Shown here one piece after another: positions 1 through 64,000 of a stretch of 64,000 nt of DNA (position 1 is the stretch's first letter; every line of letters begins with the position of its first letter). The stretch spans positions 379,501-443,500 of the forward strand of contig NZ_FUZU01000002.1 in NCBI RefSeq assembly GCF_900167975.1. The letters are read 5' to 3'. The stretch comes from Ohtaekwangia koreensis (lineage in GTDB: Bacteria; Bacteroidota; Bacteroidia; Cytophagales; Cyclobacteriaceae). A program made the position numbers and the translations under genes. Under the pieces are notes generated by a model that searched no databases, was not told the origin of the DNA, and was given only the letters and a program-made list of their open reading frames with translations.

Positions 1-639
1 TTTTATTTCAATGCGCCAGCCATTGTCGTCTGTTAAATGCCAGTGAAACCGATTCAACTTATAGCTCGCCATGCGATCTATATACTTCTTCACATATTCT
101 TTCGAGAAGAAATGTCTACTCACATCAAACATCTGGCCGCGCCAGGTGAAGCGCGGGTAATCCAAAATAGTTACTGATGGTGCCTTCCATTCAACATCCT
201 GGATCAATGATGCAGACAATATCTCGGCAGGCAAAAGCTGCAACAATGTTTGAACACCGTAGAATATACCGGTCGCTGTATTGGCAGTGATATCAACTTT
301 ACCAGCTTCTGTATGCAGTGTATATCCTTCCTGTCCTAAACGACTATTGGGCTTTGTATTTAGTGTTAAAACTATATTTGCCGGTTTTGCTTCAACAGTA
401 TTTAATGTATAGCCTGTTGCTGGCTTAACTTTATCAGCAAAATATTTTGCTATGCTTGCAAGCTCTGGTTGCTTCGCAGGAATACTTATTGTTGTAGAGT
501 TCGTCAATAGAAAATGACCGATCTCCTGTTTTAAGCTAACAGGAGCAGGAATGATAGAAATAGTCTGGGCATGTATGCATATCGGCAGTGTGCAAAACCA
601 TGCAAAGCATAGTATCCATTGTCGTTTTGTTCGAATCAT
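1..639 (-). CDS. beta-N-acetylhexosaminidase (GH20), N-terminal part, cut by window edge
   Basis: The first 213 codons of a secreted glycoside hydrolase family 20 enzyme, which removes terminal GlcNAc/GalNAc from glycans. Residues 1-25 form a signal peptide ending HAQ. Residues about 26-160 match the GH20b N-terminal domain (PAPVSLKQ, GYTL, GVQTLLQLLP). The catalytic barrel begins near residue 162 with YPRFTWRG and FDVSRHFF, and HWHLTDDNGWRIEIK lies at the cut edge. The catalytic Asp-Glu pair and the rest of the barrel lie outside the window. The start is the ATG at 637-639, directly before the signal peptide. The family call is secure; substrate is not determinable here. Confidence 0.93.
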   Translation of the reverse strand, partial: MIRTKRQWILCFAWFCTLPICIHAQTISIIPAPVSLKQEIGHFLLTNSTTISIPAKQPELASIAKYFADKVKPATGYTLNTVEAKPANIVLTLNTKPNSRLGQEGYTLHTEAGKVDITANTATGIFYGVQTLLQLLPAEILSASLIQDVEWKAPSVTILDYPRFTWRGQMFDVSRHFFSKEYVKKYIDRMASYKLNRFHWHLTDDNGWRIEIK

Positions 640-779
640 GATTGTTGTCGGGGTTGGTTGCTAAACCAAGTTAAATACTTTTACTGTGCTGATGAAAAGT
701 TTTTCCATGTTCACAGCACACACGGGTATTAACGGTTTGAGAAATAGATTTCGAGTAGCGAGACGAATACCTTTTTTAG

Positions 780-1883
780 TTATTCAACAACCAATTTCAT
801 TTTATTATCTGCAGACAACATGAACTTGTAAACACGTTTCTCAAAAGTTTTCAGATTGGTAGATACAACCAGGAATTTGGTGATGCCACGATCAAGATAT
901 TCCCCCACAAAGATTTTTTGATTTGCATCACGCTTCGCTTCATATACGAAGGAGGTTTGTTTCAGAATTACATCGCGTATTTCGTCAATCAACAACAACT
1001 GAACTTTCGTGCCGGATTTATATACCAGCGCTACATCAATAAAAGGATTTATACCGGAGGACGGACGATATTCTATAAACTGGCGATCAAGTACCTGCTT
1101 CGTTTTGTTTTCACTTGAAACTCCCACCACTTCGTATGTATAGCGGCCACGGGTTGCGAGTGTATCGGTTATAGAATAAGAAGTGGTATACGTTCCGATT
1201 GTGTTAAGTGCTATTGGTATTCTGCCAACCAAAGTGGATTTACGAATACTTTGCTGACTTCTGTATATTTCAAATTCACGAAGTGTTTGCTGAAGTGCTT
1301 CACTCGTTGTCCATTCCAGGTGTACCGCTTTACCAATCACATCTGCTGAGAGACCCAGTGTATCCAGGTTTTGATAGCGGTGTGGAAATCCTTGTGGCTC
1401 TGTGCTGAATTGTATTTTGAAGCTGCAGAAATCTCCCAGAAAACCATCAATGTTTACAAAGTAATCTTCATCTGCCTGTATAGAATCCAACGTAATAAAA
1501 GCATCCTCTCCGCGAATTTGCGCGATGCAATGCCGGATCGTATAGTTTTTTGTTTGACACGGATTTCCTGCCACTACTATAGCCTGAATTCCCTTTTCAT
1601 CACGACACTTCTGCGATGCTATATTTAAATAGTACTTACCTGATTTGACAACCCGAAAAGTAAACCACTGATCGTTGTGGTATATCAGGCATTTATGAGT
1701 AGCGGCACGAAGAGACTTGTTGATACAATTCCACTCCACGGTGGTGTGACTTGTAGACGATTCTATATAATCATTATTCAGTGTAAGGACAAAGCCGTGC
1801 TGTATATCATTGTTAGCCACCTGTGCCCAGAGGCCATAAATGCCAGTCAATAGCCAAAAGATAGTGCACAGAAAAAATCGCAT
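780..1883 (-). CDS. secreted protein with a fibronectin type III-like domain
   Basis: A 367-residue exported protein of unknown function. Residues 1-21 are a signal peptide ending WAQ. The middle (about 180-275) reads as a fibronectin type III-like beta sandwich: VHLEWTT, EFEIYRS, then YTTSYSITDT and YTYEVVGVSS. An upstream region rich in Cys (C53, C64 and others) and aromatic beta strands resembles a carbohydrate- or adhesion-type domain, but I do not recognise it. No type IX secretion C-terminal domain is evident. It lies 34 bp downstream of the helicase gene on the same strand. Function is not assigned. Confidence 0.8.
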   Translation of the reverse strand: MRFFLCTIFWLLTGIYGLWAQVANNDIQHGFVLTLNNDYIESSTSHTTVEWNCINKSLRAATHKCLIYHNDQWFTFRVVKSGKYYLNIASQKCRDEKGIQAIVVAGNPCQTKNYTIRHCIAQIRGEDAFITLDSIQADEDYFVNIDGFLGDFCSFKIQFSTEPQGFPHRYQNLDTLGLSADVIGKAVHLEWTTSEALQQTLREFEIYRSQQSIRKSTLVGRIPIALNTIGTYTTSYSITDTLATRGRYTYEVVGVSSENKTKQVLDRQFIEYRPSSGINPFIDVALVYKSGTKVQLLLIDEIRDVILKQTSFVYEAKRDANQKIFVGEYLDRGITKFLVVSTNLKTFEKRVYKFMLSADNKMKLVVE

Positions 1884-1916
1884 GTATAGTTAATTACAAC
1901 AAATATAGTATAGCTG

Positions 1917-3314
1917 CTATCGTGTTTTCTTTTTGATGGCTCTCTTGCTACCTTCCTTAAATTCTTTAACTACTACCTTAACACCTTTTTTATAGTAGTC
2001 GCGTTTAGCGTCTTTCTTGCTGTCTTTTTTACGAGTCTTTTTATAGACCTTAATTTCTTTTTTAGGTTCTTTCTTCTCATGAAACGCTCCTTTAAACGTA
2101 GGATCTTCTCTGCGCTTCTGATCATCAATTGACTTGGCAATTGCCTGCTTCTCTTCAAATGGTGTCTTCTCTACAAATACAGCTTCCGGTAATTCCTTGA
2201 AGGGGATTTTTTCACGAATCAACTTTTCAATTTTTTCTATATGCGATTCCTCCGCCCGGTTTACAAATGTGATCGCCTTCCCATCCTGAAATGCTCTTCC
2301 TGTTCGCCCGATGCGATGTACATAGTCTTCATATAGTATAGGTACATCAAAGTTTATAACATGCGATACTTTCACTACATCTATACCCCTGGCTGTTACA
2401 TCCGTTGAAACCAGTACGCGAAGTTTACCTTCCTTAAATTCATTCACAGCGTTGATGCGGCTGTTTTGTCCTTTGTTGGAATGAATGACACGCACCGGCC
2501 CGAGATTTCTACGCTCTATAAAATTGAAAACGTTATCCGCATTTTCCTTCGAACGCGTAAAGATCATTACCCGGTTAAAATCTTCTTTATCCTGCAACAG
2601 GTAGTCAATGAAGTTCAACTTCGTCTTCATGTTGGGAACATGATACAACGCCTGCTCTACCTGTTTTGCAGGAGTAGCCTGCTGTGTTACTTCAACTTTT
2701 ATAGGGAACTCCAGAAACTCTGCAGACAAACGTTCTACTCGTTCTGAAAATGTAGCAGAGAATAATAAGTTTTGACGCTTGCGCGGAATGACTTCAAAAA
2801 TTTTACGAAGCTGTGGCATAAAGCCCATGTCCATCATCCGATCGGCTTCATCCAGCACCAATATTTTAAATTGGCTCACGGGCAGCTCACCTTTCAGGTA
2901 AAGCTCCATAAATCTGCCCGGTGTGGCGATGAGTACATCTACACCTTGCCGTATATATTCAATTTGTGTTTTCGGACCGATACCACCGTATATCGCGAAT
3001 ATGCGCAGGTCGGTATACTTTGCCAATTGCTGCGCATGCTCTGCGAGCTGAACGATGAGTTCTTTTGTAGGAGCCAGAATCAACGCACGAGGTTCGTCAC
3101 CTTGTGCGTATTTGATCTTCATCAGCAAGGGCAGCATATAGGCTGCCGTTTTACCTGTACCCGTCTGCGCAATACCAATGACCTCTTGTCCTGCCAAGAT
3201 CATGGGGATACATTTCTGCTGAATTTCTGTTGGATGTTCAAACCCCAGATCAGAAACAGCATTTTGTAATTGCTTGTTCAGATTAAATTCTTGGAAAGTT
3301 GTAATGGCAGACAC
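1917..3314 (-). CDS. DEAD-box ATP-dependent RNA helicase (RhlE-like)
   Basis: A 465-residue cytoplasmic RNA helicase of the bacterial RhlE/DeaD group, likely acting in RNA remodelling, ribosome assembly or mRNA decay. All core motifs are present: Q motif (PTEIQQ, 28-33), Walker A AQTGTGKT (49-56), PTKEL, TPGR (131-134), DEAD (155-158), SAT (186-188), STDVTARG (303-310) and HRIGRTGR (333-340). The last 65 residues are a Lys/Arg-rich tail typical of RNA-binding extensions. The start codon is GTG at 3312-3314; the motif spacing from there is normal. It is transcribed divergently from pyrC with only 23 bp between the two starts, so the promoters must overlap. Confidence 0.95.
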   Translation of the reverse strand: MSAITTFQEFNLNKQLQNAVSDLGFEHPTEIQQKCIPMILAGQEVIGIAQTGTGKTAAYMLPLLMKIKYAQGDEPRALILAPTKELIVQLAEHAQQLAKYTDLRIFAIYGGIGPKTQIEYIRQGVDVLIATPGRFMELYLKGELPVSQFKILVLDEADRMMDMGFMPQLRKIFEVIPRKRQNLLFSATFSERVERLSAEFLEFPIKVEVTQQATPAKQVEQALYHVPNMKTKLNFIDYLLQDKEDFNRVMIFTRSKENADNVFNFIERRNLGPVRVIHSNKGQNSRINAVNEFKEGKLRVLVSTDVTARGIDVVKVSHVINFDVPILYEDYVHRIGRTGRAFQDGKAITFVNRAEESHIEKIEKLIREKIPFKELPEAVFVEKTPFEEKQAIAKSIDDQKRREDPTFKGAFHEKKEPKKEIKVYKKTRKKDSKKDAKRDYYKKGVKVVVKEFKEGSKRAIKKKTR

Positions 3315-3337
3315 TTTTTGGTTCTAATTTTACTACG

Positions 3338-4678
3338 ATGAAAACTACGCTGATAACAAACGCAAATATAGTCAACGAAGGCAAGGTCTTTCAGGGCGAT
3401 GTACTTATTAAAGACCGTTATATAGAAAGAATCGGAAAAGAACTGTCTTTTCCGTTGGCAGACAGAGTTATTGATGCAAAAGGAAAGTATTTATTTCCCG
3501 GCGTAATTGATGACCAGGTCCATTTTCGCGAACCAGGCTTAACACACAAGGCAACTATTTATACGGAAGCGATGGCCGCGGTTGCTGGTGGCGTTACCAG
3601 TTTTATGGAAATGCCGAACACGAATCCTCCCACGTTCACACAAGCATTGCTGGAAGACAAATACCAGATTGCAGCACGTACTTCGCTCGCGAATTATTCA
3701 TTCTTCATCGGAGCTTCCAACGATAATCTGGAGGAAGTAATGAAGACGGATATTACCAAAGTATGCGGACTCAAGATCTTCATGGGATCGTCTACGGGTA
3801 ATTTATTGGTAGATAATCCAACTACGCTGGAAGGATTTTTCTCACGTTTCCCTGCGTTGATAGCGGCGCACTGTGAAGATGAACCAACCATCCGAAAAAA
3901 TACGGCAGAGTATAAAGAGCGCTATGGAGAAGATTTGCCTATGGAATATCATCCACTTATACGCAGTGAAGAAGCATGCTATAAATCTTCATCGTTTGCT
4001 ATAGGCCTCGCGAAGAAACATGGTACACGATTTCACGTGCTGCATATATCTACTGCCAAAGAGACAACCTTGTTTGATAATTCGATTCCGTTGTCTGCGA
4101 AAAAAATAACGGCAGAAGCATGCATTCATCATTTGTGGTTTAATGACGCAGACTATAAACGACTGGGTACGTTGCTGAAGTGGAACCCTGCAGTAAAAAC
4201 TTTACACGATCAGCAAGAGATCTTCAAAGCTTTGCTGGACGATCGCATCGATGTTATCGCTACCGATCATGCTCCTCATTTATTGGAAGAAAAAAATAAT
4301 TCATACTTCAAGGCACCCTCCGGAGGGCCGCTCGTTCAGCATAGTTTAGTGGCCATGCTTGAATTTTATCAGCAAGGAAGAATCAGCCTGGAGAAGATTG
4401 TACAGAAGATGAGTCACAATCCAGCCATACTTTTTCAGATCGAAAAGCGTGGATTTATACGTGAAGGTTATTTTGCCGACCTGGTGTTGGTTGACCTCGA
4501 TAAGACATGGACTGTGCACAAAACCAACATCTTATCTAAATGTGGATGGTCTCCGCTGGAAGGAACCAAGTTCCATTCAAGTGTAACGCATACTTTTATT
4601 TCGGGACACCTGGCATACAAAGAAGGAAAATTTGATGAAAGTCGTCAGGGAGAGCGATTAACGTTTACCCGAAAATGA
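3338..4678 (+). CDS. pyrC: dihydroorotase
   Basis: A 446-residue class I-type dihydroorotase of de novo pyrimidine synthesis, interconverting carbamoyl aspartate and dihydroorotate. Visible active-site elements are FREPG (63-67), the likely carboxylated lysine K146 in GLKIFMGSS, metal ligands H178 (HCED) and H236 (HIST), and D310 in ATDHAPH. The usual first metal motif HxH reads Q60-V-H62 (DDQVH), so the first His is replaced by Gln. I recall this form from other Bacteroidota dihydroorotases, so it is probably lineage-wide rather than damage. An allantoinase or dihydropyrimidinase is less likely given the MPNTNPP motif. Confidence 0.93.
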   Translation: MKTTLITNANIVNEGKVFQGDVLIKDRYIERIGKELSFPLADRVIDAKGKYLFPGVIDDQVHFREPGLTHKATIYTEAMAAVAGGVTSFMEMPNTNPPTFTQALLEDKYQIAARTSLANYSFFIGASNDNLEEVMKTDITKVCGLKIFMGSSTGNLLVDNPTTLEGFFSRFPALIAAHCEDEPTIRKNTAEYKERYGEDLPMEYHPLIRSEEACYKSSSFAIGLAKKHGTRFHVLHISTAKETTLFDNSIPLSAKKITAEACIHHLWFNDADYKRLGTLLKWNPAVKTLHDQQEIFKALLDDRIDVIATDHAPHLLEEKNNSYFKAPSGGPLVQHSLVAMLEFYQQGRISLEKIVQKMSHNPAILFQIEKRGFIREGYFADLVLVDLDKTWTVHKTNILSKCGWSPLEGTKFHSSVTHTFISGHLAYKEGKFDESRQGERLTFTRK

Positions 4679-4691
4679 TCTGAAATTGAAT

Positions 4692-4722
4692 TTTGCAAAT
4701 TCAGAGGCACTCACTAAATTTG
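4692..4722 (+). promoter_or_regulatory. Bacteroidota-type promoter of tRNA-His
   Basis: TTTG at 4692-4695, then 19 bp, then TAAATTTG at 4715-4722, matching the Bacteroidota -33/-7 consensus (TTTG / TAnnTTTG). The predicted start falls a few bases before the tRNA 5' end. This is one of the cleanest promoters in the window. Confidence 0.75.
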
Positions 4723-4736
4723 CAGTCCTCAAAATG

Positions 4737-4813
4737 GTGGATGTAGTTCAGTTGGTTAGAACATCAGATTGTGATTCTGAGGGTCGTGGGTTCGAGCCCC
4801 ATCATTCACCCCA
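4737..4813 (+). tRNA. tRNA-His (anticodon GTG)
   Basis: A full cloverleaf can be drawn. The acceptor stem GTGGATG pairs with CATTCAC and a G at 4736 can act as the G-1 of tRNA-His opposite discriminator C73. The D arm contains AGTTGGTTAGA, the anticodon loop TTGTGAT carries GTG, and the T arm has TTCGAGC between GTGGG and CCCAT. The 3' CCA is encoded (4811-4813). A promoter lies upstream and a terminator directly downstream, so it is a single-gene unit. Confidence 0.97.
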
Positions 4814-4815
4814 AT

Positions 4816-4847
4816 AAAAAAAGACTCCTTTTCAGGAGTCTTTTTTT
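4816..4847 (+). terminator. rho-independent terminator after tRNA-His
   Basis: An A-run followed by an 8-bp stem AGACTCCT / AGGAGTCT (4822-4829 and 4834-4841) with a TTTC loop and a run of seven T. The A/T tract extends the stem, so it could also work in reverse. Confidence 0.9.
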
Positions 4848-4945
4848 ATTTATAGTCTGTTCGTCTCTTCCCGTTTCCGTTCGCTGAAATTCACTGGCTT
4901 TTCAAAGCTTTAAACTGTATCTCTGTTTCTCAAAAAAATACCCCT

Positions 4946-5803
4946 ATGGATCAGCGCATCATCAACCTTTTTGACGAGTATACTCACAAGCCTCTTACAC
5001 GTGAAGATTTTATTCGGAAGCTTAGTAAACTTACCGGCAGCACTGCGGCGGCATTGGCCGTGCTTCCATTGCTGGAAGTAAATTATGCTAAAGCGGAGAC
5101 AGTTCCTGATCAGGACGACAGACTTACCACGGCTCATGTAACCTACCCGATTGATGGTGGTGAGATGAAAGCATATATAGCACGTCCCAAGAAAAGCGTG
5201 ACGTATGGAGGTGTCGTTGTGATCCATGAAAACAGAGGTCTTAATCCACACATCGAAGATGTAACCAGACGTGTTGCGCTGGAAGGTTTCGTTGCTATAG
5301 CACCCGATGCTTTGTCTCCGTTAGGAGGTACTCCGTCTGATCCTGATAAAGCACGTGATATGTTTCAGCAACTCGATGCTGCCAAAACGATTTCAAATTT
5401 TGCCAAGGCATTTGATTTTCTGAAAACACAAAAAGATTGCAACGGTAAATTTGGATGCGTTGGTTTTTGTTGGGGTGGTGCTATGGCTAACAATCTTGCT
5501 GTGCAAGTGAGTGAACTAAAAGCTGCTGTCCCTTTTTATGGAAGGCAACCCGAAGTAAATGATGTTCCTAAAATTAAGGCAGCATTACAATTACATTATG
5601 CCGGAATGGATGAGCGTATCAATGCCGGTATATCTGCTTATGAAGAAGCACTAAAAAAAGCGAATATTAATTACCAGTTATTTATATATGAAGGTGCTCA
5701 ACATGCCTTCCATAATGATACTGCACCAACGCGCTATAATGAAGCTGCTGCCAAACTTGCGTGGAGCAGAACCATCGCTTTCTTTAACGAAAAACTTCGC
5801 TAA
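4946..5803 (+). CDS. dienelactone hydrolase family protein, exported
   Basis: A 285-residue alpha/beta hydrolase of the dienelactone hydrolase (carboxymethylenebutenolidase) family. The nucleophile elbow is GFCWGG with Cys175, the signature Cys of this family. VVVIHENRGLN (oxyanion region, about 90-100) and EGAQHAFHND (catalytic His near the C terminus) are also present. The first 50 residues hold a basic segment and a hydrophobic stretch (GSTAAALAVLPLLEV) before YAKAE. This resembles the Tat-type leaders of the YghX group, although a twin arginine is missing. Natural substrate is unknown. It follows the tRNA terminator, so it has its own promoter. Confidence 0.88.
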   Translation: MDQRIINLFDEYTHKPLTREDFIRKLSKLTGSTAAALAVLPLLEVNYAKAETVPDQDDRLTTAHVTYPIDGGEMKAYIARPKKSVTYGGVVVIHENRGLNPHIEDVTRRVALEGFVAIAPDALSPLGGTPSDPDKARDMFQQLDAAKTISNFAKAFDFLKTQKDCNGKFGCVGFCWGGAMANNLAVQVSELKAAVPFYGRQPEVNDVPKIKAALQLHYAGMDERINAGISAYEEALKKANINYQLFIYEGAQHAFHNDTAPTRYNEAAAKLAWSRTIAFFNEKLR

Positions 5804-5847
5804 CATGCAATGTTGTGCTCCATGAATTTTTACTGTATGTTGAATTC

Positions 5848-6102
5848 ATGATCGTGTGGAAGGAATATAAAAAGCTGGCGCTCGAGGAGAAAATTGATGT
5901 GCTGTACGAAAAAGGTACGTTCATCATGGCGATACGATACTATGGGTATAAAGTTAATCTTTACCTCCTCGGAAATTTTTATGTGGAAGTTTTTATTAAC
6001 CATAAGAATACAATAATCGAGAAGATAATTCCGTTGGACACGAATCATTCGCGCATGCAATTTTATTCTGATCAGATTAAATTACCAGTCGATCTTGACT
6101 AA
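5848..6102 (+). CDS. conserved small hypothetical protein
   Basis: An 84-residue soluble protein starting at ATG 5848 (MIVWKEYKKLALEEK). An upstream in-frame GTG at 5815 would add 11 residues, but the ATG form matches how I recall related small Bacteroidota proteins beginning. The body has the pattern DVLYEKGTFI, AIRYYGYKVNLY, FYVEVFINHK, IIEKIIPL: an amphipathic helix followed by short beta strands. It sits 44 bp after the dienelactone hydrolase and probably shares its transcript. No function can be assigned. Confidence 0.7.
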   Translation: MIVWKEYKKLALEEKIDVLYEKGTFIMAIRYYGYKVNLYLLGNFYVEVFINHKNTIIEKIIPLDTNHSRMQFYSDQIKLPVDLD

Positions 6103-6118
6103 GACTTTTTTTCTCCAA

Positions 6119-7318
6119 CTATTGTGATGTTACCCAACGAACGAAAAATCCGAGTAGCAATCCACCCAGAATAATAAGGGGAGAAGGAATTTTTGTAAAA
6201 GCCAGCAATAGAAACGTTGCTATAGTAACGCTGAAATTCATGACTGTATTTTCCAACGGCTGAAAGAGTATAACAGCAGAAGCTGCTACTAATCCTGAAC
6301 TGGCCGCAGTTATGCCTTCGAGTGATGCGCGCACAGCGCGATAACGTTTCAGACTTTCCCAGAAGCGAATTACAAAGAAGATGAGAAATGTACCGGGAAG
6401 AAAAATTCCGAAAGCAGAGACGAGTGCTCCTATAATTTCTCCACCTGTACCATACTCCCTCATAGACAATGCTCCTATATAGGAGCTGAATGAAAATACA
6501 GGTCCGGGTAATGATTGCGCAATGGCATAGCCTGATAAAAATTCTCCTGAAGTTAAATATTGCTTCGGAGCGTATTGAACAAACTCGGTATATAACAACG
6601 GAGTGAGTACTTGCCCGCCACCGAAAATAAGACTTCCGTTACGGTAAAAATTTTCGAACAACCGTACCGGTAAAGCTTTTGTTATACCACCCAACGCTGC
6701 GGCAAAGATCAATACACCTGCCCACAATAAAAAGTTGGCCCAAGGCACTACAATTTTTACCTTCTCTTCCTTGGGTTGTTTTTTATACTTCAATGCGGTA
6801 AGCAAACCTGAACATAACAATATAACCGGGAACACATAGGGTGTTTGTATCAGGTATGAAAGTATAGCCGCTATAATCATAAGGACTACAGCTGTTTTTG
6901 TACGAATCGTTTTTTGAATGATCATATAGGCACCATAGCTCACGAAGCCAACGGCCATCGGTTGTATAAACCGTGTAAATTCAAGCGACCATTTTTTTTC
7001 TTCGATGCTCGACATAAGCATGGCAGCTAACGTCATGAGTATAACTGCAGGAAGAATCCATACAATCAGTGTGAGGTATGCGAGATTAGGACCGCCTATC
7101 TTAAAACCAATTGCTGTTAAGGTTTGTGTAGAGGTAGGGCCGGGAAGAATCTGACAGAGGGAATTGATCTCCATCAGATCGTCCTCCGTCAGATATTTCC
7201 GTTTATCAACGAGTACTTTTTGAAAATGAGCCAAGTGAGCCTGCGGTCCACCAAACGTAGTAACCGCCAGCATCAGCACATCGCGCAAGAAGATATAGTA
7301 TCGAACCCGCTCGATCAT
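6119..7318 (-). CDS. chrA: chromate transporter, two-domain ChrA
   Basis: A 399-residue inner-membrane protein with two fused CHR domains, the long-chain form that exports chromate. The first half has FGGPQAHLAHF and LPGPTSTQ near residues 22-60. The second half repeats the pattern as IFGGGQVLTPLL and QSLPGPVFSF. About ten hydrophobic segments are spread over the two halves. It ends 13 bp from the convergent small gene upstream and lies 46 bp downstream of the 2OG oxygenase gene on the same strand, so the two may be cotranscribed. Transport of anions other than chromate cannot be excluded. Confidence 0.92.
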   Translation of the reverse strand: MIERVRYYIFLRDVLMLAVTTFGGPQAHLAHFQKVLVDKRKYLTEDDLMEINSLCQILPGPTSTQTLTAIGFKIGGPNLAYLTLIVWILPAVILMTLAAMLMSSIEEKKWSLEFTRFIQPMAVGFVSYGAYMIIQKTIRTKTAVVLMIIAAILSYLIQTPYVFPVILLCSGLLTALKYKKQPKEEKVKIVVPWANFLLWAGVLIFAAALGGITKALPVRLFENFYRNGSLIFGGGQVLTPLLYTEFVQYAPKQYLTSGEFLSGYAIAQSLPGPVFSFSSYIGALSMREYGTGGEIIGALVSAFGIFLPGTFLIFFVIRFWESLKRYRAVRASLEGITAASSGLVAASAVILFQPLENTVMNFSVTIATFLLLAFTKIPSPLIILGGLLLGFFVRWVTSQ

Positions 7319-7364
7319 TCTATAGATATATACCAGTCAGCATGTTCATGTATTTATACTGCAC

Positions 7365-8336
7365 TTATTTTTTTAAACCTATCTCGCGCAAGCGTTGATC
7401 GAGAAATTCACCTGCTGTTATATCTTCCCACTGCTTTGGATTTTCTGAATCCACACAACTCTCCAGCGATGCAAGACTCATCTCTGAACGTGGGTGCATA
7501 AAGAAAGGTATAGAGTAGCGTGGTGTGTTCATCAACTGGCGTGGTGGATTGACAACGCGATGTATAGTTGATTTTAATTTCTCATTGGTGAGCCGCTCCA
7601 GCATGTCTCCTACATTTACAACAAGCTGATCAGGCAATGCCGTGATCGGAATCCACTTGCCATCTCTGCGAAGTACTTGCAGTCCATCTGCACTTGCACC
7701 CATGAGCAGTGTGATCAGATTTATATCACCATGTTCTGCAGCGCGCACAGCATCCTCGGGAACAGCATCCGGATTTTCAATCGGATAATAATGGATAGGT
7801 CGTAAAATACTATTGCCGTGTTTGATCTTGTCGTCAAAATAATTTTCAGGCAACTCCAGGTATAGCGCTATAGCCCGTAACATATAGGTACCTGTCTTTT
7901 CAAGCGCGCGGTAAACTTCAACACTTACCTTCTCCAACTCAGGAACTTCGCTGGGCCAAACATTGGCAGGGTAATTTTCTTTTGCAAGTTCTGAACCCGG
8001 CAAGTCTTGACCTACGTGGTAAAACTCCTTGAGGTCACCGGTGTTTCTTCCCTTGGCATGTTCTTTCCCTTTACCGGTATATCCGCGTTGGCCGGCCATG
8101 TCGGGTCTTTCATACTTTTTCTTTACATCATCCGGCAATGCGAAAAAACTTTTAATGGCTTTGTAAAGATCCTGCTGCATAGCATCCGTGAGGAAATGAT
8201 TCCGGATGGCTACGAAGCCAATATTATGATATGCTGCACCGAGGTCGGCTACAAACTTATTTTTTCTTTTATCATCACCACCATGGTAGTCCGCCAGATC
8301 AAGTGAAGGAATTTCATCATATAATATTTCATTCAT
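7365..8336 (-). CDS. 2-oxoglutarate/Fe(II)-dependent oxygenase (isopenicillin N synthase family)
   Basis: A 323-residue non-heme iron oxygenase. The metal triad is H202-G-D204 and H259 (STIHRVV), and R273-Y-S275 is the RxS clamp for 2-oxoglutarate. The N-terminal part (AAYHNIGFVAIRNH) is the DIOX_N-type domain. I chose the ATG at 8334-8336 (MNEILYDEIPSLDL). The longer open frame to 8546 runs through the start of the divergent superoxide dismutase and has no family-like sequence. Relatives act on small metabolites, but this one has no biosynthetic neighbours, so the substrate is unknown. Confidence 0.9.
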   Translation of the reverse strand: MNEILYDEIPSLDLADYHGGDDKRKNKFVADLGAAYHNIGFVAIRNHFLTDAMQQDLYKAIKSFFALPDDVKKKYERPDMAGQRGYTGKGKEHAKGRNTGDLKEFYHVGQDLPGSELAKENYPANVWPSEVPELEKVSVEVYRALEKTGTYMLRAIALYLELPENYFDDKIKHGNSILRPIHYYPIENPDAVPEDAVRAAEHGDINLITLLMGASADGLQVLRRDGKWIPITALPDQLVVNVGDMLERLTNEKLKSTIHRVVNPPRQLMNTPRYSIPFFMHPRSEMSLASLESCVDSENPKQWEDITAGEFLDQRLREIGLKK

Positions 8337-8445
8337 AACACACACATTTGTTTCCGTGCAAGCTAAATATTTTTGGCTAAATTTCGTGCAGGTAAAAGCG
8401 GCCACATAGGTTGCAGGAGTATCACACATTTTAATATATCTGTTT

Positions 8446-9174
8446 ATGAAAACAACCCGAAGAGAATTTGTGCAGCAAGCCTTCAAAGCTACAACCCTTA
8501 CAGCGCTCGGAACGTCATTGGCCTTTAAGGCTTTTTCAGAAACCACGTCTTCACAGTCCGGTATAATACCAGGATCAGCACTCCAGTTTTCGCAGGTTAG
8601 TCTGCCCTATGCGTATGGAGCATTGGAACCTTCCATTGATGCAACCACGATGGAGATTCATTATACCAAGCATCATACCGCTTATATAAAAAATGTAAAC
8701 GAAGCGATCGCTGCTGATAAAATAACTTTTGAGTCGGAGAAAGATTTTTTTGCCAACGCTTCCAAGTTATCTGCGAAAGCAAGAAACAACGGTGGGGGTG
8801 CATGGAATCATAATTTCTTCTGGCAAGTAATGAAGCCTGGCAGTGCTGCACCTACAGGCAAGGTAGCCGATGCTATCAATGGTTCTTTCGGATCGTTCGA
8901 TAAATTCAAAGAACAATTTACACAGGCAGCGATGACGCGCTTTGGTTCTGGCTGGGCCTGGTTAGTAAAAGATGGAGGCAAACTAAAGATCGGTTCAACG
9001 CCTAACCAGGATAATCCGCTTATGGATGCAAGTGATTTGAAGGGTACCCCGCTACTTGCGTTAGATGTATGGGAGCACGCCTATTATCTCAAGTATCAGA
9101 ATAAACGCAATGAGTATGTTGCTAACTGGTATAATGTTATTAATTGGGATGAAGTAGCAAAACGACTCGCGTAG
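8446..9174 (+). CDS. sodA: superoxide dismutase, Mn-type, Tat-exported
   Basis: A 242-residue Fe/Mn superoxide dismutase that disproportionates superoxide. Metal ligands by family alignment are H72 (MEIHYTKHH), H122 (WNHNFFW), D207 and H211 (DVWEHAYY). Metal-type markers favour Mn: Gly at the position where Fe enzymes carry Gln (NNGGGAWNH), and Gln188 in PNQDNP. Residues 1-31 form a twin-arginine leader (TTRREFV, then ATTLTALGTSLAF), so the protein should be folded first and exported to the periplasm. It is divergent from the 2OG oxygenase, with 109 bp between starts. A strong inverted repeat follows the stop codon. Confidence 0.95.
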   Translation: MKTTRREFVQQAFKATTLTALGTSLAFKAFSETTSSQSGIIPGSALQFSQVSLPYAYGALEPSIDATTMEIHYTKHHTAYIKNVNEAIAADKITFESEKDFFANASKLSAKARNNGGGAWNHNFFWQVMKPGSAAPTGKVADAINGSFGSFDKFKEQFTQAAMTRFGSGWAWLVKDGGKLKIGSTPNQDNPLMDASDLKGTPLLALDVWEHAYYLKYQNKRNEYVANWYNVINWDEVAKRLA

Positions 9175-9185
9175 CGTTTAAAAAT

Positions 9186-9244
9186 ATCCGTCATAACATC
9201 GATTGATCTATATATATAGTAATTCAAGCCTTGTTATGACGGAT
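9186..9244. repeat. 13-bp inverted repeat with central CTATATATATAG
   Basis: ATCCGTCATAACA (9186-9198) is the exact reverse complement of TGTTATGACGGAT (9232-9244). The 33-bp spacer holds a second perfect palindrome, CTATATATATAG (9208-9219). It lies 11 bp after the sodA stop and 11 bp before the next ATG. It could be a terminator, a processing site or a leader hairpin of the downstream gene. There is no classic T-run, only TTATTATT after the second arm. Confidence 0.7.
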
Positions 9245-9255
9245 TTATTATTCTT

Positions 9256-9957
9256 ATGAAGCCTCTCCGAATAGCGATCATTGGTGACTATACCGATAGC
9301 AAACATACACACCGCGCATTGAACGATGCGATCGAACACTGCAGAGGGCACCTGAGTTTTCCCTTCGAAGCAACGTGGGTTGCCACCGATGTAACCCCGG
9401 AACCGGCATCTCTGCCAAAATATACCGATGGCATCTGGATCGCTCCAGGTTCGCCCTATAAAAATGATGAAGCTGTATACCGGATTATACAATGGGCACG
9501 TGAAAATGATTTTCCGATCTTCGGTACCTGCGGCGGTTTTCAGTATATGGTTGTGGAGTACGCTAAAAATATACTCGGAATACAAAATGCCGGTCATGAG
9601 GAGAGCGAACCTGACGCGCCACAACTTGTAATTTCTAAATTAAGCTGTTCATTAAAAGGTCAGCAGGAAGAGGTTATTATTACAGATAAAGAATCGTGGC
9701 TATATACTATATTAAAGAGCGATGTTATTACCGGTTTCTTTAATTGTAACTACGGTGTTAACGCTGCCTATAGAGACAAACTTCAACACCCACCGTTTGT
9801 ATTCACCGCCTTTTCTCGTGATGGAGAAGTACGCGGCTTAGAATTGAAGGGGCATCGATTTTTTAAAGGCACTCTTTTTCAGCCTCCGCTGGATTCCTCT
9901 TTGGAGAAACCCAATGCCCTAATCATGGATTTTTTTCGAAGTGTAAAAAGTCACTAA
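9256..9957 (+). CDS. CTP synthase C-terminal-related amidotransferase-like protein
   Basis: A 233-residue standalone class I glutamine amidotransferase-like protein of the group annotated as CTP synthase C-terminal region-related (seleno)protein. It keeps the nucleophile elbow FGTCGGFQ with Cys92, where some relatives carry selenocysteine. The C-terminal catalytic HPE motif of true amidotransferases is replaced: GTLFQPP has Gln209 and Pro211 where His and Glu belong. No synthetase domain is attached or adjacent. Glutaminase activity by the usual triad is therefore unlikely, and the Cys may serve redox chemistry or another role. It follows sodA at 81 bp and may share its transcript. Confidence 0.85.
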   Translation: MKPLRIAIIGDYTDSKHTHRALNDAIEHCRGHLSFPFEATWVATDVTPEPASLPKYTDGIWIAPGSPYKNDEAVYRIIQWARENDFPIFGTCGGFQYMVVEYAKNILGIQNAGHEESEPDAPQLVISKLSCSLKGQQEEVIITDKESWLYTILKSDVITGFFNCNYGVNAAYRDKLQHPPFVFTAFSRDGEVRGLELKGHRFFKGTLFQPPLDSSLEKPNALIMDFFRSVKSH

Positions 9958-9979
9958 CGGTTGGCGGTTAACCGATATA

Positions 9980-9999
9980 TACTATAAATATTTATAGTA
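9980..9999. repeat. 20-bp perfect AT palindrome at a convergent junction
   Basis: TACTATAAATATTTATAGTA is its own reverse complement. It sits between the stop of the amidotransferase-like gene (9957) and the stop of the convergent STAS-like gene (10013). It is preceded by CGGTTAACCG, a smaller palindrome. A symmetrical termination or protein-binding site is possible, but there are no G/C pairs to make a stable RNA hairpin. Confidence 0.6.
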
Positions 10000-10012
10000 A
10001 TAGGTATATGAT

Positions 10013-10429
10013 TTAAATGCTTTTCAGGTAGGCTTCCATTTTTGCACAATCATGAAATTGTGATATCTGAATGCCCTTCATTGTACGGGAAGATTTGTCC
10101 TTGATGGTATTTGCAGCAATCTTTGAAAAGATATCGGCTTCATTCACAAGCTGAACATGAATCAGATCTTTACCATTGAGATGTTTTACCATACCCGGCA
10201 AAAGATAGTCGACAACCATTTTTTGCGACTCGGTGCTAATAACACCCATCTTCCGAATATCTGCTACAAATTTTACAGTTTGCAGCTTGACGAATGCGTT
10301 TAACAGAGCCATGTTAATCATAACAAATTGCTCATGATTAACAACTTTGTTCGTATACTCCAAGAATAGAGTGTCAAGCGGGGTATCATAATATATTCGT
10401 GCGCTTTGGTTTTCAAAAAGGTTCTGCAT
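10013..10429 (-). CDS. STAS-like small protein, tandem copy A
   Basis: A 138-residue soluble protein of the STAS/SpoIIAA-like type found in Bacteroidota. The start is taken at ATG 10427-10429 (MQNLFENQS), matching its neighbour; a 6-codon longer form from 10447 is possible. Two beta strands (ARIYYDTPLDTLFLEYTNKV) are followed by helices and VKFVADIRKMGVIS, and the C-terminal helix is AKMEAYLKSI. By hand alignment about two thirds of positions equal those of the next gene upstream. The role is unknown. Such proteins are often small partners of signalling systems, but no kinase or phosphatase is adjacent. Confidence 0.8.
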   Translation of the reverse strand: MQNLFENQSARIYYDTPLDTLFLEYTNKVVNHEQFVMINMALLNAFVKLQTVKFVADIRKMGVISTESQKMVVDYLLPGMVKHLNGKDLIHVQLVNEADIFSKIAANTIKDKSSRTMKGIQISQFHDCAKMEAYLKSI

Positions 10430-10471
10430 GCTCAAATGTATCCCCAATATGATATATATACGTATGCTTCT

Positions 10472-10888
10472 CTAAACGCTTCTTAAATATGTTTCCATTT
10501 TAGCGCGATCTGTGAATTGGAGCACCTGAAAGTCTGGAATAGTATTTTGTGAGTTCTCTTTAATTTTATTACCAGCCAGTTTCGCGAAAATTTCAGACGC
10601 ATCCATTAATTGAATAACAACAGGCTTTTTCCCGTTGAGATGTTTTACCATACCTGGCAAAAGATTATCAACAACCCACTTTTGTGACTCGATGCTGATA
10701 ACACCCATCTTCCGAATGTCTGCTACAAATTTTACAGTTTGCAGTTTGCACATTGCGTTTAATACAGCCGTATTAATGACAACAAATTGCTCATGGTTAA
10801 TGACTTTATTTGTGTACTCCAGAAACAGAGTGTCAAGTGTAGCATCAAAGTATACTTGTGCGCTTTCGTTTTCAAAAAATTTTTGCAT
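10472..10888 (-). CDS. STAS-like small protein, tandem copy B
   Basis: A 138-residue paralogue of the gene 42 bp downstream (about 92 of 138 positions identical by eye, with an uninterrupted shared run KLQTVKFVADIRKMGVIS). The start is the ATG at 10886-10888 (MQKFFENES). A TTG two codons earlier is less likely because copy A aligns from this ATG. The C-terminal third (after HLNGK) has diverged most, which suggests that the surface there was re-specialised after duplication. The two probably form one transcript. Function not assigned. Confidence 0.8.
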   Translation of the reverse strand: MQKFFENESAQVYFDATLDTLFLEYTNKVINHEQFVVINTAVLNAMCKLQTVKFVADIRKMGVISIESQKWVVDNLLPGMVKHLNGKKPVVIQLMDASEIFAKLAGNKIKENSQNTIPDFQVLQFTDRAKMETYLRSV

Positions 10889-11283
10889 GTTCAAATTCTT
10901 TTAGTAGAGATCTTGCCATTAAAATAGGGTGCATAGCTACAACAATTTCAGAAGGGAAAAGAGGGGCAATTTTCAGTTAACATACCCTTGTAGGTTGATT
11001 GACGGGGTATATTTATATATAACCAATTACATGGCAAATGATCCCAGCAGACATATTGTTCAGTCTGGTATCTATATCACTGATTGAATGGAATTATCAC
11101 TATATTTTATACCGTCTGAAGGGGTATACTATATACAGAAGGTTGTTAAACCAAATTTTTCTTACACAAATGCGGTTGTCAGCCAGTGGTCCTTCAAATA
11201 CATATATAGCACATGGCTGCGATGGCCTATACAGTTTATATATGAATCCGCCTATATTGTTGATTACCGGTTTGCCGGGATGT
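10889..11283. other. intergenic stretch without a supported gene
   Basis: About 395 bp between STAS-like copy B and the stop of the third STAS-like gene. It is AT-rich with many TATA words. Open frames of 72-101 codons occur on the plus strand, but their composition is low-quality and one runs into the neighbouring gene, so I do not call them. It presumably carries the promoter for copy B on the minus strand. I see no clear -7 element there. Confidence 0.5.
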
Positions 11284-11730
11284 TTACTTATCCGATATGG
11301 ATTTGAATGCTCCACTTTCCACACCGTTCCTCTGCTTTGGTAAAACAACCCACCGAATAGCATCTTGCATTCTGTTGAAGTAAGCATACGACACATCGTT
11401 GTCAGCCTCCGACATCATGTCGTCCATTGACATCTTTGAAAAGATATCTTCCGAAACTATAAAGGAAACTTTAGAATGGCCGACCGCAATTGCCAGGCTT
11501 CGCCATTCTTTTGCAGACCATTGTTGATCCTCTTGAAGAATAATACCAAGATTTATAGCATCATAAACCAACCTTCCTGTTTTGAATTTCTCCATGGCAT
11601 CGATCATGGCCATCAACCCGGTTCTATACTCATCTGAAGTAGGAGCGAGCTTCCAGGTGCCTATCAGAATATGATGTTTGGAATCGTACTCAATAGTCTT
11701 GTAATCGGTATCAAAATAAGTTGTAATCAT
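11284..11730 (-). CDS. STAS-like small protein, divergent third member
   Basis: A 148-residue protein with the same general plan as the tandem pair: an opening beta hairpin (TIEYDSKHHILIGTWKLAP), a helix containing MAMIDAMEKFKTGRLVYDAINLG, then EDQQWSAKEWRSLAIAVG and a strand SKVSFIVSEDIFSKMS. Sequence identity to the pair is low, so this is a fold-level rather than recent relationship. It resembles STAS-like proteins that many Cytophagales carry in several copies. The start is ATG 11728-11730. Its position 395 bp upstream of the pair suggests a loose cluster with separate transcription. Function unknown. Confidence 0.72.
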   Translation of the reverse strand: MITTYFDTDYKTIEYDSKHHILIGTWKLAPTSDEYRTGLMAMIDAMEKFKTGRLVYDAINLGIILQEDQQWSAKEWRSLAIAVGHSKVSFIVSEDIFSKMSMDDMMSEADNDVSYAYFNRMQDAIRWVVLPKQRNGVESGAFKSISDK

Positions 11731-11978
11731 AGGTTAATGCTATTACTGGTAAAGCAGATGTTTTCTTTGCTTACAGCCGCATTCAAATCTCAAGTTAATT
11801 AGCATGATTTGCTATTGATGAAGGGCGTCAAAAAGGTTGGCAGTTAGGATGACAAACTAGTTAGCAGCAAAAAAACATCTATGCATCCGAAATTCAGGCA
11901 TACAATGCGTTGGGCTTATATAAGACCTTCACTTTGTTCAAATAAAATTTCCAGACACAATTCTGATAAAGGGGAATA

Positions 11979-13019
11979 TCAACCAGCACGGTAGAAGTTT
12001 AAACTATCGCCTGCAATGGTTTGCTGTTCAACGAGTGTACCACGATGCCGCGGTGCCGGTATACCTTTTCCGAATTTTTGTGGCGCGATAAAAATACGGG
12101 CCTCGTCCCATAAATCATTTTCTATAAACATGGAAAGTGTAGCAGCACCACCTTCTACAATTACAGATTGAATCTTTTGCTTGTATAGATCAGTCACTAC
12201 ATTCCGGATGAAATCACTTTCATCTACACGGATTAATGAGAGGTTGGTGTGTTCCTCATGCTTCATCACATTATAGCAAATTGTTCTTTGCTTTTTATCG
12301 AATACATGAAGTTTCGTGGAGAGTTTAAGGAAACGATCTAACACAATACGTACAGGATCTCTACCCGACCAATCACGCACATTCAATTGTGGGTTATCGT
12401 ATGCTATTGTACGGGCGCCCGCTAATATTCCATCTTCTTCGCTCCGCCACTTATGCACCAACTGTCGCGCATACTCATTGCTGATCCACTTCGAATCGAA
12501 ATTCTCGCGCGCTATAAATCCATCGGATGTCTCAGCCCATTTTAATATAATATAGGGGCGCTGTTTTTCAATGAATGTGAAGAAACGCTTATTCAATTCA
12601 CGTCCTTGTTTTTCAAGAATACCAGTGACTACCTCTATACCTGCTGCACGTAGCTTCTTTATACCATTGCCTGCTACAAGCGGATTGGAATCCAGATTGG
12701 CCACTACTACTTTCTTTACCTTATGCTCTATTAACATGTCCGCACAAGGAGGCGTTTTACCAGTATGCGAACAAGGTTCAAGGTTCACATATACCGTACT
12801 TTGTGCCAGCATACTTTTGTCTTCAACACTGCGCACAGCATTTACTTCAGCATGTGCCTCGCCATATTTTTTATGCCAGCCTTCGCCTATCATTTTACCA
12901 TCGTGCACAATCACTGAACCTACCAGCGGATTGGGGCTAACGTTTCCTTTGCCGAGCAACGCCAGTTCGAACGTGCGCTGCATAAAAACTTCATCAATAT
13001 GGTGGTCGTGTTTTGTCAT
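11979..13019 (-). CDS. ribD: riboflavin biosynthesis deaminase/reductase RibD
   Basis: A 346-residue bifunctional enzyme performing the second and third steps of riboflavin synthesis. The N-terminal deaminase domain has the zinc motif HAEVNA and PCSHTGKTPPCA. The C-terminal reductase domain begins near residue 155 (ILKWAETSDGFIA) and contains LAGARTIAYDNPQLNVR and VEGGAATLSMF. Length is normal for the fused enzyme. The start is ATG at 13017-13019, 29 bp from the divergent prmC start, an arrangement I recall from other Bacteroidota. No FMN riboswitch is seen in the very short leader. Confidence 0.95.
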   Translation of the reverse strand: MTKHDHHIDEVFMQRTFELALLGKGNVSPNPLVGSVIVHDGKMIGEGWHKKYGEAHAEVNAVRSVEDKSMLAQSTVYVNLEPCSHTGKTPPCADMLIEHKVKKVVVANLDSNPLVAGNGIKKLRAAGIEVVTGILEKQGRELNKRFFTFIEKQRPYIILKWAETSDGFIARENFDSKWISNEYARQLVHKWRSEEDGILAGARTIAYDNPQLNVRDWSGRDPVRIVLDRFLKLSTKLHVFDKKQRTICYNVMKHEEHTNLSLIRVDESDFIRNVVTDLYKQKIQSVIVEGGAATLSMFIENDLWDEARIFIAPQKFGKGIPAPRHRGTLVEQQTIAGDSLNFYRAG

Positions 13020-13048
13020 TGCCTTATACTTGCAAAGATTGCCAAGCT

Positions 13049-13900
13049 ATGAAGAATTCCAAAGCACTCTTTCATGATTTCATCAGCCGGATTACAATTC
13101 CGGAAAGTAATGACGAGATCAAGAGCATAGCACACCTTGTATTTGAAAAGATCATGGGGCTGAGCAAAACCGATATTCTTGCTGAGAAAAGTGTTTTAGC
13201 AGGAACCAATGTAGAGGCACAGCTATATGCGATTGTCCATCGCATCAATCAACATGAACCTATTCAATATATTTTAGAGGAAGCCGAATTCTTTGGAAGA
13301 TACTTCAAGGTTAATGCTTCTGTGTTGATACCTCGCCCTGAAACAGAATTCCTAGTGCAGGAAGTTATAGTATATTCCAAAAAAAAAGCATCACTAAAGA
13401 TTCTTGATATTGGCACGGGGAGTGGTTGTATACCGGTTACACTTGCCAGGGAGTTACGGAACGCTGAGGTATATGCAACGGACATCAGTGATGAGGCTCT
13501 GACTGTGGCGCGCGAAAATGCCGCACGACTGCAGGCAGCAGTAACGTTCATTCACCACGATATACTATCCGAAAAAATTCCGTACAGTGGTATCGATGTC
13601 GTTGTGAGCAACCCTCCCTATATAGCGCAGACAGAAGAAGCAATGATGAGTCCAAATGTACTTCGCTATGAACCGCACCTGGCTTTGTTTGTACCGGATG
13701 ATGATCCGCTTAGATTTTATAAAGCCATCACTACACGCGCTTCAGAAATCCTAAAGCCTGGAGGGCTATTAGCGATGGAGATCAACGAACGATTTGGACA
13801 AGAGGTCGCAGCACTCCTCAATGCAAATCGTTTTGAAAATATTGAGATCGTAAAAGATCTTGATAGTAAAGACAGAATTATAAAAGGAATTTTAATATAG
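13049..13900 (+). CDS. prmC: release factor glutamine methyltransferase
   Basis: A 283-residue class I SAM methyltransferase that methylates the GGQ glutamine of peptide release factors. LIPRPETE lies at 93-100, the SAM loop DIGTGSGC at 120-127 and the catalytic NPPY at 188-191, all characteristic of PrmC/HemK. I chose ATG 13049 (MKNSKALFHDFI); the open frame reaches back to 13013 but that part overlaps ribD. The N-terminal helical domain that binds the release factor is present in full. An rRNA methyltransferase is less likely given the PRPETE/NPPY pair. Confidence 0.95.
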   Translation: MKNSKALFHDFISRITIPESNDEIKSIAHLVFEKIMGLSKTDILAEKSVLAGTNVEAQLYAIVHRINQHEPIQYILEEAEFFGRYFKVNASVLIPRPETEFLVQEVIVYSKKKASLKILDIGTGSGCIPVTLARELRNAEVYATDISDEALTVARENAARLQAAVTFIHHDILSEKIPYSGIDVVVSNPPYIAQTEEAMMSPNVLRYEPHLALFVPDDDPLRFYKAITTRASEILKPGGLLAMEINERFGQEVAALLNANRFENIEIVKDLDSKDRIIKGILI

Positions 13901-13966
13901 TAATAGCGATGATATCGATCAACAGGATTTTTATCAGCGCTATATTCATGAACTAAATATACATCC

Positions 13967-14746
13967 ATGACACTCGTCTCTTTCATTGGATCCGGTAATG
14001 TAGCGTGGCACCTGGCACCTGCTCTCGATAATACTGATTTTGCCGTACGTGAGGTATATAGTCGCAACCCTGCTCATGCATCTGCGCTGGTCGATAAGCT
14101 ATACGAAGCAGAAGTGAAAGCTACACTTGATTTCTCCACCAGCAACTCGCATGTATTCATAATTGCCGTATCCGATGATGCTGTTGAATCAGTCGTGCAG
14201 GAAATTATACTTCCCGAGAACGCTATATTAGTGCATACCTCCGGAAGCCTGCCGCTTGATGTGCTTCGCTATGCCGCTACACCAGATATAGGAGTGTTCT
14301 ATCCGCTGCAAACTTTCAGCAAATCAAAGAAGGTCGATTTCAAAGAAGTGCCGCTCTTCATTGAAAGCGAAAATACGGAGACGGAAAAAATATTAATCTC
14401 CATGGCAAAAGCGATCAGCAAGCACGTGCATAAGATCTCTTCGCAGGAACGGAAGGCTATGCATGTTGCCGCTGTGTTTGCTTCCAACTTTACGAATCAC
14501 ATGCTCACGGTCAGTCAGGAAATTATGAAAGAAAACAAACTCAGTTTTGATTGGCTCAAGCCGCTCATCGCAGAGACAGTCAATAAGAGTTTAACGATAG
14601 GGCCAGAGAATGCTCAAACCGGGCCAGCAAGGCGTGGCGATTTCGAAACACTGGATAAACATATGGAGTTTTTGCAGCAGGACGAATCTGTAGCCGAACT
14701 ATATAAAGTAATTAGCCAGCATATTGTTGACAAGTATCATAGCTGA
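13967..14746 (+). CDS. Rossmann-like/DUF2520 NAD(P)-binding protein
   Basis: A 259-residue protein with an N-terminal nucleotide-binding fold (FIGSGNVAWHLA, 6-17) followed by a DUF2520 helical domain (about 125-250, with AAVFASNFTNHML). This resembles a minimal pyrroline-5-carboxylate reductase or F420-type oxidoreductase. HTSGSLPLDVL and YPLQTFSK are typical of the family. The reaction is unknown. It is 66 bp after prmC on the same strand and probably cotranscribed. Its stop overlaps the stop of the convergent alpha/beta hydrolase by 10 bp. Confidence 0.88.
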   Translation: MTLVSFIGSGNVAWHLAPALDNTDFAVREVYSRNPAHASALVDKLYEAEVKATLDFSTSNSHVFIIAVSDDAVESVVQEIILPENAILVHTSGSLPLDVLRYAATPDIGVFYPLQTFSKSKKVDFKEVPLFIESENTETEKILISMAKAISKHVHKISSQERKAMHVAAVFASNFTNHMLTVSQEIMKENKLSFDWLKPLIAETVNKSLTIGPENAQTGPARRGDFETLDKHMEFLQQDESVAELYKVISQHIVDKYHS

Positions 14747-15675
14747 GCTATAGAACTTAAAAAGGATGTTACATCTTTTCGCCATTGCACTTCATTTTCC
14801 TTTGTATATATATTGTGTCCAACGCCCGGATATACTTTAAGTACTTTCTTGCCCTGGAGATTTTGTGCTATAGCATTGGTTTCCGCTATACCAACACGAT
14901 CATCATCTTCACCAAAAAGCAACAATGTAGGGCAGGTAACTGATTTTGCATAGGTAGCAGGATTATGTGAAAACGCCCAGTAGCCATTTTGCACGCCTCC
15001 CCAAAAGCATAACAACGCCGCCATTGGAAACGTGGGTACATTCATTAGCCTGAAGCGAGCGCATACAGTTTTATACAATGAACCAAAGGGACATTCCAGT
15101 ATAACAGACGACACTGGTAATGTATAGTCATCCATCGCCTTTAATATAGCGGCTGCACCCATTGACGTGCCGAACAAGATGACATTCTTCTCTTCCTTCT
15201 GTATATAATTGAAACAATCGCGCACCTGTATAGCCTCACGATAACCAATGGAAGTGCTGTTACCTTCCGATCCACCGGATCCCGTAAAGTCAACCAGTAC
15301 CGTGGTATAGCCAAGTTTTCTAAATTCCGTTGCCCGTGTAATCAATGAAGATTTCTCTCCGCTATATCCATGAAATAAAATTACGGTGCCCTTTGCATTG
15401 GGAACTTTGATCTTCCAGCATTCCAGGTCGTGCGTGCTGATAACACGAAAAGTCTCATAAGGCTTGGGCGGAAACTCTTTTGTGGTAGGCCGCGGATTAT
15501 CTATACCTGTAAAGAGAAGTCCCGCCTTTGCCAGCGCTGAAAGTTGTTTGGGGTCTTTCGTTCTTGCTTCTGCAGAAGCACCGAAGTGTGTGAATTTATA
15601 GGCATGTTGATAAGCAACGGCATTCAGTACGATAAATACAAGCAGAAATATCCAGCCAAGTTTTCTTCTATTCAT
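14737..15675 (-). CDS. membrane-anchored alpha/beta hydrolase
   Basis: A 312-residue serine hydrolase with an N-terminal transmembrane or signal-anchor segment (WIFLLVFIVLNAVAY, 8-22). The triad is visible: Ser171 in GTSMGA, an Asp in GEDDDR (257-259) and His287 in GVGHN. FHGYSGEK (101-108) forms the oxyanion loop. The family is similar to FrsA/YqkD-type lipases and peptidase S9-like hydrolases; the substrate is unknown. Its start overlaps the end of the upstream beta-lactamase-like gene by 8 bp, which suggests translational coupling and a joint role at the cell envelope. Confidence 0.88.
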   Translation of the reverse strand: MNRRKLGWIFLLVFIVLNAVAYQHAYKFTHFGASAEARTKDPKQLSALAKAGLLFTGIDNPRPTTKEFPPKPYETFRVISTHDLECWKIKVPNAKGTVILFHGYSGEKSSLITRATEFRKLGYTTVLVDFTGSGGSEGNSTSIGYREAIQVRDCFNYIQKEEKNVILFGTSMGAAAILKAMDDYTLPVSSVILECPFGSLYKTVCARFRLMNVPTFPMAALLCFWGGVQNGYWAFSHNPATYAKSVTCPTLLLFGEDDDRVGIAETNAIAQNLQGKKVLKVYPGVGHNIYTKENEVQWRKDVTSFLSSIAQL

Positions 15676-16771
15676 ACCAGTTCTGTTGTCCGATCTGCTC
15701 TAATATATAGGTCGTAAGATTTTTCATTTCGTATTCCTCACGTGGTGCATTGCAAAGTATCACAAGTAAAATTTCCTTCTCAGGTATAACAATATAATTC
15801 GTTAAAAATCCTCCCTGACTTCCCGGATGTCCCACCATATGCTTGCCTCCTTGCTCCGTTATAAACCACGACCATCCTATAAAGGGTTGCGCCTCACTAC
15901 TCCAGTTACTGAAACGTTTTATTGTTCGGGCATCATCAATTGTTTCCGGGTTCAGAAATATAGCCTTCCGATGTGCCCGTTCATATAGCACCAGTTCTTC
16001 AACGGAACTCCACACACCTCCGTTGCCGGCTGCAGCAAAAGTCGGCTCTTCACCATAATCATCTTCAATCCATTGCCCATGATTCAGTATATATCCATGC
16101 GAAACCCCTTTATCAGGATGTGGCTCGTTTGTAATCGTGCTCGCTTTCATTCCGGAAGGACGAAAGATATTTTCTTCAACGAACCGTTGCCAGGGCATGC
16201 CGCTTACTTTTTCAACGATCAGCGCCAGGCCATTGAATGCCGGATTTGAATATTCGAAGCGTGATCCTGGCTCAAACTCCAATGCGTCAACCTGAGTTTC
16301 CGGATACCAGTTTTCATAATCTTTTGCCGTGAGATAAAACACAGTATCATCATTCACGTGCCGGTTATCCGGGAGACCGGAAGAGTGAGTAAGCAAATGT
16401 TTGATCTTTACTTTACTGGCAATAGATTTATTCTTAAACTCGGGAAAGTATTTCAGCAAACTGTCCTCTACGGAAAGCCTGCCACGCTCTTGTAAAATAA
16501 GAATAGCATTTGCCACAAAAGTCTTGGAGATGGAACCCAGATTGAAAAGTGTTTTTGGTGTGATCGGTTCCTTCGTAACAAGATCTGCCACGCCATAGCC
16601 CTCCGAAAAAATTATACTATCGCCCTTCATGATAAGAATAGCACCACCGGGTTCGTTAGAAGGAAAATAGGTTGATGCGTACTCATGAATAGCGTCAACG
16701 GTTGGACTATTTTTTTTTGATACACATGAAAACATGAGGAAGCCAATAAATGTTATGTAAATTGTTCGCAT
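15668..16771 (-). CDS. serine beta-lactamase-family lipoprotein (penicillin-binding-protein-like hydrolase)
   Basis: A 367-residue class C beta-lactamase/DD-peptidase-fold protein. The lipobox LMFSC gives Cys16 as the lipidated residue, so it should be membrane-anchored outside the cytoplasm. The catalytic motifs are S80-I-S-K83 and Y174-S-N176, with HPGSQGG as the third element. These proteins are usually esterases, D-aminopeptidases or peptidoglycan-related enzymes rather than antibiotic beta-lactamases. It is the first gene of a two-gene unit with the overlapping alpha/beta hydrolase. Confidence 0.88.
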   Translation of the reverse strand: MRTIYITFIGFLMFSCVSKKNSPTVDAIHEYASTYFPSNEPGGAILIMKGDSIIFSEGYGVADLVTKEPITPKTLFNLGSISKTFVANAILILQERGRLSVEDSLLKYFPEFKNKSIASKVKIKHLLTHSSGLPDNRHVNDDTVFYLTAKDYENWYPETQVDALEFEPGSRFEYSNPAFNGLALIVEKVSGMPWQRFVEENIFRPSGMKASTITNEPHPDKGVSHGYILNHGQWIEDDYGEEPTFAAAGNGGVWSSVEELVLYERAHRKAIFLNPETIDDARTIKRFSNWSSEAQPFIGWSWFITEQGGKHMVGHPGSQGGFLTNYIVIPEKEILLVILCNAPREEYEMKNLTTYILEQIGQQNWYE

Positions 16772-16833
16772 GTCCTAAGCCTTTGAAATGTTGTGAAGGA
16801 AAGATCACCATTTTTTTGGTTACCCGGAAGCCG

Positions 16834-16841
16834 TACCTTTG
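16834..16841 (+). promoter_or_regulatory. -7 promoter element of hemB
   Basis: TACCTTTG matches TAnnTTTG and ends 20 bp before the hemB ATG. A TTTG lies only 15 bp upstream (16815-16818), closer than the usual 19-21, so the -33 element is uncertain. Confidence 0.55.
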
Positions 16842-16861
16842 TCAGCAAAATATAGTTATAG

Positions 16862-17845
16862 ATGTCACAGTTTATTAATTCCCGCAGACCCAGACGAAAC
16901 AGAAAGAGTGAAGCCATCCGTGCTATGGTAGAGGAAAATCGTGTTACGGTTGATGACCTTATTTTTCCAATGTTCCTGTTGGATGGCAAGAATCAAAAAA
17001 TAGAAGTCGGATCGATGCCTGGCATTTTCAGGTTCTCAACCGACTTAATGTTGAAAGAAATAGAGGAATGTCTGAAGTTAGGTATTCGTGCCTTTGACGT
17101 TTTCCCTGCAGTAGAAGATCAGCATAAAGATAAAACCGCTACAAAAAGTTACGATCCAAATTTCTTTTATCTCCGTGCACTTCGTGAAATTAAAAAGCAA
17201 TTTCCGGAAGCCTGTATCATGACCGATATTGCTATGGATCCGTATAGTTCGGATGGGCATGACGGACTTGTAAAAGATGGAAAGATACTGAATGATGAAA
17301 CGCTTGAAATTCTGGGAAAGATGGCGCTCGCACAAGCCGACACAGGCATAGATATACTTGGCCCTTCGGATATGATGGATGGCCGTGTGGGATATCTTCG
17401 TGATGTGCTCGACAAGAATGGTTTTATGGAAGTATCAATCATGAGCTATACTGCTAAATATGCCAGTGGCTTTTATAATCCTTTTCGGGATGCGTTGGAT
17501 TCTGCTCCAAAATTTGGTGACAAGAAAACATACCAGATGAATCCTGCGAACCGGACGGAAGCATTGATCGAGGCACAACTTGACACCGAAGAGGGTGCTG
17601 ACTTTTTAATGGTGAAGCCTGCATTGGCCTACCTGGATATTATACGATTGTTAAAAGATAACTCATCATTGCCCATCGCTGCATATAATGTTAGCGGAGA
17701 GTACTCGATGATAAAAGCTGCGGCATTGAGGGGTTGGCTGGACGGTGAACGCGTGATGAAGGAGACACTATTAAGTATGAAGCGTGCAGGGGCCGATATT
17801 ATATTAACGTATTTCGCTAAAGAATTCGCATCACTTACAAACTAG
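16862..17845 (+). CDS. hemB: delta-aminolevulinic acid dehydratase (porphobilinogen synthase)
   Basis: A 327-residue enzyme joining two 5-aminolevulinate molecules to porphobilinogen in heme synthesis. Schiff-base lysines are K199 (SYTAKYAS) and K252 (MVKPALAY). The metal-site segment 122-134 is DIAMDPYSSDGHD, with Asp instead of the Cys triad of zinc enzymes, so this is the Mg/K-activated type. The N-terminal arm (NSRRPRRNRKSEAIR) mediates octamer assembly in the family. A -7 element lies 20 bp upstream. A sensor kinase gene begins 11 bp after the stop, so the two may be cotranscribed. Confidence 0.96.
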   Translation: MSQFINSRRPRRNRKSEAIRAMVEENRVTVDDLIFPMFLLDGKNQKIEVGSMPGIFRFSTDLMLKEIEECLKLGIRAFDVFPAVEDQHKDKTATKSYDPNFFYLRALREIKKQFPEACIMTDIAMDPYSSDGHDGLVKDGKILNDETLEILGKMALAQADTGIDILGPSDMMDGRVGYLRDVLDKNGFMEVSIMSYTAKYASGFYNPFRDALDSAPKFGDKKTYQMNPANRTEALIEAQLDTEEGADFLMVKPALAYLDIIRLLKDNSSLPIAAYNVSGEYSMIKAAALRGWLDGERVMKETLLSMKRAGADIILTYFAKEFASLTN

Positions 17846-17856
17846 GTATATATAGT

Positions 17857-19851
17857 ATGGGCCACAGGATTTTTTTTATTCTCAGTCTTGTGCTCGCTTC
17901 ATTTCAGGTTTTCCCCCAAACTATTCGTCTGGATGATTCCGGACATTTCGAAGTAAAAGGGAACATCGGTCATTGGCGGGATGCAACCCATAAGCTTACT
18001 CTGGATGATGTAAAAAATATAAAGTTCGATTCTCTTCCGGTCACTAAATCTCCCAACTTCGGCTTCGACCGTGCTACACATTGGTTCAAGCTCAACATTA
18101 CGAATGACTCCAAGAACCAGGACTGGCTCCTGGAGATCGCGTATGCGCCATTGGACATTATTGATTTTTATATACTAACGGATTCTTCCTTAGTACCTGA
18201 ACACAAAGTATCCGGTGACAGGCTTGCCATCAGCACGCGTGATGTGCCACATCGCCATCCTATTTTTTCGTTTAGTATAGCACCCGGGGAATCGCGCACG
18301 ATATACCTGCGCTTAAGCACCATCTCCTCCGTGCAATTGCCGGTTACAATTTGGCGTCCGATTAATTTTTATACCACCGGTTTCAATGTTCAGATTGTAA
18401 ACGGATTTTTTTATGGCGGCATGATTCTGATGTTGCTGTATCAATTGTTCCTCTTTTTCTCGATGCGCGACCGAATCACATTTTACTATGTGCTCACGTT
18501 ATTGTCGATGGTAAATATAGTCGCATTGTTTCAGGGCTATACATTCCGGTATATATATCCTGAACATCCCTGGCTTAATGATATCTTCGCCATGTTTACG
18601 GGGCCCGTGTTTGTTGTGTCTTCCACTTTTTTGACGCGGTCTTTCCTAAATCTCAAAAAATTCAGTCCGCTACTCGACAATCTCATGCTAACCAACATGC
18701 TGATGAATGTACTGACGGGCCTCAGTATGTTTATTTTCTTTCCGCATGTTTCGTATGAGTATCACCATTATTTTATTTTAATCCATTGTATACTGGCATT
18801 AAGCAGTGCAGGGTTTTGTTTTTACAAAAATTATCGTTCAGCGCGGTATTACCTTATCGCATGGGTTACGGTTTTGATAGCAGCCGTTTTCTTCACTATC
18901 AGCAATCTCGGTTTTATACCTGGGTATATGAGTACTAATTATAGCGGGTTGATGATCGGTTCTATTTTCCAAATGCTCTTTATTTCATTTGCGCTCGGTG
19001 ATCGATGGAATATTCTACGGAAGGAAAATCAGCTTGCAAAAGAACTTGAACTTAAACGAGGACAAGAAGAAAATGAACGACTCGAAAGAGAAGTACAATT
19101 ACGCATTGAAGAGATCCAGCAGAAAAATGGAAAGCTGGAAGAAGTTAACCGTGTAAAGGACAAATTATTCTCTGTAGTATCACATGATATAAAAGGCCCA
19201 CTTGGTTCTTTGCAGTTGGCGCTGTCTCTTTTAAAATCAGGTGATGTAAGCAAGGATGAGTTCGAGAATTTAGCGAAGGCACTCGAGGTACGTTTTGTAC
19301 AAACAACAGAATTCATCGAGAATCTTTTACAGTGGGCTACGCTTCAGTTAAAAGGCGAAACGTACGAGCCCAGTTACCTGGATCTGGCAAAAATTGCCGA
19401 GGAAACGATCACGTTACTTGAAGCCGACTATCGCAGAAAAAATATTACTATAAAAAACAATCTGCATCACTCGCTGCAAGCATTTGGCGATTTGAATATG
19501 ATTCGATCCGTGCTTCGTAACCTGCTTACCAATGCTATAAAATTTACAGGTACCGATGGCACTATAACTATAAATGCTATGCGTACAGATCAGCAGGTCA
19601 TTCTTTCCGTTACAGATACAGGTGTTGGTATATCTATAGCTCACCAGCATCGAATGTTTACGCTGGGCAGCGTGACAACACCCGGCACAAAAGAAGAAAA
19701 GGGAACTGGTCTTGGTCTTTTACTCTGTAAAGAATTTGTCGAAAAGAATGGAGGTCGTATCTGGTTTGAAAGTGAGGTCGGAAAAGGAACCACATTCTAT
19801 TTCTCATTACCCGAGAATCAAGGCAGCACAGAATCGGTTGCAAGCGCATAG
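17857..19851 (+). CDS. 7TMR-DISM sensor histidine kinase
   Basis: A 664-residue membrane kinase. A signal peptide (1-21) leads into a periplasmic 7TMR-DISMED2 domain (about 30-170, with HWFKLNITN and IYLRLSTIS). It is followed by seven transmembrane helices (about 185-380), a coiled coil of about 45 residues (KELELKRGQEENERLE), HisKA with the phosphoacceptor H443 (SHDIKGPL), and an ATPase domain with NLLTNAIKF, DTGVGIS and GTGLGL. No receiver is fused. DISMED2 resembles carbohydrate-binding folds, so a glycan-type ligand is possible. It starts 11 bp after hemB. The convergent response regulator belongs with another kinase. Confidence 0.9.
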   Translation: MGHRIFFILSLVLASFQVFPQTIRLDDSGHFEVKGNIGHWRDATHKLTLDDVKNIKFDSLPVTKSPNFGFDRATHWFKLNITNDSKNQDWLLEIAYAPLDIIDFYILTDSSLVPEHKVSGDRLAISTRDVPHRHPIFSFSIAPGESRTIYLRLSTISSVQLPVTIWRPINFYTTGFNVQIVNGFFYGGMILMLLYQLFLFFSMRDRITFYYVLTLLSMVNIVALFQGYTFRYIYPEHPWLNDIFAMFTGPVFVVSSTFLTRSFLNLKKFSPLLDNLMLTNMLMNVLTGLSMFIFFPHVSYEYHHYFILIHCILALSSAGFCFYKNYRSARYYLIAWVTVLIAAVFFTISNLGFIPGYMSTNYSGLMIGSIFQMLFISFALGDRWNILRKENQLAKELELKRGQEENERLEREVQLRIEEIQQKNGKLEEVNRVKDKLFSVVSHDIKGPLGSLQLALSLLKSGDVSKDEFENLAKALEVRFVQTTEFIENLLQWATLQLKGETYEPSYLDLAKIAEETITLLEADYRRKNITIKNNLHHSLQAFGDLNMIRSVLRNLLTNAIKFTGTDGTITINAMRTDQQVILSVTDTGVGISIAHQHRMFTLGSVTTPGTKEEKGTGLGLLLCKEFVEKNGGRIWFESEVGKGTTFYFSLPENQGSTESVASA

Positions 19852-19868
19852 TTATACAGCTCCCTATA

Positions 19869-19882
19869 TATACTATAGTATA
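19869..19882. repeat. 14-bp palindrome over a stop codon at a convergent junction
   Basis: TATACTATAGTATA is a perfect palindrome. It covers the stop codon (19873-19875) of the response regulator and lies 17 bp after the stop of the convergent histidine kinase gene. It resembles the palindrome at 9980-9999, which also marks a convergent junction. Confidence 0.5.
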
Positions 19883-20556
19883 ACCTCGAGTCTGAATCCA
19901 ACTCCATGATAGTTTACGATCTGTACAGCAGGATCTTCTTTCAGGTACTTGCGTAATTTGGAAATAAACACATCCATACTTCGCCCCATAAAGTAATCAT
20001 CATCACCCCAAACCTCTTTAAGGATTTCTTCGCGCTTCAATACGCGATGCCGGTTATAGTATAGCAACTGAAGAACTTCTGCCTCCTTTTGCGTGAGTGT
20101 TTTCTCGATCGAAGAATTTCGTAACGTAAGCGTGGTGTAGTCAAACTCGTAATTGCCTACGTGAAATTTCCGTAATGGTATAGGTGCTTCCTCAGCGCTT
20201 CTTCGTAAGAAAACCTCAATGCGACAGAGAAGTTCTTCAAGACTGAAGGGTTTTGTTATATAGTCATCAGCACCGGTCTGAAAACCCGTGAGCTTATCTT
20301 CCATCATTGCTTTCGCGGTGAGGAAGAGTATAGGTATATTTTTATTTCTGGAGCGAACTGAGCGTGCGAGCGAAAAGCCGTCCTTCTTCGGCAACATTAC
20401 ATCAAAAATACAAAGCTGAAAAACAGAAGTATTAAATGCATTCTCACCGGACTCACCATCCGTGCAAAGCGTAACGTCATAACCTTTCAGACATAGGTTA
20501 TCTTTTATAACAAACCCCAAGCTTGGATCATCCTCTACCAATAAAATTCGTTTCAT
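19873..20556 (-). CDS. OmpR-family response regulator (RprY-like)
   Basis: A 227-residue DNA-binding response regulator. The receiver has acidic residues D9/D10, phospho-acceptor D52 (CIFDVMLPKKDG) and K102 (YITKPFS). The winged-helix output domain (about 130-227) contains LTQKEAEVLQLL and the wing VNYHGVGFRL. The opening MKRILLVEDDPSLGFVIKDN resembles RprY of Bacteroides. It lies 19 bp downstream of its cognate kinase and is clearly cotranscribed with it. The regulon is not visible here. Confidence 0.93.
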   Translation of the reverse strand: MKRILLVEDDPSLGFVIKDNLCLKGYDVTLCTDGESGENAFNTSVFQLCIFDVMLPKKDGFSLARSVRSRNKNIPILFLTAKAMMEDKLTGFQTGADDYITKPFSLEELLCRIEVFLRRSAEEAPIPLRKFHVGNYEFDYTTLTLRNSSIEKTLTQKEAEVLQLLYYNRHRVLKREEILKEVWGDDDYFMGRSMDVFISKLRKYLKEDPAVQIVNYHGVGFRLEVIL

Positions 20557-20575
20557 ATATCAGCAGGTGTTGATT

Positions 20576-21835
20576 TTATACCGGTAAAAAAAATCTAAAC
20601 AAGCTTCCTTTTCCCACTTCGCTCTTCAGCGTAATAGTTCCACCATGTGCTTCTATAATTGTCTTCACATAGCTCAGTCCCAATCCAAATCCTTTTACAT
20701 CGTGTACGTTACCCGTAGGTACGCGATAAAATTTCTGGAATACTCGCTTGTAATTTTCTGCACTGATGCCTATACCATTATCCTGTACCTCCACAATTAC
20801 TCCTTTGGAATGAGATGACGTCTTAATGGTAATTTCCGGTTCGCCCTTGCAATATTTTATAGCATTGTCAAGAAGATTGGCGAGTACGTTGGTGATATGT
20901 AGTTTATCAACCTCGATTCCTATAGAAGCATGATTAAACTCTTCCCTTACCTTACCTCGTTTTTCATGAAGCGCAACGGAAGTATTTCGAATCGCTTCCT
21001 GGATCAGGTGACTTATTTCAACGCTCTCTTTTTTAAGACCCATGTCTTCTTTATCGAGGCGCGCCATTTGAAGTACACGTTCTACTTGCTGCTTTAACCG
21101 GAAGTTTTCTTTTTCAATGATCGTAGTATAGTTCATTAAACGCTCCGGCTGATTTACAATGTTAGGATCCTTCAACACTTCTGCGGAAACTGCGATGGTA
21201 GAAATTGGTGTTTTAAATTCATGCGTCATGTTGTTGATGAAGTCTTTCTGGATTTCCGACAACCGTTTTTGTTTCAAGATGACGAAAAGTGTATACGCAA
21301 AGAATACAATCACCAGCAGCAACACTATAGATGAAAACGACCATATACCCATCTGGTTAATGATATGTGCTTCGCGATTCGGAAATTGCACACCGAAGTA
21401 ATATCCTTGCGTTGACCACTGTGGTAATCTGTTGCTGATGTTCTTTTGTTTTGATTTCAACGGAACATAATTTCCATATACTATCTTTTCATGTGTACAG
21501 TCATATATACCATACTCGAAATCAACTACTATATTTCGTCTCTCAAATTCTGTCTGTAATAAAAATTCAAGCAGGCGGGCATTCAATTGATTATTCACCA
21601 TTACTACGAAGTAGTTGGTGGATAATTGCTTCACAGGATTGTTTGATGGTGGCGGAGTATCATTGATGTCATAGATCTGCTGCGCTACATTATATAGGGC
21701 CGCTGTGACAGTACGTTCGAACTCTGCTTCTTTCAGATCGAAAGCACGCCTTACCCAATATAGCTGTGTTATCGTTATGCCAGTGATGGATAATGTGGCC
21801 AATATTACAATAAGACGGATTGTAGAATTTTTCAC
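20576..21835 (-). CDS. sensor histidine kinase (RprX-like)
   Basis: A 419-residue inner-membrane histidine kinase. I place the start at GTG 21833-21835 (VKNSTIRLIVILATL); an upstream ATG at 21874 would add 13 residues unlike a leader. Two transmembrane helices (about 8-28 and 164-186) bracket a periplasmic sensor of about 135 residues. HisKA carries H205 (MTHEFKTPIS), and the ATPase domain has NLLDNAIKY, DNGIGIS and GFGLGLSYV. The HEFKTP motif and plan resemble RprX, partner of RprY. It is the first gene of the pair; the stimulus is unknown. Confidence 0.9.
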   Translation of the reverse strand: MKNSTIRLIVILATLSITGITITQLYWVRRAFDLKEAEFERTVTAALYNVAQQIYDINDTPPPSNNPVKQLSTNYFVVMVNNQLNARLLEFLLQTEFERRNIVVDFEYGIYDCTHEKIVYGNYVPLKSKQKNISNRLPQWSTQGYYFGVQFPNREAHIINQMGIWSFSSIVLLLVIVFFAYTLFVILKQKRLSEIQKDFINNMTHEFKTPISTIAVSAEVLKDPNIVNQPERLMNYTTIIEKENFRLKQQVERVLQMARLDKEDMGLKKESVEISHLIQEAIRNTSVALHEKRGKVREEFNHASIGIEVDKLHITNVLANLLDNAIKYCKGEPEITIKTSSHSKGVIVEVQDNGIGISAENYKRVFQKFYRVPTGNVHDVKGFGLGLSYVKTIIEAHGGTITLKSEVGKGSLFRFFLPV

Positions 21836-21990
21836 AAGATAAAGGTACGAGTTTGTGCAGTAGCGTGCTGACACTTTAACAAGTTGTTAACAATTTTTAG
21901 GCAATCGTTAACAAGCCATTCTAAAGGCTTTGCGCAGTTTTGTATCGTTCGAACATCAAAATATTTCTAAATCAAAAACCATATACATTT

Positions 21991-22398
21991 ATGAAAAAAG
22001 CAAGTTTAATTATTCTGGGAATCGTATTTGCCTCTGTGGCCATTGCCCAAACATTTGTTTCCAACGAAAGGCCTACTAACGCTTTGCGTGCAGCAGCTTT
22101 CACCTGGATGCAAACTTCCTTTGATTTTGGTAAGATCAAGGTTGGAGTTCCTGTAACACATGAATTTAAATTTACCAACACTGGTGATGCTCCACTTGTT
22201 ATAACATCGGTACAAGCATCTTGCGGCTGCACGGTAGCAGAATATACTAAGGAACCTATTCCTGCAGGTGCACAAGGTTTTGTGAAAGCTACCTATAACG
22301 CTGCAAAAGCTGGTGTATTTACAAAGACAGTTACCATCAACGCGAACACCGAAGAAAGCGCTGTACTACTTTCTATCAAAGGTGAAGTGACAGAATAA
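21991..22398 (+). CDS. DUF1573 domain secreted protein
   Basis: A 135-residue exported protein, starting at ATG 21991 (MKKASLIILGIVF) where the signal peptide begins; it probably cleaves after AIAQ. The mature part is an immunoglobulin-like DUF1573 domain: FDFGKIKVGVPVTHEFKFTNTG, then SCGCTVAEY and EPIPAGAQG. This domain is common in Bacteroidota periplasmic proteins, and its function is not established. It is divergent from the RprX-like kinase (155 bp between starts) and may be part of its regulon, which is inference from position only. A strong bidirectional terminator follows. Confidence 0.88.
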   Translation: MKKASLIILGIVFASVAIAQTFVSNERPTNALRAAAFTWMQTSFDFGKIKVGVPVTHEFKFTNTGDAPLVITSVQASCGCTVAEYTKEPIPAGAQGFVKATYNAAKAGVFTKTVTINANTEESAVLLSIKGEVTE

Positions 22399-22423
22399 TT
22401 TGAAGTATATCTCAAAAAACACA

Positions 22424-22450
22424 AAAGGCCGGAGTATATCTCCGGCCTTT
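22424..22450. terminator. bidirectional terminator between DUF1573 gene and glmS
   Basis: An 11-bp perfect stem AAAGGCCGGAG / CTCCGGCCTTT with a TATAT loop. It lies between two convergent genes and serves both strands, with TTTCTATT and TTTTGTG as respective tails. Confidence 0.9.
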
Positions 22451-22473
22451 CTATTACTATATCTATAGTTTTC

Positions 22474-24309
22474 TTACTCTACTGTTACAGACTTCGCGAG
22501 GTTTCTGGGTTGATCTACATTACATCCGCGCATAACGGCGATGTGATACGAAAGCAACTGTAATGGAATAACGGATACCATCGGCATCAGCGCTTCGTGT
22601 ACGGCTGGCACTTCAATCACAAACTCAGACATTTTAGGAATGAGTTGATCTCCCTCTGTCACTACTGAGATTACGCGACCTTTACGTGCTTTTACTTCCT
22701 GTATATTCGACACAACTTTTTCATATGAGCTGTCGCGTGTCGCTATAAATACCACAGGCATTTCCTCATCAATAAGAGCAATAGGTCCGTGCTTCATTTC
22801 TGCTGCTGGGTAACCCTCTGCATGGATATATGAAATCTCCTTCAGCTTTAATGCCCCTTCCAGTGCTACCGGAAAATTATATCCGCGGCCCAGGTAAATA
22901 AAATTGTGAGCATCTTTAAACGTTGCCGCTATATCCTGGATCTGATCGTTAAGCTGAAGAGCTCTCTCCACTTTTTCCGGTATAGTCTCCATCTCCACCA
23001 GCATTTCATGAAGCTTCTGCTCTGTGATGGTCCCTTTCTTTTGTGCCACCAAAAGTGCAATCATGTTAAGCACGGTTAACTGTGCTGTGAATGCTTTTGT
23101 ACTGGCCACACCAATCTCCGGACCGGCATGTGTATAGGCACCCGCATGTGTAGCACGTGCTATAGATGAACCTACAACATTACAAACACCAAAAATTATA
23201 GCACCTTTTGATTTCGCAAGTTCGATCGCTGCCAGTGTATCTGCAGTTTCCCCTGATTGAGATATAGCGATCACTACATCGCCTTCGCGGATTACAGGAT
23301 TTCTATAACGGAACTCAGAAGCGTATTCTACTTCTACCGGTATACGGCAAAATTCTTCAAAGAAATATTCCGCTACAAGCCCAGCATGCCACGATGTTCC
23401 ACAGGCAACAATCAAAATACGATCGGCGTTAACAAGTTTGTTCACGTACTCGCGTAAGCCTCCCAAGATCAATCTCCCAGTCTGTGAATCAAGCCGTCCT
23501 CTCATACAATCTTTGATGGAGCGAGGCTGTTCAAATATTTCTTTGATCATGAAATGCTCGTAGCCACCTTTCTCTATAGCTTCGAGTTCAAGATCAACGG
23601 TCTGGATATACGGTGTTAACGGAAGGTTCGCTGTATTGGTGATGCTCAGCTTACCATCGCGGATCACAACAATCTCCTGATCGTTCAGGTATATAACTTC
23701 GTTGGTATACTCTACGATCGGTGTTGCATCGGAAGCAAGAAAATATTCACCTCGACCAACACCAACTACTAATGGACTGCCTTTACGTGCTGCCACGAGA
23801 AGATCAGGATCTTCCAGAGACATGATAACGATAGCGTATGCTCCGATCACTTTCGTTAGCGCAAGACGAACTGCTTCTTCCAAAGAGCAATTTTCATTCT
23901 CTTTAATATCTTCTATAAAATGAATGAAAACTTCGGTATCGGTATCGCTTAAAAACGTATGACCCTTTCTTAAAAGATCTTGTTTCAACGCACTATAATT
24001 CTCAATTATACCATTGTGAATGATAGCCAGTTTACCAGATGCAGAATAATGGGGGTGCGCGTTGCAGTCATTAGGCTCTCCGTGAGTAGCCCAACGCGTA
24101 TGGCCTATACCAATGTGACTGTTAAGATTTTTATTTTTTAAATGCGTTTCGAGTTCAGAGACTTTGCCTTTTTTCTTATAGACATTTAAGCCTCCGTTTA
24201 ACAATGCAATACCTGCGCTATCATAGCCGCGATACTCAAGACGCTTTAAACCTTTAATAATTATTTCATGAGCTTGACGTGAGCCCACATAAGCGACAAT
24301 TCCACACAT
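22474..24309 (-). CDS. glmS: glutamine--fructose-6-phosphate aminotransferase (isomerizing)
   Basis: A 611-residue enzyme making glucosamine-6-phosphate, the entry to peptidoglycan and lipid A precursors. The N-terminal glutaminase starts MCGIVAYVG with the nucleophile Cys2 exposed after Met removal, and has GHTRWATHG and HNGIIENY. Two SIS sugar-isomerase domains follow (CGTSWHAG, SQSGETADT), and the C terminus ends LAKSVTVE as in the family. It is the last gene of a run after the short glycogen-synthase-like gene and DUF4270 gene (12 bp gap). No glmS ribozyme is recognisable upstream. Confidence 0.98.
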   Translation of the reverse strand: MCGIVAYVGSRQAHEIIIKGLKRLEYRGYDSAGIALLNGGLNVYKKKGKVSELETHLKNKNLNSHIGIGHTRWATHGEPNDCNAHPHYSASGKLAIIHNGIIENYSALKQDLLRKGHTFLSDTDTEVFIHFIEDIKENENCSLEEAVRLALTKVIGAYAIVIMSLEDPDLLVAARKGSPLVVGVGRGEYFLASDATPIVEYTNEVIYLNDQEIVVIRDGKLSITNTANLPLTPYIQTVDLELEAIEKGGYEHFMIKEIFEQPRSIKDCMRGRLDSQTGRLILGGLREYVNKLVNADRILIVACGTSWHAGLVAEYFFEEFCRIPVEVEYASEFRYRNPVIREGDVVIAISQSGETADTLAAIELAKSKGAIIFGVCNVVGSSIARATHAGAYTHAGPEIGVASTKAFTAQLTVLNMIALLVAQKKGTITEQKLHEMLVEMETIPEKVERALQLNDQIQDIAATFKDAHNFIYLGRGYNFPVALEGALKLKEISYIHAEGYPAAEMKHGPIALIDEEMPVVFIATRDSSYEKVVSNIQEVKARKGRVISVVTEGDQLIPKMSEFVIEVPAVHEALMPMVSVIPLQLLSYHIAVMRGCNVDQPRNLAKSVTVE

Positions 24310-24321
24310 AAGGAGTTTTGT

Positions 24322-25887
24322 TTAGTTAACTGTAGGTACAGTATAGTAAACACGAAGTACTATATTATTCTTATTAAAGACAACCCGGTTCAAGCTCTTC
24401 CCGATAACATGTCTTCCATACGGATAACTTGAGGATGCACCTTCATAAGGAACCAAAACTGCCTTGGTGAATTTTGTCTCTTCTGCTGTTTTAGAAAACA
24501 ATTGTTGAAAAAATAACGAGGCTGACCCTTTATATTTTTTATCTGTCTCAGAATAATTAAGTGTACAGAACCTGCCAACATCATTGATGATATTCAATGT
24601 ACTGTCAAATGGAACTGACCCACTATAAAAATTTGAAAAACTGCTTACGTCATAATTTATATACCCTCTATAGGAATTGATTTGAGCCACATCATTTGTA
24701 AAGGCTGTGCTGTTTCCACGGAAGGCAGGCTTCTTAAGCCGGTTATTATCTTTCAATAATTTTACGACAAGGTTTGGTGGTGGTTCATTACCTGCCGGGT
24801 CTTCTATACTATTGATTATAAATTCTGCAGAGTTTATAGCCACTCTATCCAGTGTTGCCGCAAACTCTTCAAACTTCGAGAAATCAATCTTTGTTACAAC
24901 ACCAGTACCAGCTTGTATATACCTAAGGTCACCATTCGGTTCTGTGTCTTGATACGTTGTAGTGAGCGTAGCCAATTCAGAAGAAGAACGATCCGCTGTA
25001 ATCTGATTGAAGCTCAGCAAATTGTTCAGACTAAATTCAATAGTCAATGTATCCTTCGTTGTATGAAAGTGCATGACAAGCTTCGTGAAATCATCGCCAG
25101 GTCTGATGCCTATAATTTTATCAGACTCGCCCGGTGTTAATACCAATCCCTTGAATCGCTCCGTAAAATACGTGTAGTTGGTAAAGTCAGTTTTACTCGC
25201 TGTTGTTGCAAGATTGAACAGTCTTTGACCAAATGCATCACTCAATGGTATCGTAGTATATACTGTATCAGGTGTAGCATCCGTTGCTCCCAGTTTATAC
25301 TTGTCCTTATCGACATTAAATCCTTTTGTACCTAAAGCGGTTGGATCGAACGTAGCAACATCCTTACTAAGATAAGTTTTTTGAAAGTTATAGGTTGTTG
25401 TATGTGGCTTCTGTTGTCCGCCAGTATTCGTGGTAGTCGTTGTGCTGAATGAACTCTTCAACGCCTCGGTGAGTTCATGAACATTGATCTCCTGGTGTGT
25501 GTTACCATTCGCACCATATGCGTAGTAGTCATGACGCAACTGTAATGATATAGAATCGAAGACAGGCGTATGATTCGTTACGGAAGTGTCCAATCCACTT
25601 TTAGGAAGAAACTGCGTGAATGCAATCGCTGTTGCATCCCCGAATCGCGCATCGTCAGTTTTACCAACCAGGAGTCGGTTCAAATCATTCGATGCATTAA
25701 AGTTAGACGTACGTATAGAGTCAAGCTGTATAACGCTTGTCTCTACTGGTATATCTATAAATGAAAGATCAAATTTGGATGTTGGATTTTCGTAACCGAG
25801 GAGGCTTGTTCCATCTTCGCACGACAAAAAAAATAGAGCAATTGCCAACATAGCCAATTGCCCTACGCGCTTAACCCGCAAGTTCAT
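24322..25887 (-). CDS. DUF4270 family lipoprotein
   Basis: A 521-residue outer-membrane-type lipoprotein. The lipobox is FFLSC (Cys23). The DUF4270 pattern is clear: early SIQLRHDYY-type beta segments, ITADRSSSELATL, and a C terminus with GKSLNRVVF and NNIVLRVYYT. The family is specific to Bacteroidota and has no established role. The start overlaps the stop of the glycogen-synthase-like gene upstream by 17 bp, and glmS follows 12 bp downstream. All three are therefore one operon. An envelope or glycan-related function is a guess from this context. Confidence 0.9.
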   Translation of the reverse strand: MNLRVKRVGQLAMLAIALFFLSCEDGTSLLGYENPTSKFDLSFIDIPVETSVIQLDSIRTSNFNASNDLNRLLVGKTDDARFGDATAIAFTQFLPKSGLDTSVTNHTPVFDSISLQLRHDYYAYGANGNTHQEINVHELTEALKSSFSTTTTTNTGGQQKPHTTTYNFQKTYLSKDVATFDPTALGTKGFNVDKDKYKLGATDATPDTVYTTIPLSDAFGQRLFNLATTASKTDFTNYTYFTERFKGLVLTPGESDKIIGIRPGDDFTKLVMHFHTTKDTLTIEFSLNNLLSFNQITADRSSSELATLTTTYQDTEPNGDLRYIQAGTGVVTKIDFSKFEEFAATLDRVAINSAEFIINSIEDPAGNEPPPNLVVKLLKDNNRLKKPAFRGNSTAFTNDVAQINSYRGYINYDVSSFSNFYSGSVPFDSTLNIINDVGRFCTLNYSETDKKYKGSASLFFQQLFSKTAEETKFTKAVLVPYEGASSSYPYGRHVIGKSLNRVVFNKNNIVLRVYYTVPTVN

Positions 25888-26671
25888 TATAGAAATTATA
25901 ATACGATTCAGTATAGTTTTCGTCTTCTATTGTTTCAACTTTCTTTTCCTTGATCTTTTTGAAGAGACCTTCAAGCTTTGTGGTTTCACCAGCAGCAATT
26001 ACTGCATCTGAGAATTCAACACCAAGTTTAATAAAGCCTTCAAAGTCTGCTGTCTTCAAATTGCCCAGCATGTTATCTTCAATGTCCATCATCTTCACTT
26101 TATCAAGTATATCTCCCTTGAACTTGTGTGAGAATGGATTGTTGTAGATCGAGAAAACTGTTTTTGTGTTTTTGAACAACGGATCATTTTTATAGGTTGT
26201 CTTCAGATACAACGGAATGAAGCTTGTGATCCAGTCATTGCAATGCACGATATCAGGACCCCATCCTAATTTACGAACAGTTTCAATTACACCTTTGCAG
26301 AAGAATATAGCACGCTCATCATTGTCTTCATAAAAATTATTTTCTTTATCGTGGAAGACAGATTTTCTGTGGAAGTAATCTTCGTTATCGATAAAATATA
26401 CCTGAAGCTTAGCATTTGGAATGGATGCAACTTTAATGATCAAGGGTTTTTCTTCATCGCCAACAGCGATGTTAATTCCAGAAAGCCTCACCACCTCATG
26501 TAACCTGTTCTTGCGCTCGTTGATAATTCCGAAGCGCGGCACCAGAATCCTAATCTCCATTCCCTTCTCCTGCATGGCTTGCGGAAGTTTGCGAACAAAG
26601 TCCGCTACATCCGAAGTTTGCAGAAAGGGGTTTATCTCGCTGGCTACATAAAGAATACGGAGTTTTGACAT
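25871..26671 (-). CDS. short glycogen/starch synthase-like protein (GT5 N-terminal domain only)
   Basis: A 266-residue protein matching only the N-terminal (acceptor-side) domain of GT5 glycogen synthases: ILYVASEINPF, then PFLQTSDVADFVRKLPQAM, RILVPRFG, DIVHCNDWITSFIPLYLKT and FSIYNNPF. The usual KTGGLADV reads QTSDVADF, so the ADP-glucose-contacting Lys and Gly are lost. The whole C-terminal GT1-like domain is also absent. The start is ATG 26669-26671 with a -7 element upstream. Similar short proteins occur near panC in other Bacteroidota, so this is a conserved variant and not a recent truncation. Catalysis is doubtful. Confidence 0.82.
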   Translation of the reverse strand: MSKLRILYVASEINPFLQTSDVADFVRKLPQAMQEKGMEIRILVPRFGIINERKNRLHEVVRLSGINIAVGDEEKPLIIKVASIPNAKLQVYFIDNEDYFHRKSVFHDKENNFYEDNDERAIFFCKGVIETVRKLGWGPDIVHCNDWITSFIPLYLKTTYKNDPLFKNTKTVFSIYNNPFSHKFKGDILDKVKMMDIEDNMLGNLKTADFEGFIKLGVEFSDAVIAAGETTKLEGLFKKIKEKKVETIEDENYTESYYNFYNELAG

Positions 26672-26708
26672 ATTGATTGATTTTAAAGTAGAACGGAAAA
26701 TTGAGCCA

Positions 26709-26716
26709 CAAAAGTA
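26709..26716 (-). promoter_or_regulatory. -7 element for the glycogen-synthase-like/DUF4270/glmS operon
   Basis: On the minus strand this reads TACTTTTG, matching TAnnTTTG, 37 bp before the ATG of the short glycogen-synthase-like gene. It is divergent from the panC element at 26760. No clear -33 TTG is seen. Confidence 0.5.
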
Positions 26717-26759
26717 CAAATAAATACCCCCATGATCAACCTATTTTCAATTTTCCCTA

Positions 26760-26767
26760 TATCTTTG
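26760..26767 (+). promoter_or_regulatory. -7 promoter element of panC
   Basis: TATCTTTG matches TAnnTTTG and ends 25 bp before the panC ATG at 26793. The -33 element is not evident. Confidence 0.5.
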
Positions 26768-26792
26768 CCCCCTTTTGCCAGAATGGCCTAAA

Positions 26793-27638
26793 ATGGAGAT
26801 TTTCAATCAAATAGCCCCATTAAAAGCCTTTATACACGCCCAGAAGCAACGTGGCAAGTCTATTGGACTTGTACCAACGATGGGGGCTCTTCATGCCGGG
26901 CACCTTTCGCTTATTGAAGCCTCTAAAAAAGAGAATTCAATAACCGTCTGTTCTATTTTTGTGAATCCTACTCAGTTCAACAACCCTGCTGACCTGCTGA
27001 AGTATCCACGCACCTTTGATAAAGACACTTTATTATTGGAAAAAGTTGAATGCGATGCGGTTTTTTATCCGGACAATGCTGAAATGTACCCAGAAACATC
27101 CCTGATCAAGTTTGACTTCAGCCATCTTGACAAAGTGATGGAAGGTAAATTTCGTCCCGGACATTTTAGTGGTGTAGCACTTGTAGTATCGAAGCTGTTT
27201 CATATTGTGGAGCCCGATCATGCGTACTTCGGTCAGAAAGACTGGCAGCAATTTGCTGTGATCAGACAGCTTTCAGAAGAACTTAAATTTAATTTGAAGC
27301 TTCACAGCGAACCAACATCACGCGAGCAGGATGGATTGGCTATGTCATCGCGTAACCTTCGGTTAAACGAGCAGCAGCGCGAACAAGCCATTGTTTTCTT
27401 TCGCGCGTTAAGTGCTGCCAAAACGATTCTTTTATCAGGTAAAAGTATATCTGAAGCAAAGAATCTTGTAAAGGAAATCATTGAACAACAGCCCGGAACA
27501 ATACTCGAGTACTTCGAAGTTGCTGACAGCAAAAACTTAAATCTTTTAGAAAACGTTAAGGACTCGAATCGGCCAATTATGTGCATTGCCGGGTTTATAG
27601 GAGAGATCCGATTGATTGATAATATGTTTTTGGATTAA
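26793..27638 (+). CDS. panC: pantothenate synthetase
   Basis: A 281-residue ATP-dependent ligase joining pantoate and beta-alanine to pantothenate. The nucleotide-binding HIGH-type motif is MGALHAGH (30-37). FVNPTQFN, KYPRT, FRPGHFSGVALVVSKLF, FGQKDWQQ and SSRN are the family blocks. I chose ATG 26793 (MEIFNQIAPL), as the frame extends upstream only to a TTG at 26775. panD, which supplies beta-alanine, follows 64 bp later, and together they form the pantothenate end of CoA synthesis. Confidence 0.97.
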   Translation: MEIFNQIAPLKAFIHAQKQRGKSIGLVPTMGALHAGHLSLIEASKKENSITVCSIFVNPTQFNNPADLLKYPRTFDKDTLLLEKVECDAVFYPDNAEMYPETSLIKFDFSHLDKVMEGKFRPGHFSGVALVVSKLFHIVEPDHAYFGQKDWQQFAVIRQLSEELKFNLKLHSEPTSREQDGLAMSSRNLRLNEQQREQAIVFFRALSAAKTILLSGKSISEAKNLVKEIIEQQPGTILEYFEVADSKNLNLLENVKDSNRPIMCIAGFIGEIRLIDNMFLD

Positions 27639-27702
27639 TCTCCTGAGATCAGCACAACACATTTTTTTGACCTTGTTAATTGAACTATAAATTTTCAATC
27701 CC

Positions 27703-28050
27703 TTGAGAATAGAAGTTTTAAAATCGAAAATTCATCGCGCAAAAATTACACAGGCAGAACTGCATTATGTAGGAAGCATTGCTATTGATGAAGATTTGAT
27801 GGACGCCTCTAACCTGATAGAAGGCGAGAAGGTAACAGTTGTAAACATCAATAACGGCGAACGTCTGGAGACGTATGTGATTAAAGGTGCGCGGGGTACT
27901 GGTATGGTTTGCCTCAATGGACCTGCAGCACGAAAGGCGCAAGTAGGCGATATTGTAATTATTATATCGTATGCATCCATGAAGTTTGAAAAAGCAAAAA
28001 AATTCAAGCCTACGATCATTTTCCCTACTCCGGATAATAAACTACCTTAA
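27703..28050 (+). CDS. panD: aspartate 1-decarboxylase
   Basis: A 115-residue pyruvoyl enzyme converting aspartate to beta-alanine. It is made as a proenzyme that self-cleaves between G24 and S25 (HYVGSIAID), and Lys9, Tyr22 and Arg54-region residues fit the family. The start codon is TTG at 27703, since [20 protein letters not shown] aligns with the invariant N terminus and no in-frame ATG is near. Weak initiation could hold PanD low relative to PanC. It lies between panC and a flippase-like gene on one transcript. Confidence 0.96.
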
Positions 28051-28087
28051 GGCGTTTTATTTTGTTCTAACCTCAATTTAATCGCCC

Positions 28088-29098
28088 GTGTCTTCACGCC
28101 TTAAGGCTCTTGTCCAGTATACTGTAATCTTTGCAATTACCTTTTTGCTAATCTGGTTTTCGCTTCGTGGATTACAAGGCGAAAACAAATTAGATTATTT
28201 AAAGCATACCTGGAACTCAGCACACAAAGGATGGCTACTGGCGATGGCGGGAATTTCTATACTCAGTCATTTGCTTCGTGCTGAACGTTGGCGAATGTTA
28301 ATGGCACCGGCTGGTCATCACCCCAAACTCTCGCATAGTTTTTTTTCTCTAATGGTTGGCTACCTGGTGAACCTGGTGATACCAAGAGGTGGTGAGCTAT
28401 CACGATGCTATAATCTTTATAAGCTGGATAAAACACCCGTTGATATGTCATTTGGCACTGTGGTTGTCGAGCGCATCATTGATATGCTTTGCCTGTTGGT
28501 TCTCATCGGTATATCTTTCGCTGTTGAATCTGAAAAGCTTTTCAGCTTTATAAATACTTTACCAATCGGGACTTCCAGTGCAAATTCTTCCCGTATAAAT
28601 TTACTTCTATATATAGGTATAGGATGTATAGTGCTTGCCCTTGTTTTATTCCTGTATCTTCGTCAAAATCAAAAGGTAAGAGGTTTTATATCCAAGACCT
28701 GGAAAGGCTTCAAACAAGGCTTATCGTCTGTGTTCCAGTTAAAGAACAAAAGTCTTTTTCTTACCTACTCCGTTTTAATCTGGGTATTATATTTCCTCAC
28801 GAGCTATACCGTACTCAAGGCATTTCCATCCACCAGTGAATTAGGATTTGGTGCCGTGTTGAGTTTATTCGCTATAGGGTCGATAGCCATGGCAGCCCCG
28901 CTACCCGGTGGCACAGGATCGTACCACGTGCTGGTCCCACAAGGACTGGTATTCCTGTATAGCATTCCACAAACAGAAGCTGTTGCGTTTACATTTATAT
29001 TTCATGGATGGCAAACCGCTATCATGATTCTATGCGGGGCAATATCATTACTGATCACCTCCTATATAGTTCGGAAGAAGGATACCTCTTCAACCTAG
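28088..29098 (+). CDS. lysylphosphatidylglycerol synthase TM-region/UPF0104 membrane protein
   Basis: A 336-residue integral membrane protein with about eight helices, of the family that forms the flippase half of MprF and exists alone in many bacteria. Family blocks are LSHLLRAERWRML, LVNLVIPRGGELSRCY, FGTVVVERIIDM and AAPLPGGTGSYH. The start is GTG 28088. No lysyltransferase domain is attached, so a lipid-translocating or other envelope role is inferred. It is 37 bp after panD, a gene order I recall from other Bacteroidota. The stop is 3 bp from the convergent gene. Confidence 0.88.
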   Translation: MSSRLKALVQYTVIFAITFLLIWFSLRGLQGENKLDYLKHTWNSAHKGWLLAMAGISILSHLLRAERWRMLMAPAGHHPKLSHSFFSLMVGYLVNLVIPRGGELSRCYNLYKLDKTPVDMSFGTVVVERIIDMLCLLVLIGISFAVESEKLFSFINTLPIGTSSANSSRINLLLYIGIGCIVLALVLFLYLRQNQKVRGFISKTWKGFKQGLSSVFQLKNKSLFLTYSVLIWVLYFLTSYTVLKAFPSTSELGFGAVLSLFAIGSIAMAAPLPGGTGSYHVLVPQGLVFLYSIPQTEAVAFTFIFHGWQTAIMILCGAISLLITSYIVRKKDTSST

Positions 29099-29101
29099 TA
29101 G

Positions 29102-30220
29102 CTACTTATGAACTGCTACAGCTATTTTTGAATCGGCTGTGCCATAGTATAAAAACCATTTCTCTTTAAACTTCACCATTCCTTCGAGGAAGCAAACCTG
29201 ATTTACCTGGCCGTTTATTTCATAGTCTCTATCCGGTCGTATAAAATTCTTTTCTAACCTGGCGATTAATTTAGCAGGATCATTCTTATCGAAAAGTGCC
29301 TGCCCTCCACAGTATGCTCCTTTCGCCAGCGTTGTATCACCACCTTCATCCAGGTTCATTCCGTTGTATAGCAAGAGAATTCCTTCATCTCTTATCAAAG
29401 CATAAGGACCACTCTCAACTAAACGGCTATCAAAATATCCCTTCCGGGGATGAAGAACTTTCTTCAACGAGTCATTCTCTACTATAGGTGTCCAACGTAT
29501 AAGATCATCCGATGTAGCCATGAATAAATCTGTATCGCCAAAATACATCCAGTATTTACCATTTATCTTTTCAGCCACTACGCGCGACCCATTCTGTCGT
29601 GCTACAATTGCTCCGGATTTACTCCAAGCATTTTTATATTTACCCCGCAAGACACATCCTTGCTTTTGCCAGTGAATGAGATCCTTTGATGTCGCCAGCA
29701 TAAGCCGCGCAACGCTACCGTCATACGAAGTGTAGGTGAGTATATAGGTACTGTCTTCCGACTCTACGATGCGCGGATCTTCTATTCCTCCTTCCCATTC
29801 ATATACTTTCAAGCTATCATTATCAGGATATAATACAGGTTCTTTCATTTTTGTGAAGTGTATTCCATCTTCACTTATAGCCAACCCAATCCGTGAAGTC
29901 CCCGCATATTTTCCAATTACATCTTCCGCGCGGTATAACAGATATACTTTGCCTTCGCGTATAACGGCAGCAGGGTTAAAAACATCTTTCTCTTCCCACT
30001 TTACTTCTTTTTGTAAAATAGGACAGCGAAATGTATTTGTGCCGGGCAGTAGAATAGGATTTACACTATCGATTTTTTCAAACGGGATTAATGCCCATGA
30101 TGAGTCGGGTTGTATAGGAGCTGTTGTTGTTTCCGTTTTTGGATGTCCGCAACGAATAATTAAAAGAGAAATAAAAATCAATACCAAAAGAACACCCTGA
30201 AAATTCTTTTTTCGTTTCAT
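29102..30220 (-). CDS. GH130-like glycosidase/phosphorylase lipoprotein
   Basis: A 372-residue five-bladed beta-propeller protein with a lipobox (LIIRC, Cys24). Repeated elements FNPAAVIREGKVYLLYRAED, GLAISEDGIHF, EWEGGIEDPRIV, TYTSYDG and WMYFGDTDLFMATS fit glycoside hydrolase family 130 (mannosyl phosphorylases and mannosidases). The conserved Asp in EDPRI is the usual proton donor position. The lipoprotein form suggests action on oligosaccharides in the periplasm or at the surface. There is no adjacent SusC/SusD pair. Exact activity cannot be told; GH43/GH32-type folds are the alternative. Confidence 0.78.
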   Translation of the reverse strand: MKRKKNFQGVLLVLIFISLLIIRCGHPKTETTTAPIQPDSSWALIPFEKIDSVNPILLPGTNTFRCPILQKEVKWEEKDVFNPAAVIREGKVYLLYRAEDVIGKYAGTSRIGLAISEDGIHFTKMKEPVLYPDNDSLKVYEWEGGIEDPRIVESEDSTYILTYTSYDGSVARLMLATSKDLIHWQKQGCVLRGKYKNAWSKSGAIVARQNGSRVVAEKINGKYWMYFGDTDLFMATSDDLIRWTPIVENDSLKKVLHPRKGYFDSRLVESGPYALIRDEGILLLYNGMNLDEGGDTTLAKGAYCGGQALFDKNDPAKLIARLEKNFIRPDRDYEINGQVNQVCFLEGMVKFKEKWFLYYGTADSKIAVAVHK

Positions 30221-30309
30221 GTAGATATATTTTTATATTTCAGCAGATGCAGACGAGGATGTACATAGAAGTGACATCCTTATTATTTATAAACGTTTAA
30301 GTTAGTATT

Positions 30310-31062
30310 ATGAAAACAAAAAAGAAACGTGTTGAAGAAGAGTTGATCAAAGAGGCACTGGAAGAAGAGCATCGCATTCGAAAAGCATTTAAGGATAAAG
30401 ATTGGGCTGAGATAAAAGGAGCTAACAGCTGGATGATCTTTAAGGTAATGTCAGAGTTTGTAGAGGGACTTGAGAAGCTTGCAAAAATAGGACCGTGCGT
30501 TACGATTTTTGGATCTGCTCGTGTGAAGCCCAGCAACCCATACTATAAAATGGCTGATGAAATAGCGTTTCAACTCGTACAACAAGGATACGGTGTAATC
30601 ACGGGTGGCGGACCTGGTATAATGGAAGCCGGTAATCGTGGTGCGAATCGCGCGAAAGGTAAATCTGTTGGTCTGAATATTTACCTGCCTCATGAACAAA
30701 AAGGAAATATCTATATTGATCCGGATAAGTTGATCTCGTTCGATTACTTCTTTGTGCGCAAGGTGATGTTTGTAAAATACTCACAAGGGTTCATCGTTAT
30801 GCCAGGAGGCTTTGGCACAATGGATGAACTTACCGAAGCACTTACCTTGATTCAAACAAAAAAGATAGGACGTTTTCCCATTGTACTGGTAGGCAAAAAA
30901 TTCTGGGGAGGTTTAATTGACTGGTGGAAAAAAGTACTCGTTCACGATGGTATGATCCACGAAGAAGATTTAGATCTTTTTGATCTGGTCGATACTCCTG
31001 AAGATGCTGTAGCAGTTATAGATGAGTTCTATGCGAAGTATTTATTATCACCTAATTTCTGA
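30310..31062 (+). CDS. LOG family protein (TIGR00730-type nucleotide phosphoribohydrolase-like)
   Basis: A 250-residue Rossmann-like protein of the LOG/YgdH group. It has the glycine loop TGGGPGIMEAGNRGA (about 97-111) and the signature PGGFGTMDELTEAL. Family members cleave nucleoside 5'-monophosphates or cytokinin ribotides to the base; older lysine decarboxylase labels are wrong. The N-terminal 40 residues are a charged helical extension (KTKKKRVEEELIKEALEEEHRIRKAF) seen in the longer subgroup. It is divergent from the GH130-like gene with 89 bp between starts. Confidence 0.9.
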   Translation: MKTKKKRVEEELIKEALEEEHRIRKAFKDKDWAEIKGANSWMIFKVMSEFVEGLEKLAKIGPCVTIFGSARVKPSNPYYKMADEIAFQLVQQGYGVITGGGPGIMEAGNRGANRAKGKSVGLNIYLPHEQKGNIYIDPDKLISFDYFFVRKVMFVKYSQGFIVMPGGFGTMDELTEALTLIQTKKIGRFPIVLVGKKFWGGLIDWWKKVLVHDGMIHEEDLDLFDLVDTPEDAVAVIDEFYAKYLLSPNF

Positions 31063-31127
31063 TGATAAAGACGCATTAGGAACGATCATTGTTAATGAAG
31101 GTAATTATTCACACTGATGCATTCTGA

Positions 31128-32132
31128 ATGGAGACAAATTCCTCACAGCCGACAAGACGAAGAAGAAATTTTTTTCCTGGAGGAAATATAACAACTGCAG
31201 ATTTCATCTCTGTCTGCACGCTTGTTATTCTATTTGGCTATATAATATATAGTCAGACAAGACAAAATTTTTCAAAAGAAACCATCTCTGATGAAGGTGT
31301 CATACCAACCGAGTATGAAGAGATAACAGCTTCTACCACGTCACCCCTAGCCGCCATTTCGTTTGATCTTCCGAAAGAAATAACTTTTGCTGGTGAATCC
31401 GTTCCATTAGCTATACCAGATGTTCGTGAACGACTGGACAAAGAATTACAGATCAATTGTTACCTCCATAGCAACACTATATTTCTGATCAAGCGCGCGA
31501 ACCGCTGGCTTCCGCAAATGCAGGCGATACTCCGGAAGTATAATATACCTGATGATTTCAAGTACCTGCCGTTGATTGAAAGTAATCTGCTCAATGTTAC
31601 TTCCTATCGGGATGCCGTGGGGTACTGGCAGATACTTGAGTCTTCCGGTAAAGAACTTGGTCTTGAAATCACCAATGAAGTAGATGAACGTTTCGATCCC
31701 TTAAAGGCAACAGAAGCAGCTTGTAAATATCTGAAGAAAGCTCATAACAAGTTTGGCGATTGGGCATTGGTGGCGGCATCTTACAACCGAGGGATGGGCG
31801 GTGTAGAGCGCGCGCTGGATGATCAACACGTTCAGTCGTACTATGATCTATACCTGAATGATGAAACATCACGTTATGTATTCCGAATACTGGCAATTAA
31901 AGAGATCATTGAACACCCGGCCAAGTATGGATTTAAAATTGAAGCCCGTCATCTATACCAGCAGGAGCCACTTCGATACGTTGAGGTTTCCGAAACTGTG
32001 AAAGATTTGATATCATTTTCACTTCAACAGGGAGCTAACTATAAATTACTAAAACGGCACAATCCCTGGTTGCGTGAAGACAGACTGACTGTAAAGAAGG
32101 GGAAGCGTTACAAAATCGCTCTTCCCTCATAA
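31128..32132 (+). CDS. lytic transglycosylase (MltD-like, SLT domain)
   Basis: A 334-residue peptidoglycan-cleaving enzyme. A transmembrane anchor lies at about 24-42 (ADFISVCTLVILFGYIIYS) after an Arg-rich start (TRRRRNF). The SLT domain covers about 130-250 with the catalytic Glu151 (LPLIESNL), GYWQILESSG, FDPLKATEAACKYL and AASYNRGMGG. The C terminus (YKLLKRHNPWLREDRLTVKKGKRYKIALP) resembles a LysM-type end. The usual GLWQFMP reads GYWQILE, a modest deviation. It is 65 bp after the LOG gene and may be cotranscribed. Confidence 0.88.
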   Translation: METNSSQPTRRRRNFFPGGNITTADFISVCTLVILFGYIIYSQTRQNFSKETISDEGVIPTEYEEITASTTSPLAAISFDLPKEITFAGESVPLAIPDVRERLDKELQINCYLHSNTIFLIKRANRWLPQMQAILRKYNIPDDFKYLPLIESNLLNVTSYRDAVGYWQILESSGKELGLEITNEVDERFDPLKATEAACKYLKKAHNKFGDWALVAASYNRGMGGVERALDDQHVQSYYDLYLNDETSRYVFRILAIKEIIEHPAKYGFKIEARHLYQQEPLRYVEVSETVKDLISFSLQQGANYKLLKRHNPWLREDRLTVKKGKRYKIALPS

Positions 32133-32249
32133 AGTATAGATCGGTTATCTATATCTATCATTTTGAAAATTCTATACAAGTTTTAAATTTTATAATCTTG
32201 AATTTTCAAGTTTGAGACTTTTCTGAATTAATATAATAAATCCCTCTCT

Positions 32250-33011
32250 ATGCGCCCTTATATACTTGCCGAAAACACCTGGAAGACTGTTGAAGAGACA
32301 AAGTATAGACTCGCTGTTCTTCCGTGGGGAGCGTGTGAAGCGCATAATTACCATCTACCGTATGGGACCGATATAATAGAAGCTGATAACATCGCTGCCG
32401 AAGCTGCGCGTATAGCCTGGGAAAATGGCTCGCGTGTAGTGGTGCTACCCGCCATACCGTTCGGTGTTAACACTGGGCAGTTTGACGTAAAGCTTGATAT
32501 GAACATGAACCCCAGTACGCAACTCGCTATACTTCGAGATATAGTAACAGTGCTTAACAGGCAAGGTATATTTAAGCTGATCATCTTAAATAGTCATGGT
32601 GGCAATGATTTCAAAACCATGATCCGTGAATTAGGTCTTCAGTTTCCAGACATGTTTTTATGCCAGTGTAATTGGTATCAGGCCCTGGACCAAAAAGAAT
32701 TTTTTGAAAATAAAGATGATCATGCAGGCGAAATGGAGACAAGTGTTATGATGCACCTAACACCCCAACTTGTGCGGCCCTTGCAAGAGGCCGGTGATGG
32801 TGCAGCCAAAAAATTTCGCATTACCGCTATACGCGAGGGTTGGGCCTGGGCAGAACGCAAATGGATGCAGGTTACAAAAGATACCGGTGTAGGTGATCCC
32901 AGAAAAGCATCTGCAGAAAAAGGAGCTCGCTATTTTAAAGCCGTCACCGAAAAAGTAGGGAAGTTCTTCCAGGAAGTAGCGGAAGCAGACAATAATGATC
33001 TATATAGTTAG
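32250..33011 (+). CDS. creatininase family protein
   Basis: A 253-residue metal-dependent amidohydrolase of the creatininase family. Metal-site blocks are LPWGACEAHNYHLPYGTDIIEA (H and D ligands), NSHGGND and HAGEMETSVMM. Related enzymes open cyclic amides or hydrolyse formamides such as FAPy intermediates in riboflavin/F420 synthesis and mycofactocin peptides. Nothing nearby selects among these. It stands alone: 117 bp from the upstream gene and convergent with the YwqK-like gene. Confidence 0.88.
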   Translation: MRPYILAENTWKTVEETKYRLAVLPWGACEAHNYHLPYGTDIIEADNIAAEAARIAWENGSRVVVLPAIPFGVNTGQFDVKLDMNMNPSTQLAILRDIVTVLNRQGIFKLIILNSHGGNDFKTMIRELGLQFPDMFLCQCNWYQALDQKEFFENKDDHAGEMETSVMMHLTPQLVRPLQEAGDGAAKKFRITAIREGWAWAERKWMQVTKDTGVGDPRKASAEKGARYFKAVTEKVGKFFQEVAEADNNDLYS

Positions 33012-33139
33012 CCGTAACTTTGTTAACGAGCATAAAAAAACTATTGCAAGAGTATATAAAAACAAAGAGTAGGAGTCACATAGTTGATTTACAGGAAATG
33101 CACTATATATAGAACCCACTAGCACGCGAAGCCTACAAG

Positions 33140-33967
33140 TTAATTAAGCGCTGCCATCTTAGTATTCTTATAGATCTCTTTTCCCTTCTCGTTCCACTCG
33201 GCTTTGATGTATGGCTTCAGTTCTTTATCAAAAGCTTCTTTCGAATACGCGATAATTTTTTTTCGTTTTCCGTTGGGATAATATTCAGTCCAATCGCCAA
33301 CCTTTTCATCCCAATGATATTCTCCCTGTACGGCTACATTTCCATTTTCATGGAACAAGTAATAGAAACCTTCCTTCTCTCCGAATTCAATAGGTGTCAT
33401 TTCTTTCATCCTTTTACGCTCTGTCGGATCATAATATGATACAAGCGATTCACGCGGCCAGCCTCTATAATATTTTTCTTTATCGGTAAGCACGCTGTCG
33501 CGGCTATAGGTAAGCCAACGTCCATGCTTGGTGCCTTTATAAAATATTCCTTTAGCCAGAACAATTTCACCTTGTCTTCTTTCATACGGACCGTGTAGCA
33601 AGACACCTTTTGCGGGATCAAACGTACTGGTCTTCCGGATTTCTTTCCGGGTGTAGTCATACCAGTATATATCTCTGGCAAACGTCTGAGACTTCTCTGC
33701 TTTCTTCAGGTAATAAAATGTTTCATACGTAGTGCGGTCACCAAAACCTTTTCGCGTAAATCCCTTCTTGGTTTTAATGCCATAGAAAACTTTTTTCTTC
33801 GGTTTCTTTTTCTTTTTGGTATCAGTAGGCTCTTCCTCTTTTTTAAAATCAAGCGTGGCGGGTGTATCAATGGAGAAGCGTTGCTCTTCTTCCGGTGCTG
33901 TTTGTTGTGCAACCCCGGACAAGCAAAAAGAAACCAACAGGTATATCAAAAACAAATACCGTTTCAT
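33140..33967 (-). CDS. YwqK/MORN-repeat secreted protein
   Basis: A 275-residue exported protein. The start is ATG 33965-33967 (MKRYLFLIYLLVSF), whose signal peptide ends GVAQ. A Lys-rich segment (KKEEEPTDTKKKKKPKKK) follows, then repeats of the form GPYERRQGEIVLAKGIFYKGTKHGRW and NGNVAVQGEYHWDEKVGDWTEYYPNGKRKKI. These are the MORN-like repeats of the YwqK family. Database labels as toxin-antitoxin antitoxin are weakly founded, and no toxin gene is adjacent. The role is unknown, likely periplasmic. Confidence 0.82.
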   Translation of the reverse strand: MKRYLFLIYLLVSFCLSGVAQQTAPEEEQRFSIDTPATLDFKKEEEPTDTKKKKKPKKKVFYGIKTKKGFTRKGFGDRTTYETFYYLKKAEKSQTFARDIYWYDYTRKEIRKTSTFDPAKGVLLHGPYERRQGEIVLAKGIFYKGTKHGRWLTYSRDSVLTDKEKYYRGWPRESLVSYYDPTERKRMKEMTPIEFGEKEGFYYLFHENGNVAVQGEYHWDEKVGDWTEYYPNGKRKKIIAYSKEAFDKELKPYIKAEWNEKGKEIYKNTKMAALN

Positions 33968-34083
33968 AATATTATCAGTAACAAAATTCAGAACGAATTT
34001 AGGCAAAAAATAGTGTCAAAAGATTCTCTGAAAAAATGAAACTTCTTTTTCTGCCATAAGGTTCAAGTCAACAATAAATCTGT

Positions 34084-34617
34084 ATGCATAGCAGTCCCAT
34101 AAAAATTCTTACCGTTAGCGGAAGTCTTCGTGAAAACTCATCGACACAAATTGTTTTAAACTTTCTGGAAAAATCAACGGCTGCTAATGTCGTGGTAACG
34201 CAATATAAAGGCATCGCTGATCTTCCGCACTTTAACGACAGTAATGAAGTTCCATCAACAGTTGAGGCTTGGCGCAGGCAGCTAACTGAAGCTGATGGTG
34301 TTTTGATCTGTACTCCGGAATACGCCTTTGGTGTACCGGGTTCGTTAAAAAATGCATTGGATTGGACAGTTGGATCTTGCGAATTTGTTAACAAGCCAGT
34401 AGCGGTAATCACTGCGGCAACCGGTGGAGATAAAGCGCATGCGTCCTTACTCTTAACGCTCTCTGCTCTATCGTCAAAAGTATCGGACGAGGCTGCATTG
34501 TTGATTCCATTTATACGTTCAAAAATTGATAAAGAAGGCAACATAAAAGATTCAGAAACCGAACGCGCTTTGTTGGCGGTATGGAATGCGCTGATAAAAT
34601 CAATTGTTAACCTTTAA
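34084..34617 (+). CDS. NADPH-dependent FMN reductase family protein
   Basis: A 177-residue flavodoxin-like oxidoreductase. The FMN phosphate loop is VSGSLRENSST (residues about 9-19). TPEYAFGVPGSLKNALDW is the family signature for the flavin ring site. Members reduce flavins, quinones or azo dyes with NAD(P)H. It is divergent from the YwqK-like gene (116 bp between starts). The following gene has its own promoter within the 3' end of this one. Confidence 0.92.
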   Translation: MHSSPIKILTVSGSLRENSSTQIVLNFLEKSTAANVVVTQYKGIADLPHFNDSNEVPSTVEAWRRQLTEADGVLICTPEYAFGVPGSLKNALDWTVGSCEFVNKPVAVITAATGGDKAHASLLLTLSALSSKVSDEAALLIPFIRSKIDKEGNIKDSETERALLAVWNALIKSIVNL

Positions 34618-34633
34618 AACACATATACGTTTG
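34604..34633 (+). promoter_or_regulatory. promoter of the msrC/MutS-like operon
   Basis: TTG at 34604-34606, 19 bp spacer, TACGTTTG at 34626-34633: a full match to the Bacteroidota -33/-7 pattern. The -33 part lies inside the last codons of the flavin reductase gene. The ATG of the next gene is 34 bp downstream of the -7 box. Confidence 0.7.
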
Positions 34634-34667
34634 GTACCTTCACGCATCGCGTTAAAACTATAAACTC

Positions 34668-35150
34668 ATGGCCGAAGAACTTATCATTTCAACATCCGCC
34701 AGTAAAAAGGAAAGATACGATATACTCATTCCACAGATTGAATCATTGGTAGACGGTGAGCCGGATGCGGTAGCCAATCTTTCAAACATTGCAGCGGCAT
34801 TAAAGCAGTCGATGAATTTTTTCTGGGTTGGATTTTATATCGTAAAGAATGATCAACTCGTGCTGGGGCCTTTTCAGGGACCAATCGCTTGTACCCGTAT
34901 AAACTTCGGCAAAGGTGTTTGTGGTGCTTCCTGGAAAGAAAAGAAAACGATTCTCGTTCCGAATGTCGATGAGTTTCCAGGTCATATCGCATGTAGCTCT
35001 GCTTCGAAATCAGAAGTTGTTTTGCCTGCTTTTAAAAATGGAGAAGTTGCTCTCGTGCTGGATGTTGATAGTGATATACTGGACGACTTTGATGAGACAG
35101 ACTGTGAATCATTAGAGAAAGTTATGCGCATTATTGAAAAATTGCTGTAA
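34668..35150 (+). CDS. msrC: free methionine-(R)-sulfoxide reductase (GAF domain)
   Basis: A 160-residue GAF-fold enzyme reducing free methionine-R-sulfoxide with thioredoxin. The three active-site cysteines are C75 (PIACTRI), C85 (GKGVCGAS) and C109 (GHIACSSAS). The spacing of 10 and 24 equals that of the E. coli enzyme (84, 94, 118). NFFWVGFYIV is the family start block. It begins the operon with the MutS-like gene, whose ATG lies 6 bp after this stop. A methionine-repair role in oxidative stress is established for the family. Confidence 0.93.
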   Translation: MAEELIISTSASKKERYDILIPQIESLVDGEPDAVANLSNIAAALKQSMNFFWVGFYIVKNDQLVLGPFQGPIACTRINFGKGVCGASWKEKKTILVPNVDEFPGHIACSSASKSEVVLPAFKNGEVALVLDVDSDILDDFDETDCESLEKVMRIIEKLL

Positions 35151-35155
35151 GCAGA

Positions 35156-36940
35156 ATGACACAACAAGAACTTCATCTTTTTTATACTACCCGAAGATCA
35201 ACTTTTGCTGAAAGCCTTTCTTCCGTTACTAAAAAAATCAATCTGGTTTCCAATGTACGACTTGCTACTGCACTCGCCTTTCTTATTATAGTATATTTAG
35301 GTTTTTCGAACTTCAATTTACTTTACGTAGCAGCCATGCTACTCGTGCTTTTCATTATTCTTGTTCAGCGACATAGCAAACTCTTTCAGGAGAAAACACA
35401 TCTTGAAAACCTGGTATCCCTAAATGATGCCGAGAGTAAAGCTGCTGCAGGAGATTCTTCTTCCTTTGCAACGGGTTCAGAATTTACAGATGCGCATCAT
35501 CCTTACTCACACGATCTCGATATTTTTGGTGAAGGCTCCCTCTTCCAGTATATAAATCGTTGCAATACCCTTGGCGGGAAAAAAAGATTTGCAGATCGGC
35601 TTTCCGCACCGTTATTATCAGCAGAAACTATTCATGAACAGCAACAGGCTATACAAGAACTTTCTTCACACACAGATTTCAGACAACACTTTCAGGCGGC
35701 AGGGAGAGAGATGGACGAGCAGCCTGATGATCGAGCACAGCTCGAAGCCTGGCTTCGTCACCCTTCGTTTCTATATACCAAGCCTTTATACCGTTATCTG
35801 CTTGCTATATTTCCCGTCATTACCATCGCGTTGGTGATACTCGCTTTTGTTTCACCTGCATTTAAAGGATGGGCTATACTCTGTGCGCTTGCTCAATGGG
35901 CTATACTTGGCTTCCACTTAAAAAAAGTAAATGCTTTCCATGATTATATCAGTCGCAAGAAAAATATACTTCAAAAGTATGCGCGACTGCTCCATTACCT
36001 TCAGCAGAATACATTCCAGTCACCACTTCTTAAAAAACTTGCAGGCAGTGCTCAGGAAGCAGAACAAAAAGTACAGTCGCTTGCCTCCCTTGTAAGCGCA
36101 TTGGATGCCCGGCTTAACGCGATGACTACGTTAGTAGTAAACAGTTTACTGCTATATGATCTGCAATGTATATACCGGCTGGAGCGCTGGAAAATTAACC
36201 ATGCTGAAAAACTTATAGCATGGCTGGAGGCTATTAACGAGACCGAAGTTCTCGGGAGCTTCGGCACCTTCGCATTCAATCATCCTGCTTTTCAATATGC
36301 TGCTATACATGATAAGCTCTCCATTGAAATAGAAGCGCTGAGTCACCCACTCATCCAGGAAGATGAGCGCATCGCCAACGACTTGCTTATTGGTAACAGG
36401 CAATCGGTGTTGATTGTAACAGGTGCTAACATGGCGGGGAAGAGTACATTTCTTCGTACGGTTGGTATAAATCTGGTGCTCGCGTTGAATGGAGCACCTG
36501 TCTGCGCACAGTCATTCCGTTGTCCCATCATTCATTTACGAACCGGCATGCGAACAGCTGATTCTCTGAAAGATCATCAATCTTATTTCTATGCCGAGCT
36601 TAACCGGCTAAAAACGATTATGGATGAATTACGAAGTGATAAGCCCTTGCTGATTTTGCTAGATGAAATCTTGAAGGGCACAAACTCAACAGATAAGCAA
36701 GCAGGGTCAATCGCATTGGTAAAACAACTTTTGCCACATCCTTGTCTCGCAATGATTGCCACACACGACCTTGCGTTGGGAGACCTTGAAACGGAATATC
36801 CGGATCGTGTAAAGAATTATTGCTTCGAGGCGACCATTGAAAATGATCAGCTCTCATTCGACTATAAATTAAAGCCGGGACTTGCTCAAAAAATGAATGC
36901 TACATTTCTGATGAAGAAAATGGGAATCATTCCAGCGTAG
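35156..36940 (+). CDS. membrane-anchored MutS-like ATPase
   Basis: A 594-residue protein with only the lever/ATPase part of MutS. Near the N terminus two hydrophobic segments (about 38-48 and 52-65: ALAFLIIVYLGF, LLYVAAMLLVLFIILV) and another pair at about 220-250 suggest membrane insertion. The C-terminal ABC-type domain has Walker A GANMAGKST (423-431), the Walker B region LLILLDEILKGTNSTDK and ATHD. The mismatch-recognition domain I (Phe-x-Glu) is absent, so classical mismatch repair is unlikely. It is cotranscribed with msrC. The cellular role is not established. Confidence 0.88.
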   Translation: MTQQELHLFYTTRRSTFAESLSSVTKKINLVSNVRLATALAFLIIVYLGFSNFNLLYVAAMLLVLFIILVQRHSKLFQEKTHLENLVSLNDAESKAAAGDSSSFATGSEFTDAHHPYSHDLDIFGEGSLFQYINRCNTLGGKKRFADRLSAPLLSAETIHEQQQAIQELSSHTDFRQHFQAAGREMDEQPDDRAQLEAWLRHPSFLYTKPLYRYLLAIFPVITIALVILAFVSPAFKGWAILCALAQWAILGFHLKKVNAFHDYISRKKNILQKYARLLHYLQQNTFQSPLLKKLAGSAQEAEQKVQSLASLVSALDARLNAMTTLVVNSLLLYDLQCIYRLERWKINHAEKLIAWLEAINETEVLGSFGTFAFNHPAFQYAAIHDKLSIEIEALSHPLIQEDERIANDLLIGNRQSVLIVTGANMAGKSTFLRTVGINLVLALNGAPVCAQSFRCPIIHLRTGMRTADSLKDHQSYFYAELNRLKTIMDELRSDKPLLILLDEILKGTNSTDKQAGSIALVKQLLPHPCLAMIATHDLALGDLETEYPDRVKNYCFEATIENDQLSFDYKLKPGLAQKMNATFLMKKMGIIPA

Positions 36941-36966
36941 TAAGCAACCTATACAATTGCTTACTA
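36938..36966. terminator. hairpin terminator between convergent genes
   Basis: TAGTAAGCAA (36938-36947, beginning at the MutS-like stop codon) pairs perfectly with TTGCTTACTA (36957-36966) around a 9-base loop. It serves as a likely bidirectional terminator with the convergent YWTD lipoprotein gene. The T-tail is weak on the plus side. Confidence 0.65.
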
Positions 36967-36970
36967 TTTG

Positions 36971-37903
36971 CTACTTGGCAAATTGAAGAACTATACTATA
37001 GGATTCAACTCCCTGAAGTACCACTTCGCGCGTTCCTGAACCATCCAGGTTACCGCGTGCAATGATATGTGTGTCTGTGTTAGGATCTGTTTCTGTCCAG
37101 TATATTTTTCCCGAGCCCTTATCAATGGCGATTCCATCCGGTCGCGTCACGCCATCCTGACGATCAAATAAAACAACAGGGCTACCACTTGAAAGGCTGG
37201 AACCTATAATCTTCCCTAAACCTTCGTCTGCCCAATAAATGCTGTTCGCCACAGCATCCAGATGTATACCGGAAGGGTTTTGTAACGTAAGGTTGTTTAT
37301 ACCGAAAAAACGAGTCGGAATTGTTGACGTACTCCCTACCTGATAAAGCCATATTGATGCAAAATCAGTCAGGTCTGAAAAGAACATCGCCTTTGTTGAT
37401 GGATCATAATTAACTCCGTAGCTATAGGACAACACTGTATCATACGCAAACATGGAAGTTGCTACCGCAGTACCATCAAGGCTACCCGTTTTCATTTGTC
37501 CGGTTCCTGAATTAGCCCAGTATAGTGTGTTATTGATAGCATCGATCGCCAACGCAGTCGGCATATTTACACTATCTGTAGCATCATATATAACTTCGGG
37601 TGTACCCGAGCCATCCAGGTTCATGCGCAGAATTCTGTCGTTTGTTTCTTCGGCCGCGTAAATTTTACCGGCAACAAAATCTATTGCTATACCTGCAAGT
37701 GTATCCAAGCCTTTGGATTCGTCAGCTATCGTGGTGTAGCTTCCGGGAGCATTTACATCCATAACGCCTATCTTTTTACCGCTATAGTCTGAAAAGTAAA
37801 GATGCGTTGCTTTCGGATATACCGGGTCCTTATCTATACCTCCACCACAAGACGCTAAAAACATGAGGGAAGCAACAACAAGAATTGAGGGAATAAATTT
37901 CAT
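36971..37903 (-). CDS. YWTD/LDL-receptor-class-B-repeat lipoprotein
   Basis: A 310-residue six-bladed propeller lipoprotein. I chose ATG 37901-37903 (MKFIPSILVVASLMF) because the lipobox FLASC follows directly. The body repeats blades of the type IYAAEETNDRILRMNLDGSG, LYWANSGTGQMKTGSLDG, IYWADEGLGKIIGSSL and IYWTETDPNT, each with I/LYW and NLDG elements. Such propellers bind proteins or ligands, and no catalytic role is known. It starts 27 bp downstream of the cysteine desulfurase stop and is likely cotranscribed. Confidence 0.85.
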   Translation of the reverse strand: MKFIPSILVVASLMFLASCGGGIDKDPVYPKATHLYFSDYSGKKIGVMDVNAPGSYTTIADESKGLDTLAGIAIDFVAGKIYAAEETNDRILRMNLDGSGTPEVIYDATDSVNMPTALAIDAINNTLYWANSGTGQMKTGSLDGTAVATSMFAYDTVLSYSYGVNYDPSTKAMFFSDLTDFASIWLYQVGSTSTIPTRFFGINNLTLQNPSGIHLDAVANSIYWADEGLGKIIGSSLSSGSPVVLFDRQDGVTRPDGIAIDKGSGKIYWTETDPNTDTHIIARGNLDGSGTREVVLQGVESYSIVLQFAK

Positions 37904-37930
37904 GAATATATGGGCTATAGATGGGTTCAC

Positions 37931-39070
37931 TTATGCAGGTATTTTACAAAGCTCTGACAATGCTTTTACAGCAACGTCAATTTCTTCTGGTTTGTTATAC
38001 TTACTGAAAGAGAAACGTATCGCTCCTCTTTTTGATTCCGGGTAAAGCGCTCCTAAAACATGTGAGCCTTGTGCGGCACCACTTGAGCATGCACTGCCTC
38101 CGGAAGCAGATATACCTTGCAGATCAAGATTGAAAAGCATCATGTCGTTTTCGTCTGATTCAGGAAGTGACACGTTCAGTACAGTATATAAGCTGGTTTC
38201 GAGGTTAGCGGAGTCACCATGAAAAGATATACCAGGAATCTGCTCCGTTAATCTTTCGATCATCCGGGTTTTCAATTCCTTTATATAGCGTATATGTTCA
38301 TCCATATCTCTATAGGCAATTTCAAGCGCCTTCGCGAGACCTATAATACCATATACATTTTCAGTTCCGCCACGCATGTTCCGCTCCTGTGCACCACCAT
38401 GAACGAACGGCTGAATTTTTTTATCCTTGCGGATAAACATAAAGCCAACACCTTTCGGTCCATGAAATTTATGCGCAGCGGCAGTAATGCCATGCACTTT
38501 AACTTTACTAAGATCGTGGCGATAATGCCCGACTGTTTGTACAGTATCTGAATGAAAGTATGCTTTATACTGATCGCAGAGTTCGGCAACTCTTTCTAGG
38601 TTCAACAAATTTCCGATCTCATTATTCGCGTGCATCAATGACACTAACGCATTTGGATTTTCTTTCAGCAGGCTTTCGAGATGATCCAGATCTATATGTC
38701 CTTTTGCATCCAACTGAACCATGCGCAGATTGAGTTGCTCTTGCTTCGTCAACAAATGCAACGTATGCTCTACCGCATGATGCTCAATAGGCGAAGAGAT
38801 AACATTCTTTATACCATATGTACGAACGCTGCTTGTCAAAATTGCATTGTCAGCTTCTGTGCCTCCGGAAGTAAAGATGATTTCACCGGGCGTACAGTTT
38901 AACAACTCAGCAATTTTTTTTCTGGCAGATTCAATAGCAGCTCTTACCTTCCGCCCATGCCCATGTATGGAAGATGGATTTCCAAAATCCTCCAGCATAA
39001 AGGGCTTCATTGCTTCAAAAACCTCCGGATCCAGCGGGGTAGTAGCTGCATTGTCTAAATAAATGCGCAT
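37931..39070 (-). CDS. cysteine desulfurase (NifS/IscS family)
   Basis: A 379-residue PLP enzyme taking sulfur from cysteine for Fe-S clusters and thio-modified tRNA. It opens YLDNAATTPLDP, with TSGGTEADN for PLP phosphate, H97/H98 near the ring, K201 as Schiff-base lysine (AAHKFHGPKGVGF) and C328 as the sulfur-carrying residue (SGGSACSSGA). The SGGSACSSG form fits the IscS/NifS class I type. No iscU, iscA or other Fe-S gene is adjacent; upstream on the same strand is glmM (68 bp). Confidence 0.94.
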   Translation of the reverse strand: MRIYLDNAATTPLDPEVFEAMKPFMLEDFGNPSSIHGHGRKVRAAIESARKKIAELLNCTPGEIIFTSGGTEADNAILTSSVRTYGIKNVISSPIEHHAVEHTLHLLTKQEQLNLRMVQLDAKGHIDLDHLESLLKENPNALVSLMHANNEIGNLLNLERVAELCDQYKAYFHSDTVQTVGHYRHDLSKVKVHGITAAAHKFHGPKGVGFMFIRKDKKIQPFVHGGAQERNMRGGTENVYGIIGLAKALEIAYRDMDEHIRYIKELKTRMIERLTEQIPGISFHGDSANLETSLYTVLNVSLPESDENDMMLFNLDLQGISASGGSACSSGAAQGSHVLGALYPESKRGAIRFSFSKYNKPEEIDVAVKALSELCKIPA

Positions 39071-39138
39071 AGTTCGTTTAATGAGTTCTGGCCGTAAAGT
39101 TAAAAGGTTCGGAGTTATCCTTTGCCAGGTGCCCGATA

Positions 39139-40542
39139 TTAAGCCAAGGTTTTTTCGCTAATGATCTCTTTAATGTCTGATATGATCTTTTTCGCAAGAT
39201 TATCGGCTTTTACCTCCATGTCTGACTCTGCGTAAATACGGATGATTGGTTCCGTATTCGATTTCCGCAGGTGCACCCATTCCTTATCAAACTCGATTTT
39301 AACACCGTCAATGGTGTTGATCGGCTGCTTGGCGTACTTCTTTTTTACCGCCTCCAGCACTTTGTCGACATTGATATCCGCGGTCAATTCAATCTTGTTT
39401 TTAGAAATAACATAGCTCGGGTATGTTGAGCGCAGTCGTGAAACCGTCATCTCAGACTTTGCCAGGTGTGTCAGGAAAAGTGCTATACCTGCCAGTGCAT
39501 CACGGCCGTAGTGCAGATCCGGATAAATCACGCCACCGTTACCCTCACCACCAATCACGGCCTGCTGTTCTTTCATCATGGTAACGACATTTACTTCGCC
39601 AACCGCAGCAGCAGCATATTTACCTCCCGCCTTCTCGGTTACATCACGCAGTGCGCGTGTAGACGACAGGTTGGAAACTGTATTTCCGTTTTTCTTTTTG
39701 CCGGCATTCAATACATAATCAGCAACGGCCACCAATGTATACTCTTCTCCGAAAGGAGTGCCATCTTCACACACCAATGCCAAACGGTCTACATCCGGAT
39801 CAACCACAATACCTAAATCATACTTTCCTTTTTTTATCTCGCGGCAGATATCCGTAAGATGTTCAGGAAGTGGCTCGGGGTTGTGCGGAAAATGTCCCGT
39901 AGGCTCGCAGTATAGTTCCTTTACTTTCACACCCATTGCTTTGAGAAGCATGGGCACTGCTATACCTCCGGTTGAATTCACAGCATCCACTACTACTTTA
40001 AATCCTTTGCTTTCTACTGCGGCTACATCTACAAGTGGGAGTTTCAGAATCTGATCGATATGAATCTGGATATAGTCATCCTTCTTTTCATATTTACCAA
40101 GCTTTGTTACTTGTGCGAATTCAAATTCTTCCTTCGCTGCTATTCGCAAAACTTCTTCGCCATCTTCACCTGAAATAAATTCTCCGTTTTCATTTAGCAA
40201 TTTCAAGGCGTTCCACTGCACAGGATTATGACTGGCTGTGAGTATAATACCACCGGCTGCCTTTTCCAGCGGCACAGCAATTTCCACAGTAGGCGTTGTT
40301 GAAAGACCGAGATCGACAATATCAAATCCCAGACCTTGAAGCGTAGCGGTTACCAGCGCGCTCACCATTTCACCGGAGAGTCTCGCATCGCGGCCGATGA
40401 CAACTTTTGTTGCTCCTTCTTTCTTCTTTAACAACGTGCCGTAGGCTGCAGCAAATTTTACAATATCAAGAGGCGTGAGGTTGTCTCCTGTTGTACCTCC
40501 AATAGTACCTCGTATACCGGAAATCGATTTTATTAAAGTCAC
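39139..40542 (-). CDS. glmM: phosphoglucosamine mutase
   Basis: A 467-residue phosphohexomutase converting glucosamine-6-phosphate to glucosamine-1-phosphate. It has the active-site phosphoserine S104 in TASHNPVQWNALK, the Mg loop DPDVDRL, sugar-binding GEGNGG and the C-terminal phosphate loop RKSNTEPIIRIY. The start codon is GTG at 40540-40542 (first residues TLIKSISGIRGT). A -7 element lies upstream. It works directly after GlmS (22474-24309), though the two are 15 kb apart. A general phosphomannomutase activity cannot be excluded. Confidence 0.92.
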   Translation of the reverse strand: MTLIKSISGIRGTIGGTTGDNLTPLDIVKFAAAYGTLLKKKEGATKVVIGRDARLSGEMVSALVTATLQGLGFDIVDLGLSTTPTVEIAVPLEKAAGGIILTASHNPVQWNALKLLNENGEFISGEDGEEVLRIAAKEEFEFAQVTKLGKYEKKDDYIQIHIDQILKLPLVDVAAVESKGFKVVVDAVNSTGGIAVPMLLKAMGVKVKELYCEPTGHFPHNPEPLPEHLTDICREIKKGKYDLGIVVDPDVDRLALVCEDGTPFGEEYTLVAVADYVLNAGKKKNGNTVSNLSSTRALRDVTEKAGGKYAAAAVGEVNVVTMMKEQQAVIGGEGNGGVIYPDLHYGRDALAGIALFLTHLAKSEMTVSRLRSTYPSYVISKNKIELTADINVDKVLEAVKKKYAKQPINTIDGVKIEFDKEWVHLRKSNTEPIIRIYAESDMEVKADNLAKKIISDIKEIISEKTLA

Positions 40543-40566
40543 TTAATTTTAGTTTAATGGGGAGGG

Positions 40567-40574
40567 CAAAAGTA
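40567..40574 (-). promoter_or_regulatory. -7 promoter element of glmM
   Basis: On the minus strand TACTTTTG matches TAnnTTTG, 24 bp before the GTG start. No -33 TTG is clear. Confidence 0.5.
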
Positions 40575-40685
40575 AGAAAGAAATCTTTGAGACACGAGAC
40601 ACAGCTTTACGAAGTACGATTTTGATTGCTGATTTTACATTGTAGATTGACGCGTGTTATTTTGTCAATCAACTGAACAGCAAGT

Positions 40686-41513
40686 ATGAAAAAAGTTATA
40701 TCCGCGCCAGACCCGATACGTGAAGAAAAATTAAAAGCGTTTGATCGGTTGCTCACCATCATGAATGAATTGCGGGAAAATTGTCCTTGGGATAAAAAGC
40801 AAACCTTGGAAAGTCTTCGTCATCTCACCATTGAAGAAACATACGAGCTGTCGGATTCTATTTTAGAAGGAGATCTGAAAGAAGTAAAAAAGGAACTTGG
40901 TGATGTCATGTTACACCTTGTGTTCTATGCGCGCATTGCTTCTGAACTTGGTGCTTTCGACATCACCGATGTGTTGCATTCAATCTGTGATAAACTTGTT
41001 GAACGACATCCGCATATCTATAGTGATGTGGTAGCTAACGATGAAGAAACTGTAAAAGCGAACTGGGAAAAAATTAAGTTGAAGACCGGAAATAAATCTG
41101 TGCTGGAAGGTGTACCGAAATCTTTGCCTGCGTTGGTGAAGGCAATCCGCATTCAAGACAAAGCACGCGGTGTCGGTTTTGATTGGGAAAAGAAAGAGCA
41201 GGTATGGCAAAAGGTTGAGGAAGAGATGCAGGAATTTAAAACGGAGTTCAACACAGAATCCAACGAAGCGATCAGTAAAGAGAAAGCCATGGCAGAGTTT
41301 GGGGATCTTCTCTTTTCACTTGTTAACTACGCGCGTTTTATCGACATCGATCCGGAGGAAGCATTGGAACGAACCAACAAAAAATTCATCAAGCGTTTTC
41401 AATACCTTGAAACTGAGTCTGCTAAAGACGGAAAAGTTATGGGAGAGATGACGCTTGCAGAGATGGATATATACTGGGAGAAAGCCAAAGGCATGAATAC
41501 CAAGCTACCTTAA
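40686..41513 (+). CDS. mazG: nucleoside triphosphate pyrophosphohydrolase
   Basis: A 275-residue all-alpha NTP pyrophosphatase that hydrolyses (d)NTPs to monophosphates. Two MazG domains are seen. The first has CPWDKKQTLESLRHLTIEETYEL and the metal-binding ELGDVMLHLVFYARI. The second, near the C terminus, has WQKVEEEMQEF and EFGDLLFSLVNYAR. Length and domain pair match E. coli MazG. It is divergent from glmM (143 bp between starts). No mazEF toxin genes are nearby. Confidence 0.95.
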   Translation: MKKVISAPDPIREEKLKAFDRLLTIMNELRENCPWDKKQTLESLRHLTIEETYELSDSILEGDLKEVKKELGDVMLHLVFYARIASELGAFDITDVLHSICDKLVERHPHIYSDVVANDEETVKANWEKIKLKTGNKSVLEGVPKSLPALVKAIRIQDKARGVGFDWEKKEQVWQKVEEEMQEFKTEFNTESNEAISKEKAMAEFGDLLFSLVNYARFIDIDPEEALERTNKKFIKRFQYLETESAKDGKVMGEMTLAEMDIYWEKAKGMNTKLP

Positions 41514-41557
41514 GTATATAGTATATATTGTGATTGAATCCGAATACAGTCATACAA

Positions 41558-42817
41558 TTATTTTCTATTCAAACTCCATCGCATAAGCGGGCCGCTGGTC
41601 ATGCTGGTAACGAGTGCCATCACAACCAGGGAGACGAATACTTTTTCGTTGATCAATCCATTCTCCAATGCAATTAAGCCGAGTATAATTTCCATTGCAC
41701 CACGGGCATTCAGTCCGAACCCTGCCGCCAGGGATTCTTTCCAGGAGAAGCCACCTAATCGTGTGCCGAGTCCTGCACCAAATATTTTCCCTGTAAAGGC
41801 GATGAAAATGATAATGACCGTTAATAACAGATCGAAATTGGTAAAGAAGTTTACACGCAATCCAATAGACACAAAAAACAAAGGCGCAAAAATGTTGTTG
41901 ATAAACTGGTGAACGATTTCTTTGGCACGTTCTGAAAAATGTTCTGAATCACCTAGGGCTACACCCATTATAAACGCACCAAAGATCGCATGTATACCTA
42001 TATATTCGGTAAACGCTGCTGCAAAAAAACAAAGTGCCAGTGATAATGAAAGTACACCTCCAGGCCAGGCAAGCTTCCGGTTTACCCACGGCAAAAATCT
42101 ATTGAGTAATCCTCTGCCCACCGTTAGCATGAGCGCAGCAAATAACAATGTGAGTAAAGCCGTATACCATACGGGTATAACACTGCCTTTCCCAATCATC
42201 CCGAGTATCACAGAGAAGATCATCCAGCCTATCACATCGTCTACCATCGCAGAAGCAACTACTAATAATCCCATGCGTGACTTGAACATATTAAGATCCA
42301 TGAGAATGCGAACGATCACCGGCAATGCTGAAATGGCCATGGCTGTTCCCATAAAAAGAGCGAACGTTAATCGCGCATGTATATCTGCTATACCAAAGAA
42401 CTCCGGGAATAAATATGGAAATACAAAGCCTATCAAAAAAGGAATTACCAAACCAAACAGACTGGTTGCTATAGCTTGCCTTCCTTGTTGCCATACTATA
42501 TGCAGATCAACCTCAAGACCGGCAATAAATAGAAGCAACACAACAGCGACCTGCACCATACCCGACAATACTGTTCCTGCACCACTGGGCACTGGGAATA
42601 AAGCATGAAACCATTCGGGTTGAATCATGCCCAACACGGTGGGGCCTAAAAGCAGACCGGCTATAATTTCACCGATCACGGCAGGCTGTTTAAATTTTCT
42701 GGCAACCTCCGCGAATATACGTCCCATGATGAGCATGATACCGAGCTGCATCAGAAGGTGTACTACATCAGCATGACTTAATCTAACCACGCTTTGCCTC
42801 CTTTCCGATTCGCTCAT
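41558..42817 (-). CDS. cation:proton antiporter (CPA2/KefB-type membrane domain)
   Basis: A 419-residue inner-membrane antiporter with about twelve helices and no cytoplasmic RCK domain. The characteristic blocks are FKQPAVIGEIIAGLLLGPTVLG, LLFIAGLEVDLH, ASAMVDDVIGWMIF (the DD ion-binding region) and GFGLNARGAMEIILG. It probably exchanges Na+ or K+ for protons. Its start overlaps the end of the upstream universal stress protein gene by 35 bp, so the two are translated from one message and may work together. Confidence 0.9.
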   Translation of the reverse strand: MSESERRQSVVRLSHADVVHLLMQLGIMLIMGRIFAEVARKFKQPAVIGEIIAGLLLGPTVLGMIQPEWFHALFPVPSGAGTVLSGMVQVAVVLLLFIAGLEVDLHIVWQQGRQAIATSLFGLVIPFLIGFVFPYLFPEFFGIADIHARLTFALFMGTAMAISALPVIVRILMDLNMFKSRMGLLVVASAMVDDVIGWMIFSVILGMIGKGSVIPVWYTALLTLLFAALMLTVGRGLLNRFLPWVNRKLAWPGGVLSLSLALCFFAAAFTEYIGIHAIFGAFIMGVALGDSEHFSERAKEIVHQFINNIFAPLFFVSIGLRVNFFTNFDLLLTVIIIFIAFTGKIFGAGLGTRLGGFSWKESLAAGFGLNARGAMEIILGLIALENGLINEKVFVSLVVMALVTSMTSGPLMRWSLNRK

Positions 42818-43664
42818 TTTTAGGTGGATGAATCACCAGCAGGTTACAAGGCATATCTGCAAATATATACTCAAGGTCATGCGGGAAGACTCTGTCAAAT
42901 AAAGAGAACCTCCGTGGAGATGCCCCTACCACCAACAAGTCTGCATGCTTGCGTTGCGTAAACTTTGCAAGTTCAAATCCAGACTTTCCTGCCAGCATTT
43001 TGATATTTACTTTCAGCCCTTCATGTGGTATACTATTCAATATTTTTTCAACGTTATCTATTTCATCTTTCACCAGACTTTGTCGCAGGTTTTCATATTC
43101 GTGCTCGGAGTGTTGATCTGCTGCTGACATGGTGAGGCCATATAGTTTTATCTCGCGCACTACATGCAACCATTGCGCTTTATCCCGCAATCCAATTGTG
43201 CATGCAGCACGAACAGCTTCCTCAACAAAAGAACTGTCCTCGGCATTCACCACTATATTTTTAAAAGGATTTGGAGCTATCGATGGATCGGTAAGCATTA
43301 GCAATGAGCAATCTGCCTTCCGTAAAATTTTTCGGGCTATTGTACCGAGATAATATTGAACAAGATTCTCTTTCTTCAGCGCCCCAGCTATAAGCAAGTC
43401 TATATTTTCGTTTTTACAAGTAGCCAGTATCCGTTCACTGGGTTTTCCTTTTTCCCAAAAGATACGAACATCTTTTGCTTGCGACAGATCTACTGCAGAC
43501 AGAAATTCTTCGAGCAGTATTTTTTCTTTATCACCATACTCGCCTACGTGTATAAGAATGAGTTCAGCATTCCACATTCGCTTGAACCGAGCTGCCTCAG
43601 CCATAAGCGCTTGCGTACGCGGCGAGAAAGCGAGAGCCAATCCTATTTTGCGGAAATGCATCAT
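42783..43664 (-). CDS. universal stress protein, tandem UspA domains
   Basis: A 293-residue protein with two UspA-like folds (about 1-135 and 145-285). The start is at 43662-43664 (MMHFRKIGLALAFSPR); the longer open frame has no sensible leader. In the second domain DLLVVGASPRRFSLFDRVF is close to the nucleotide-binding G-x2-G-x9-G motif but altered. The first domain has LLIAGALKKENLVQYYLGTIARKIL with a similar pattern. It overlaps the antiporter gene by 35 bp. USP domains are known to regulate some antiporters, so gating of its partner is a reasonable inference. Confidence 0.85.
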   Translation of the reverse strand: MMHFRKIGLALAFSPRTQALMAEAARFKRMWNAELILIHVGEYGDKEKILLEEFLSAVDLSQAKDVRIFWEKGKPSERILATCKNENIDLLIAGALKKENLVQYYLGTIARKILRKADCSLLMLTDPSIAPNPFKNIVVNAEDSSFVEEAVRAACTIGLRDKAQWLHVVREIKLYGLTMSAADQHSEHEYENLRQSLVKDEIDNVEKILNSIPHEGLKVNIKMLAGKSGFELAKFTQRKHADLLVVGASPRRFSLFDRVFPHDLEYIFADMPCNLLVIHPPKNERIGKEAKRG

Positions 43665-44001
43665 GAAGCGGTAAGATAACGGTTTTAACAAAGCTTCCCA
43701 TAAGTATAATCCGGTACACCGGCCATGCACTTCTATTTTCAGAACCTTCTTGTTCCTCGAAATCTTACTTCTGTCGAATGGTTAAACTTCAAAATTAACG
43801 GAACCTAAAGCGTCTATTAACATGCTATAGTTCAAATACATATTTTGTAATCCGCCATAGCATGGAATTACATTACACGTCTGCGTTGATGAATCTTATG
43901 AATTTTCTTGAAAATCTTGCATGAATACTCCAAGGCCCATAATCTCACCATACAGCTGGGGAGCTTCTTCTACTTTTGTATACTCAAAAATTAGTGTGGG
44001 A
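43665..44001. other. divergent intergenic region
   Basis: About 337 bp between the universal stress protein start and the histidine kinase start. It holds the kinase -7 element (43971-43978) and the short inverted repeat CCGGTACACCGG near 43707. I see no other gene, and no clear promoter for the minus-strand operon. Confidence 0.5.
43971..43978 (+). promoter_or_regulatory. -7 promoter element deciding the histidine kinase start
   Basis: TACTTTTG matches TAnnTTTG 23 bp before ATG 44002. It lies inside the longer open frame beginning 43921, which argues for the shorter protein. Confidence 0.5.
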
Positions 44002-45288
44002 ATGGAGTGGAAGAAAAAGATCAGGGATTTGATTGTTGGTGAAAACAAACATATAGAATCCTGGGGGGAATATAAACAGGTGATGCTTTCCGGTCAATTT
44101 GCTTTGCTGGGCATTTTGTTATGTTGCATGTATATACTGATTGACCTGCTGTCGGGTACCTATTTTTCAATACCAGTTTTTGTCTGCGCATTATTTTTTC
44201 TTTCGCTTTCTATATTTATACATCGCCAAGGGGACCATTGCCTAGCCAATTATTTCCTATTGCCTACCATTAACATCATGGTGTATCTTTTTGCGGCAAG
44301 CGAATCACCCAACACCGGCATCTTTGTTTTCTTTATTGCAAATTCTGTAGCAGCCTTTGCTGTGTTTAACTATAAACAACGACTGCTATCGATTCTGTTT
44401 GCTGTCTTTACCTATGTATTGTTCGCGTTGGCCTACTTTGTAGACTTTAGCTTGATTCCTAAACGCGACTATTCCGATGAACTGTTGCTGTTTCACCTCG
44501 TAGTGAATTTTACCGTAGCACTTCCAGCCATTACCATGGGAGTATATCTTTTGATCAGCCTAAATCATTACAATGCTATACAACTCGTGCAAAGCAACGA
44601 GATGCTTACCAAAACAAACCGCGAGCTCGATCGCTTTGTATATAGTACCTCACACGACTTGCGTGGACCGCTTACTTCCATCATGGGATTGCTAAATATA
44701 GCGGAGCGTTCGCAAAATCCGCAGGACGTAAGAAACTATATGGTGATGATGAAGGACCGTATTCATTCGCTGGATAAATTCATCAAAGACATTACGGATT
44801 ACTCCCGTAACAATCGCCTTGACATCGCGCGTGAAAAAGTAAATCTTCATGAACTGGCAAATGAAGTGTGGGATAGTCTCAAATATTCTCCGGAAGCTGA
44901 GCGTATCGACTTTCAAATTGATATACCACATGATGCTGTTGTTGAGTCTGACAAGAACAGGCTGAGAATTATAGTTGGCAACCTGGTTTCCAATGCTATC
45001 CGTTATCATGACGCCCGTAAGGATGGGAAATATATACGCCTTCGCCATCAATTGAATGGACGAGTATTCTATCTTAAAGTTGAGGACAACGGACAAGGTA
45101 TAGCGCCCGAATATCATGGCAAGATCTACGATATGTTCTATCGTGGCAACGAAAAATCAAAAGGCTCAGGCCTCGGTCTATACATTGTGAAAGAAACCTT
45201 GATGAAACTTTCAGGCTCCATTCACCTGGAATCATCTCCCGGTATAGGCTCTACCTTTACAGTTAAACTTCCAAAACGCGTTGCTTAA
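44002..45288 (+). CDS. membrane sensor histidine kinase
   Basis: A 428-residue kinase. I take ATG 44002 (MEWKKKIRDLIVG) because a promoter-like -7 box lies between it and the earlier ATG at 43921. Six transmembrane helices (about 32-190) without a large periplasmic loop form the sensor. They are followed by a short coiled coil, HisKA with H218 (SHDLRGPLTS) and an ATPase domain (NLVSNAIRY, DNGQGIA, GSGLGLYIV). No response regulator is adjacent, so it is an orphan. The signal may be a membrane property. Confidence 0.85.
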   Translation: MEWKKKIRDLIVGENKHIESWGEYKQVMLSGQFALLGILLCCMYILIDLLSGTYFSIPVFVCALFFLSLSIFIHRQGDHCLANYFLLPTINIMVYLFAASESPNTGIFVFFIANSVAAFAVFNYKQRLLSILFAVFTYVLFALAYFVDFSLIPKRDYSDELLLFHLVVNFTVALPAITMGVYLLISLNHYNAIQLVQSNEMLTKTNRELDRFVYSTSHDLRGPLTSIMGLLNIAERSQNPQDVRNYMVMMKDRIHSLDKFIKDITDYSRNNRLDIAREKVNLHELANEVWDSLKYSPEAERIDFQIDIPHDAVVESDKNRLRIIVGNLVSNAIRYHDARKDGKYIRLRHQLNGRVFYLKVEDNGQGIAPEYHGKIYDMFYRGNEKSKGSGLGLYIVKETLMKLSGSIHLESSPGIGSTFTVKLPKRVA

Positions 45289-45379
45289 ATCACGCTATAC
45301 CTAACAGGTGGAAGCTTCTTAACCAGAGATTAACATTCAAAAAACAGGAGAGAGTCCACTGCGAAGTGGTGACTAATAT

Positions 45380-45387
45380 TATCTTTG
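45380..45387 (+). promoter_or_regulatory. -7 promoter element of glyS, almost on the start codon
   Basis: TATCTTTG matches TAnnTTTG and ends only 6 bp before the glyS ATG (45394). Transcription would begin at or beside the ATG, giving a leaderless or nearly leaderless message. Confidence 0.5.
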
Positions 45388-45393
45388 CCGCTT

Positions 45394-46938
45394 ATGGCAG
45401 CACAAGAAGATAACCTGTTTAAAAATGTGATTGCCCATGCCAAGGAGTATGGGTTTGTTTTTCCTTCCAGTGAAATTTACGATGGACTCAGCGCTGTCTA
45501 TGACTATGGACAAAACGGGGCTGAGCTAAAAAATAATCTAAAAGAGTATTGGTGGAAGTTCATGACGCTTCTCCACGATAATATAGTCGGGATCGATGCT
45601 GCTATCTTTATGCATCCTACCACATGGAAAGCTTCCGGCCACGTAGATGCTTTTAACGACCCGATGGTCGATAATAAAGATTCCAAGAAACGCTATCGTG
45701 CCGATGTGCTGGTAGAAGACGCCATCACCAAGATGGAAGATAAAATTGAGAAAGAAGTCGAGAAGGCTGCAAAGCGATTTGGAGAATCTTTTAACCGCGA
45801 AACATTTGTTACAACAAATGCGCGCGTGCTGGAGTATCAGAAAAAAGTTGATGAGACCAATGCGCGGTTGAAAGATGCTATGGGCAATGGCGACATGGCG
45901 GCTATGAAGCAACTCATCATCGATCTTGATATAGCTGATCCTATTTCCGGCACCAAGAACTGGACAGAGGTTCGTCAGTTCAACCTGATGTTCTCCACCG
46001 AGATTGGTTCTCTGGCAGAAGATGCTAACAAGATATACCTACGCCCTGAAACAGCACAAGGTATATTTGTAAATTTTCTGAACGTGCAGAAGACGGGCCG
46101 TATGAAAATACCTTTCGGTATAGCACAGATCGGTAAAGCTTTCCGCAATGAAATTGTAGCGCGTCAGTTTATTTTCAGAATGCGTGAGTTCGAGCAAATG
46201 GAAATGCAATTCTTCATTAAGCCCGGAGAAGAAATGAAGTGGTATGAATACTGGAAAGCTAAGCGTATGAAGTGGCACCAGACGCTAGGCCTGGGTAATG
46301 ATAATTATCGCTTCCACGATCACCTGAACCTAGCGCATTACGCGAATGCAGCCTGCGACATCCAGTTCAATTTCCCAATGGGATTCAAAGAATTGGAAGG
46401 TATACATTCACGCACTGATTTCGATTTAAAGAATCATGAAAAGTTCTCAGGCAAGAAACTTCAGTATTTTGACTCTGAGGATAATCAATCATTTATACCT
46501 TACGTTGTAGAAACCTCTGTTGGTCTAGATCGCTTGTTCTTATCTGTACTCTCAAAATCATATATAGAAGAAAAACTTGAAGATGGAAGTGAACGCGTAG
46601 TGCTGAGAATTCCTGCTCCGCTTGCTCCTCACAAAGTAGCCATTCTTCCGTTAATGAAAAAAGATGGTTTGCCCGAGAAGGCAGAAGCTGTGATGAATGA
46701 GCTGAAGTACGATTTGCGCTGCTTCTATGAAGAGAAGGATGCTATCGGTAAACGCTATAGAAGACAAGACGCTATCGGAACTCCATATTGCATTACCATT
46801 GATCATCAAACATTGGAAGACGATACGGTTACCATCCGCGATCGCGACACCATGAAACAGGAGCGTGTTAAAATTGCGGATGTAAAAGCGAAATTGATTG
46901 ACGCGTGCTCAATCAACAACCTCCTCAGAAAAATATAG
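45394..46938 (+). CDS. glyS: glycyl-tRNA synthetase (single-chain class II)
   Basis: A 514-residue alpha2-type GlyRS, the form shared with eukaryotes and archaea and unlike the alpha2beta2 enzyme of E. coli. Motif 2 is FRNEIVARQFIFRMREFEQMEMQFF, motif 3 is ETSVGLDRLFL, and the anticodon-binding domain begins near APHKVAILPL. The start is ATG 45394 (MAAQEDNLFK); a TTG three codons earlier overlaps the promoter. It is flanked by its own -7 box and a strong terminator. Confidence 0.97.
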   Translation: MAAQEDNLFKNVIAHAKEYGFVFPSSEIYDGLSAVYDYGQNGAELKNNLKEYWWKFMTLLHDNIVGIDAAIFMHPTTWKASGHVDAFNDPMVDNKDSKKRYRADVLVEDAITKMEDKIEKEVEKAAKRFGESFNRETFVTTNARVLEYQKKVDETNARLKDAMGNGDMAAMKQLIIDLDIADPISGTKNWTEVRQFNLMFSTEIGSLAEDANKIYLRPETAQGIFVNFLNVQKTGRMKIPFGIAQIGKAFRNEIVARQFIFRMREFEQMEMQFFIKPGEEMKWYEYWKAKRMKWHQTLGLGNDNYRFHDHLNLAHYANAACDIQFNFPMGFKELEGIHSRTDFDLKNHEKFSGKKLQYFDSEDNQSFIPYVVETSVGLDRLFLSVLSKSYIEEKLEDGSERVVLRIPAPLAPHKVAILPLMKKDGLPEKAEAVMNELKYDLRCFYEEKDAIGKRYRRQDAIGTPYCITIDHQTLEDDTVTIRDRDTMKQERVKIADVKAKLIDACSINNLLRKI

Positions 46939-46960
46939 ATATACTTGTATAAATAATTTA

Positions 46961-46993
46961 AAGCAGGCACCTCATAATATGGTGCCTGCTTTG
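46961..46993 (+). terminator. terminator of glyS
   Basis: A 12-bp perfect stem AAAGCAGGCACC / GGTGCCTGCTTT with a 9-base loop, followed by a short T-rich tail, 22 bp after the stop codon. Confidence 0.88.
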
Positions 46994-47069
46994 TATGTAT
47001 ATAATTCTGAAACTGCCACGAGCCTCATCATCGCCATCATTATCCTAACTAAATTCCTATAACCCTTTT

Positions 47070-47660
47070 ATGAATCCTATCCTTAACAAGAACCTCTTTT
47101 TTGTAAAAGAGCATGTCGGTATTTTCAAAGCTTCCAACAGTTTTGATATATACAATCCCGAGACACAGCAAATTGTATTGAACTGCCGCGAAGAGAACCT
47201 CGGGTTCTTTACAAAGCTTTTGCGTTTCTCGGATTATAAGCGGATGACTCCTTTCAACATCGAAATTAAAACTCCCGCTGGCGAAAAGATTATCACTGTA
47301 AAACGCGGCGTTTCTTTTTTCTTATCAACGGTACAAGTACTGGATGAGAACGATACACTGATCGGGATGTTCAAGCAGAAGTTTTTTTCTATCGGTGGAA
47401 AATTTGAAGTGCTTGATGCCAGCGAGCGCTCACTCTGTATGCTGAAAGGAAAATGGACTAGCTGGGATTTCAAATTTGTATCAAGCGACAACAAAGAATT
47501 TGCTACGGTAACCAAACAATGGTCTGGACTTGGTAAAGAACTTTTCACCTCTGCTGATAATTATGTTTTACAGATCAGCTCTGAAGTACCCGAGAATCAT
47601 CAACTCCGTCAATTGATTCTTGCGGCTGTTATGTGTATTGATTTTGTTTTGAAAGAGTAA
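47070..47660 (+). CDS. LURP-one/phospholipid scramblase-like protein
   Basis: A 196-residue protein with the tubby-like barrel pattern of the scramblase/LURP-one group. Strands NLFFVKEHVGIFKASNSFDIYNP, PFNIEIKTPAGEKIITVKRGVSFF, VLDENDTLIGMFKQKFFSIGGKFEVLD and LKGKWTSWDFKFVSSDNKEFATVTKQW are followed by a hydrophobic C-terminal helix (LRQLILAAVMCIDFVL). That architecture is a closed barrel around a central helix. Function in bacteria is unknown, and lipid scrambling has not been shown for such proteins. It sits alone between two terminators. Confidence 0.82.
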   Translation: MNPILNKNLFFVKEHVGIFKASNSFDIYNPETQQIVLNCREENLGFFTKLLRFSDYKRMTPFNIEIKTPAGEKIITVKRGVSFFLSTVQVLDENDTLIGMFKQKFFSIGGKFEVLDASERSLCMLKGKWTSWDFKFVSSDNKEFATVTKQWSGLGKELFTSADNYVLQISSEVPENHQLRQLILAAVMCIDFVLKE

Positions 47661-47684
47661 GAAGAGTATAATTTGAGAGTACAG

Positions 47685-47717
47685 AAAGACGAGTCGAGAG
47701 TAATCTGGCTCGTCTTT
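47685..47717 (+). terminator. hairpin after the LURP-one-like gene
   Basis: AAAGACGAG (47685-47693) pairs with CTCGTCTTT (47709-47717) around a 15-base loop, 25 bp after the stop. The tail TTTAAATATTTAAT is only partly T-rich. Confidence 0.6.
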
Positions 47718-47805
47718 AAATATTTAATATCTTGCGCTCGCGAAAAAATGCTTATCATTTTTCGTGATTTAAATTCATCAAGGCTCCGCCTTCTTTTAAT
47801 TTTTA

Positions 47806-49125
47806 ATGAACTGGCAATCTCTTCTTTCTCCACAGCGTACAGGTTCAAAGCCAACTTCTTCAGAAGCATCACGAAGTGCCTTCGAGCAAGATTACGATCG
47901 GATTATTTTCTCGCATCCCTTCAGAAGACTACAAGATAAAACCCAGGTACACCCGCTACCTGAACACGACTTTGTACATACACGATTAACGCATTCACTT
48001 GAAGTATCGAGTGTAGGCAGATCGTTGGGAAGAAAAGCAGGCGAAGTAATTGTGCAGCGACACCCGGAGCTCAAAGAGAAATTTTCGCTGTTTGATTTTG
48101 GGGCCGTTGTAGCCGCGGCTTCACTCGCGCATGATCTCGGCAACCCTCCCTTCGGACATGCCGGAGAAGATTCTCTTTCCGATTTTTTTCTGGAACATCC
48201 TTATGGGAAATCTTTTCAATCAAAAGTTACAGAAGCAGAATGGAATGATTTGTTGAAGTTCGAAGGAAACGCGCAGGGCTTCCGCATCATCAACAGTAAT
48301 CAATACGGGTTGAAGCTTACGCTGGCAACCCTAGGAGCGTTTACAAAATATCCGTGTCCTGCTTTGTTTCCGGGTCGCGATAAATCAAAAAAAAGTCAGA
48401 AGAAATTCGGTTTCTTTCAATCCGAAAAAGAAATATTCTCTACCGCGGCAGCGCAGCTTGAGTTAACACGCATTGCAGAAGATGTATGGGTGCGCCATCC
48501 TTTAACTTTTCTGGTAGAGGCAGCAGATGACATTTGCTATAGCATCATCGATCTCGAAGATGGTTGTAGGATGGGATTGGTGAACTATAATGATACTGTA
48601 GACCTGTTAGCGAATATTTTAAAAGAGAATTTCAAGCGTGAGAAACTCGATAAGATTACGGGCCAGAATGAAAGGATAGGAGTGCTTCGCGCCATGACGA
48701 TTAATAAACTGGTGGAAGAATGTACTGAAGTTTTTCTGGCGCATGAAAAAGAAATTCTGGAAGGCACATTCGATAAAGCGCTTGCTGATCATTGTGCTTC
48801 CAAAGATGCCCTCGAAGAGATCAGTAGTATTTCTGTTGAGAAGATTTACCGTGCACGGCATGTAGTAGAGATCGAAGCCTCCGGCCATGAAGTGTTGCCG
48901 GGATTATTGCACGAATTTGTTACTGCGGGTGAACACATCATGAATAAATCTTCATCACGCAAGTATAAAAATCTCGCTTTATTGTTGCCGGTAGAGATGC
49001 GAATTGAAATTGAAAAGCAGGTGAGCACCTATGGTATGCTGCGCATCATTCTTGACTTTGTTTCCGGATTGACCGACCGGCATGCGCTTTCACTGTATAG
49101 AAGAATAAAAGGGATTTCGCTATAG
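47806..49125 (+). CDS. dgt: deoxyguanosinetriphosphate triphosphohydrolase (dGTPase)
   Basis: A 439-residue HD-domain enzyme hydrolysing dGTP to deoxyguanosine and triphosphate. It has the family opening SEASRSAFEQDYDRIIFSHPFRRLQDKTQV, then the HD metal motif pieces RLTHSLEV (His), AHDLGNPPFGHAGE (His-Asp) and EAADDICYSIIDLEDG. Length fits the dGTPase type. It shapes dNTP pools and can limit phage replication in some bacteria, although no defence genes are near. The start ATG 47806 precedes the conserved N terminus directly. Confidence 0.95.
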   Translation: MNWQSLLSPQRTGSKPTSSEASRSAFEQDYDRIIFSHPFRRLQDKTQVHPLPEHDFVHTRLTHSLEVSSVGRSLGRKAGEVIVQRHPELKEKFSLFDFGAVVAAASLAHDLGNPPFGHAGEDSLSDFFLEHPYGKSFQSKVTEAEWNDLLKFEGNAQGFRIINSNQYGLKLTLATLGAFTKYPCPALFPGRDKSKKSQKKFGFFQSEKEIFSTAAAQLELTRIAEDVWVRHPLTFLVEAADDICYSIIDLEDGCRMGLVNYNDTVDLLANILKENFKREKLDKITGQNERIGVLRAMTINKLVEECTEVFLAHEKEILEGTFDKALADHCASKDALEEISSISVEKIYRARHVVEIEASGHEVLPGLLHEFVTAGEHIMNKSSSRKYKNLALLLPVEMRIEIEKQVSTYGMLRIILDFVSGLTDRHALSLYRRIKGISL

Positions 49126-49137
49126 CGAATAATAAAA

Positions 49138-49169
49138 GTTGTTTCAGCACTCCCTGGTGCTGAAACAAC
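49138..49169 (-). terminator. terminator of the small basic protein gene
   Basis: A 13-bp perfect stem, GTTGTTTCAGCAC / GTGCTGAAACAAC, with a 6-base loop. On the minus strand it is followed by TTTTATTATT, so it mainly terminates the small minus-strand gene and also separates it from dgt. Confidence 0.8.
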
Positions 49170-49179
49170 CTCGAAGGAA

Positions 49180-49284
49180 TTAATTTTTAGAAGCTTTCTT
49201 TACCTGCTTTTCAGCACGTTTTTCCTTTAATGTTTTGGCCGGCTTCTTTTTAGTTTCCTTCCTTGCATCTTGTGATTTTGCCAT
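49180..49284 (-). CDS. small Lys-rich protein of 34 residues
   Basis: A 34-residue, strongly basic open frame: MAKSQDARKETKKKPAKTL then KEKRAEKQVKKASKN. It is flanked by a -7 box (49306-49313) and a T-tailed hairpin terminator, so it looks like a complete transcription unit. I recall similar short MAKSQ/MAKS...KTLKEKRAEK proteins in other bacteria, usually unannotated. Nothing is known of function. The composition suits nucleic-acid or ribosome binding, but that is a guess. Confidence 0.75.
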   Translation of the reverse strand: MAKSQDARKETKKKPAKTLKEKRAEKQVKKASKN

Positions 49285-49305
49285 AGCTAGTGATAGTTAA
49301 TGATT

Positions 49306-49313
49306 CAAAAATA
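49306..49313 (-). promoter_or_regulatory. -7 promoter element of the 34-residue gene
   Basis: On the minus strand TATTTTTG matches TAnnTTTG, 21 bp before the ATG. It supports transcription of the short gene. No -33 TTG is seen at the usual distance. Confidence 0.5.
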
Positions 49314-49484
49314 ATAAACTGCTACTGTATAAACCATTGTTGTCTACTGATTTTGAATGCAGTATGGTATAGTTATACTGATTGCCTGGAGCTATTGTTT
49401 CAAGATATGAATTGATTTTTTACCGCTCACTTCCCCCACCAGCTTGTTGGTTATATGTTAACCTCGGAAAAAGGCAAAATTGAT

Positions 49485-49492
49485 TAGCTTTG
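49485..49492 (+). promoter_or_regulatory. -7 promoter element of the MMPL transporter gene
   Basis: TAGCTTTG matches TAnnTTTG, 29 bp before ATG 49522. It overlaps the start of the longer open frame (49480), favouring the later ATG. Confidence 0.5.
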
Positions 49493-49521
49493 GCCTTTCT
49501 GAAACTTGCATTGCATCGATT

Positions 49522-51954
49522 ATGTGGAATAGGATTGCTCAATTTATTATTAAGTACAGACTGTCGCTGATCATAATAATTGGTCTCATTACTATCGTAA
49601 TGGGATATTTTGCTTCACGCGTTCAAATGAGTTACGACTTTGCAAGAACAGTACCGCTGGACGATCCGGATATGGTGTTGCTTACCAAGTTTAAAGCGCA
49701 GTTCGGAGAAGACGGTAATCTTATAGCGGTTGGCGTAAAAGATAGCGGTGTTTACACACTTGAGAATTTTAAAGCATTCAGAGAATTAACGCGCGATATA
49801 AAAAAGATTGAAGGCGTAAACGAAGTTGTGTCGTTGCCAGTGATCAAAATAATTTTAAAGGACACCGCTAAATCTCAATTCTATCTTCAATCAATTTTTC
49901 CTGAAAATATAGCAAGTCAGCAAGAACTTGATAGTCTCCTTGCCATCGCCTACGATCAGAAGGTATATATGGGCCACATTGTGAACCCGGACAACGGTGC
50001 CACCATGATGCTCGTGTCGGTGCAAAAAGAGTATATGAACTCTTCAAAGCGCGAAGGACTTGCACAATCTTTACTCGCTGCGGGAAAAAAGTTTGAAGAC
50101 AAATCAAAAATCCAGTTGCATTATGCCGGCCTTCCGTTCATCCGTACGTTGGTAGCAAACCAGGTGCGAAAGGAAATGCAGCTTTTCCTCTATGCGTCTG
50201 CATTTGTAACGGGGCTGATCATGTTCCTGTTCTTTAAATCATTCCGTGCCGTAATCTTCTCCATGATTATCATCGGCATTGTTGTGGTGTGGACACTTGG
50301 AACACTTACTCTTTTTGGTTTCAAGATCACCTTGCTGAGCGGCTTGATTCCACCGGTAATTGTTACGATCGGTATAACCAATGCTATATATCTGCTGAAC
50401 AAGTATCACCTTGAGTTTGCCAAGTCGAAAGATAAAATCAAAGCAATCTCTACGGTAGTTCAAAAGATGGGGCTGGCAACCTTCCTTACCAATTTAACGG
50501 TTGCTATAGGGTTCCTTACTCTTCTTTCTACCGATATTATTATTCTGCGCGAGTTTGGTATTGTAGCCGGCATAAACATCATGGTGTTATTCCTGGTAAG
50601 CCTGGTGATGATACCGAGTGTTTTCTCCTGGCTGCCTACGCCTTCTGAAAAACACTTGCGCCATCTCAACTTCAAAATCATGAACGGCTTTTTAAAGCTG
50701 GTTGATTTGACCGTGCATCGCCACCGCGCGATTATATATGTGGTGTCCATGACGGTAGCCATACTCTCTGTATATGGTATACTTCAGTTACGCTCGGTGT
50801 CCTACATGGTTGATGATATTCCGGAAGAGAGCCAGATCAAAAAAGATCTTCACTTCTTCGAAGCGAACTTCAGCGGCATTATGCCACTGGAGGTTGTTGT
50901 GGAGTTCAAAACAAAAAAGAGAAGGCCCGTATTGGATGTTAAAAATATGGCGAAGGTTGATGAGCTCGAAAACTTTCTTGACTCGCTACCCGAAGTGTCT
51001 CGCCCTATATCTGTGCTCAGTCTTATCAAAGCATCGAAGCAGGCTTTCTATAATAATAATCCTGCCCGCTATACTTTGCCAAGCAAAAGTGAAGGAGCCT
51101 TCATTCTTCGCTATATGAAAGGCCAAACCGATAACAGTGGATTGTTTAAATCCTTTGTTGATTCTTCTTTTACGAAAATGAGAATCTCCAGTCAGATTGC
51201 CGACATCGGTTCGATCAAAATGGATTCACTGGTTCATTACGTAATCGAACCTAAAATGAAATCTATTTTTGTATCCACGGAAAAAGATTCAGTGACAGCT
51301 TCGGTAACAGGCTCAACCAAGATCTTTATTAAAGGAAATAAATTTCTGATCGCCAATCTCCAGGAAAGTTTACTGCTGGCATTTTTACTGATAACACTTT
51401 CCATGGCGATACTCTTCGCTAATGTGCGCATGATCATCATTTCACTCATCCCAAATTTATTGGCGTTGATGATCACTGCAGGACTGATGGGGTATCTTAA
51501 TATACCTCTCAAAGCAAGCACCGCGTTGATCTTCAGTATCACGTTTGGTATTTCGGTGGACAATTCTATTCGCTTTCTGGCAAAATACCGTCAGGAAATT
51601 CTGTCGAATAATTTCTACATCCCGGTAGCAATCAGCGATGCTATTATGGAAACTGGTAAAAGCATCATCTATACTTCCATCGTTCTTTTCGCAGGCTTTA
51701 TCATTTTCACATTTTCTTCGTTTGGCGGTACCATCGCACTTGGACTTCTCACATCGGTGACGTTGATCATCTCGATGTTCACTAATCTGATTCTGTTACC
51801 AGCGTTGATCATGACCTTTGACAGACCACGGAAAAAGAAAGGTGATCGTAAGCTCATTGATGAGTTCGACCATACTTTTTATGGCGAGTCTGAAGACGAA
51901 GAGATCGACCTGAACAAAATCAAGATTCACAATCGCCATTCAGCTGCGGAGTAG
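49522..51954 (+). CDS. MMPL-family RND transporter (HAE3-like)
   Basis: An 810-residue inner-membrane exporter with two repeats of one plus five helices. Start ATG 49522 (MWNRIAQFIIKYRLS). A first transmembrane helix (about 14-32) precedes a periplasmic loop with MSYDFARTVPLDDPD, then five helices from about residue 216. The second repeat begins after residue 410 with a loop containing ESQIKKDLHFFEANFSG and helices from about 620 (SITFGISVDNSIRFLAKY). The C-terminal tail is acidic. Substrates of this subgroup are lipids or hopanoid-like compounds, but the actual cargo is unknown. Confidence 0.92.
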   Translation: MWNRIAQFIIKYRLSLIIIIGLITIVMGYFASRVQMSYDFARTVPLDDPDMVLLTKFKAQFGEDGNLIAVGVKDSGVYTLENFKAFRELTRDIKKIEGVNEVVSLPVIKIILKDTAKSQFYLQSIFPENIASQQELDSLLAIAYDQKVYMGHIVNPDNGATMMLVSVQKEYMNSSKREGLAQSLLAAGKKFEDKSKIQLHYAGLPFIRTLVANQVRKEMQLFLYASAFVTGLIMFLFFKSFRAVIFSMIIIGIVVVWTLGTLTLFGFKITLLSGLIPPVIVTIGITNAIYLLNKYHLEFAKSKDKIKAISTVVQKMGLATFLTNLTVAIGFLTLLSTDIIILREFGIVAGINIMVLFLVSLVMIPSVFSWLPTPSEKHLRHLNFKIMNGFLKLVDLTVHRHRAIIYVVSMTVAILSVYGILQLRSVSYMVDDIPEESQIKKDLHFFEANFSGIMPLEVVVEFKTKKRRPVLDVKNMAKVDELENFLDSLPEVSRPISVLSLIKASKQAFYNNNPARYTLPSKSEGAFILRYMKGQTDNSGLFKSFVDSSFTKMRISSQIADIGSIKMDSLVHYVIEPKMKSIFVSTEKDSVTASVTGSTKIFIKGNKFLIANLQESLLLAFLLITLSMAILFANVRMIIISLIPNLLALMITAGLMGYLNIPLKASTALIFSITFGISVDNSIRFLAKYRQEILSNNFYIPVAISDAIMETGKSIIYTSIVLFAGFIIFTFSSFGGTIALGLLTSVTLIISMFTNLILLPALIMTFDRPRKKKGDRKLIDEFDHTFYGESEDEEIDLNKIKIHNRHSAAE

Positions 51955-52037
51955 TTGCAACAGATAGTCAGCTATTTGAAAGCACGAATAATGTGCTCCC
52001 GGACAAAATTCGTAGTTCTTACTTCGTAATTCGTAAT

Positions 52038-52045
52038 TATCTTTG
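52038..52045 (+). promoter_or_regulatory. -7 promoter element of ileS
   Basis: TATCTTTG matches TAnnTTTG, 37 bp before the ileS ATG. It follows a short direct repeat (TTCGTAATTCGTAATT). No T-box leader is present. Confidence 0.5.
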
Positions 52046-52082
52046 CGCTCTTATTTCGAAACGCAGACGCTAGTTTTTGAGC

Positions 52083-55000
52083 ATGGCAGGAAATTATAAA
52101 GAATTTAAAGATCTGAATTTTGCCCGTATCGCTGAAGAAATCCTTGATTTCTGGAAACGCGAAGAGGTATTTCAAAAATCCGTTACCAATCGTGAGGGTG
52201 CTCCTTCTTTTACATTTTACGAAGGCCCTCCATCCGCCAACGGCACGCCCGGCATTCACCACGTAATGGCCCGGACTGTAAAAGATATCTTCTGTCGTTA
52301 CAAAACGCTTCAAGGCTTCCAGGTAAAACGCAAAGGTGGTTGGGACACGCATGGGCTTCCGGTAGAACTCCAGGTGGAAAAACAACTCGGCATCACGAAG
52401 GACGATATCGGTAAGAAAATCTCCATTGAAGATTATAACAAGAAGTGCCGCGAAACGGTAATGATGTATAAAGATCAGTGGGATGACCTCACCATGAAAA
52501 TGGGCTATTGGGTCGACCTTGATAATCCCTATATCACCTACGAAAAAGAATATATCGAATCACTGTGGTGGTTGCTCAAACAGTTCTATAACAAAAAGCT
52601 ACTCTACAAAGGATATACTATACAGCCGTATTCTCCTGCTGCAGGTACGGGCTTAAGCTCACATGAATTGAACTTACCAGGCTGCTATAAAGATGTGAAG
52701 GACACTTCTATCGTAGCGCAGTTTAAGGTAATGAAAGATTCAAAATCAGAATTCCTGTTTTCAAATCCTACCGGAGATGTATTTATACTCGCCTGGACTA
52801 CTACTCCCTGGACACTTCCATCGAACACATCGTTGGTAGTAGGCGAGAAGATTAAATATGTTCAGGTAAATACATTCAATCCGTATACCTATAATGCAGT
52901 AAGCGTTGTGTTGGCAAAAGATCTTTTTGGAAAATATTTCTCTGAAAAGAATAAAGAGCTGAAGCTCGAAGACTACAAGCCTGGAGATAAAGCTATACCG
53001 TATCACATCGTTCAGGAATTTACCGGTAAGCAATTACTTGGTATAAGCTATGAACAACTGATGCCCTACCTGCAGCCGCTATATGATGCCGACAAAGCAT
53101 TTAAAGTAATTGCAGGAGATTTCGTAACAACAGAAGATGGTACAGGCGTTGTACACAGCTCGCCTACATTTGGTGCAGACGACTTCCGCGTAGCGAAACA
53201 AAACGGAATACCTCCACTTACCTTAAAAGACGAAGCAGACAACGAAGTGCCTACTGTAGATCGCAAAGGAAAATTTGTTACTGCGATAGGTGAAAGATTG
53301 AAAGAAGGTGTAGCCAAGTTCAACATCAAAACTCATAAGCCACTTGGTGCCGATGACTTTTATGTGAAGAACTATACCAATGAAGACGAGACTCACGCAG
53401 ACTATAAAAATACTGATGTAATCGTCTCCATTATTTTGAAAGAAGAGAACAAGGCTTTCAAGGTAGAGAAGTACGAACACACGTATCCGCATTGCTGGCG
53501 TACCGATAAACCTGTGCTATATTATCCGTTGGATTCCTGGTTTATCAAAACAACGGCATTGAAAGATAAGATGGTGGAGCTTAACAAAACTATCAACTGG
53601 AAACCGGAGTCTACAGGCACAGGACGCTTTGGCAACTGGCTTGAAAATCTTGTTGACTGGAATTTATCGCGTTCACGCTATTGGGGAACACCACTGCCAA
53701 TCTGGAGAACAAAAGATGGCAAAGAAGAAATTTGTATCGGCTCACTCGAGGAACTGAATAACGAAGTTGCAAAATCAGTAAAAGCAGGTTTTATGAAAGC
53801 CGCGCTTACTGTCGATTTTGATTTACACAGACCTTATGTAGATGACGTTGTACTTGTAAGTGCGTCTGGTCAACCCATGCATCGTGAGCCCGACCTCATT
53901 GACGTGTGGTTCGATTCAGGAGCAATGCCGTACGCACAATGGCATTATCCATTTGAGAATAAAGATATATTCGAAAAAAATTATCCTGCAGATTTCATTG
54001 CCGAAGGTGTAGATCAGACTCGTGGATGGTTCTTTACATTGCATGCCATTGCAGTCATGATTAACGAAAGCAGCCCGGAAATAAATGCTGTTAATAAAAA
54101 AGTAAACAACGGTGGCGTTGCATTCAAAAACGTAATCTCCAACGGACTCGTGCTTGATAAGAACGGCAATAAAATGTCGAAGAGCAAAGGCAACGTTGTG
54201 AACCCGTTTGAAACGTTAGGTAAATATGGTCCCGATATAGTGCGTTGGTATATGATCGAGAACGCACCGCCTTGGGACAATTTGAAATTCGACTTCGATG
54301 GTATCAGCGAAGTACAACGCAGATTTTTCGGAACACTTCAAAACACCTATTCATTCTTTGCACTGTATGCTAATATAGATGGGTTTGTAAAGGATGAGAT
54401 GAATGTTGTTCCATATGATAAGCTGTCGCACCTTGATCGCTGGATCATTTCAAAACTTCAAACGCTTATTGTTGATGTAACAAAAGCATACGAAGAATAC
54501 GAACCTACAAGAGCTGCACGTGCTATACAGGAGTTTGTGAATGATCATCTCTCCAACTGGTACGTTCGTCTGAACAGGAAACGTTTTTGGAAAGGTGAAA
54601 TGAGTGAAGACAAGAAGGCTGCTTATGAAACGCTTTATGAGTGTTTACTTGTAGTCGGCCAACTGATGGCTCCTGTCGCACCTTTCTTCAGCGAATGGCT
54701 ATATAAAAATCTTACTGAAAACATCCGCGATAAAGCGCTTGCCAACAACACTCCGCTTCGCCATGCGTCTATTCATTTAACAAGTCTTGTAAAGGTTGAA
54801 CAAAACCGCATTGACAGTGAATTGGAAAAATCCATGGAGTATGCGCAGAAGATCTGTTCATTGGTTCACTCGATCCGCAAAAATGCAAAGATCAAAGTTC
54901 GTACTCCGTTACAACGCATTTTGTTACCGGTATTGGATGAAGCTTTTGCAAATCGCATTAAATCTGTAGAAGAGATTATCCTTGCAGAAGTAAACGTGAA

Positions 55001-55553
55001 GGCAATCGAATATATAGATGATACTTCAGGCGTGCTTGTAAAGAAAGTGAAACCGAATTTCGCGAAGCTTGGCAAGCAGTATGGCCCGAAGATGAAAGAG
55101 GTAGCTGCGGTCATCAATACGTTTACAAAAGAAGATATAGCACTGATCGAGAAACAAGGTAAACTTTCGAAAGATGGTTTCGACCTTGTACTGGAAGATA
55201 TACTGATTTCGTCTGAAGATATACCAGGATGGTCGGTAGCAGCAGAAGCAGGCATCACGGTTGCGCTTGATATCACAATCACAGAAGATCTGAAAAAAGA
55301 AGGTATAGCCCGCGACTTTGTAAACCGTGTTCAGAATTTGCGCAAGGACATGGGGCTGGAAGTGCTGGATAAAATTGGTATTGAGGTTGAGAAAGATGGT
55401 GAAGTAGTAACCGCTGCCTTAACTGAATTCCGTGACTATATCAGCACCGAAACCCAGGCATTAACATTGGAGTTAAAAGAAGGTGTTGCCGATGCTACAG
55501 AAGTAGATATGGATGAATTTATGTTGAAAGTAAAAATAAGTGTCAAGCGATAA
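52083..55553 (+). CDS. ileS: isoleucyl-tRNA synthetase, type 2, with GIHH signature
   Basis: A 1156-residue class I synthetase. The eukaryote-like type 2 is indicated by length, the sequence GGWDTHGLPVE and the C-terminal anticodon extension. The first signature motif, HIGH in most enzymes, reads G57-I-H-H60 (nucleotides 52251-52262), the first and third positions being swapped. KMSKS is intact (697-701). The editing domain lies at about 200-420 (TTTPWTLPSNTSLVV, TEDGTGVVHSSP). GXHH-type IleRS2 enzymes have been described as extremely mupirocin-resistant, so resistance is predicted here. The start is ATG 52083. Confidence 0.96.
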   Translation: MAGNYKEFKDLNFARIAEEILDFWKREEVFQKSVTNREGAPSFTFYEGPPSANGTPGIHHVMARTVKDIFCRYKTLQGFQVKRKGGWDTHGLPVELQVEKQLGITKDDIGKKISIEDYNKKCRETVMMYKDQWDDLTMKMGYWVDLDNPYITYEKEYIESLWWLLKQFYNKKLLYKGYTIQPYSPAAGTGLSSHELNLPGCYKDVKDTSIVAQFKVMKDSKSEFLFSNPTGDVFILAWTTTPWTLPSNTSLVVGEKIKYVQVNTFNPYTYNAVSVVLAKDLFGKYFSEKNKELKLEDYKPGDKAIPYHIVQEFTGKQLLGISYEQLMPYLQPLYDADKAFKVIAGDFVTTEDGTGVVHSSPTFGADDFRVAKQNGIPPLTLKDEADNEVPTVDRKGKFVTAIGERLKEGVAKFNIKTHKPLGADDFYVKNYTNEDETHADYKNTDVIVSIILKEENKAFKVEKYEHTYPHCWRTDKPVLYYPLDSWFIKTTALKDKMVELNKTINWKPESTGTGRFGNWLENLVDWNLSRSRYWGTPLPIWRTKDGKEEICIGSLEELNNEVAKSVKAGFMKAALTVDFDLHRPYVDDVVLVSASGQPMHREPDLIDVWFDSGAMPYAQWHYPFENKDIFEKNYPADFIAEGVDQTRGWFFTLHAIAVMINESSPEINAVNKKVNNGGVAFKNVISNGLVLDKNGNKMSKSKGNVVNPFETLGKYGPDIVRWYMIENAPPWDNLKFDFDGISEVQRRFFGTLQNTYSFFALYANIDGFVKDEMNVVPYDKLSHLDRWIISKLQTLIVDVTKAYEEYEPTRAARAIQEFVNDHLSNWYVRLNRKRFWKGEMSEDKKAAYETLYECLLVVGQLMAPVAPFFSEWLYKNLTENIRDKALANNTPLRHASIHLTSLVKVEQNRIDSELEKSMEYAQKICSLVHSIRKNAKIKVRTPLQRILLPVLDEAFANRIKSVEEIILAEVNVKAIEYIDDTSGVLVKKVKPNFAKLGKQYGPKMKEVAAVINTFTKEDIALIEKQGKLSKDGFDLVLEDILISSEDIPGWSVAAEAGITVALDITITEDLKKEGIARDFVNRVQNLRKDMGLEVLDKIGIEVEKDGEVVTAALTEFRDYISTETQALTLELKEGVADATEVDMDEFMLKVKISVKR

Positions 55554-55561
55554 GTTTGTTT

Positions 55562-55596
55562 TCACAGTTCATGTTTAGCTTAAGCATGAACTGTGA
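55562..55596. repeat. 12-bp inverted repeat between ileS and lspA
   Basis: TCACAGTTCATG (55562-55573) and CATGAACTGTGA (55585-55596) are exact reverse complements around an 11-base loop. It begins 9 bp after the ileS stop and has no T-run downstream. It may act as a weak terminator or processing site, or as a leader hairpin for lspA. Confidence 0.65.
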
Positions 55597-55622
55597 TGCA
55601 AACATCACCACCTGAGAACTCA

Positions 55623-56315
55623 ATGAAAATATACAAGTATTTCCTCCTCGCGCTCTTAATCATTATCATCGATCAGGTTTCCAAATTATTGGTGCATCAC
55701 TATATGTACCTGCACCAGGAAATAACCGTTGTCGGAAATGAGCAATTCGGATTCAAGCTCCATTACCTTCTGAACCCCGGCATGGCCTTTGGCATTCGGT
55801 GGAATAATGAGTTTGGCAAGCTCACGTTAACGGTGTTCAGGATTGCTGCCATGGTGGGTATAGGATATTACCTGGTAAAGATGGCGAAGAAGAAAGCGCA
55901 CGTTGGTTTTTTGTGGTGTATGGCTTTGATTCTGGGAGGTGCTGTGGGCAACGTTATTGATAGTACATTCTATGGTGTGTTGTTGCATAATCAACCTGCT
56001 AATTCTCCTACACCGTGGTTCCACGGTCAGGTAATTGATATGCTCTTCTTTCCATTATTTGATTTTACATGGCCAACGTGGATGCCATACGTTGGTGGAG
56101 AATACTTTTTATTCTTTAGTCCTGTATTTAATATTGCCGACTCCTCCATCTTTGTTGGTGTAGTAATTATACTGTTGTTCCAGCGTACATTTTTTGGTGA
56201 GCATATCAATGACTCTGTGCCGGTACCGCCAGCAGAAGAATCGCCTACTGATGAAACTGATCAGAATATAATTACAAAAAATCAAACGGACTCATCATCA
56301 CTATCTCAATCATAG
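55623..56315 (+). CDS. lspA: lipoprotein signal peptidase
   Basis: A 230-residue inner-membrane aspartic protease (signal peptidase II) that cleaves prolipoproteins before the lipidated Cys. Four helices are visible. The catalytic aspartates are in GNVIDS and FNIADSS, with the early block IDQVSKLLVHHYM and NPGMAFGI. The Bacteroidota form has an insertion after the first Asp (HNQPANSPTPWFHG) and an extended acidic tail. I chose ATG 55623; an ATG at 55593 would add 10 residues and lies inside a hairpin. It serves the many lipoproteins in this window. Confidence 0.93.
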   Translation: MKIYKYFLLALLIIIIDQVSKLLVHHYMYLHQEITVVGNEQFGFKLHYLLNPGMAFGIRWNNEFGKLTLTVFRIAAMVGIGYYLVKMAKKKAHVGFLWCMALILGGAVGNVIDSTFYGVLLHNQPANSPTPWFHGQVIDMLFFPLFDFTWPTWMPYVGGEYFLFFSPVFNIADSSIFVGVVIILLFQRTFFGEHINDSVPVPPAEESPTDETDQNIITKNQTDSSSLSQS

Positions 56316-56445
56316 AGATAATGATGGTGAAGCCATCGATCACAATTTTACCTGCTTCACACTAATAGCCGTTAGTCAAGTTCATTATTATTATTACTTT
56401 TAGGACTGATAACTTTTCCATAACCTTAACCTAAGAAGAATTATA

Positions 56446-57870
56446 ATGAGTTTGTTTATCAAAAAGCCCTTGGATCAGCTGATGAATCAGGCTGGGGATT
56501 CTGAGAAGGGGTTGAAACGCACGCTAACGGCAACCAACCTGGTAGCGTTAGGTATCGGAGCCATCATTGGTGCAGGTCTGTTTGTTAGAACAGCAGCAGC
56601 AGCCAGTGAAGCCGCGGGACCTGCCGTAGTCATTTCATTCGTAATCGCTGCAGTAGGTTGTGCCTTTGCAGGTTTATGTTATGCAGAATTTGCTTCTATG
56701 ATTCCTATTGCCGGAAGCGCCTATACATATGCGTATGCCACAATGGGAGAGTTTATTGCCTGGATTATCGGATGGGCACTTGTATTGGAATATGCGCTTG
56801 GTGCAGCAACCGTTTCAATTGCCTGGAGTGAATATCTCAACAAGCTCTTAAACGGGGCTATACCATATTCCCTCAGTCACTCGCCACTAGAGGGTGGTAT
56901 TATAAATCTGCCTGCATTATTAATCCTTGCTATACTCACTGCTGTACTTATTAAAGGAACACAGGAGTCAGCATCGCTAAATGCAATAATAGTTTTCGTG
57001 AAGGTAGCCATCGTGTTACTGTTCATTGTTATTGGCTGGGGCTTTATTAATCCTGCTAACTATGAGCCATTCACTATTCCTGCAGGAACTCCTGGTCACG
57101 ATACCTTCCGGGAATTTGGCTGGGGAGGCGTAGTCGGAGGAGCTAGTATAGTGTTCTTCGCATTTATAGGTTTTGACGCTGTATCAACCGCTGCACAGGA
57201 AGCAAAAAATCCGAAGCGCGATATGCCCATTGGTATACTTGGTTCACTTGTAGTTTGTACCATACTATATATATTGTTCTCGCACGTTCTTACCGGTATA
57301 GCAAACTGGACCGAATTTAAAACTGCTGGTAAAGAAGCCTCTGTAGCATATGCCATTGAAACTTATATGCATGGATACGGATGGTTGGCAACCGCTATCA
57401 CAGTAGCGATTCTTGCAGGGTTCTCTTCAGTTATCCTGGTGATGTTGTTAGGACAATCTCGTGTGTTCTTCTCCATGGCAAATGATGGATTGCTTCCAAA
57501 AGTATTCTCTGATCTGCATCCTAAATTCCGCACTCCCTATAAATCGAATATCATTTTATTCTTTTTCGTAGGAGCGTTCGCGGCATTCATTCCAGGCAGC
57601 ATGGCCGGAGACTTAACCAGTATTGGTACACTCTTCGCGTTTGCAGTAGTATGTATAGGTGTGTGGGTATTGCGCGTTAAGAACCCTGAACTTAAGCGTC
57701 CTTTCAAAACTCCGCTTGTACCCTTGGTTCCAATCCTTGGCGTTATAGTTTGTACCGCTCTGATCGTTTACGTTGACTCACGCACACAATTAGTAGCGGG
57801 TGCCTGGATGCTCATCGGGTTCGTGGTATACTTCGGCTATAGCAAGAAGAACAGTACACTTCGAAAATAA
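56446..57870 (+). CDS. amino-acid permease (APC family, cationic-type)
   Basis: A 474-residue inner-membrane transporter with twelve helices. The APC signature is GIGAIIGAGLFVRTAAAASEAAGPAV (residues about 37-62) in helix 1, with the unwound GAG. FAFIGFDAVSTAAQEAKNPKRDMP is the conserved cytoplasmic segment. The pattern is nearest to YfnA/CAT-type permeases for basic or branched amino acids. The substrate is not determined. It stands alone with its own terminator; 130 bp separate it from lspA. Confidence 0.92.
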   Translation: MSLFIKKPLDQLMNQAGDSEKGLKRTLTATNLVALGIGAIIGAGLFVRTAAAASEAAGPAVVISFVIAAVGCAFAGLCYAEFASMIPIAGSAYTYAYATMGEFIAWIIGWALVLEYALGAATVSIAWSEYLNKLLNGAIPYSLSHSPLEGGIINLPALLILAILTAVLIKGTQESASLNAIIVFVKVAIVLLFIVIGWGFINPANYEPFTIPAGTPGHDTFREFGWGGVVGGASIVFFAFIGFDAVSTAAQEAKNPKRDMPIGILGSLVVCTILYILFSHVLTGIANWTEFKTAGKEASVAYAIETYMHGYGWLATAITVAILAGFSSVILVMLLGQSRVFFSMANDGLLPKVFSDLHPKFRTPYKSNIILFFFVGAFAAFIPGSMAGDLTSIGTLFAFAVVCIGVWVLRVKNPELKRPFKTPLVPLVPILGVIVCTALIVYVDSRTQLVAGAWMLIGFVVYFGYSKKNSTLRK

Positions 57871-57890
57871 TATTCAGATAAGTCAGTAAT

Positions 57891-57929
57891 AAAAAAAGAG
57901 AGCCGCTTATGAAGCGGCTCTCTTTTTTT
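57891..57929. terminator. bidirectional terminator between permease gene and ndk
   Basis: A 12-bp GC-rich stem AGAGAGCCGCTT / AAGCGGCTCTCT with a 3-base loop, flanked by A7 on the left and T7 on the right. It is perfectly suited to stop transcription from both sides. Confidence 0.92.
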
Positions 57930-57947
57930 ATTTGATGCTATACAAAA

Positions 57948-58367
57948 TTAGAATTGCTCTAATTGAGAGAAGAAAAAGCTTCCTTCAATGGCAGCGTTCT
58001 CATCACTGTCAGATCCGTGAATAGCATTTGCTTCAATTGATTTTGCAAAAAGATTACGGATAGTACCTGGTTCTGCTTTCTTTGGATCAGTTGCTCCAAT
58101 GAGTTTTCTGAAATCTTCTACTGCATTATTCTTTTCAAGAATCATCGGTACAATAAAGCCTGACGACATATACGTGCAAAGCTCTTGATAGAAAGAACGC
58201 TCTTTGTGAACAGCATAAAACTGACCAGCACGTTCAGGGCTGAGTTGAGTCTTTTTTAACGCAACGATTTTGAAACCTGCTTCTTCAATTAATTTTATAA
58301 TCGCTCCGGTGTTACCTGCGCTTACTGCATCAGGTTTGATCATCGTAAAAGTTCTGTTAGTAGCCAT
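57948..58367 (-). CDS. ndk: nucleoside diphosphate kinase
   Basis: A 139-residue kinase that balances (d)NTP pools by phosphate transfer from ATP. The phospho-His is H117 in [21 protein letters not shown] and the [10 protein letters not shown] block are characteristic. The length is usual for the bacterial tetramer. A -7 element lies 66 bp upstream, leaving a leader of about 60 bases. Convergent with the permease gene across a shared terminator. Confidence 0.97.
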
Positions 58368-58433
58368 ATTAAGTTTTAGTTATAGTCTTGAACGGGAATG
58401 GGTTTCTGATTGTATATCTCTTGTAAACGGCCG

Positions 58434-58441
58434 CAAAAATA
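58434..58441 (-). promoter_or_regulatory. -7 promoter element of ndk
   Basis: On the minus strand TATTTTTG matches TAnnTTTG, 66 bp before the ndk ATG. The -33 element is not clear. Confidence 0.4.
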
Positions 58442-58578
58442 GAAAAAAAGATAACAGGAAGGGGGCCGCACTAAATGTTTAACAGACTATTTAAAAAGTC
58501 TATTGAAAATGACAGTCGATTACTGAAGGTGAACTATCAAGATTTTTTACCCATTTTTGCCCCTTGTTTTACCAGCCT

Positions 58579-59598
58579 ATGCAGAATATCACGGCTTTTA
58601 AGGAATATCTAAGCAAACCGCGTAGGGTTGTTATCATAACGCATTTCAAACCCGATGCCGATGCGCTTGGTTCTTCCCTCGGATTATGGGGTTATCTAAA
58701 AAAGAAAGGACATTCCGTTACCGTTATAACACCCAGCGACTATCCTGATTTCATTTCGTGGATGCCGGGAAATAAAGAGGTTGTTATTTTTCAAAAGGAG
58801 AAACCTCAAAAATCAAAACAGCTTATTGCCGAAGCCGATACAATTTTTTGTCTCGATTTTTCAAGTCTTAATAGAATCAATGACCTGGGTGAAGTGGTTC
58901 GCACAGCTACGGCAACAAAAGTCTTAGTAGATCACCATCTTGAACCTGAAAAATTTGCTGACTTCGAGCAGTGGGATGGAACAGCTGCATCAACAGCGGA
59001 ACTTATTTTTCAGCTTATAGATGAACTCGGAGATAAATCACAAATCGATACCGACATTGCCAATTGCCTGTATGCGGGCATCATGACAGATACAGGTGGG
59101 TTCAGACATTCAAACACTACACACAAAGTTTTTCAAATCGCTGGCGAACTTGTTGCCTTGGGTGCGAATCCATCGAAAGTGTCCAAGCAGATTTATGATA
59201 CCAACAGCATCGAGCGTTTACGACTCATGGGCTATGTGCTGAGTCAAAAACTCAAGGTGCTTCCTGAATATAGAACAGCTTATATCGTGCTTACCGCAGA
59301 AGAATTAAAAAACTTCAGTTCACAAACTGGCGATACAGAAGGCTTCGTGAATTATGGCCTATCTATTAAAGGAGTAAAACTTTCCGTGCTCATCTCCGAT
59401 CGCAAAGAGAATATTAAATTATCCTTCCGCTCGCTGGGAAATTTTTCTGTAAACGAGATGGCGAGAAAATACTTTGAAGGCGGTGGCCATCGAAATGCAT
59501 CTGGCGGTCAAACCAAACTTACGCTGGAGCAAACGCTGGAGAAGTTTCTGAGCATCCTGCCGGAGTACAAAGAGCAATTGCTGGTAGAAGAGAATTAA
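58579..59598 (+). CDS. DHH-family phosphoesterase (NrnA-like oligoribonuclease/pAp phosphatase)
   Basis: A 339-residue cytoplasmic phosphoesterase that degrades very short RNAs and/or 3',5'-phosphoadenosine. The DHH metal motifs are HFKPDADALGSS (23-34), FCLDFSS and VDHHLEP, then TDTGGFRHS. The DHHA1 end is marked by GGGHRNASGG. The start is ATG 58579 (MQNITAFKEYL). There is a near-consensus -7 box (CATTTTTG) just before it. It may form an operon with the following FKBP lipoproteins (48 bp gap). Confidence 0.92.
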   Translation: MQNITAFKEYLSKPRRVVIITHFKPDADALGSSLGLWGYLKKKGHSVTVITPSDYPDFISWMPGNKEVVIFQKEKPQKSKQLIAEADTIFCLDFSSLNRINDLGEVVRTATATKVLVDHHLEPEKFADFEQWDGTAASTAELIFQLIDELGDKSQIDTDIANCLYAGIMTDTGGFRHSNTTHKVFQIAGELVALGANPSKVSKQIYDTNSIERLRLMGYVLSQKLKVLPEYRTAYIVLTAEELKNFSSQTGDTEGFVNYGLSIKGVKLSVLISDRKENIKLSFRSLGNFSVNEMARKYFEGGGHRNASGGQTKLTLEQTLEKFLSILPEYKEQLLVEEN

Positions 59599-59646
59599 AA
59601 AAGAGTAAACCAATTCCAACTTTATAAATTAAATCATTGTCTAATC

Positions 59647-60543
59647 ATGAACATGACCAAACTCGCGAACGTGCTGATCGGATTGCTGCTGCTATGTGTG
59701 GCTTGCAAAAATTCAGAAGAGAAAGTTACTCCAAACGGATTTAAATTTCAGGTAATAAAAGCCGGTGATGGTGTAAAACCTAAACCAGGCCAGTTACTAA
59801 TATTCGAATACATCATGAAAGATTCCAAGGATTCTGTATGGCAAGACACATACGAAAATGGTTTCCCTGGCGTGTTTCCTATTCAAGACAGCAGCACGAT
59901 TGCAACTGAAATCGGTGCATTGCAAATGTTCCGCATGTTATCAAAAGCAGATAGCGTGACTCTTACTCGTCCTGCAAAAGAATTTTTCAAAGATGTGTTG
60001 GGTGGTCCGATGCCTCCTCAGGTAGACTCTTCCCGCAACATCACGATCAATATCAAAGTTGTTGATATCCTTGATCAGCAGAAATTTCCAGCATTCCAGG
60101 CGGAACTTTATGCAAAAAGAAAAGGCTTTCAAAAAGCAAAAGATGCCAAGCAGATTGAAAAATATCTTGCTGATAAAAAGATTACTGCCCAACAAGATAC
60201 CAGCGGTATCCGCTACGTTATCCATACTAACAATGGTGGACAAAAGCCTACACCTACAAGCTGTGTTGAAGTTAGTTATGAAGGTAAATTCCTGAAGGAC
60301 GAAAAGACATTCGACAAAAATCCGAAGATGACTTTTTCTCTTAACCAGGTAATTCCAGGATGGAAGCAAAGTATACCTATGCTTGGCGTAGGCGACTCTG
60401 CAACGTTCTATATTCCTTCCCATTTGGCGTATGGCCCACAGGGTTATCCGGGTGCTATTCCTCCAAATGCGATTTTGATTTTTGATGTTAAGCTTTTCGG
60501 AACAGGAGAGACTTTCGATCCTGAGACGAAAACCTGCAAATAG
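59647..60543 (+). CDS. FKBP-type peptidyl-prolyl isomerase lipoprotein, two domains (first degenerate)
   Basis: A 298-residue lipoprotein (lipobox CVAC, Cys20) carrying two FKBP-like domains. The first (about 30-140) has lost most catalytic residues. The second (about 180-290) keeps VEVSYEGKFL, VIPGWKQSIPMLGVGDSATFYIP and AYGPQGYPGAIPPNAILIFDVKL, and should be active as a periplasmic or outer-membrane folding helper. It is followed 25 bp later by a second double-FKBP gene, so the pair probably arose by duplication and shares a transcript. Confidence 0.9.
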   Translation: MNMTKLANVLIGLLLLCVACKNSEEKVTPNGFKFQVIKAGDGVKPKPGQLLIFEYIMKDSKDSVWQDTYENGFPGVFPIQDSSTIATEIGALQMFRMLSKADSVTLTRPAKEFFKDVLGGPMPPQVDSSRNITINIKVVDILDQQKFPAFQAELYAKRKGFQKAKDAKQIEKYLADKKITAQQDTSGIRYVIHTNNGGQKPTPTSCVEVSYEGKFLKDEKTFDKNPKMTFSLNQVIPGWKQSIPMLGVGDSATFYIPSHLAYGPQGYPGAIPPNAILIFDVKLFGTGETFDPETKTCK

Positions 60544-60568
60544 AAATTAACCAAATCCCAAACGAAAA

Positions 60569-61483
60569 ATGAACAACGTAAGAAGATTGATAGGAGTCGC
60601 ATTGGTTTGTGCGGCAGTCGGTTTGAGCGGATGTATTGATTCCACAGATGACATTGCAGATCCAAATATTCAATTGCAGGCAGATGTTAAAGCGATTGAT
60701 GACTACCTGGCTGCCAATTTCATCGGTGCACAAAAAGATCCGAGTGGTATCCGAATGGAGATCACAAAACTTGGAACCGGATTGCCTGCAAGAAGCATAA
60801 ACTCAACCGTTGATGTCGATTACGTTGGTAAATTCTTTCCAGATGGTGCAGGATTTGATCAAGGCAACATTAAAGGAACGTTGAAGAGCTATATAACCGG
60901 ATGGCAGATCGCTTTTACAAAACTTCCTGTAGGAACACAGGCAAGACTATATATACCATCCGGATGGGCCTATGGAACAACAGGGCAAAACGGAATACCT
61001 GCCAATTCTATTTTGCAGTTTGATGTAGACTTTAATGAAGCGGTAATAACTTCTACCGAGAAAACTCAGTTCACTACAGACACTACTGCAATCAATAAGT
61101 ATTTTGAAACGAATAGTTCAGCAGGTGTCATCAAGGATACTACCGGCATCCGCTATGTGATTACACAACAGGGCTCGGGCGCATCCATCAGTTGGTTTAC
61201 AAAAGTTAATTTTAAAATCACCTATAGATTATTATCCAACCCAACCAGCGTGGTTGCAACGGTTACGCAAACACCAAGCGATACATTCTATAGCAGACCG
61301 GTTGATTTTATTCAGGGCATTATGATTGGCTTGCAGAAATTAACAGTTGGTGACAAAGCAACTATATATGTACCGTCAGGACTTGGCTTCGGAACAAATG
61401 GAGCAACGGACTCCAACGGATCGCAGGTAATCGGCAGCAATGCAAACCTGATTGTAGACCTTGAAGTGTTAGGAGTTCAATGA
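60569..61483 (+). CDS. FKBP-type peptidyl-prolyl isomerase lipoprotein, two domains (second degenerate)
   Basis: A 304-residue lipoprotein with lipobox LSGC (Cys22) and two FKBP-like domains. Here the first domain (about 55-155) is the intact one: VDVDYVGKFF, SYITGWQIAFTKLPVGTQARLYIP and NGIPANSILQFDV. The second (about 180-300) has an altered ending (GFGTNGATDSNGSQVIGSNANLIVDLEVL). The order of intact and degenerate domains is thus reversed relative to the upstream gene. Its stop overlaps the rdgB start by 4 bp (ATGA), so they are translationally coupled. Confidence 0.9.
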   Translation: MNNVRRLIGVALVCAAVGLSGCIDSTDDIADPNIQLQADVKAIDDYLAANFIGAQKDPSGIRMEITKLGTGLPARSINSTVDVDYVGKFFPDGAGFDQGNIKGTLKSYITGWQIAFTKLPVGTQARLYIPSGWAYGTTGQNGIPANSILQFDVDFNEAVITSTEKTQFTTDTTAINKYFETNSSAGVIKDTTGIRYVITQQGSGASISWFTKVNFKITYRLLSNPTSVVATVTQTPSDTFYSRPVDFIQGIMIGLQKLTVGDKATIYVPSGLGFGTNGATDSNGSQVIGSNANLIVDLEVLGVQ

Positions 61484-62064
61484 GACTATGTTTTGCTTCC
61501 AACAATAAGCACAAGCTCGAAGAGATAAAAAACGTTGTTGGCCGTAATATTAACATTGTAAGCTTAGCCGACATTAAATGTTATGAAGAGTTGCCCGAAA
61601 CGCGGAATACGCTGGAGGGCAACTCTCTTCAAAAAGCTGAATATGTTTTTCAGCACTATAATACCCCATGCTTTGCGGATGATACTGGCCTGGAAGTGGA
61701 TGCTTTAAACGGTGCTCCAGGAGTATACTCTGCACGGTACGCTGGCGAACAGCGCAGCAGCGAGGATAACATCGCGCTACTTTTACAAAACCTGAAGAAC
61801 GATACAAATCGCAAAGCGCAATTCCGTACAGTCATCACGTTGCTTGGCGTAGAGGAAAAGCCGCTGTACTTCGAAGGGATTATTCGCGGCGAGATTATTA
61901 CCGAGAAGCGTGGCACATCTGGTTTTGGATACGATCCTATATTTATCCCCGAAGGGCAAACTAAAACTTTCGCAGAGATGAGTATGGATGAAAAAAATCA
62001 GCTTAGTCACCGCGCTATAGCGGTTCGAAAATTGGGTGCATATCTTTCGGGAATCACTGTTTAA
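61480..62064 (+). CDS. rdgB: non-canonical purine NTP pyrophosphatase (RdgB/HAM1)
   Basis: A 194-residue house-cleaning enzyme hydrolysing dITP, ITP and XTP to monophosphates. The family blocks are CFASNNKHKLEEI (4-16), ADDTGLEVDALNGAPGVYSARYAG, and GFGYDPIFIPEG. The final SHRAIAVRKL is also typical. Together with MazG, dGTPase and Ndk it forms a set of nucleotide-pool enzymes scattered in this window. The ATGA overlap with the FKBP gene gives coupling. A terminator follows about 28 bp after the stop. Confidence 0.96.
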   Translation: MRLCFASNNKHKLEEIKNVVGRNINIVSLADIKCYEELPETRNTLEGNSLQKAEYVFQHYNTPCFADDTGLEVDALNGAPGVYSARYAGEQRSSEDNIALLLQNLKNDTNRKAQFRTVITLLGVEEKPLYFEGIIRGEIITEKRGTSGFGYDPIFIPEGQTKTFAEMSMDEKNQLSHRAIAVRKLGAYLSGITV

Positions 62065-62092
62065 GATTCTCAATCTATATCTTTAAAAAGAG

Positions 62093-62125
62093 CCTTCGAG
62101 AAATAAAGATTCCGGAGGTTTTTTT
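62093..62125 (+). terminator. terminator after rdgB
   Basis: CCTTCG (62093-62098) pairs with CGGAGG (62113-62118, one G-T pair) around a 14-base loop, followed by seven T. It ends the FKBP-rdgB transcript. Confidence 0.7.
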
Positions 62126-62151
62126 CTTTCTGCACATTACCGGATGATTCG

Positions 62152-62159
62152 TAATTTTG
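62152..62159 (+). promoter_or_regulatory. -7 promoter element of udk
   Basis: TAATTTTG matches TAnnTTTG and ends 10 bp before the udk ATG, implying a leader of only a few bases. Confidence 0.5.
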
Positions 62160-62169
62160 TGCGGATTTT

Positions 62170-62796
62170 ATGAAACCTATCTATATCATCGGCATTACGG
62201 GCGGGAGCGGCTCAGGAAAAACACATTTCCTTAAAAATCTTTCTTCCCGGTTTATGCCCGAAGAAATTTGCCTCATCTCACAGGATCATTACTACAAGCC
62301 TCTCGACCTACAGGTTATTGATACGAAAGGCATACAAAATTTCGATCTTCCCGAAGCAATTGAGCGCGAGAAATTCCATCAGGACATTCTGAAATTAAAA
62401 TATGGTGAAACAGTACACAAGGCTGAGTACACCTTTAATAATCAAAATATAAAAGCCGCCACGCTTGAGTTCAAACCAGCACCGTTGTTGATCATTGAAG
62501 GTTTGTTCGTGCAGTATTTTCCGGAGATAGAAGAAGAACTCGATCTCAAAATTTTTATCGAAGCGAAAGATCACCTAAAGCTTAGCAGAAGAATCAGACG
62601 CGACAACGAAGAGCGTGGTTATGATCTCGATGACGTGCTGTACCGCTATCAACATCACGTTATGCCGGTTTACGAAACATTAATCAAGCCTCTCCAGCAT
62701 AATGCCGACCTGGTGATTCCCAACAATCATCATTTTGAACGTGCATTGGATCTGGTAACCTGGGCTCTGAAAGCGCGGCTAAAAGCGGAACATTAA
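62170..62796 (+). CDS. udk: uridine kinase
   Basis: A 208-residue P-loop kinase phosphorylating uridine and cytidine in pyrimidine salvage. Walker A is GGSGSGKT (11-18), and SQDHYYKP and NFDLPEAIEREKF are the substrate-binding family blocks. RRIRRDNEERGYD is the lid. It has its own -7 box 10 bp upstream and stands alone between the rdgB terminator and the next promoter. A phosphoribulokinase-type activity is unlikely given the length and lid sequence. Confidence 0.95.
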   Translation: MKPIYIIGITGGSGSGKTHFLKNLSSRFMPEEICLISQDHYYKPLDLQVIDTKGIQNFDLPEAIEREKFHQDILKLKYGETVHKAEYTFNNQNIKAATLEFKPAPLLIIEGLFVQYFPEIEEELDLKIFIEAKDHLKLSRRIRRDNEERGYDLDDVLYRYQHHVMPVYETLIKPLQHNADLVIPNNHHFERALDLVTWALKARLKAEH

Positions 62797-62836
62797 AATC
62801 GATTTGAGTCAATAGCCATAGCCAAAAAGCAAGGCA

Positions 62837-62866
62837 TTGTACATTGCCGGCAATTGTCTACTTTTG
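62837..62866 (+). promoter_or_regulatory. promoter of the small membrane protein (and possibly secD)
   Basis: TTG at 62837-62839, 19 bp spacer, TACTTTTG at 62859-62866: a full match to the Bacteroidota pattern, 16 bp before ATG 62883. Confidence 0.7.
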
Positions 62867-62882
62867 TACCCCCGGAAAAAAC

Positions 62883-63233
62883 ATGACAGGAAAAGCTCGC
62901 ATACGGACAACAACATTAATCGCAGGGATTCTAACAGCCCTGGTGATTGTTGTGTCGCAGCTTTTCTATTTTGAAACGGCTCACGTTGCAAAAAAAGAAA
63001 TAAAGACCGAGCAGCAACAAGATGATCAGTCTGGTGACGAAGCTTACATTACGCTGCCTTCCAGCACACTTCCTTCCTCTACGCACGTAGAATTCGGTCA
63101 GGAAATCTTCTATCTTTTTGATATCCTCTTCGAGGAAGAAAAAATTGAAGAGCATGATTTTAATGTCTCGCTTCCTTTAAGTAAGTTTTTCCAAACACTT
63201 TTCGGGACCATCATTTCTCCGAACGCTCCTTAA
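62883..63233 (+). CDS. small single-pass membrane protein, unknown
   Basis: A 116-residue protein starting at ATG 62883 (MTGKARIRTTT), just after a strong promoter. One transmembrane helix (about 11-30, LIAGILTALVIVVSQLFYF) is followed by a polar region (KTEQQQDDQSGDEA), PSSTLPSSTHVEFGQEI and an acidic stretch EEEKIEEHDF. No Cys and no recognisable domain. The orientation is probably N-in with the acidic part outside. It lies 90 bp before secD(F); a link to secretion is only positional. I do not recognise the family. Confidence 0.72.
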   Translation: MTGKARIRTTTLIAGILTALVIVVSQLFYFETAHVAKKEIKTEQQQDDQSGDEAYITLPSSTLPSSTHVEFGQEIFYLFDILFEEEKIEEHDFNVSLPLSKFFQTLFGTIISPNAP

Positions 63234-63323
63234 GTAAGATATACTTCATCTTATATTCTACCGGATCTTTAATCGGTCCGGGTCTCTATTCTTTTCTATC
63301 ACGTTTTTTACTTAACCAACCAT

Positions 63324-64000
63324 ATGCAAAACAAAGGACTAGTAATTTTTCTTTCGGTAGTCGTTACACTATTGTGTTTCTTCTACCTGTCATTTACGGT
63401 CGTGTCGTACAACGTGCAGCAAGATGCTGTCGCTGTAGCCACAGACCCAAGCGGTAAAATTGATGTTAACAAGAAGCAAGCTTACCTCGATTCAATCTGG
63501 AATACACCGGTATATAATCTGTTTGGTGCAGAGTATACTTACAAAGAAGTAAAAGACTACGAGCTTAGTCTTGGTCTCGATCTTCAAGGTGGTATGCACG
63601 TTACTCTTGAGGTTTCTCCCGTGGATATTATCAAAGGTCTTGCTGCCAACAGCCAGGATTCATCTTTTGTAAAAGCATTGAGAACTGCTTCTATTGAACA
63701 AAAGAAAAGCCGCCAAAGCTTTAGCTCATTATTCTTTAAAGCATATCGCGATGCTAACCCCGACAAACGCTTAGCATCTTTATTTGCAAATGCTGCTACA
63801 CGTGGCAAGATTGCTACTAACGATGATGACAGCAAAGTTATCAGTGTTGTAAATGAAGAAATAGAAAGCGCTATAGATCGCTCTTTTACAATCCTTAGCA
63901 ATCGTCTCGATCAATTTGGTACATCACAGCCTAACATTCAGCGCTTACCAGGTACAGGAAGAATTCAGGTTGAAATACCCGGTGCCGATAACCCACAACG
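63324..64000 (+). CDS. secD: protein translocase SecD/SecDF, N-terminal part, cut by window edge
   Basis: The first 225 codons of the Sec accessory protein SecD, in Bacteroidota usually fused to SecF as one chain of about 1000 residues. The transmembrane helix is at 5-27 (GLVIFLSVVVTLLCFFYLSFTVV). The periplasmic part begins with SLGLDLQGGMHVTLEV, the signature D-L-x-G-G of SecD. The later block ILSNRLDQFGTSQPNIQRLPGTGRIQVEIPG is also diagnostic. SecDF uses the proton gradient to help pull exported proteins across the membrane. Whether SecF is fused cannot be seen here. Confidence 0.95.
   Translation, partial: MQNKGLVIFLSVVVTLLCFFYLSFTVVSYNVQQDAVAVATDPSGKIDVNKKQAYLDSIWNTPVYNLFGAEYTYKEVKDYELSLGLDLQGGMHVTLEVSPVDIIKGLAANSQDSSFVKALRTASIEQKKSRQSFSSLFFKAYRDANPDKRLASLFANAATRGKIATNDDDSKVISVVNEEIESAIDRSFTILSNRLDQFGTSQPNIQRLPGTGRIQVEIPGADNPQ

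Follow-up and report, generated by a model that had tools for sequence, protein, structure and literature searches.

In the glutaminase half of CTP synthase (PyrG, here CTPS), a His/Glu pair is catalytic, and Gln383, Glu403 and Arg470 (E. coli numbering) bind glutamine. NCBIfam also holds a family, NF004836 (PRK06186), under the name 'CTP synthase C-terminal region-related (seleno)protein'; in the literature searched, one limited library, no functional study of this family was found, and a truncated CTPS is reportedly present in Listeria, a single mention in one paper. A passage of PMC9138612 ties four CTPS residues, Arg470, Arg468, Thr438 and Arg440, to activation by GTP. The original prediction for the DNA analysed here—a 64,000-nucleotide stretch of the Ohtaekwangia koreensis genome, called the window below—held that the family includes members with selenocysteine (Sec) at the position of the nucleophile cysteine (Cys92 in the window protein), and passages of PMC12013277 and PMC13188914 bear this out, as printed predictions. 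The former gives a predicted selenoprotein 'glutamine amidotransferase (COG0504)' in Desulfosediminicola ganghwensis, and the relevant part of the latter lists that protein with NF004836 and a GxUxG motif. In DJ-1 (PARK7), as a section of PMC9856005 describes it, the nucleophile-elbow residue C106 is followed, 20 residues on, by H126.

The window protein shares with the glutaminase half of CTPS the whole fold, the nucleophile elbow and the equivalents of Gln383, Glu403 and His506, but it has no synthetase domain and no His515, and its C131, C164 and H114 are new. With NF004836 it shares the clade and the same invariant residues, and differs in its score, 249.8 bits against a curated cut-off of 260, which it therefore does not reach, and in the tripeptide QPP. 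Its GTCGG corresponds to the GxUxG given in print for D. ganghwensis, with Sec there and Cys here. DJ-1, as described in that section, likewise has a flavodoxin-like fold with an elbow cysteine, and its Cys-to-His spacing is 20 where that of the window protein is 22; by analogy, the Cys92–His114 layout would resemble Cys106–His126 of DJ-1.

The protein, its fold and its family

The gene is the following:

9256..9957, + strand: standalone CTPS-type glutamine amidotransferase (GATase)-like protein, 233 aa, identified from the ORF, NF004836, Pfam GATase and the structural model

The frame is open over 244 codons and its product is free-standing. The best NCBIfam match is to NF004836 (1.7e-74, residues 4–229 of 233), the second to CTPS (107 bits against a cut-off of 462.75); Pfam GATase matches at 1.3e-09, and the closest solved structures by sequence are CTPSs. 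Orthologues straddle the 260-bit line of NF004836. Among ten relatives scanned, seven are at or above it (L032, at the line with 260.0, L034 with 264.4, and L066, L067, L070, L075 and L081) and three are just below (L068 at 259.1, L080 at 253.8 and L079 at 252.0). In a 40-row tree, a 100/100 branch splits 19 family rows from 21 CTPS rows, and members that pass the cut-off (L034, L066, L067, L070, L075 and L081) sit within the window protein's side; L068 and one CTPS have long branches. Judged by sequence, the window protein is a member of the NF004836 clade that falls slightly under the automatic naming line.

The family set behind these counts comprises 19 distinct sequences from 30 copies (29 loci plus the window; 11 duplicates): nine from Bacteroidota, three from Gammaproteobacteria (Methylobacter, Klebsiella and Enterobacter), two from viral contigs and five from Actinomycetota. 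The CTPS comparison set comprises 54 distinct sequences from 55 loci, 51 of them from Bacteroidota, and the tree took 21 of the 54. Public records label several family proteins 'CTP synthase', which is misleading because neither the synthetase domain nor the glutaminase triad is present.

An AlphaFold2 model, built from an alignment of eight sequences, has a pLDDT of 92.6 and a pTM of 0.91. Its residues 1–233 match residues 287–539 of E. coli CTPS (VIA-align: Z 30.9, rmsd 2.0, 228 aligned), so that the comparison with the CTPS GATase proposed at the outset gave a CTPS-type fold. PuuD and SpuA share this fold at Z about 21. On the model, the protein appears to be a complete CTPS-type amidotransferase domain, remodelled and not degenerate.

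Could it nonetheless be a fragment? That the gene represents a decaying, functionless piece of a pyrG duplicate is so improbable that we give it hardly any weight. Only the C-terminal half is present, and catalytic residues are missing, as such a piece would have it, but the clade extends across three phyla with new invariant residues, and the gene evolves slowly at the protein level: against the orthologue at L031, dN is 0.008 and dS 0.157 (dN/dS about 0.05), from which we conclude that it is under purifying selection. L031 is the informative pair, the NG86 estimate of dS being saturated, with no value, for L033–L035, and 2.3 for L032. The same genome also carries a separate full-length CTPS frame of 541 codons, and the window gene is therefore not one part of a split enzyme. 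A split or fragmentary pyrG was rejected on this ground and on that of the conserved, remodelled site.

Active-site residues

Residues were placed by a MAFFT alignment to E. coli CTPS, with the numbering checked at G352, E403, R470, H515 and E517. The positions concerned are:

9445..9459, + strand: P-G-S-P-Y (residues 64–68), the family form of the CTPS oxyanion/lid start (PGFG or PGGFG); P64, S66, P67 and Y68 in 19/19 family sequences, G65 in 17/19

9529..9531, + strand: Cys92 codon (TGC) in the nucleophile elbow FGTCGGFQ, equivalent to E. coli CTPS Cys379, with Sec reported there in some relatives; Cys in 19/19 family and 54/54 CTPS sequences

9595..9603, + strand: H114-x-E116, candidate replacement base; H114 in 18/19, E116 in 18/19

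9646..9648, + strand: Cys131, invariant, in a loop shorter than the CTPS L13 region; Cys in 19/19 family and 0/54 CTPS sequences

9745..9747, + strand: Cys164, invariant, equivalent to CTPS His469 of the RHRHRYE motif; Cys in 19/19 family sequences, His in 54/54 CTPS

9880..9888, + strand: Q209-P210-P211 (in GTLFQPP), replacing the catalytic HPE; Q209 aligns with CTPS His515 and P211 with Glu517

The original prediction described an intact elbow around Cys92 and a change of HPE to QPP, and both are there in the ORF and the alignment. It also held that the catalytic His and Glu are lacking. This is true of the window protein, which has the fold and the nucleophile cysteine of a class-I glutamine amidotransferase but not the catalytic His and Glu of the triad. 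For the family it is true of the His only: the His515 column has Gln in 17 sequences, Val in two and His in none of the 19, against His in 54/54 CTPSs, whereas the Glu517 column has Glu in nine, Pro in seven, Gln in two and Ser in one. Nine of the ten family rows from outside Bacteroidota retain the Glu; the window protein has Pro. The window copy is thus not special within its family. Since the missing His is a long-standing feature of the family and comes with new invariant residues, the site looks remodelled, not dead.

Candidates for a catalytic His and Glu elsewhere in the fold are H114 and E116. The H114 column corresponds to CTPS Ser401 (Ser in 53/54 CTPSs) and holds 18 His and one Asp in the family; the E116 column corresponds to Glu403, which is Glu in 54/54 CTPSs and in 18/19 family sequences. 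In the model, His114 is carried on a strand at 112–114. The exception in both columns is the long-branched L068, with D and Q; lacking H114 and E116, this copy may have another function yet. The exact CTPS counterpart of Cys131 is uncertain because the loop lengths differ.

Most of the residues tied to GTP are gone. The CTPS motifs RHRHRYE and GG(T/S)(M/L)RLG are mostly lost in the family: Arg470 in 18/19 sequences (kept in 1/19), with Arg468 kept in 0/19, Thr438 in 4/19 and Arg440 in 1/19. Gly354 and Gly357 of the CTPS lid are lost in 19/19. Other CTPS-like residues are retained, Gln383 in 19/19, Glu403 in 18/19 and Gly352 in 17/19 (Ala in the other two). Together with the Cys379 equivalent in all 19, these are what might be expected of a residual glutaminase or a glutamyl-thioester trap, a protein that would bind glutamine, form an acyl-enzyme and act as a sensor or as an ammonia source for another protein. 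There is a parallel in SpuA, of the same fold, a His-to-Asn mutant of which was solved with a glutamyl-thioester (7d50, from the entry title). With His515, both lid glycines and nearly every Arg470 gone, however, and no conserved synthase partner, we judge this explanation unlikely.

Selenium does not enter into the window gene itself. Cys92 has a TGC codon, there is no in-frame UGA, and neither SelA (best 38.9 against a cut-off of 267.9) nor SelB (best 191.7 against 242.25) is found over its cut-off in the genome; readthrough with Sec was accordingly rejected here. No Sec member of the family was found in the collections searched.

Distribution and neighbours

Members are rare in Bacteroidota. 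Of 59 relatives in the phylum, 58 match the protein at E 0.001, almost always by way of CTPS; short stand-alone frames (235–285 codons) are present in 8/59 genomes, namely 7/7 of the window's genus, its own genome included, and one of another genus. A frame of 311 codons in G040 has 25% identity. A search by family alignment picked out two of the 390 genomes sampled from the order (the window's and G619; E 1e-55) and, of 395 from the class, just the one that contains the window (E 1e-58). Among the matches listed for the phylum, 0/395 exceeded the NF004836 cut-off, a figure that is not proof of absence, the window genome being in the set and itself under the cut-off.

Beyond Bacteroidota, a plasmid collection yielded Klebsiella, Enterobacter, Methylobacter, Streptomyces, Streptantibioticus and Nonomuraea (16 stand-alone-looking records, of which eight were compared, the other eight coming from the same species or genera). 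The family alignment also brought up L075 and L076, two loci on viral contigs, where the gene stands beside phage or bacterial genes (ORFs judged by eye). A search with the single protein gave no viral relative—five pattern stretches, none confirmed—and the idea of a phage gene was dropped. No counterpart of the Klebsiella copy was found in the E. coli genomes. This scattered distribution suggests that the gene may have moved by horizontal transfer.

On the upstream side, the window gene has these neighbours:

8446..9174, + strand: Fe/Mn superoxide dismutase (SOD; Pfam Sod_Fe_N and Sod_Fe_C), upstream neighbour, not a conserved partner

9186..9244, + strand: hairpin between the SOD and GATase-like genes, ending 11 nt before the ATG; 13-bp stem, -22.6 kcal/mol

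A gene following an SOD, with one hairpin between them, is what had been described, and the arrangement is as stated. The SOD has a twin-arginine-like leader at its N-terminus, judged by eye. The hairpin (z -5.74 against 200 shuffles) is also present in three related species, L031–L033. By alignment, L032 and L033 have one G-C pair changed to A-T, on both sides, and a T-A changed to T-G. A terminator scan covering loops of 3–8 only did not list it, and promoter-like matches in the 1.8-kb region were no more frequent than chance (6 found, 4.9 expected). Since the hairpin ends so near the ATG, there is little space after it for a promoter; termination of the SOD transcript with read-through, and an attenuator, are both possible.

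Whether this neighbourhood is conserved had been named as a check, and the link proved shallow: the SOD gene is adjacent, directly upstream, at 4/19 family loci, the window and L031–L033, and the idea that the gene generally forms an operon with SOD was rejected. At L034, L035, L079 and L080 a divergent gene resembling methionine-R-sulfoxide reductase is near instead, as immediate neighbour in the first two and beyond a cupin gene in the others; the L034 protein matches PDB 3mmh (2e-48), and no NCBIfam match was found for the sulfoxide-reductase-like protein. The window has a copy of its own, a GAF-type protein, at 34668–35147 (+), 25 kb distant. The window's clade counts eight loci, seven of them in genomes of its own genus and one in a neighbouring genus. 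All eight have either the SOD or the sulfoxide-reductase-like gene beside or near the GATase-like gene and, on the opposite flank and no more than 5 kb away, RibD followed by PrmC. Neither gene is seen at 11/19 loci, L081 and the ten outside Bacteroidota; the stretches of L069, L075, L076 and L081 were short on one side in this survey. The oxidative-stress setting claimed for the gene holds, then, in one Bacteroidota clade, and not across the family.

Several other genes nearby deserve mention. The gene is followed by two ORFs of about 140 aa, tandem paralogues (10013–10447 and 10472–10894, both -; 63–65% identity across the orthologues of the pair in L031), the first with no confident Pfam family; L032 has one such copy, L031 and L033 have two, and none was found in the L034, L035, L079 and L080 stretches. 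A protein of 148 aa (11284–11730, -), SpoIIAA-like by a match below threshold, occurs once in the window and in L031, twice in L032 and three times in L033, with none found in the same four stretches. On the other side are a single-gene chromate efflux transporter (6119–7318, -; TIGR00937, 206 bits against a cut-off of 171.7) and, adjoining it, an ORF at 7365–8336 that appears by eye to encode a 2-oxoglutarate/Fe(II) oxygenase and has no NCBIfam match.

In other phyla the surroundings differ, and there is no partner gene common to all. A LysR gene is divergent at three of the five actinobacterial loci (L070, L071 and L073; none was seen adjoining the gene at L074 and L068), and, within Bacteroidota, an AraC gene lies just upstream at L081. 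Regulators so placed suggest a self-contained, inducible enzyme. The Streptomyces copy, L068, has aroA and iPGM as neighbours; on this plasmid (L068:2480–6705) the order is hyp-aroA-iPGM-hyp-GATase-like, with successive genes overlapping by 4 bp.

The Klebsiella neighbours are DUF488 and a divergent homologue of 2-thiouracil desulfurase (DUF523), enzymes that use an Fe-S cluster. This bears on one explanation of the new residues, that a metal or an iron-sulfur cluster is coordinated next to the former active site by His114 and the three cysteines, the protein being a metal-dependent enzyme or sensor. Three invariant cysteines with a near-invariant histidine would suit such a site, but the DUF523 neighbour is not conserved and we know of no cluster motif with the spacing 92/131/164; we consider it improbable.

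Possible chemistry

The reading toward which we lean, tentatively, is that of a thiol redox or thiol-transfer enzyme, with a Cys92–His114 dyad and with Cys131 and Cys164 as redox or ligand partners. A CTPS-type GATase domain, freed from its synthetase partner, would have become an independent small-molecule thiol enzyme. Cys92 would still be the reactive thiol, with its activation passing from the classical His/Glu pair to His114 (with Glu116), on the strand that follows the nucleophile helix; what CTPS uses to handle glutamine and GTP would for the most part have been lost; and Cys131 and Cys164, at the pocket rim, would serve as resolving thiols or ligands. It is this placing of the two cysteines that would make thiol redox or transfer chemistry on a metabolite likelier than hydrolysis of glutamine. 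In the window's clade the enzyme may have a part, with its neighbours, in the response to redox damage.

We count in favour of thiol redox chemistry the invariance of C131 and C164, the replacement of His515 throughout the family and the loss of most GTP-linked residues; the modelled fold, the 100/100 branch, the separate CTPS and the purifying selection; and also the predicted Sec in relatives, the LysR/AraC loci and the redox-related neighbour at all eight loci of the clade. Against it we count the glutamine-site residues Gln383, Glu403 and Gly352, mostly kept; the true glutaminases of other families, whose folds lie no farther off than those of PuuD and SpuA (Z about 21); L068, without H114 and E116; the neighbours, which vary by phylum; and the Sec forms, which are printed predictions. 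The earlier suggestion that the cysteine may do redox chemistry is consistent with two further invariant cysteines that none of the 54 CTPSs has, and draws less from the neighbourhood, limited as that is to one clade. Its broader form, a cysteine-dependent enzyme, stands.

A DJ-1- or PuuD-like cysteine hydrolase or lyase, which would use the same new Cys–His dyad without any redox step and take an ester, anhydride, isocyanide or gamma-glutamyl compound as its substrate, is possible, if doubtful. Cys92 and the near-invariant H114/E116, with PGSPY at the oxyanion/lid start, would be equipped for it, PuuD and SpuA are hydrolases of the same fold, and the regulators, LysR or AraC, present at loci of a single gene are in keeping. 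It leaves the invariant C131 and C164 and the Sec version unexplained, however, and no DJ-1/PfpI family is among the Pfam matches of the window protein to E 0.1.

Taken at its widest, the preferred reading of a thiol redox or transfer enzyme would make NF004836 a distinct enzyme class, in which the glutaminase site has been replaced by a Cys/Sec92–Cys131–Cys164–His114 centre: a thiol/selenol oxidoreductase, or a thiol enzyme with a bound metal, whose substrate would be a small metabolite, in Cys forms here and Sec forms elsewhere. We offer this as a rather speculative proposal. Three invariant cysteines and predicted Sec variants point to uncharacterised thiol or selenol chemistry on a well-known fold. 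C92, H114, C131, C164 and Q209 make the reading directly testable, and the Cys form needs no selenium machinery.
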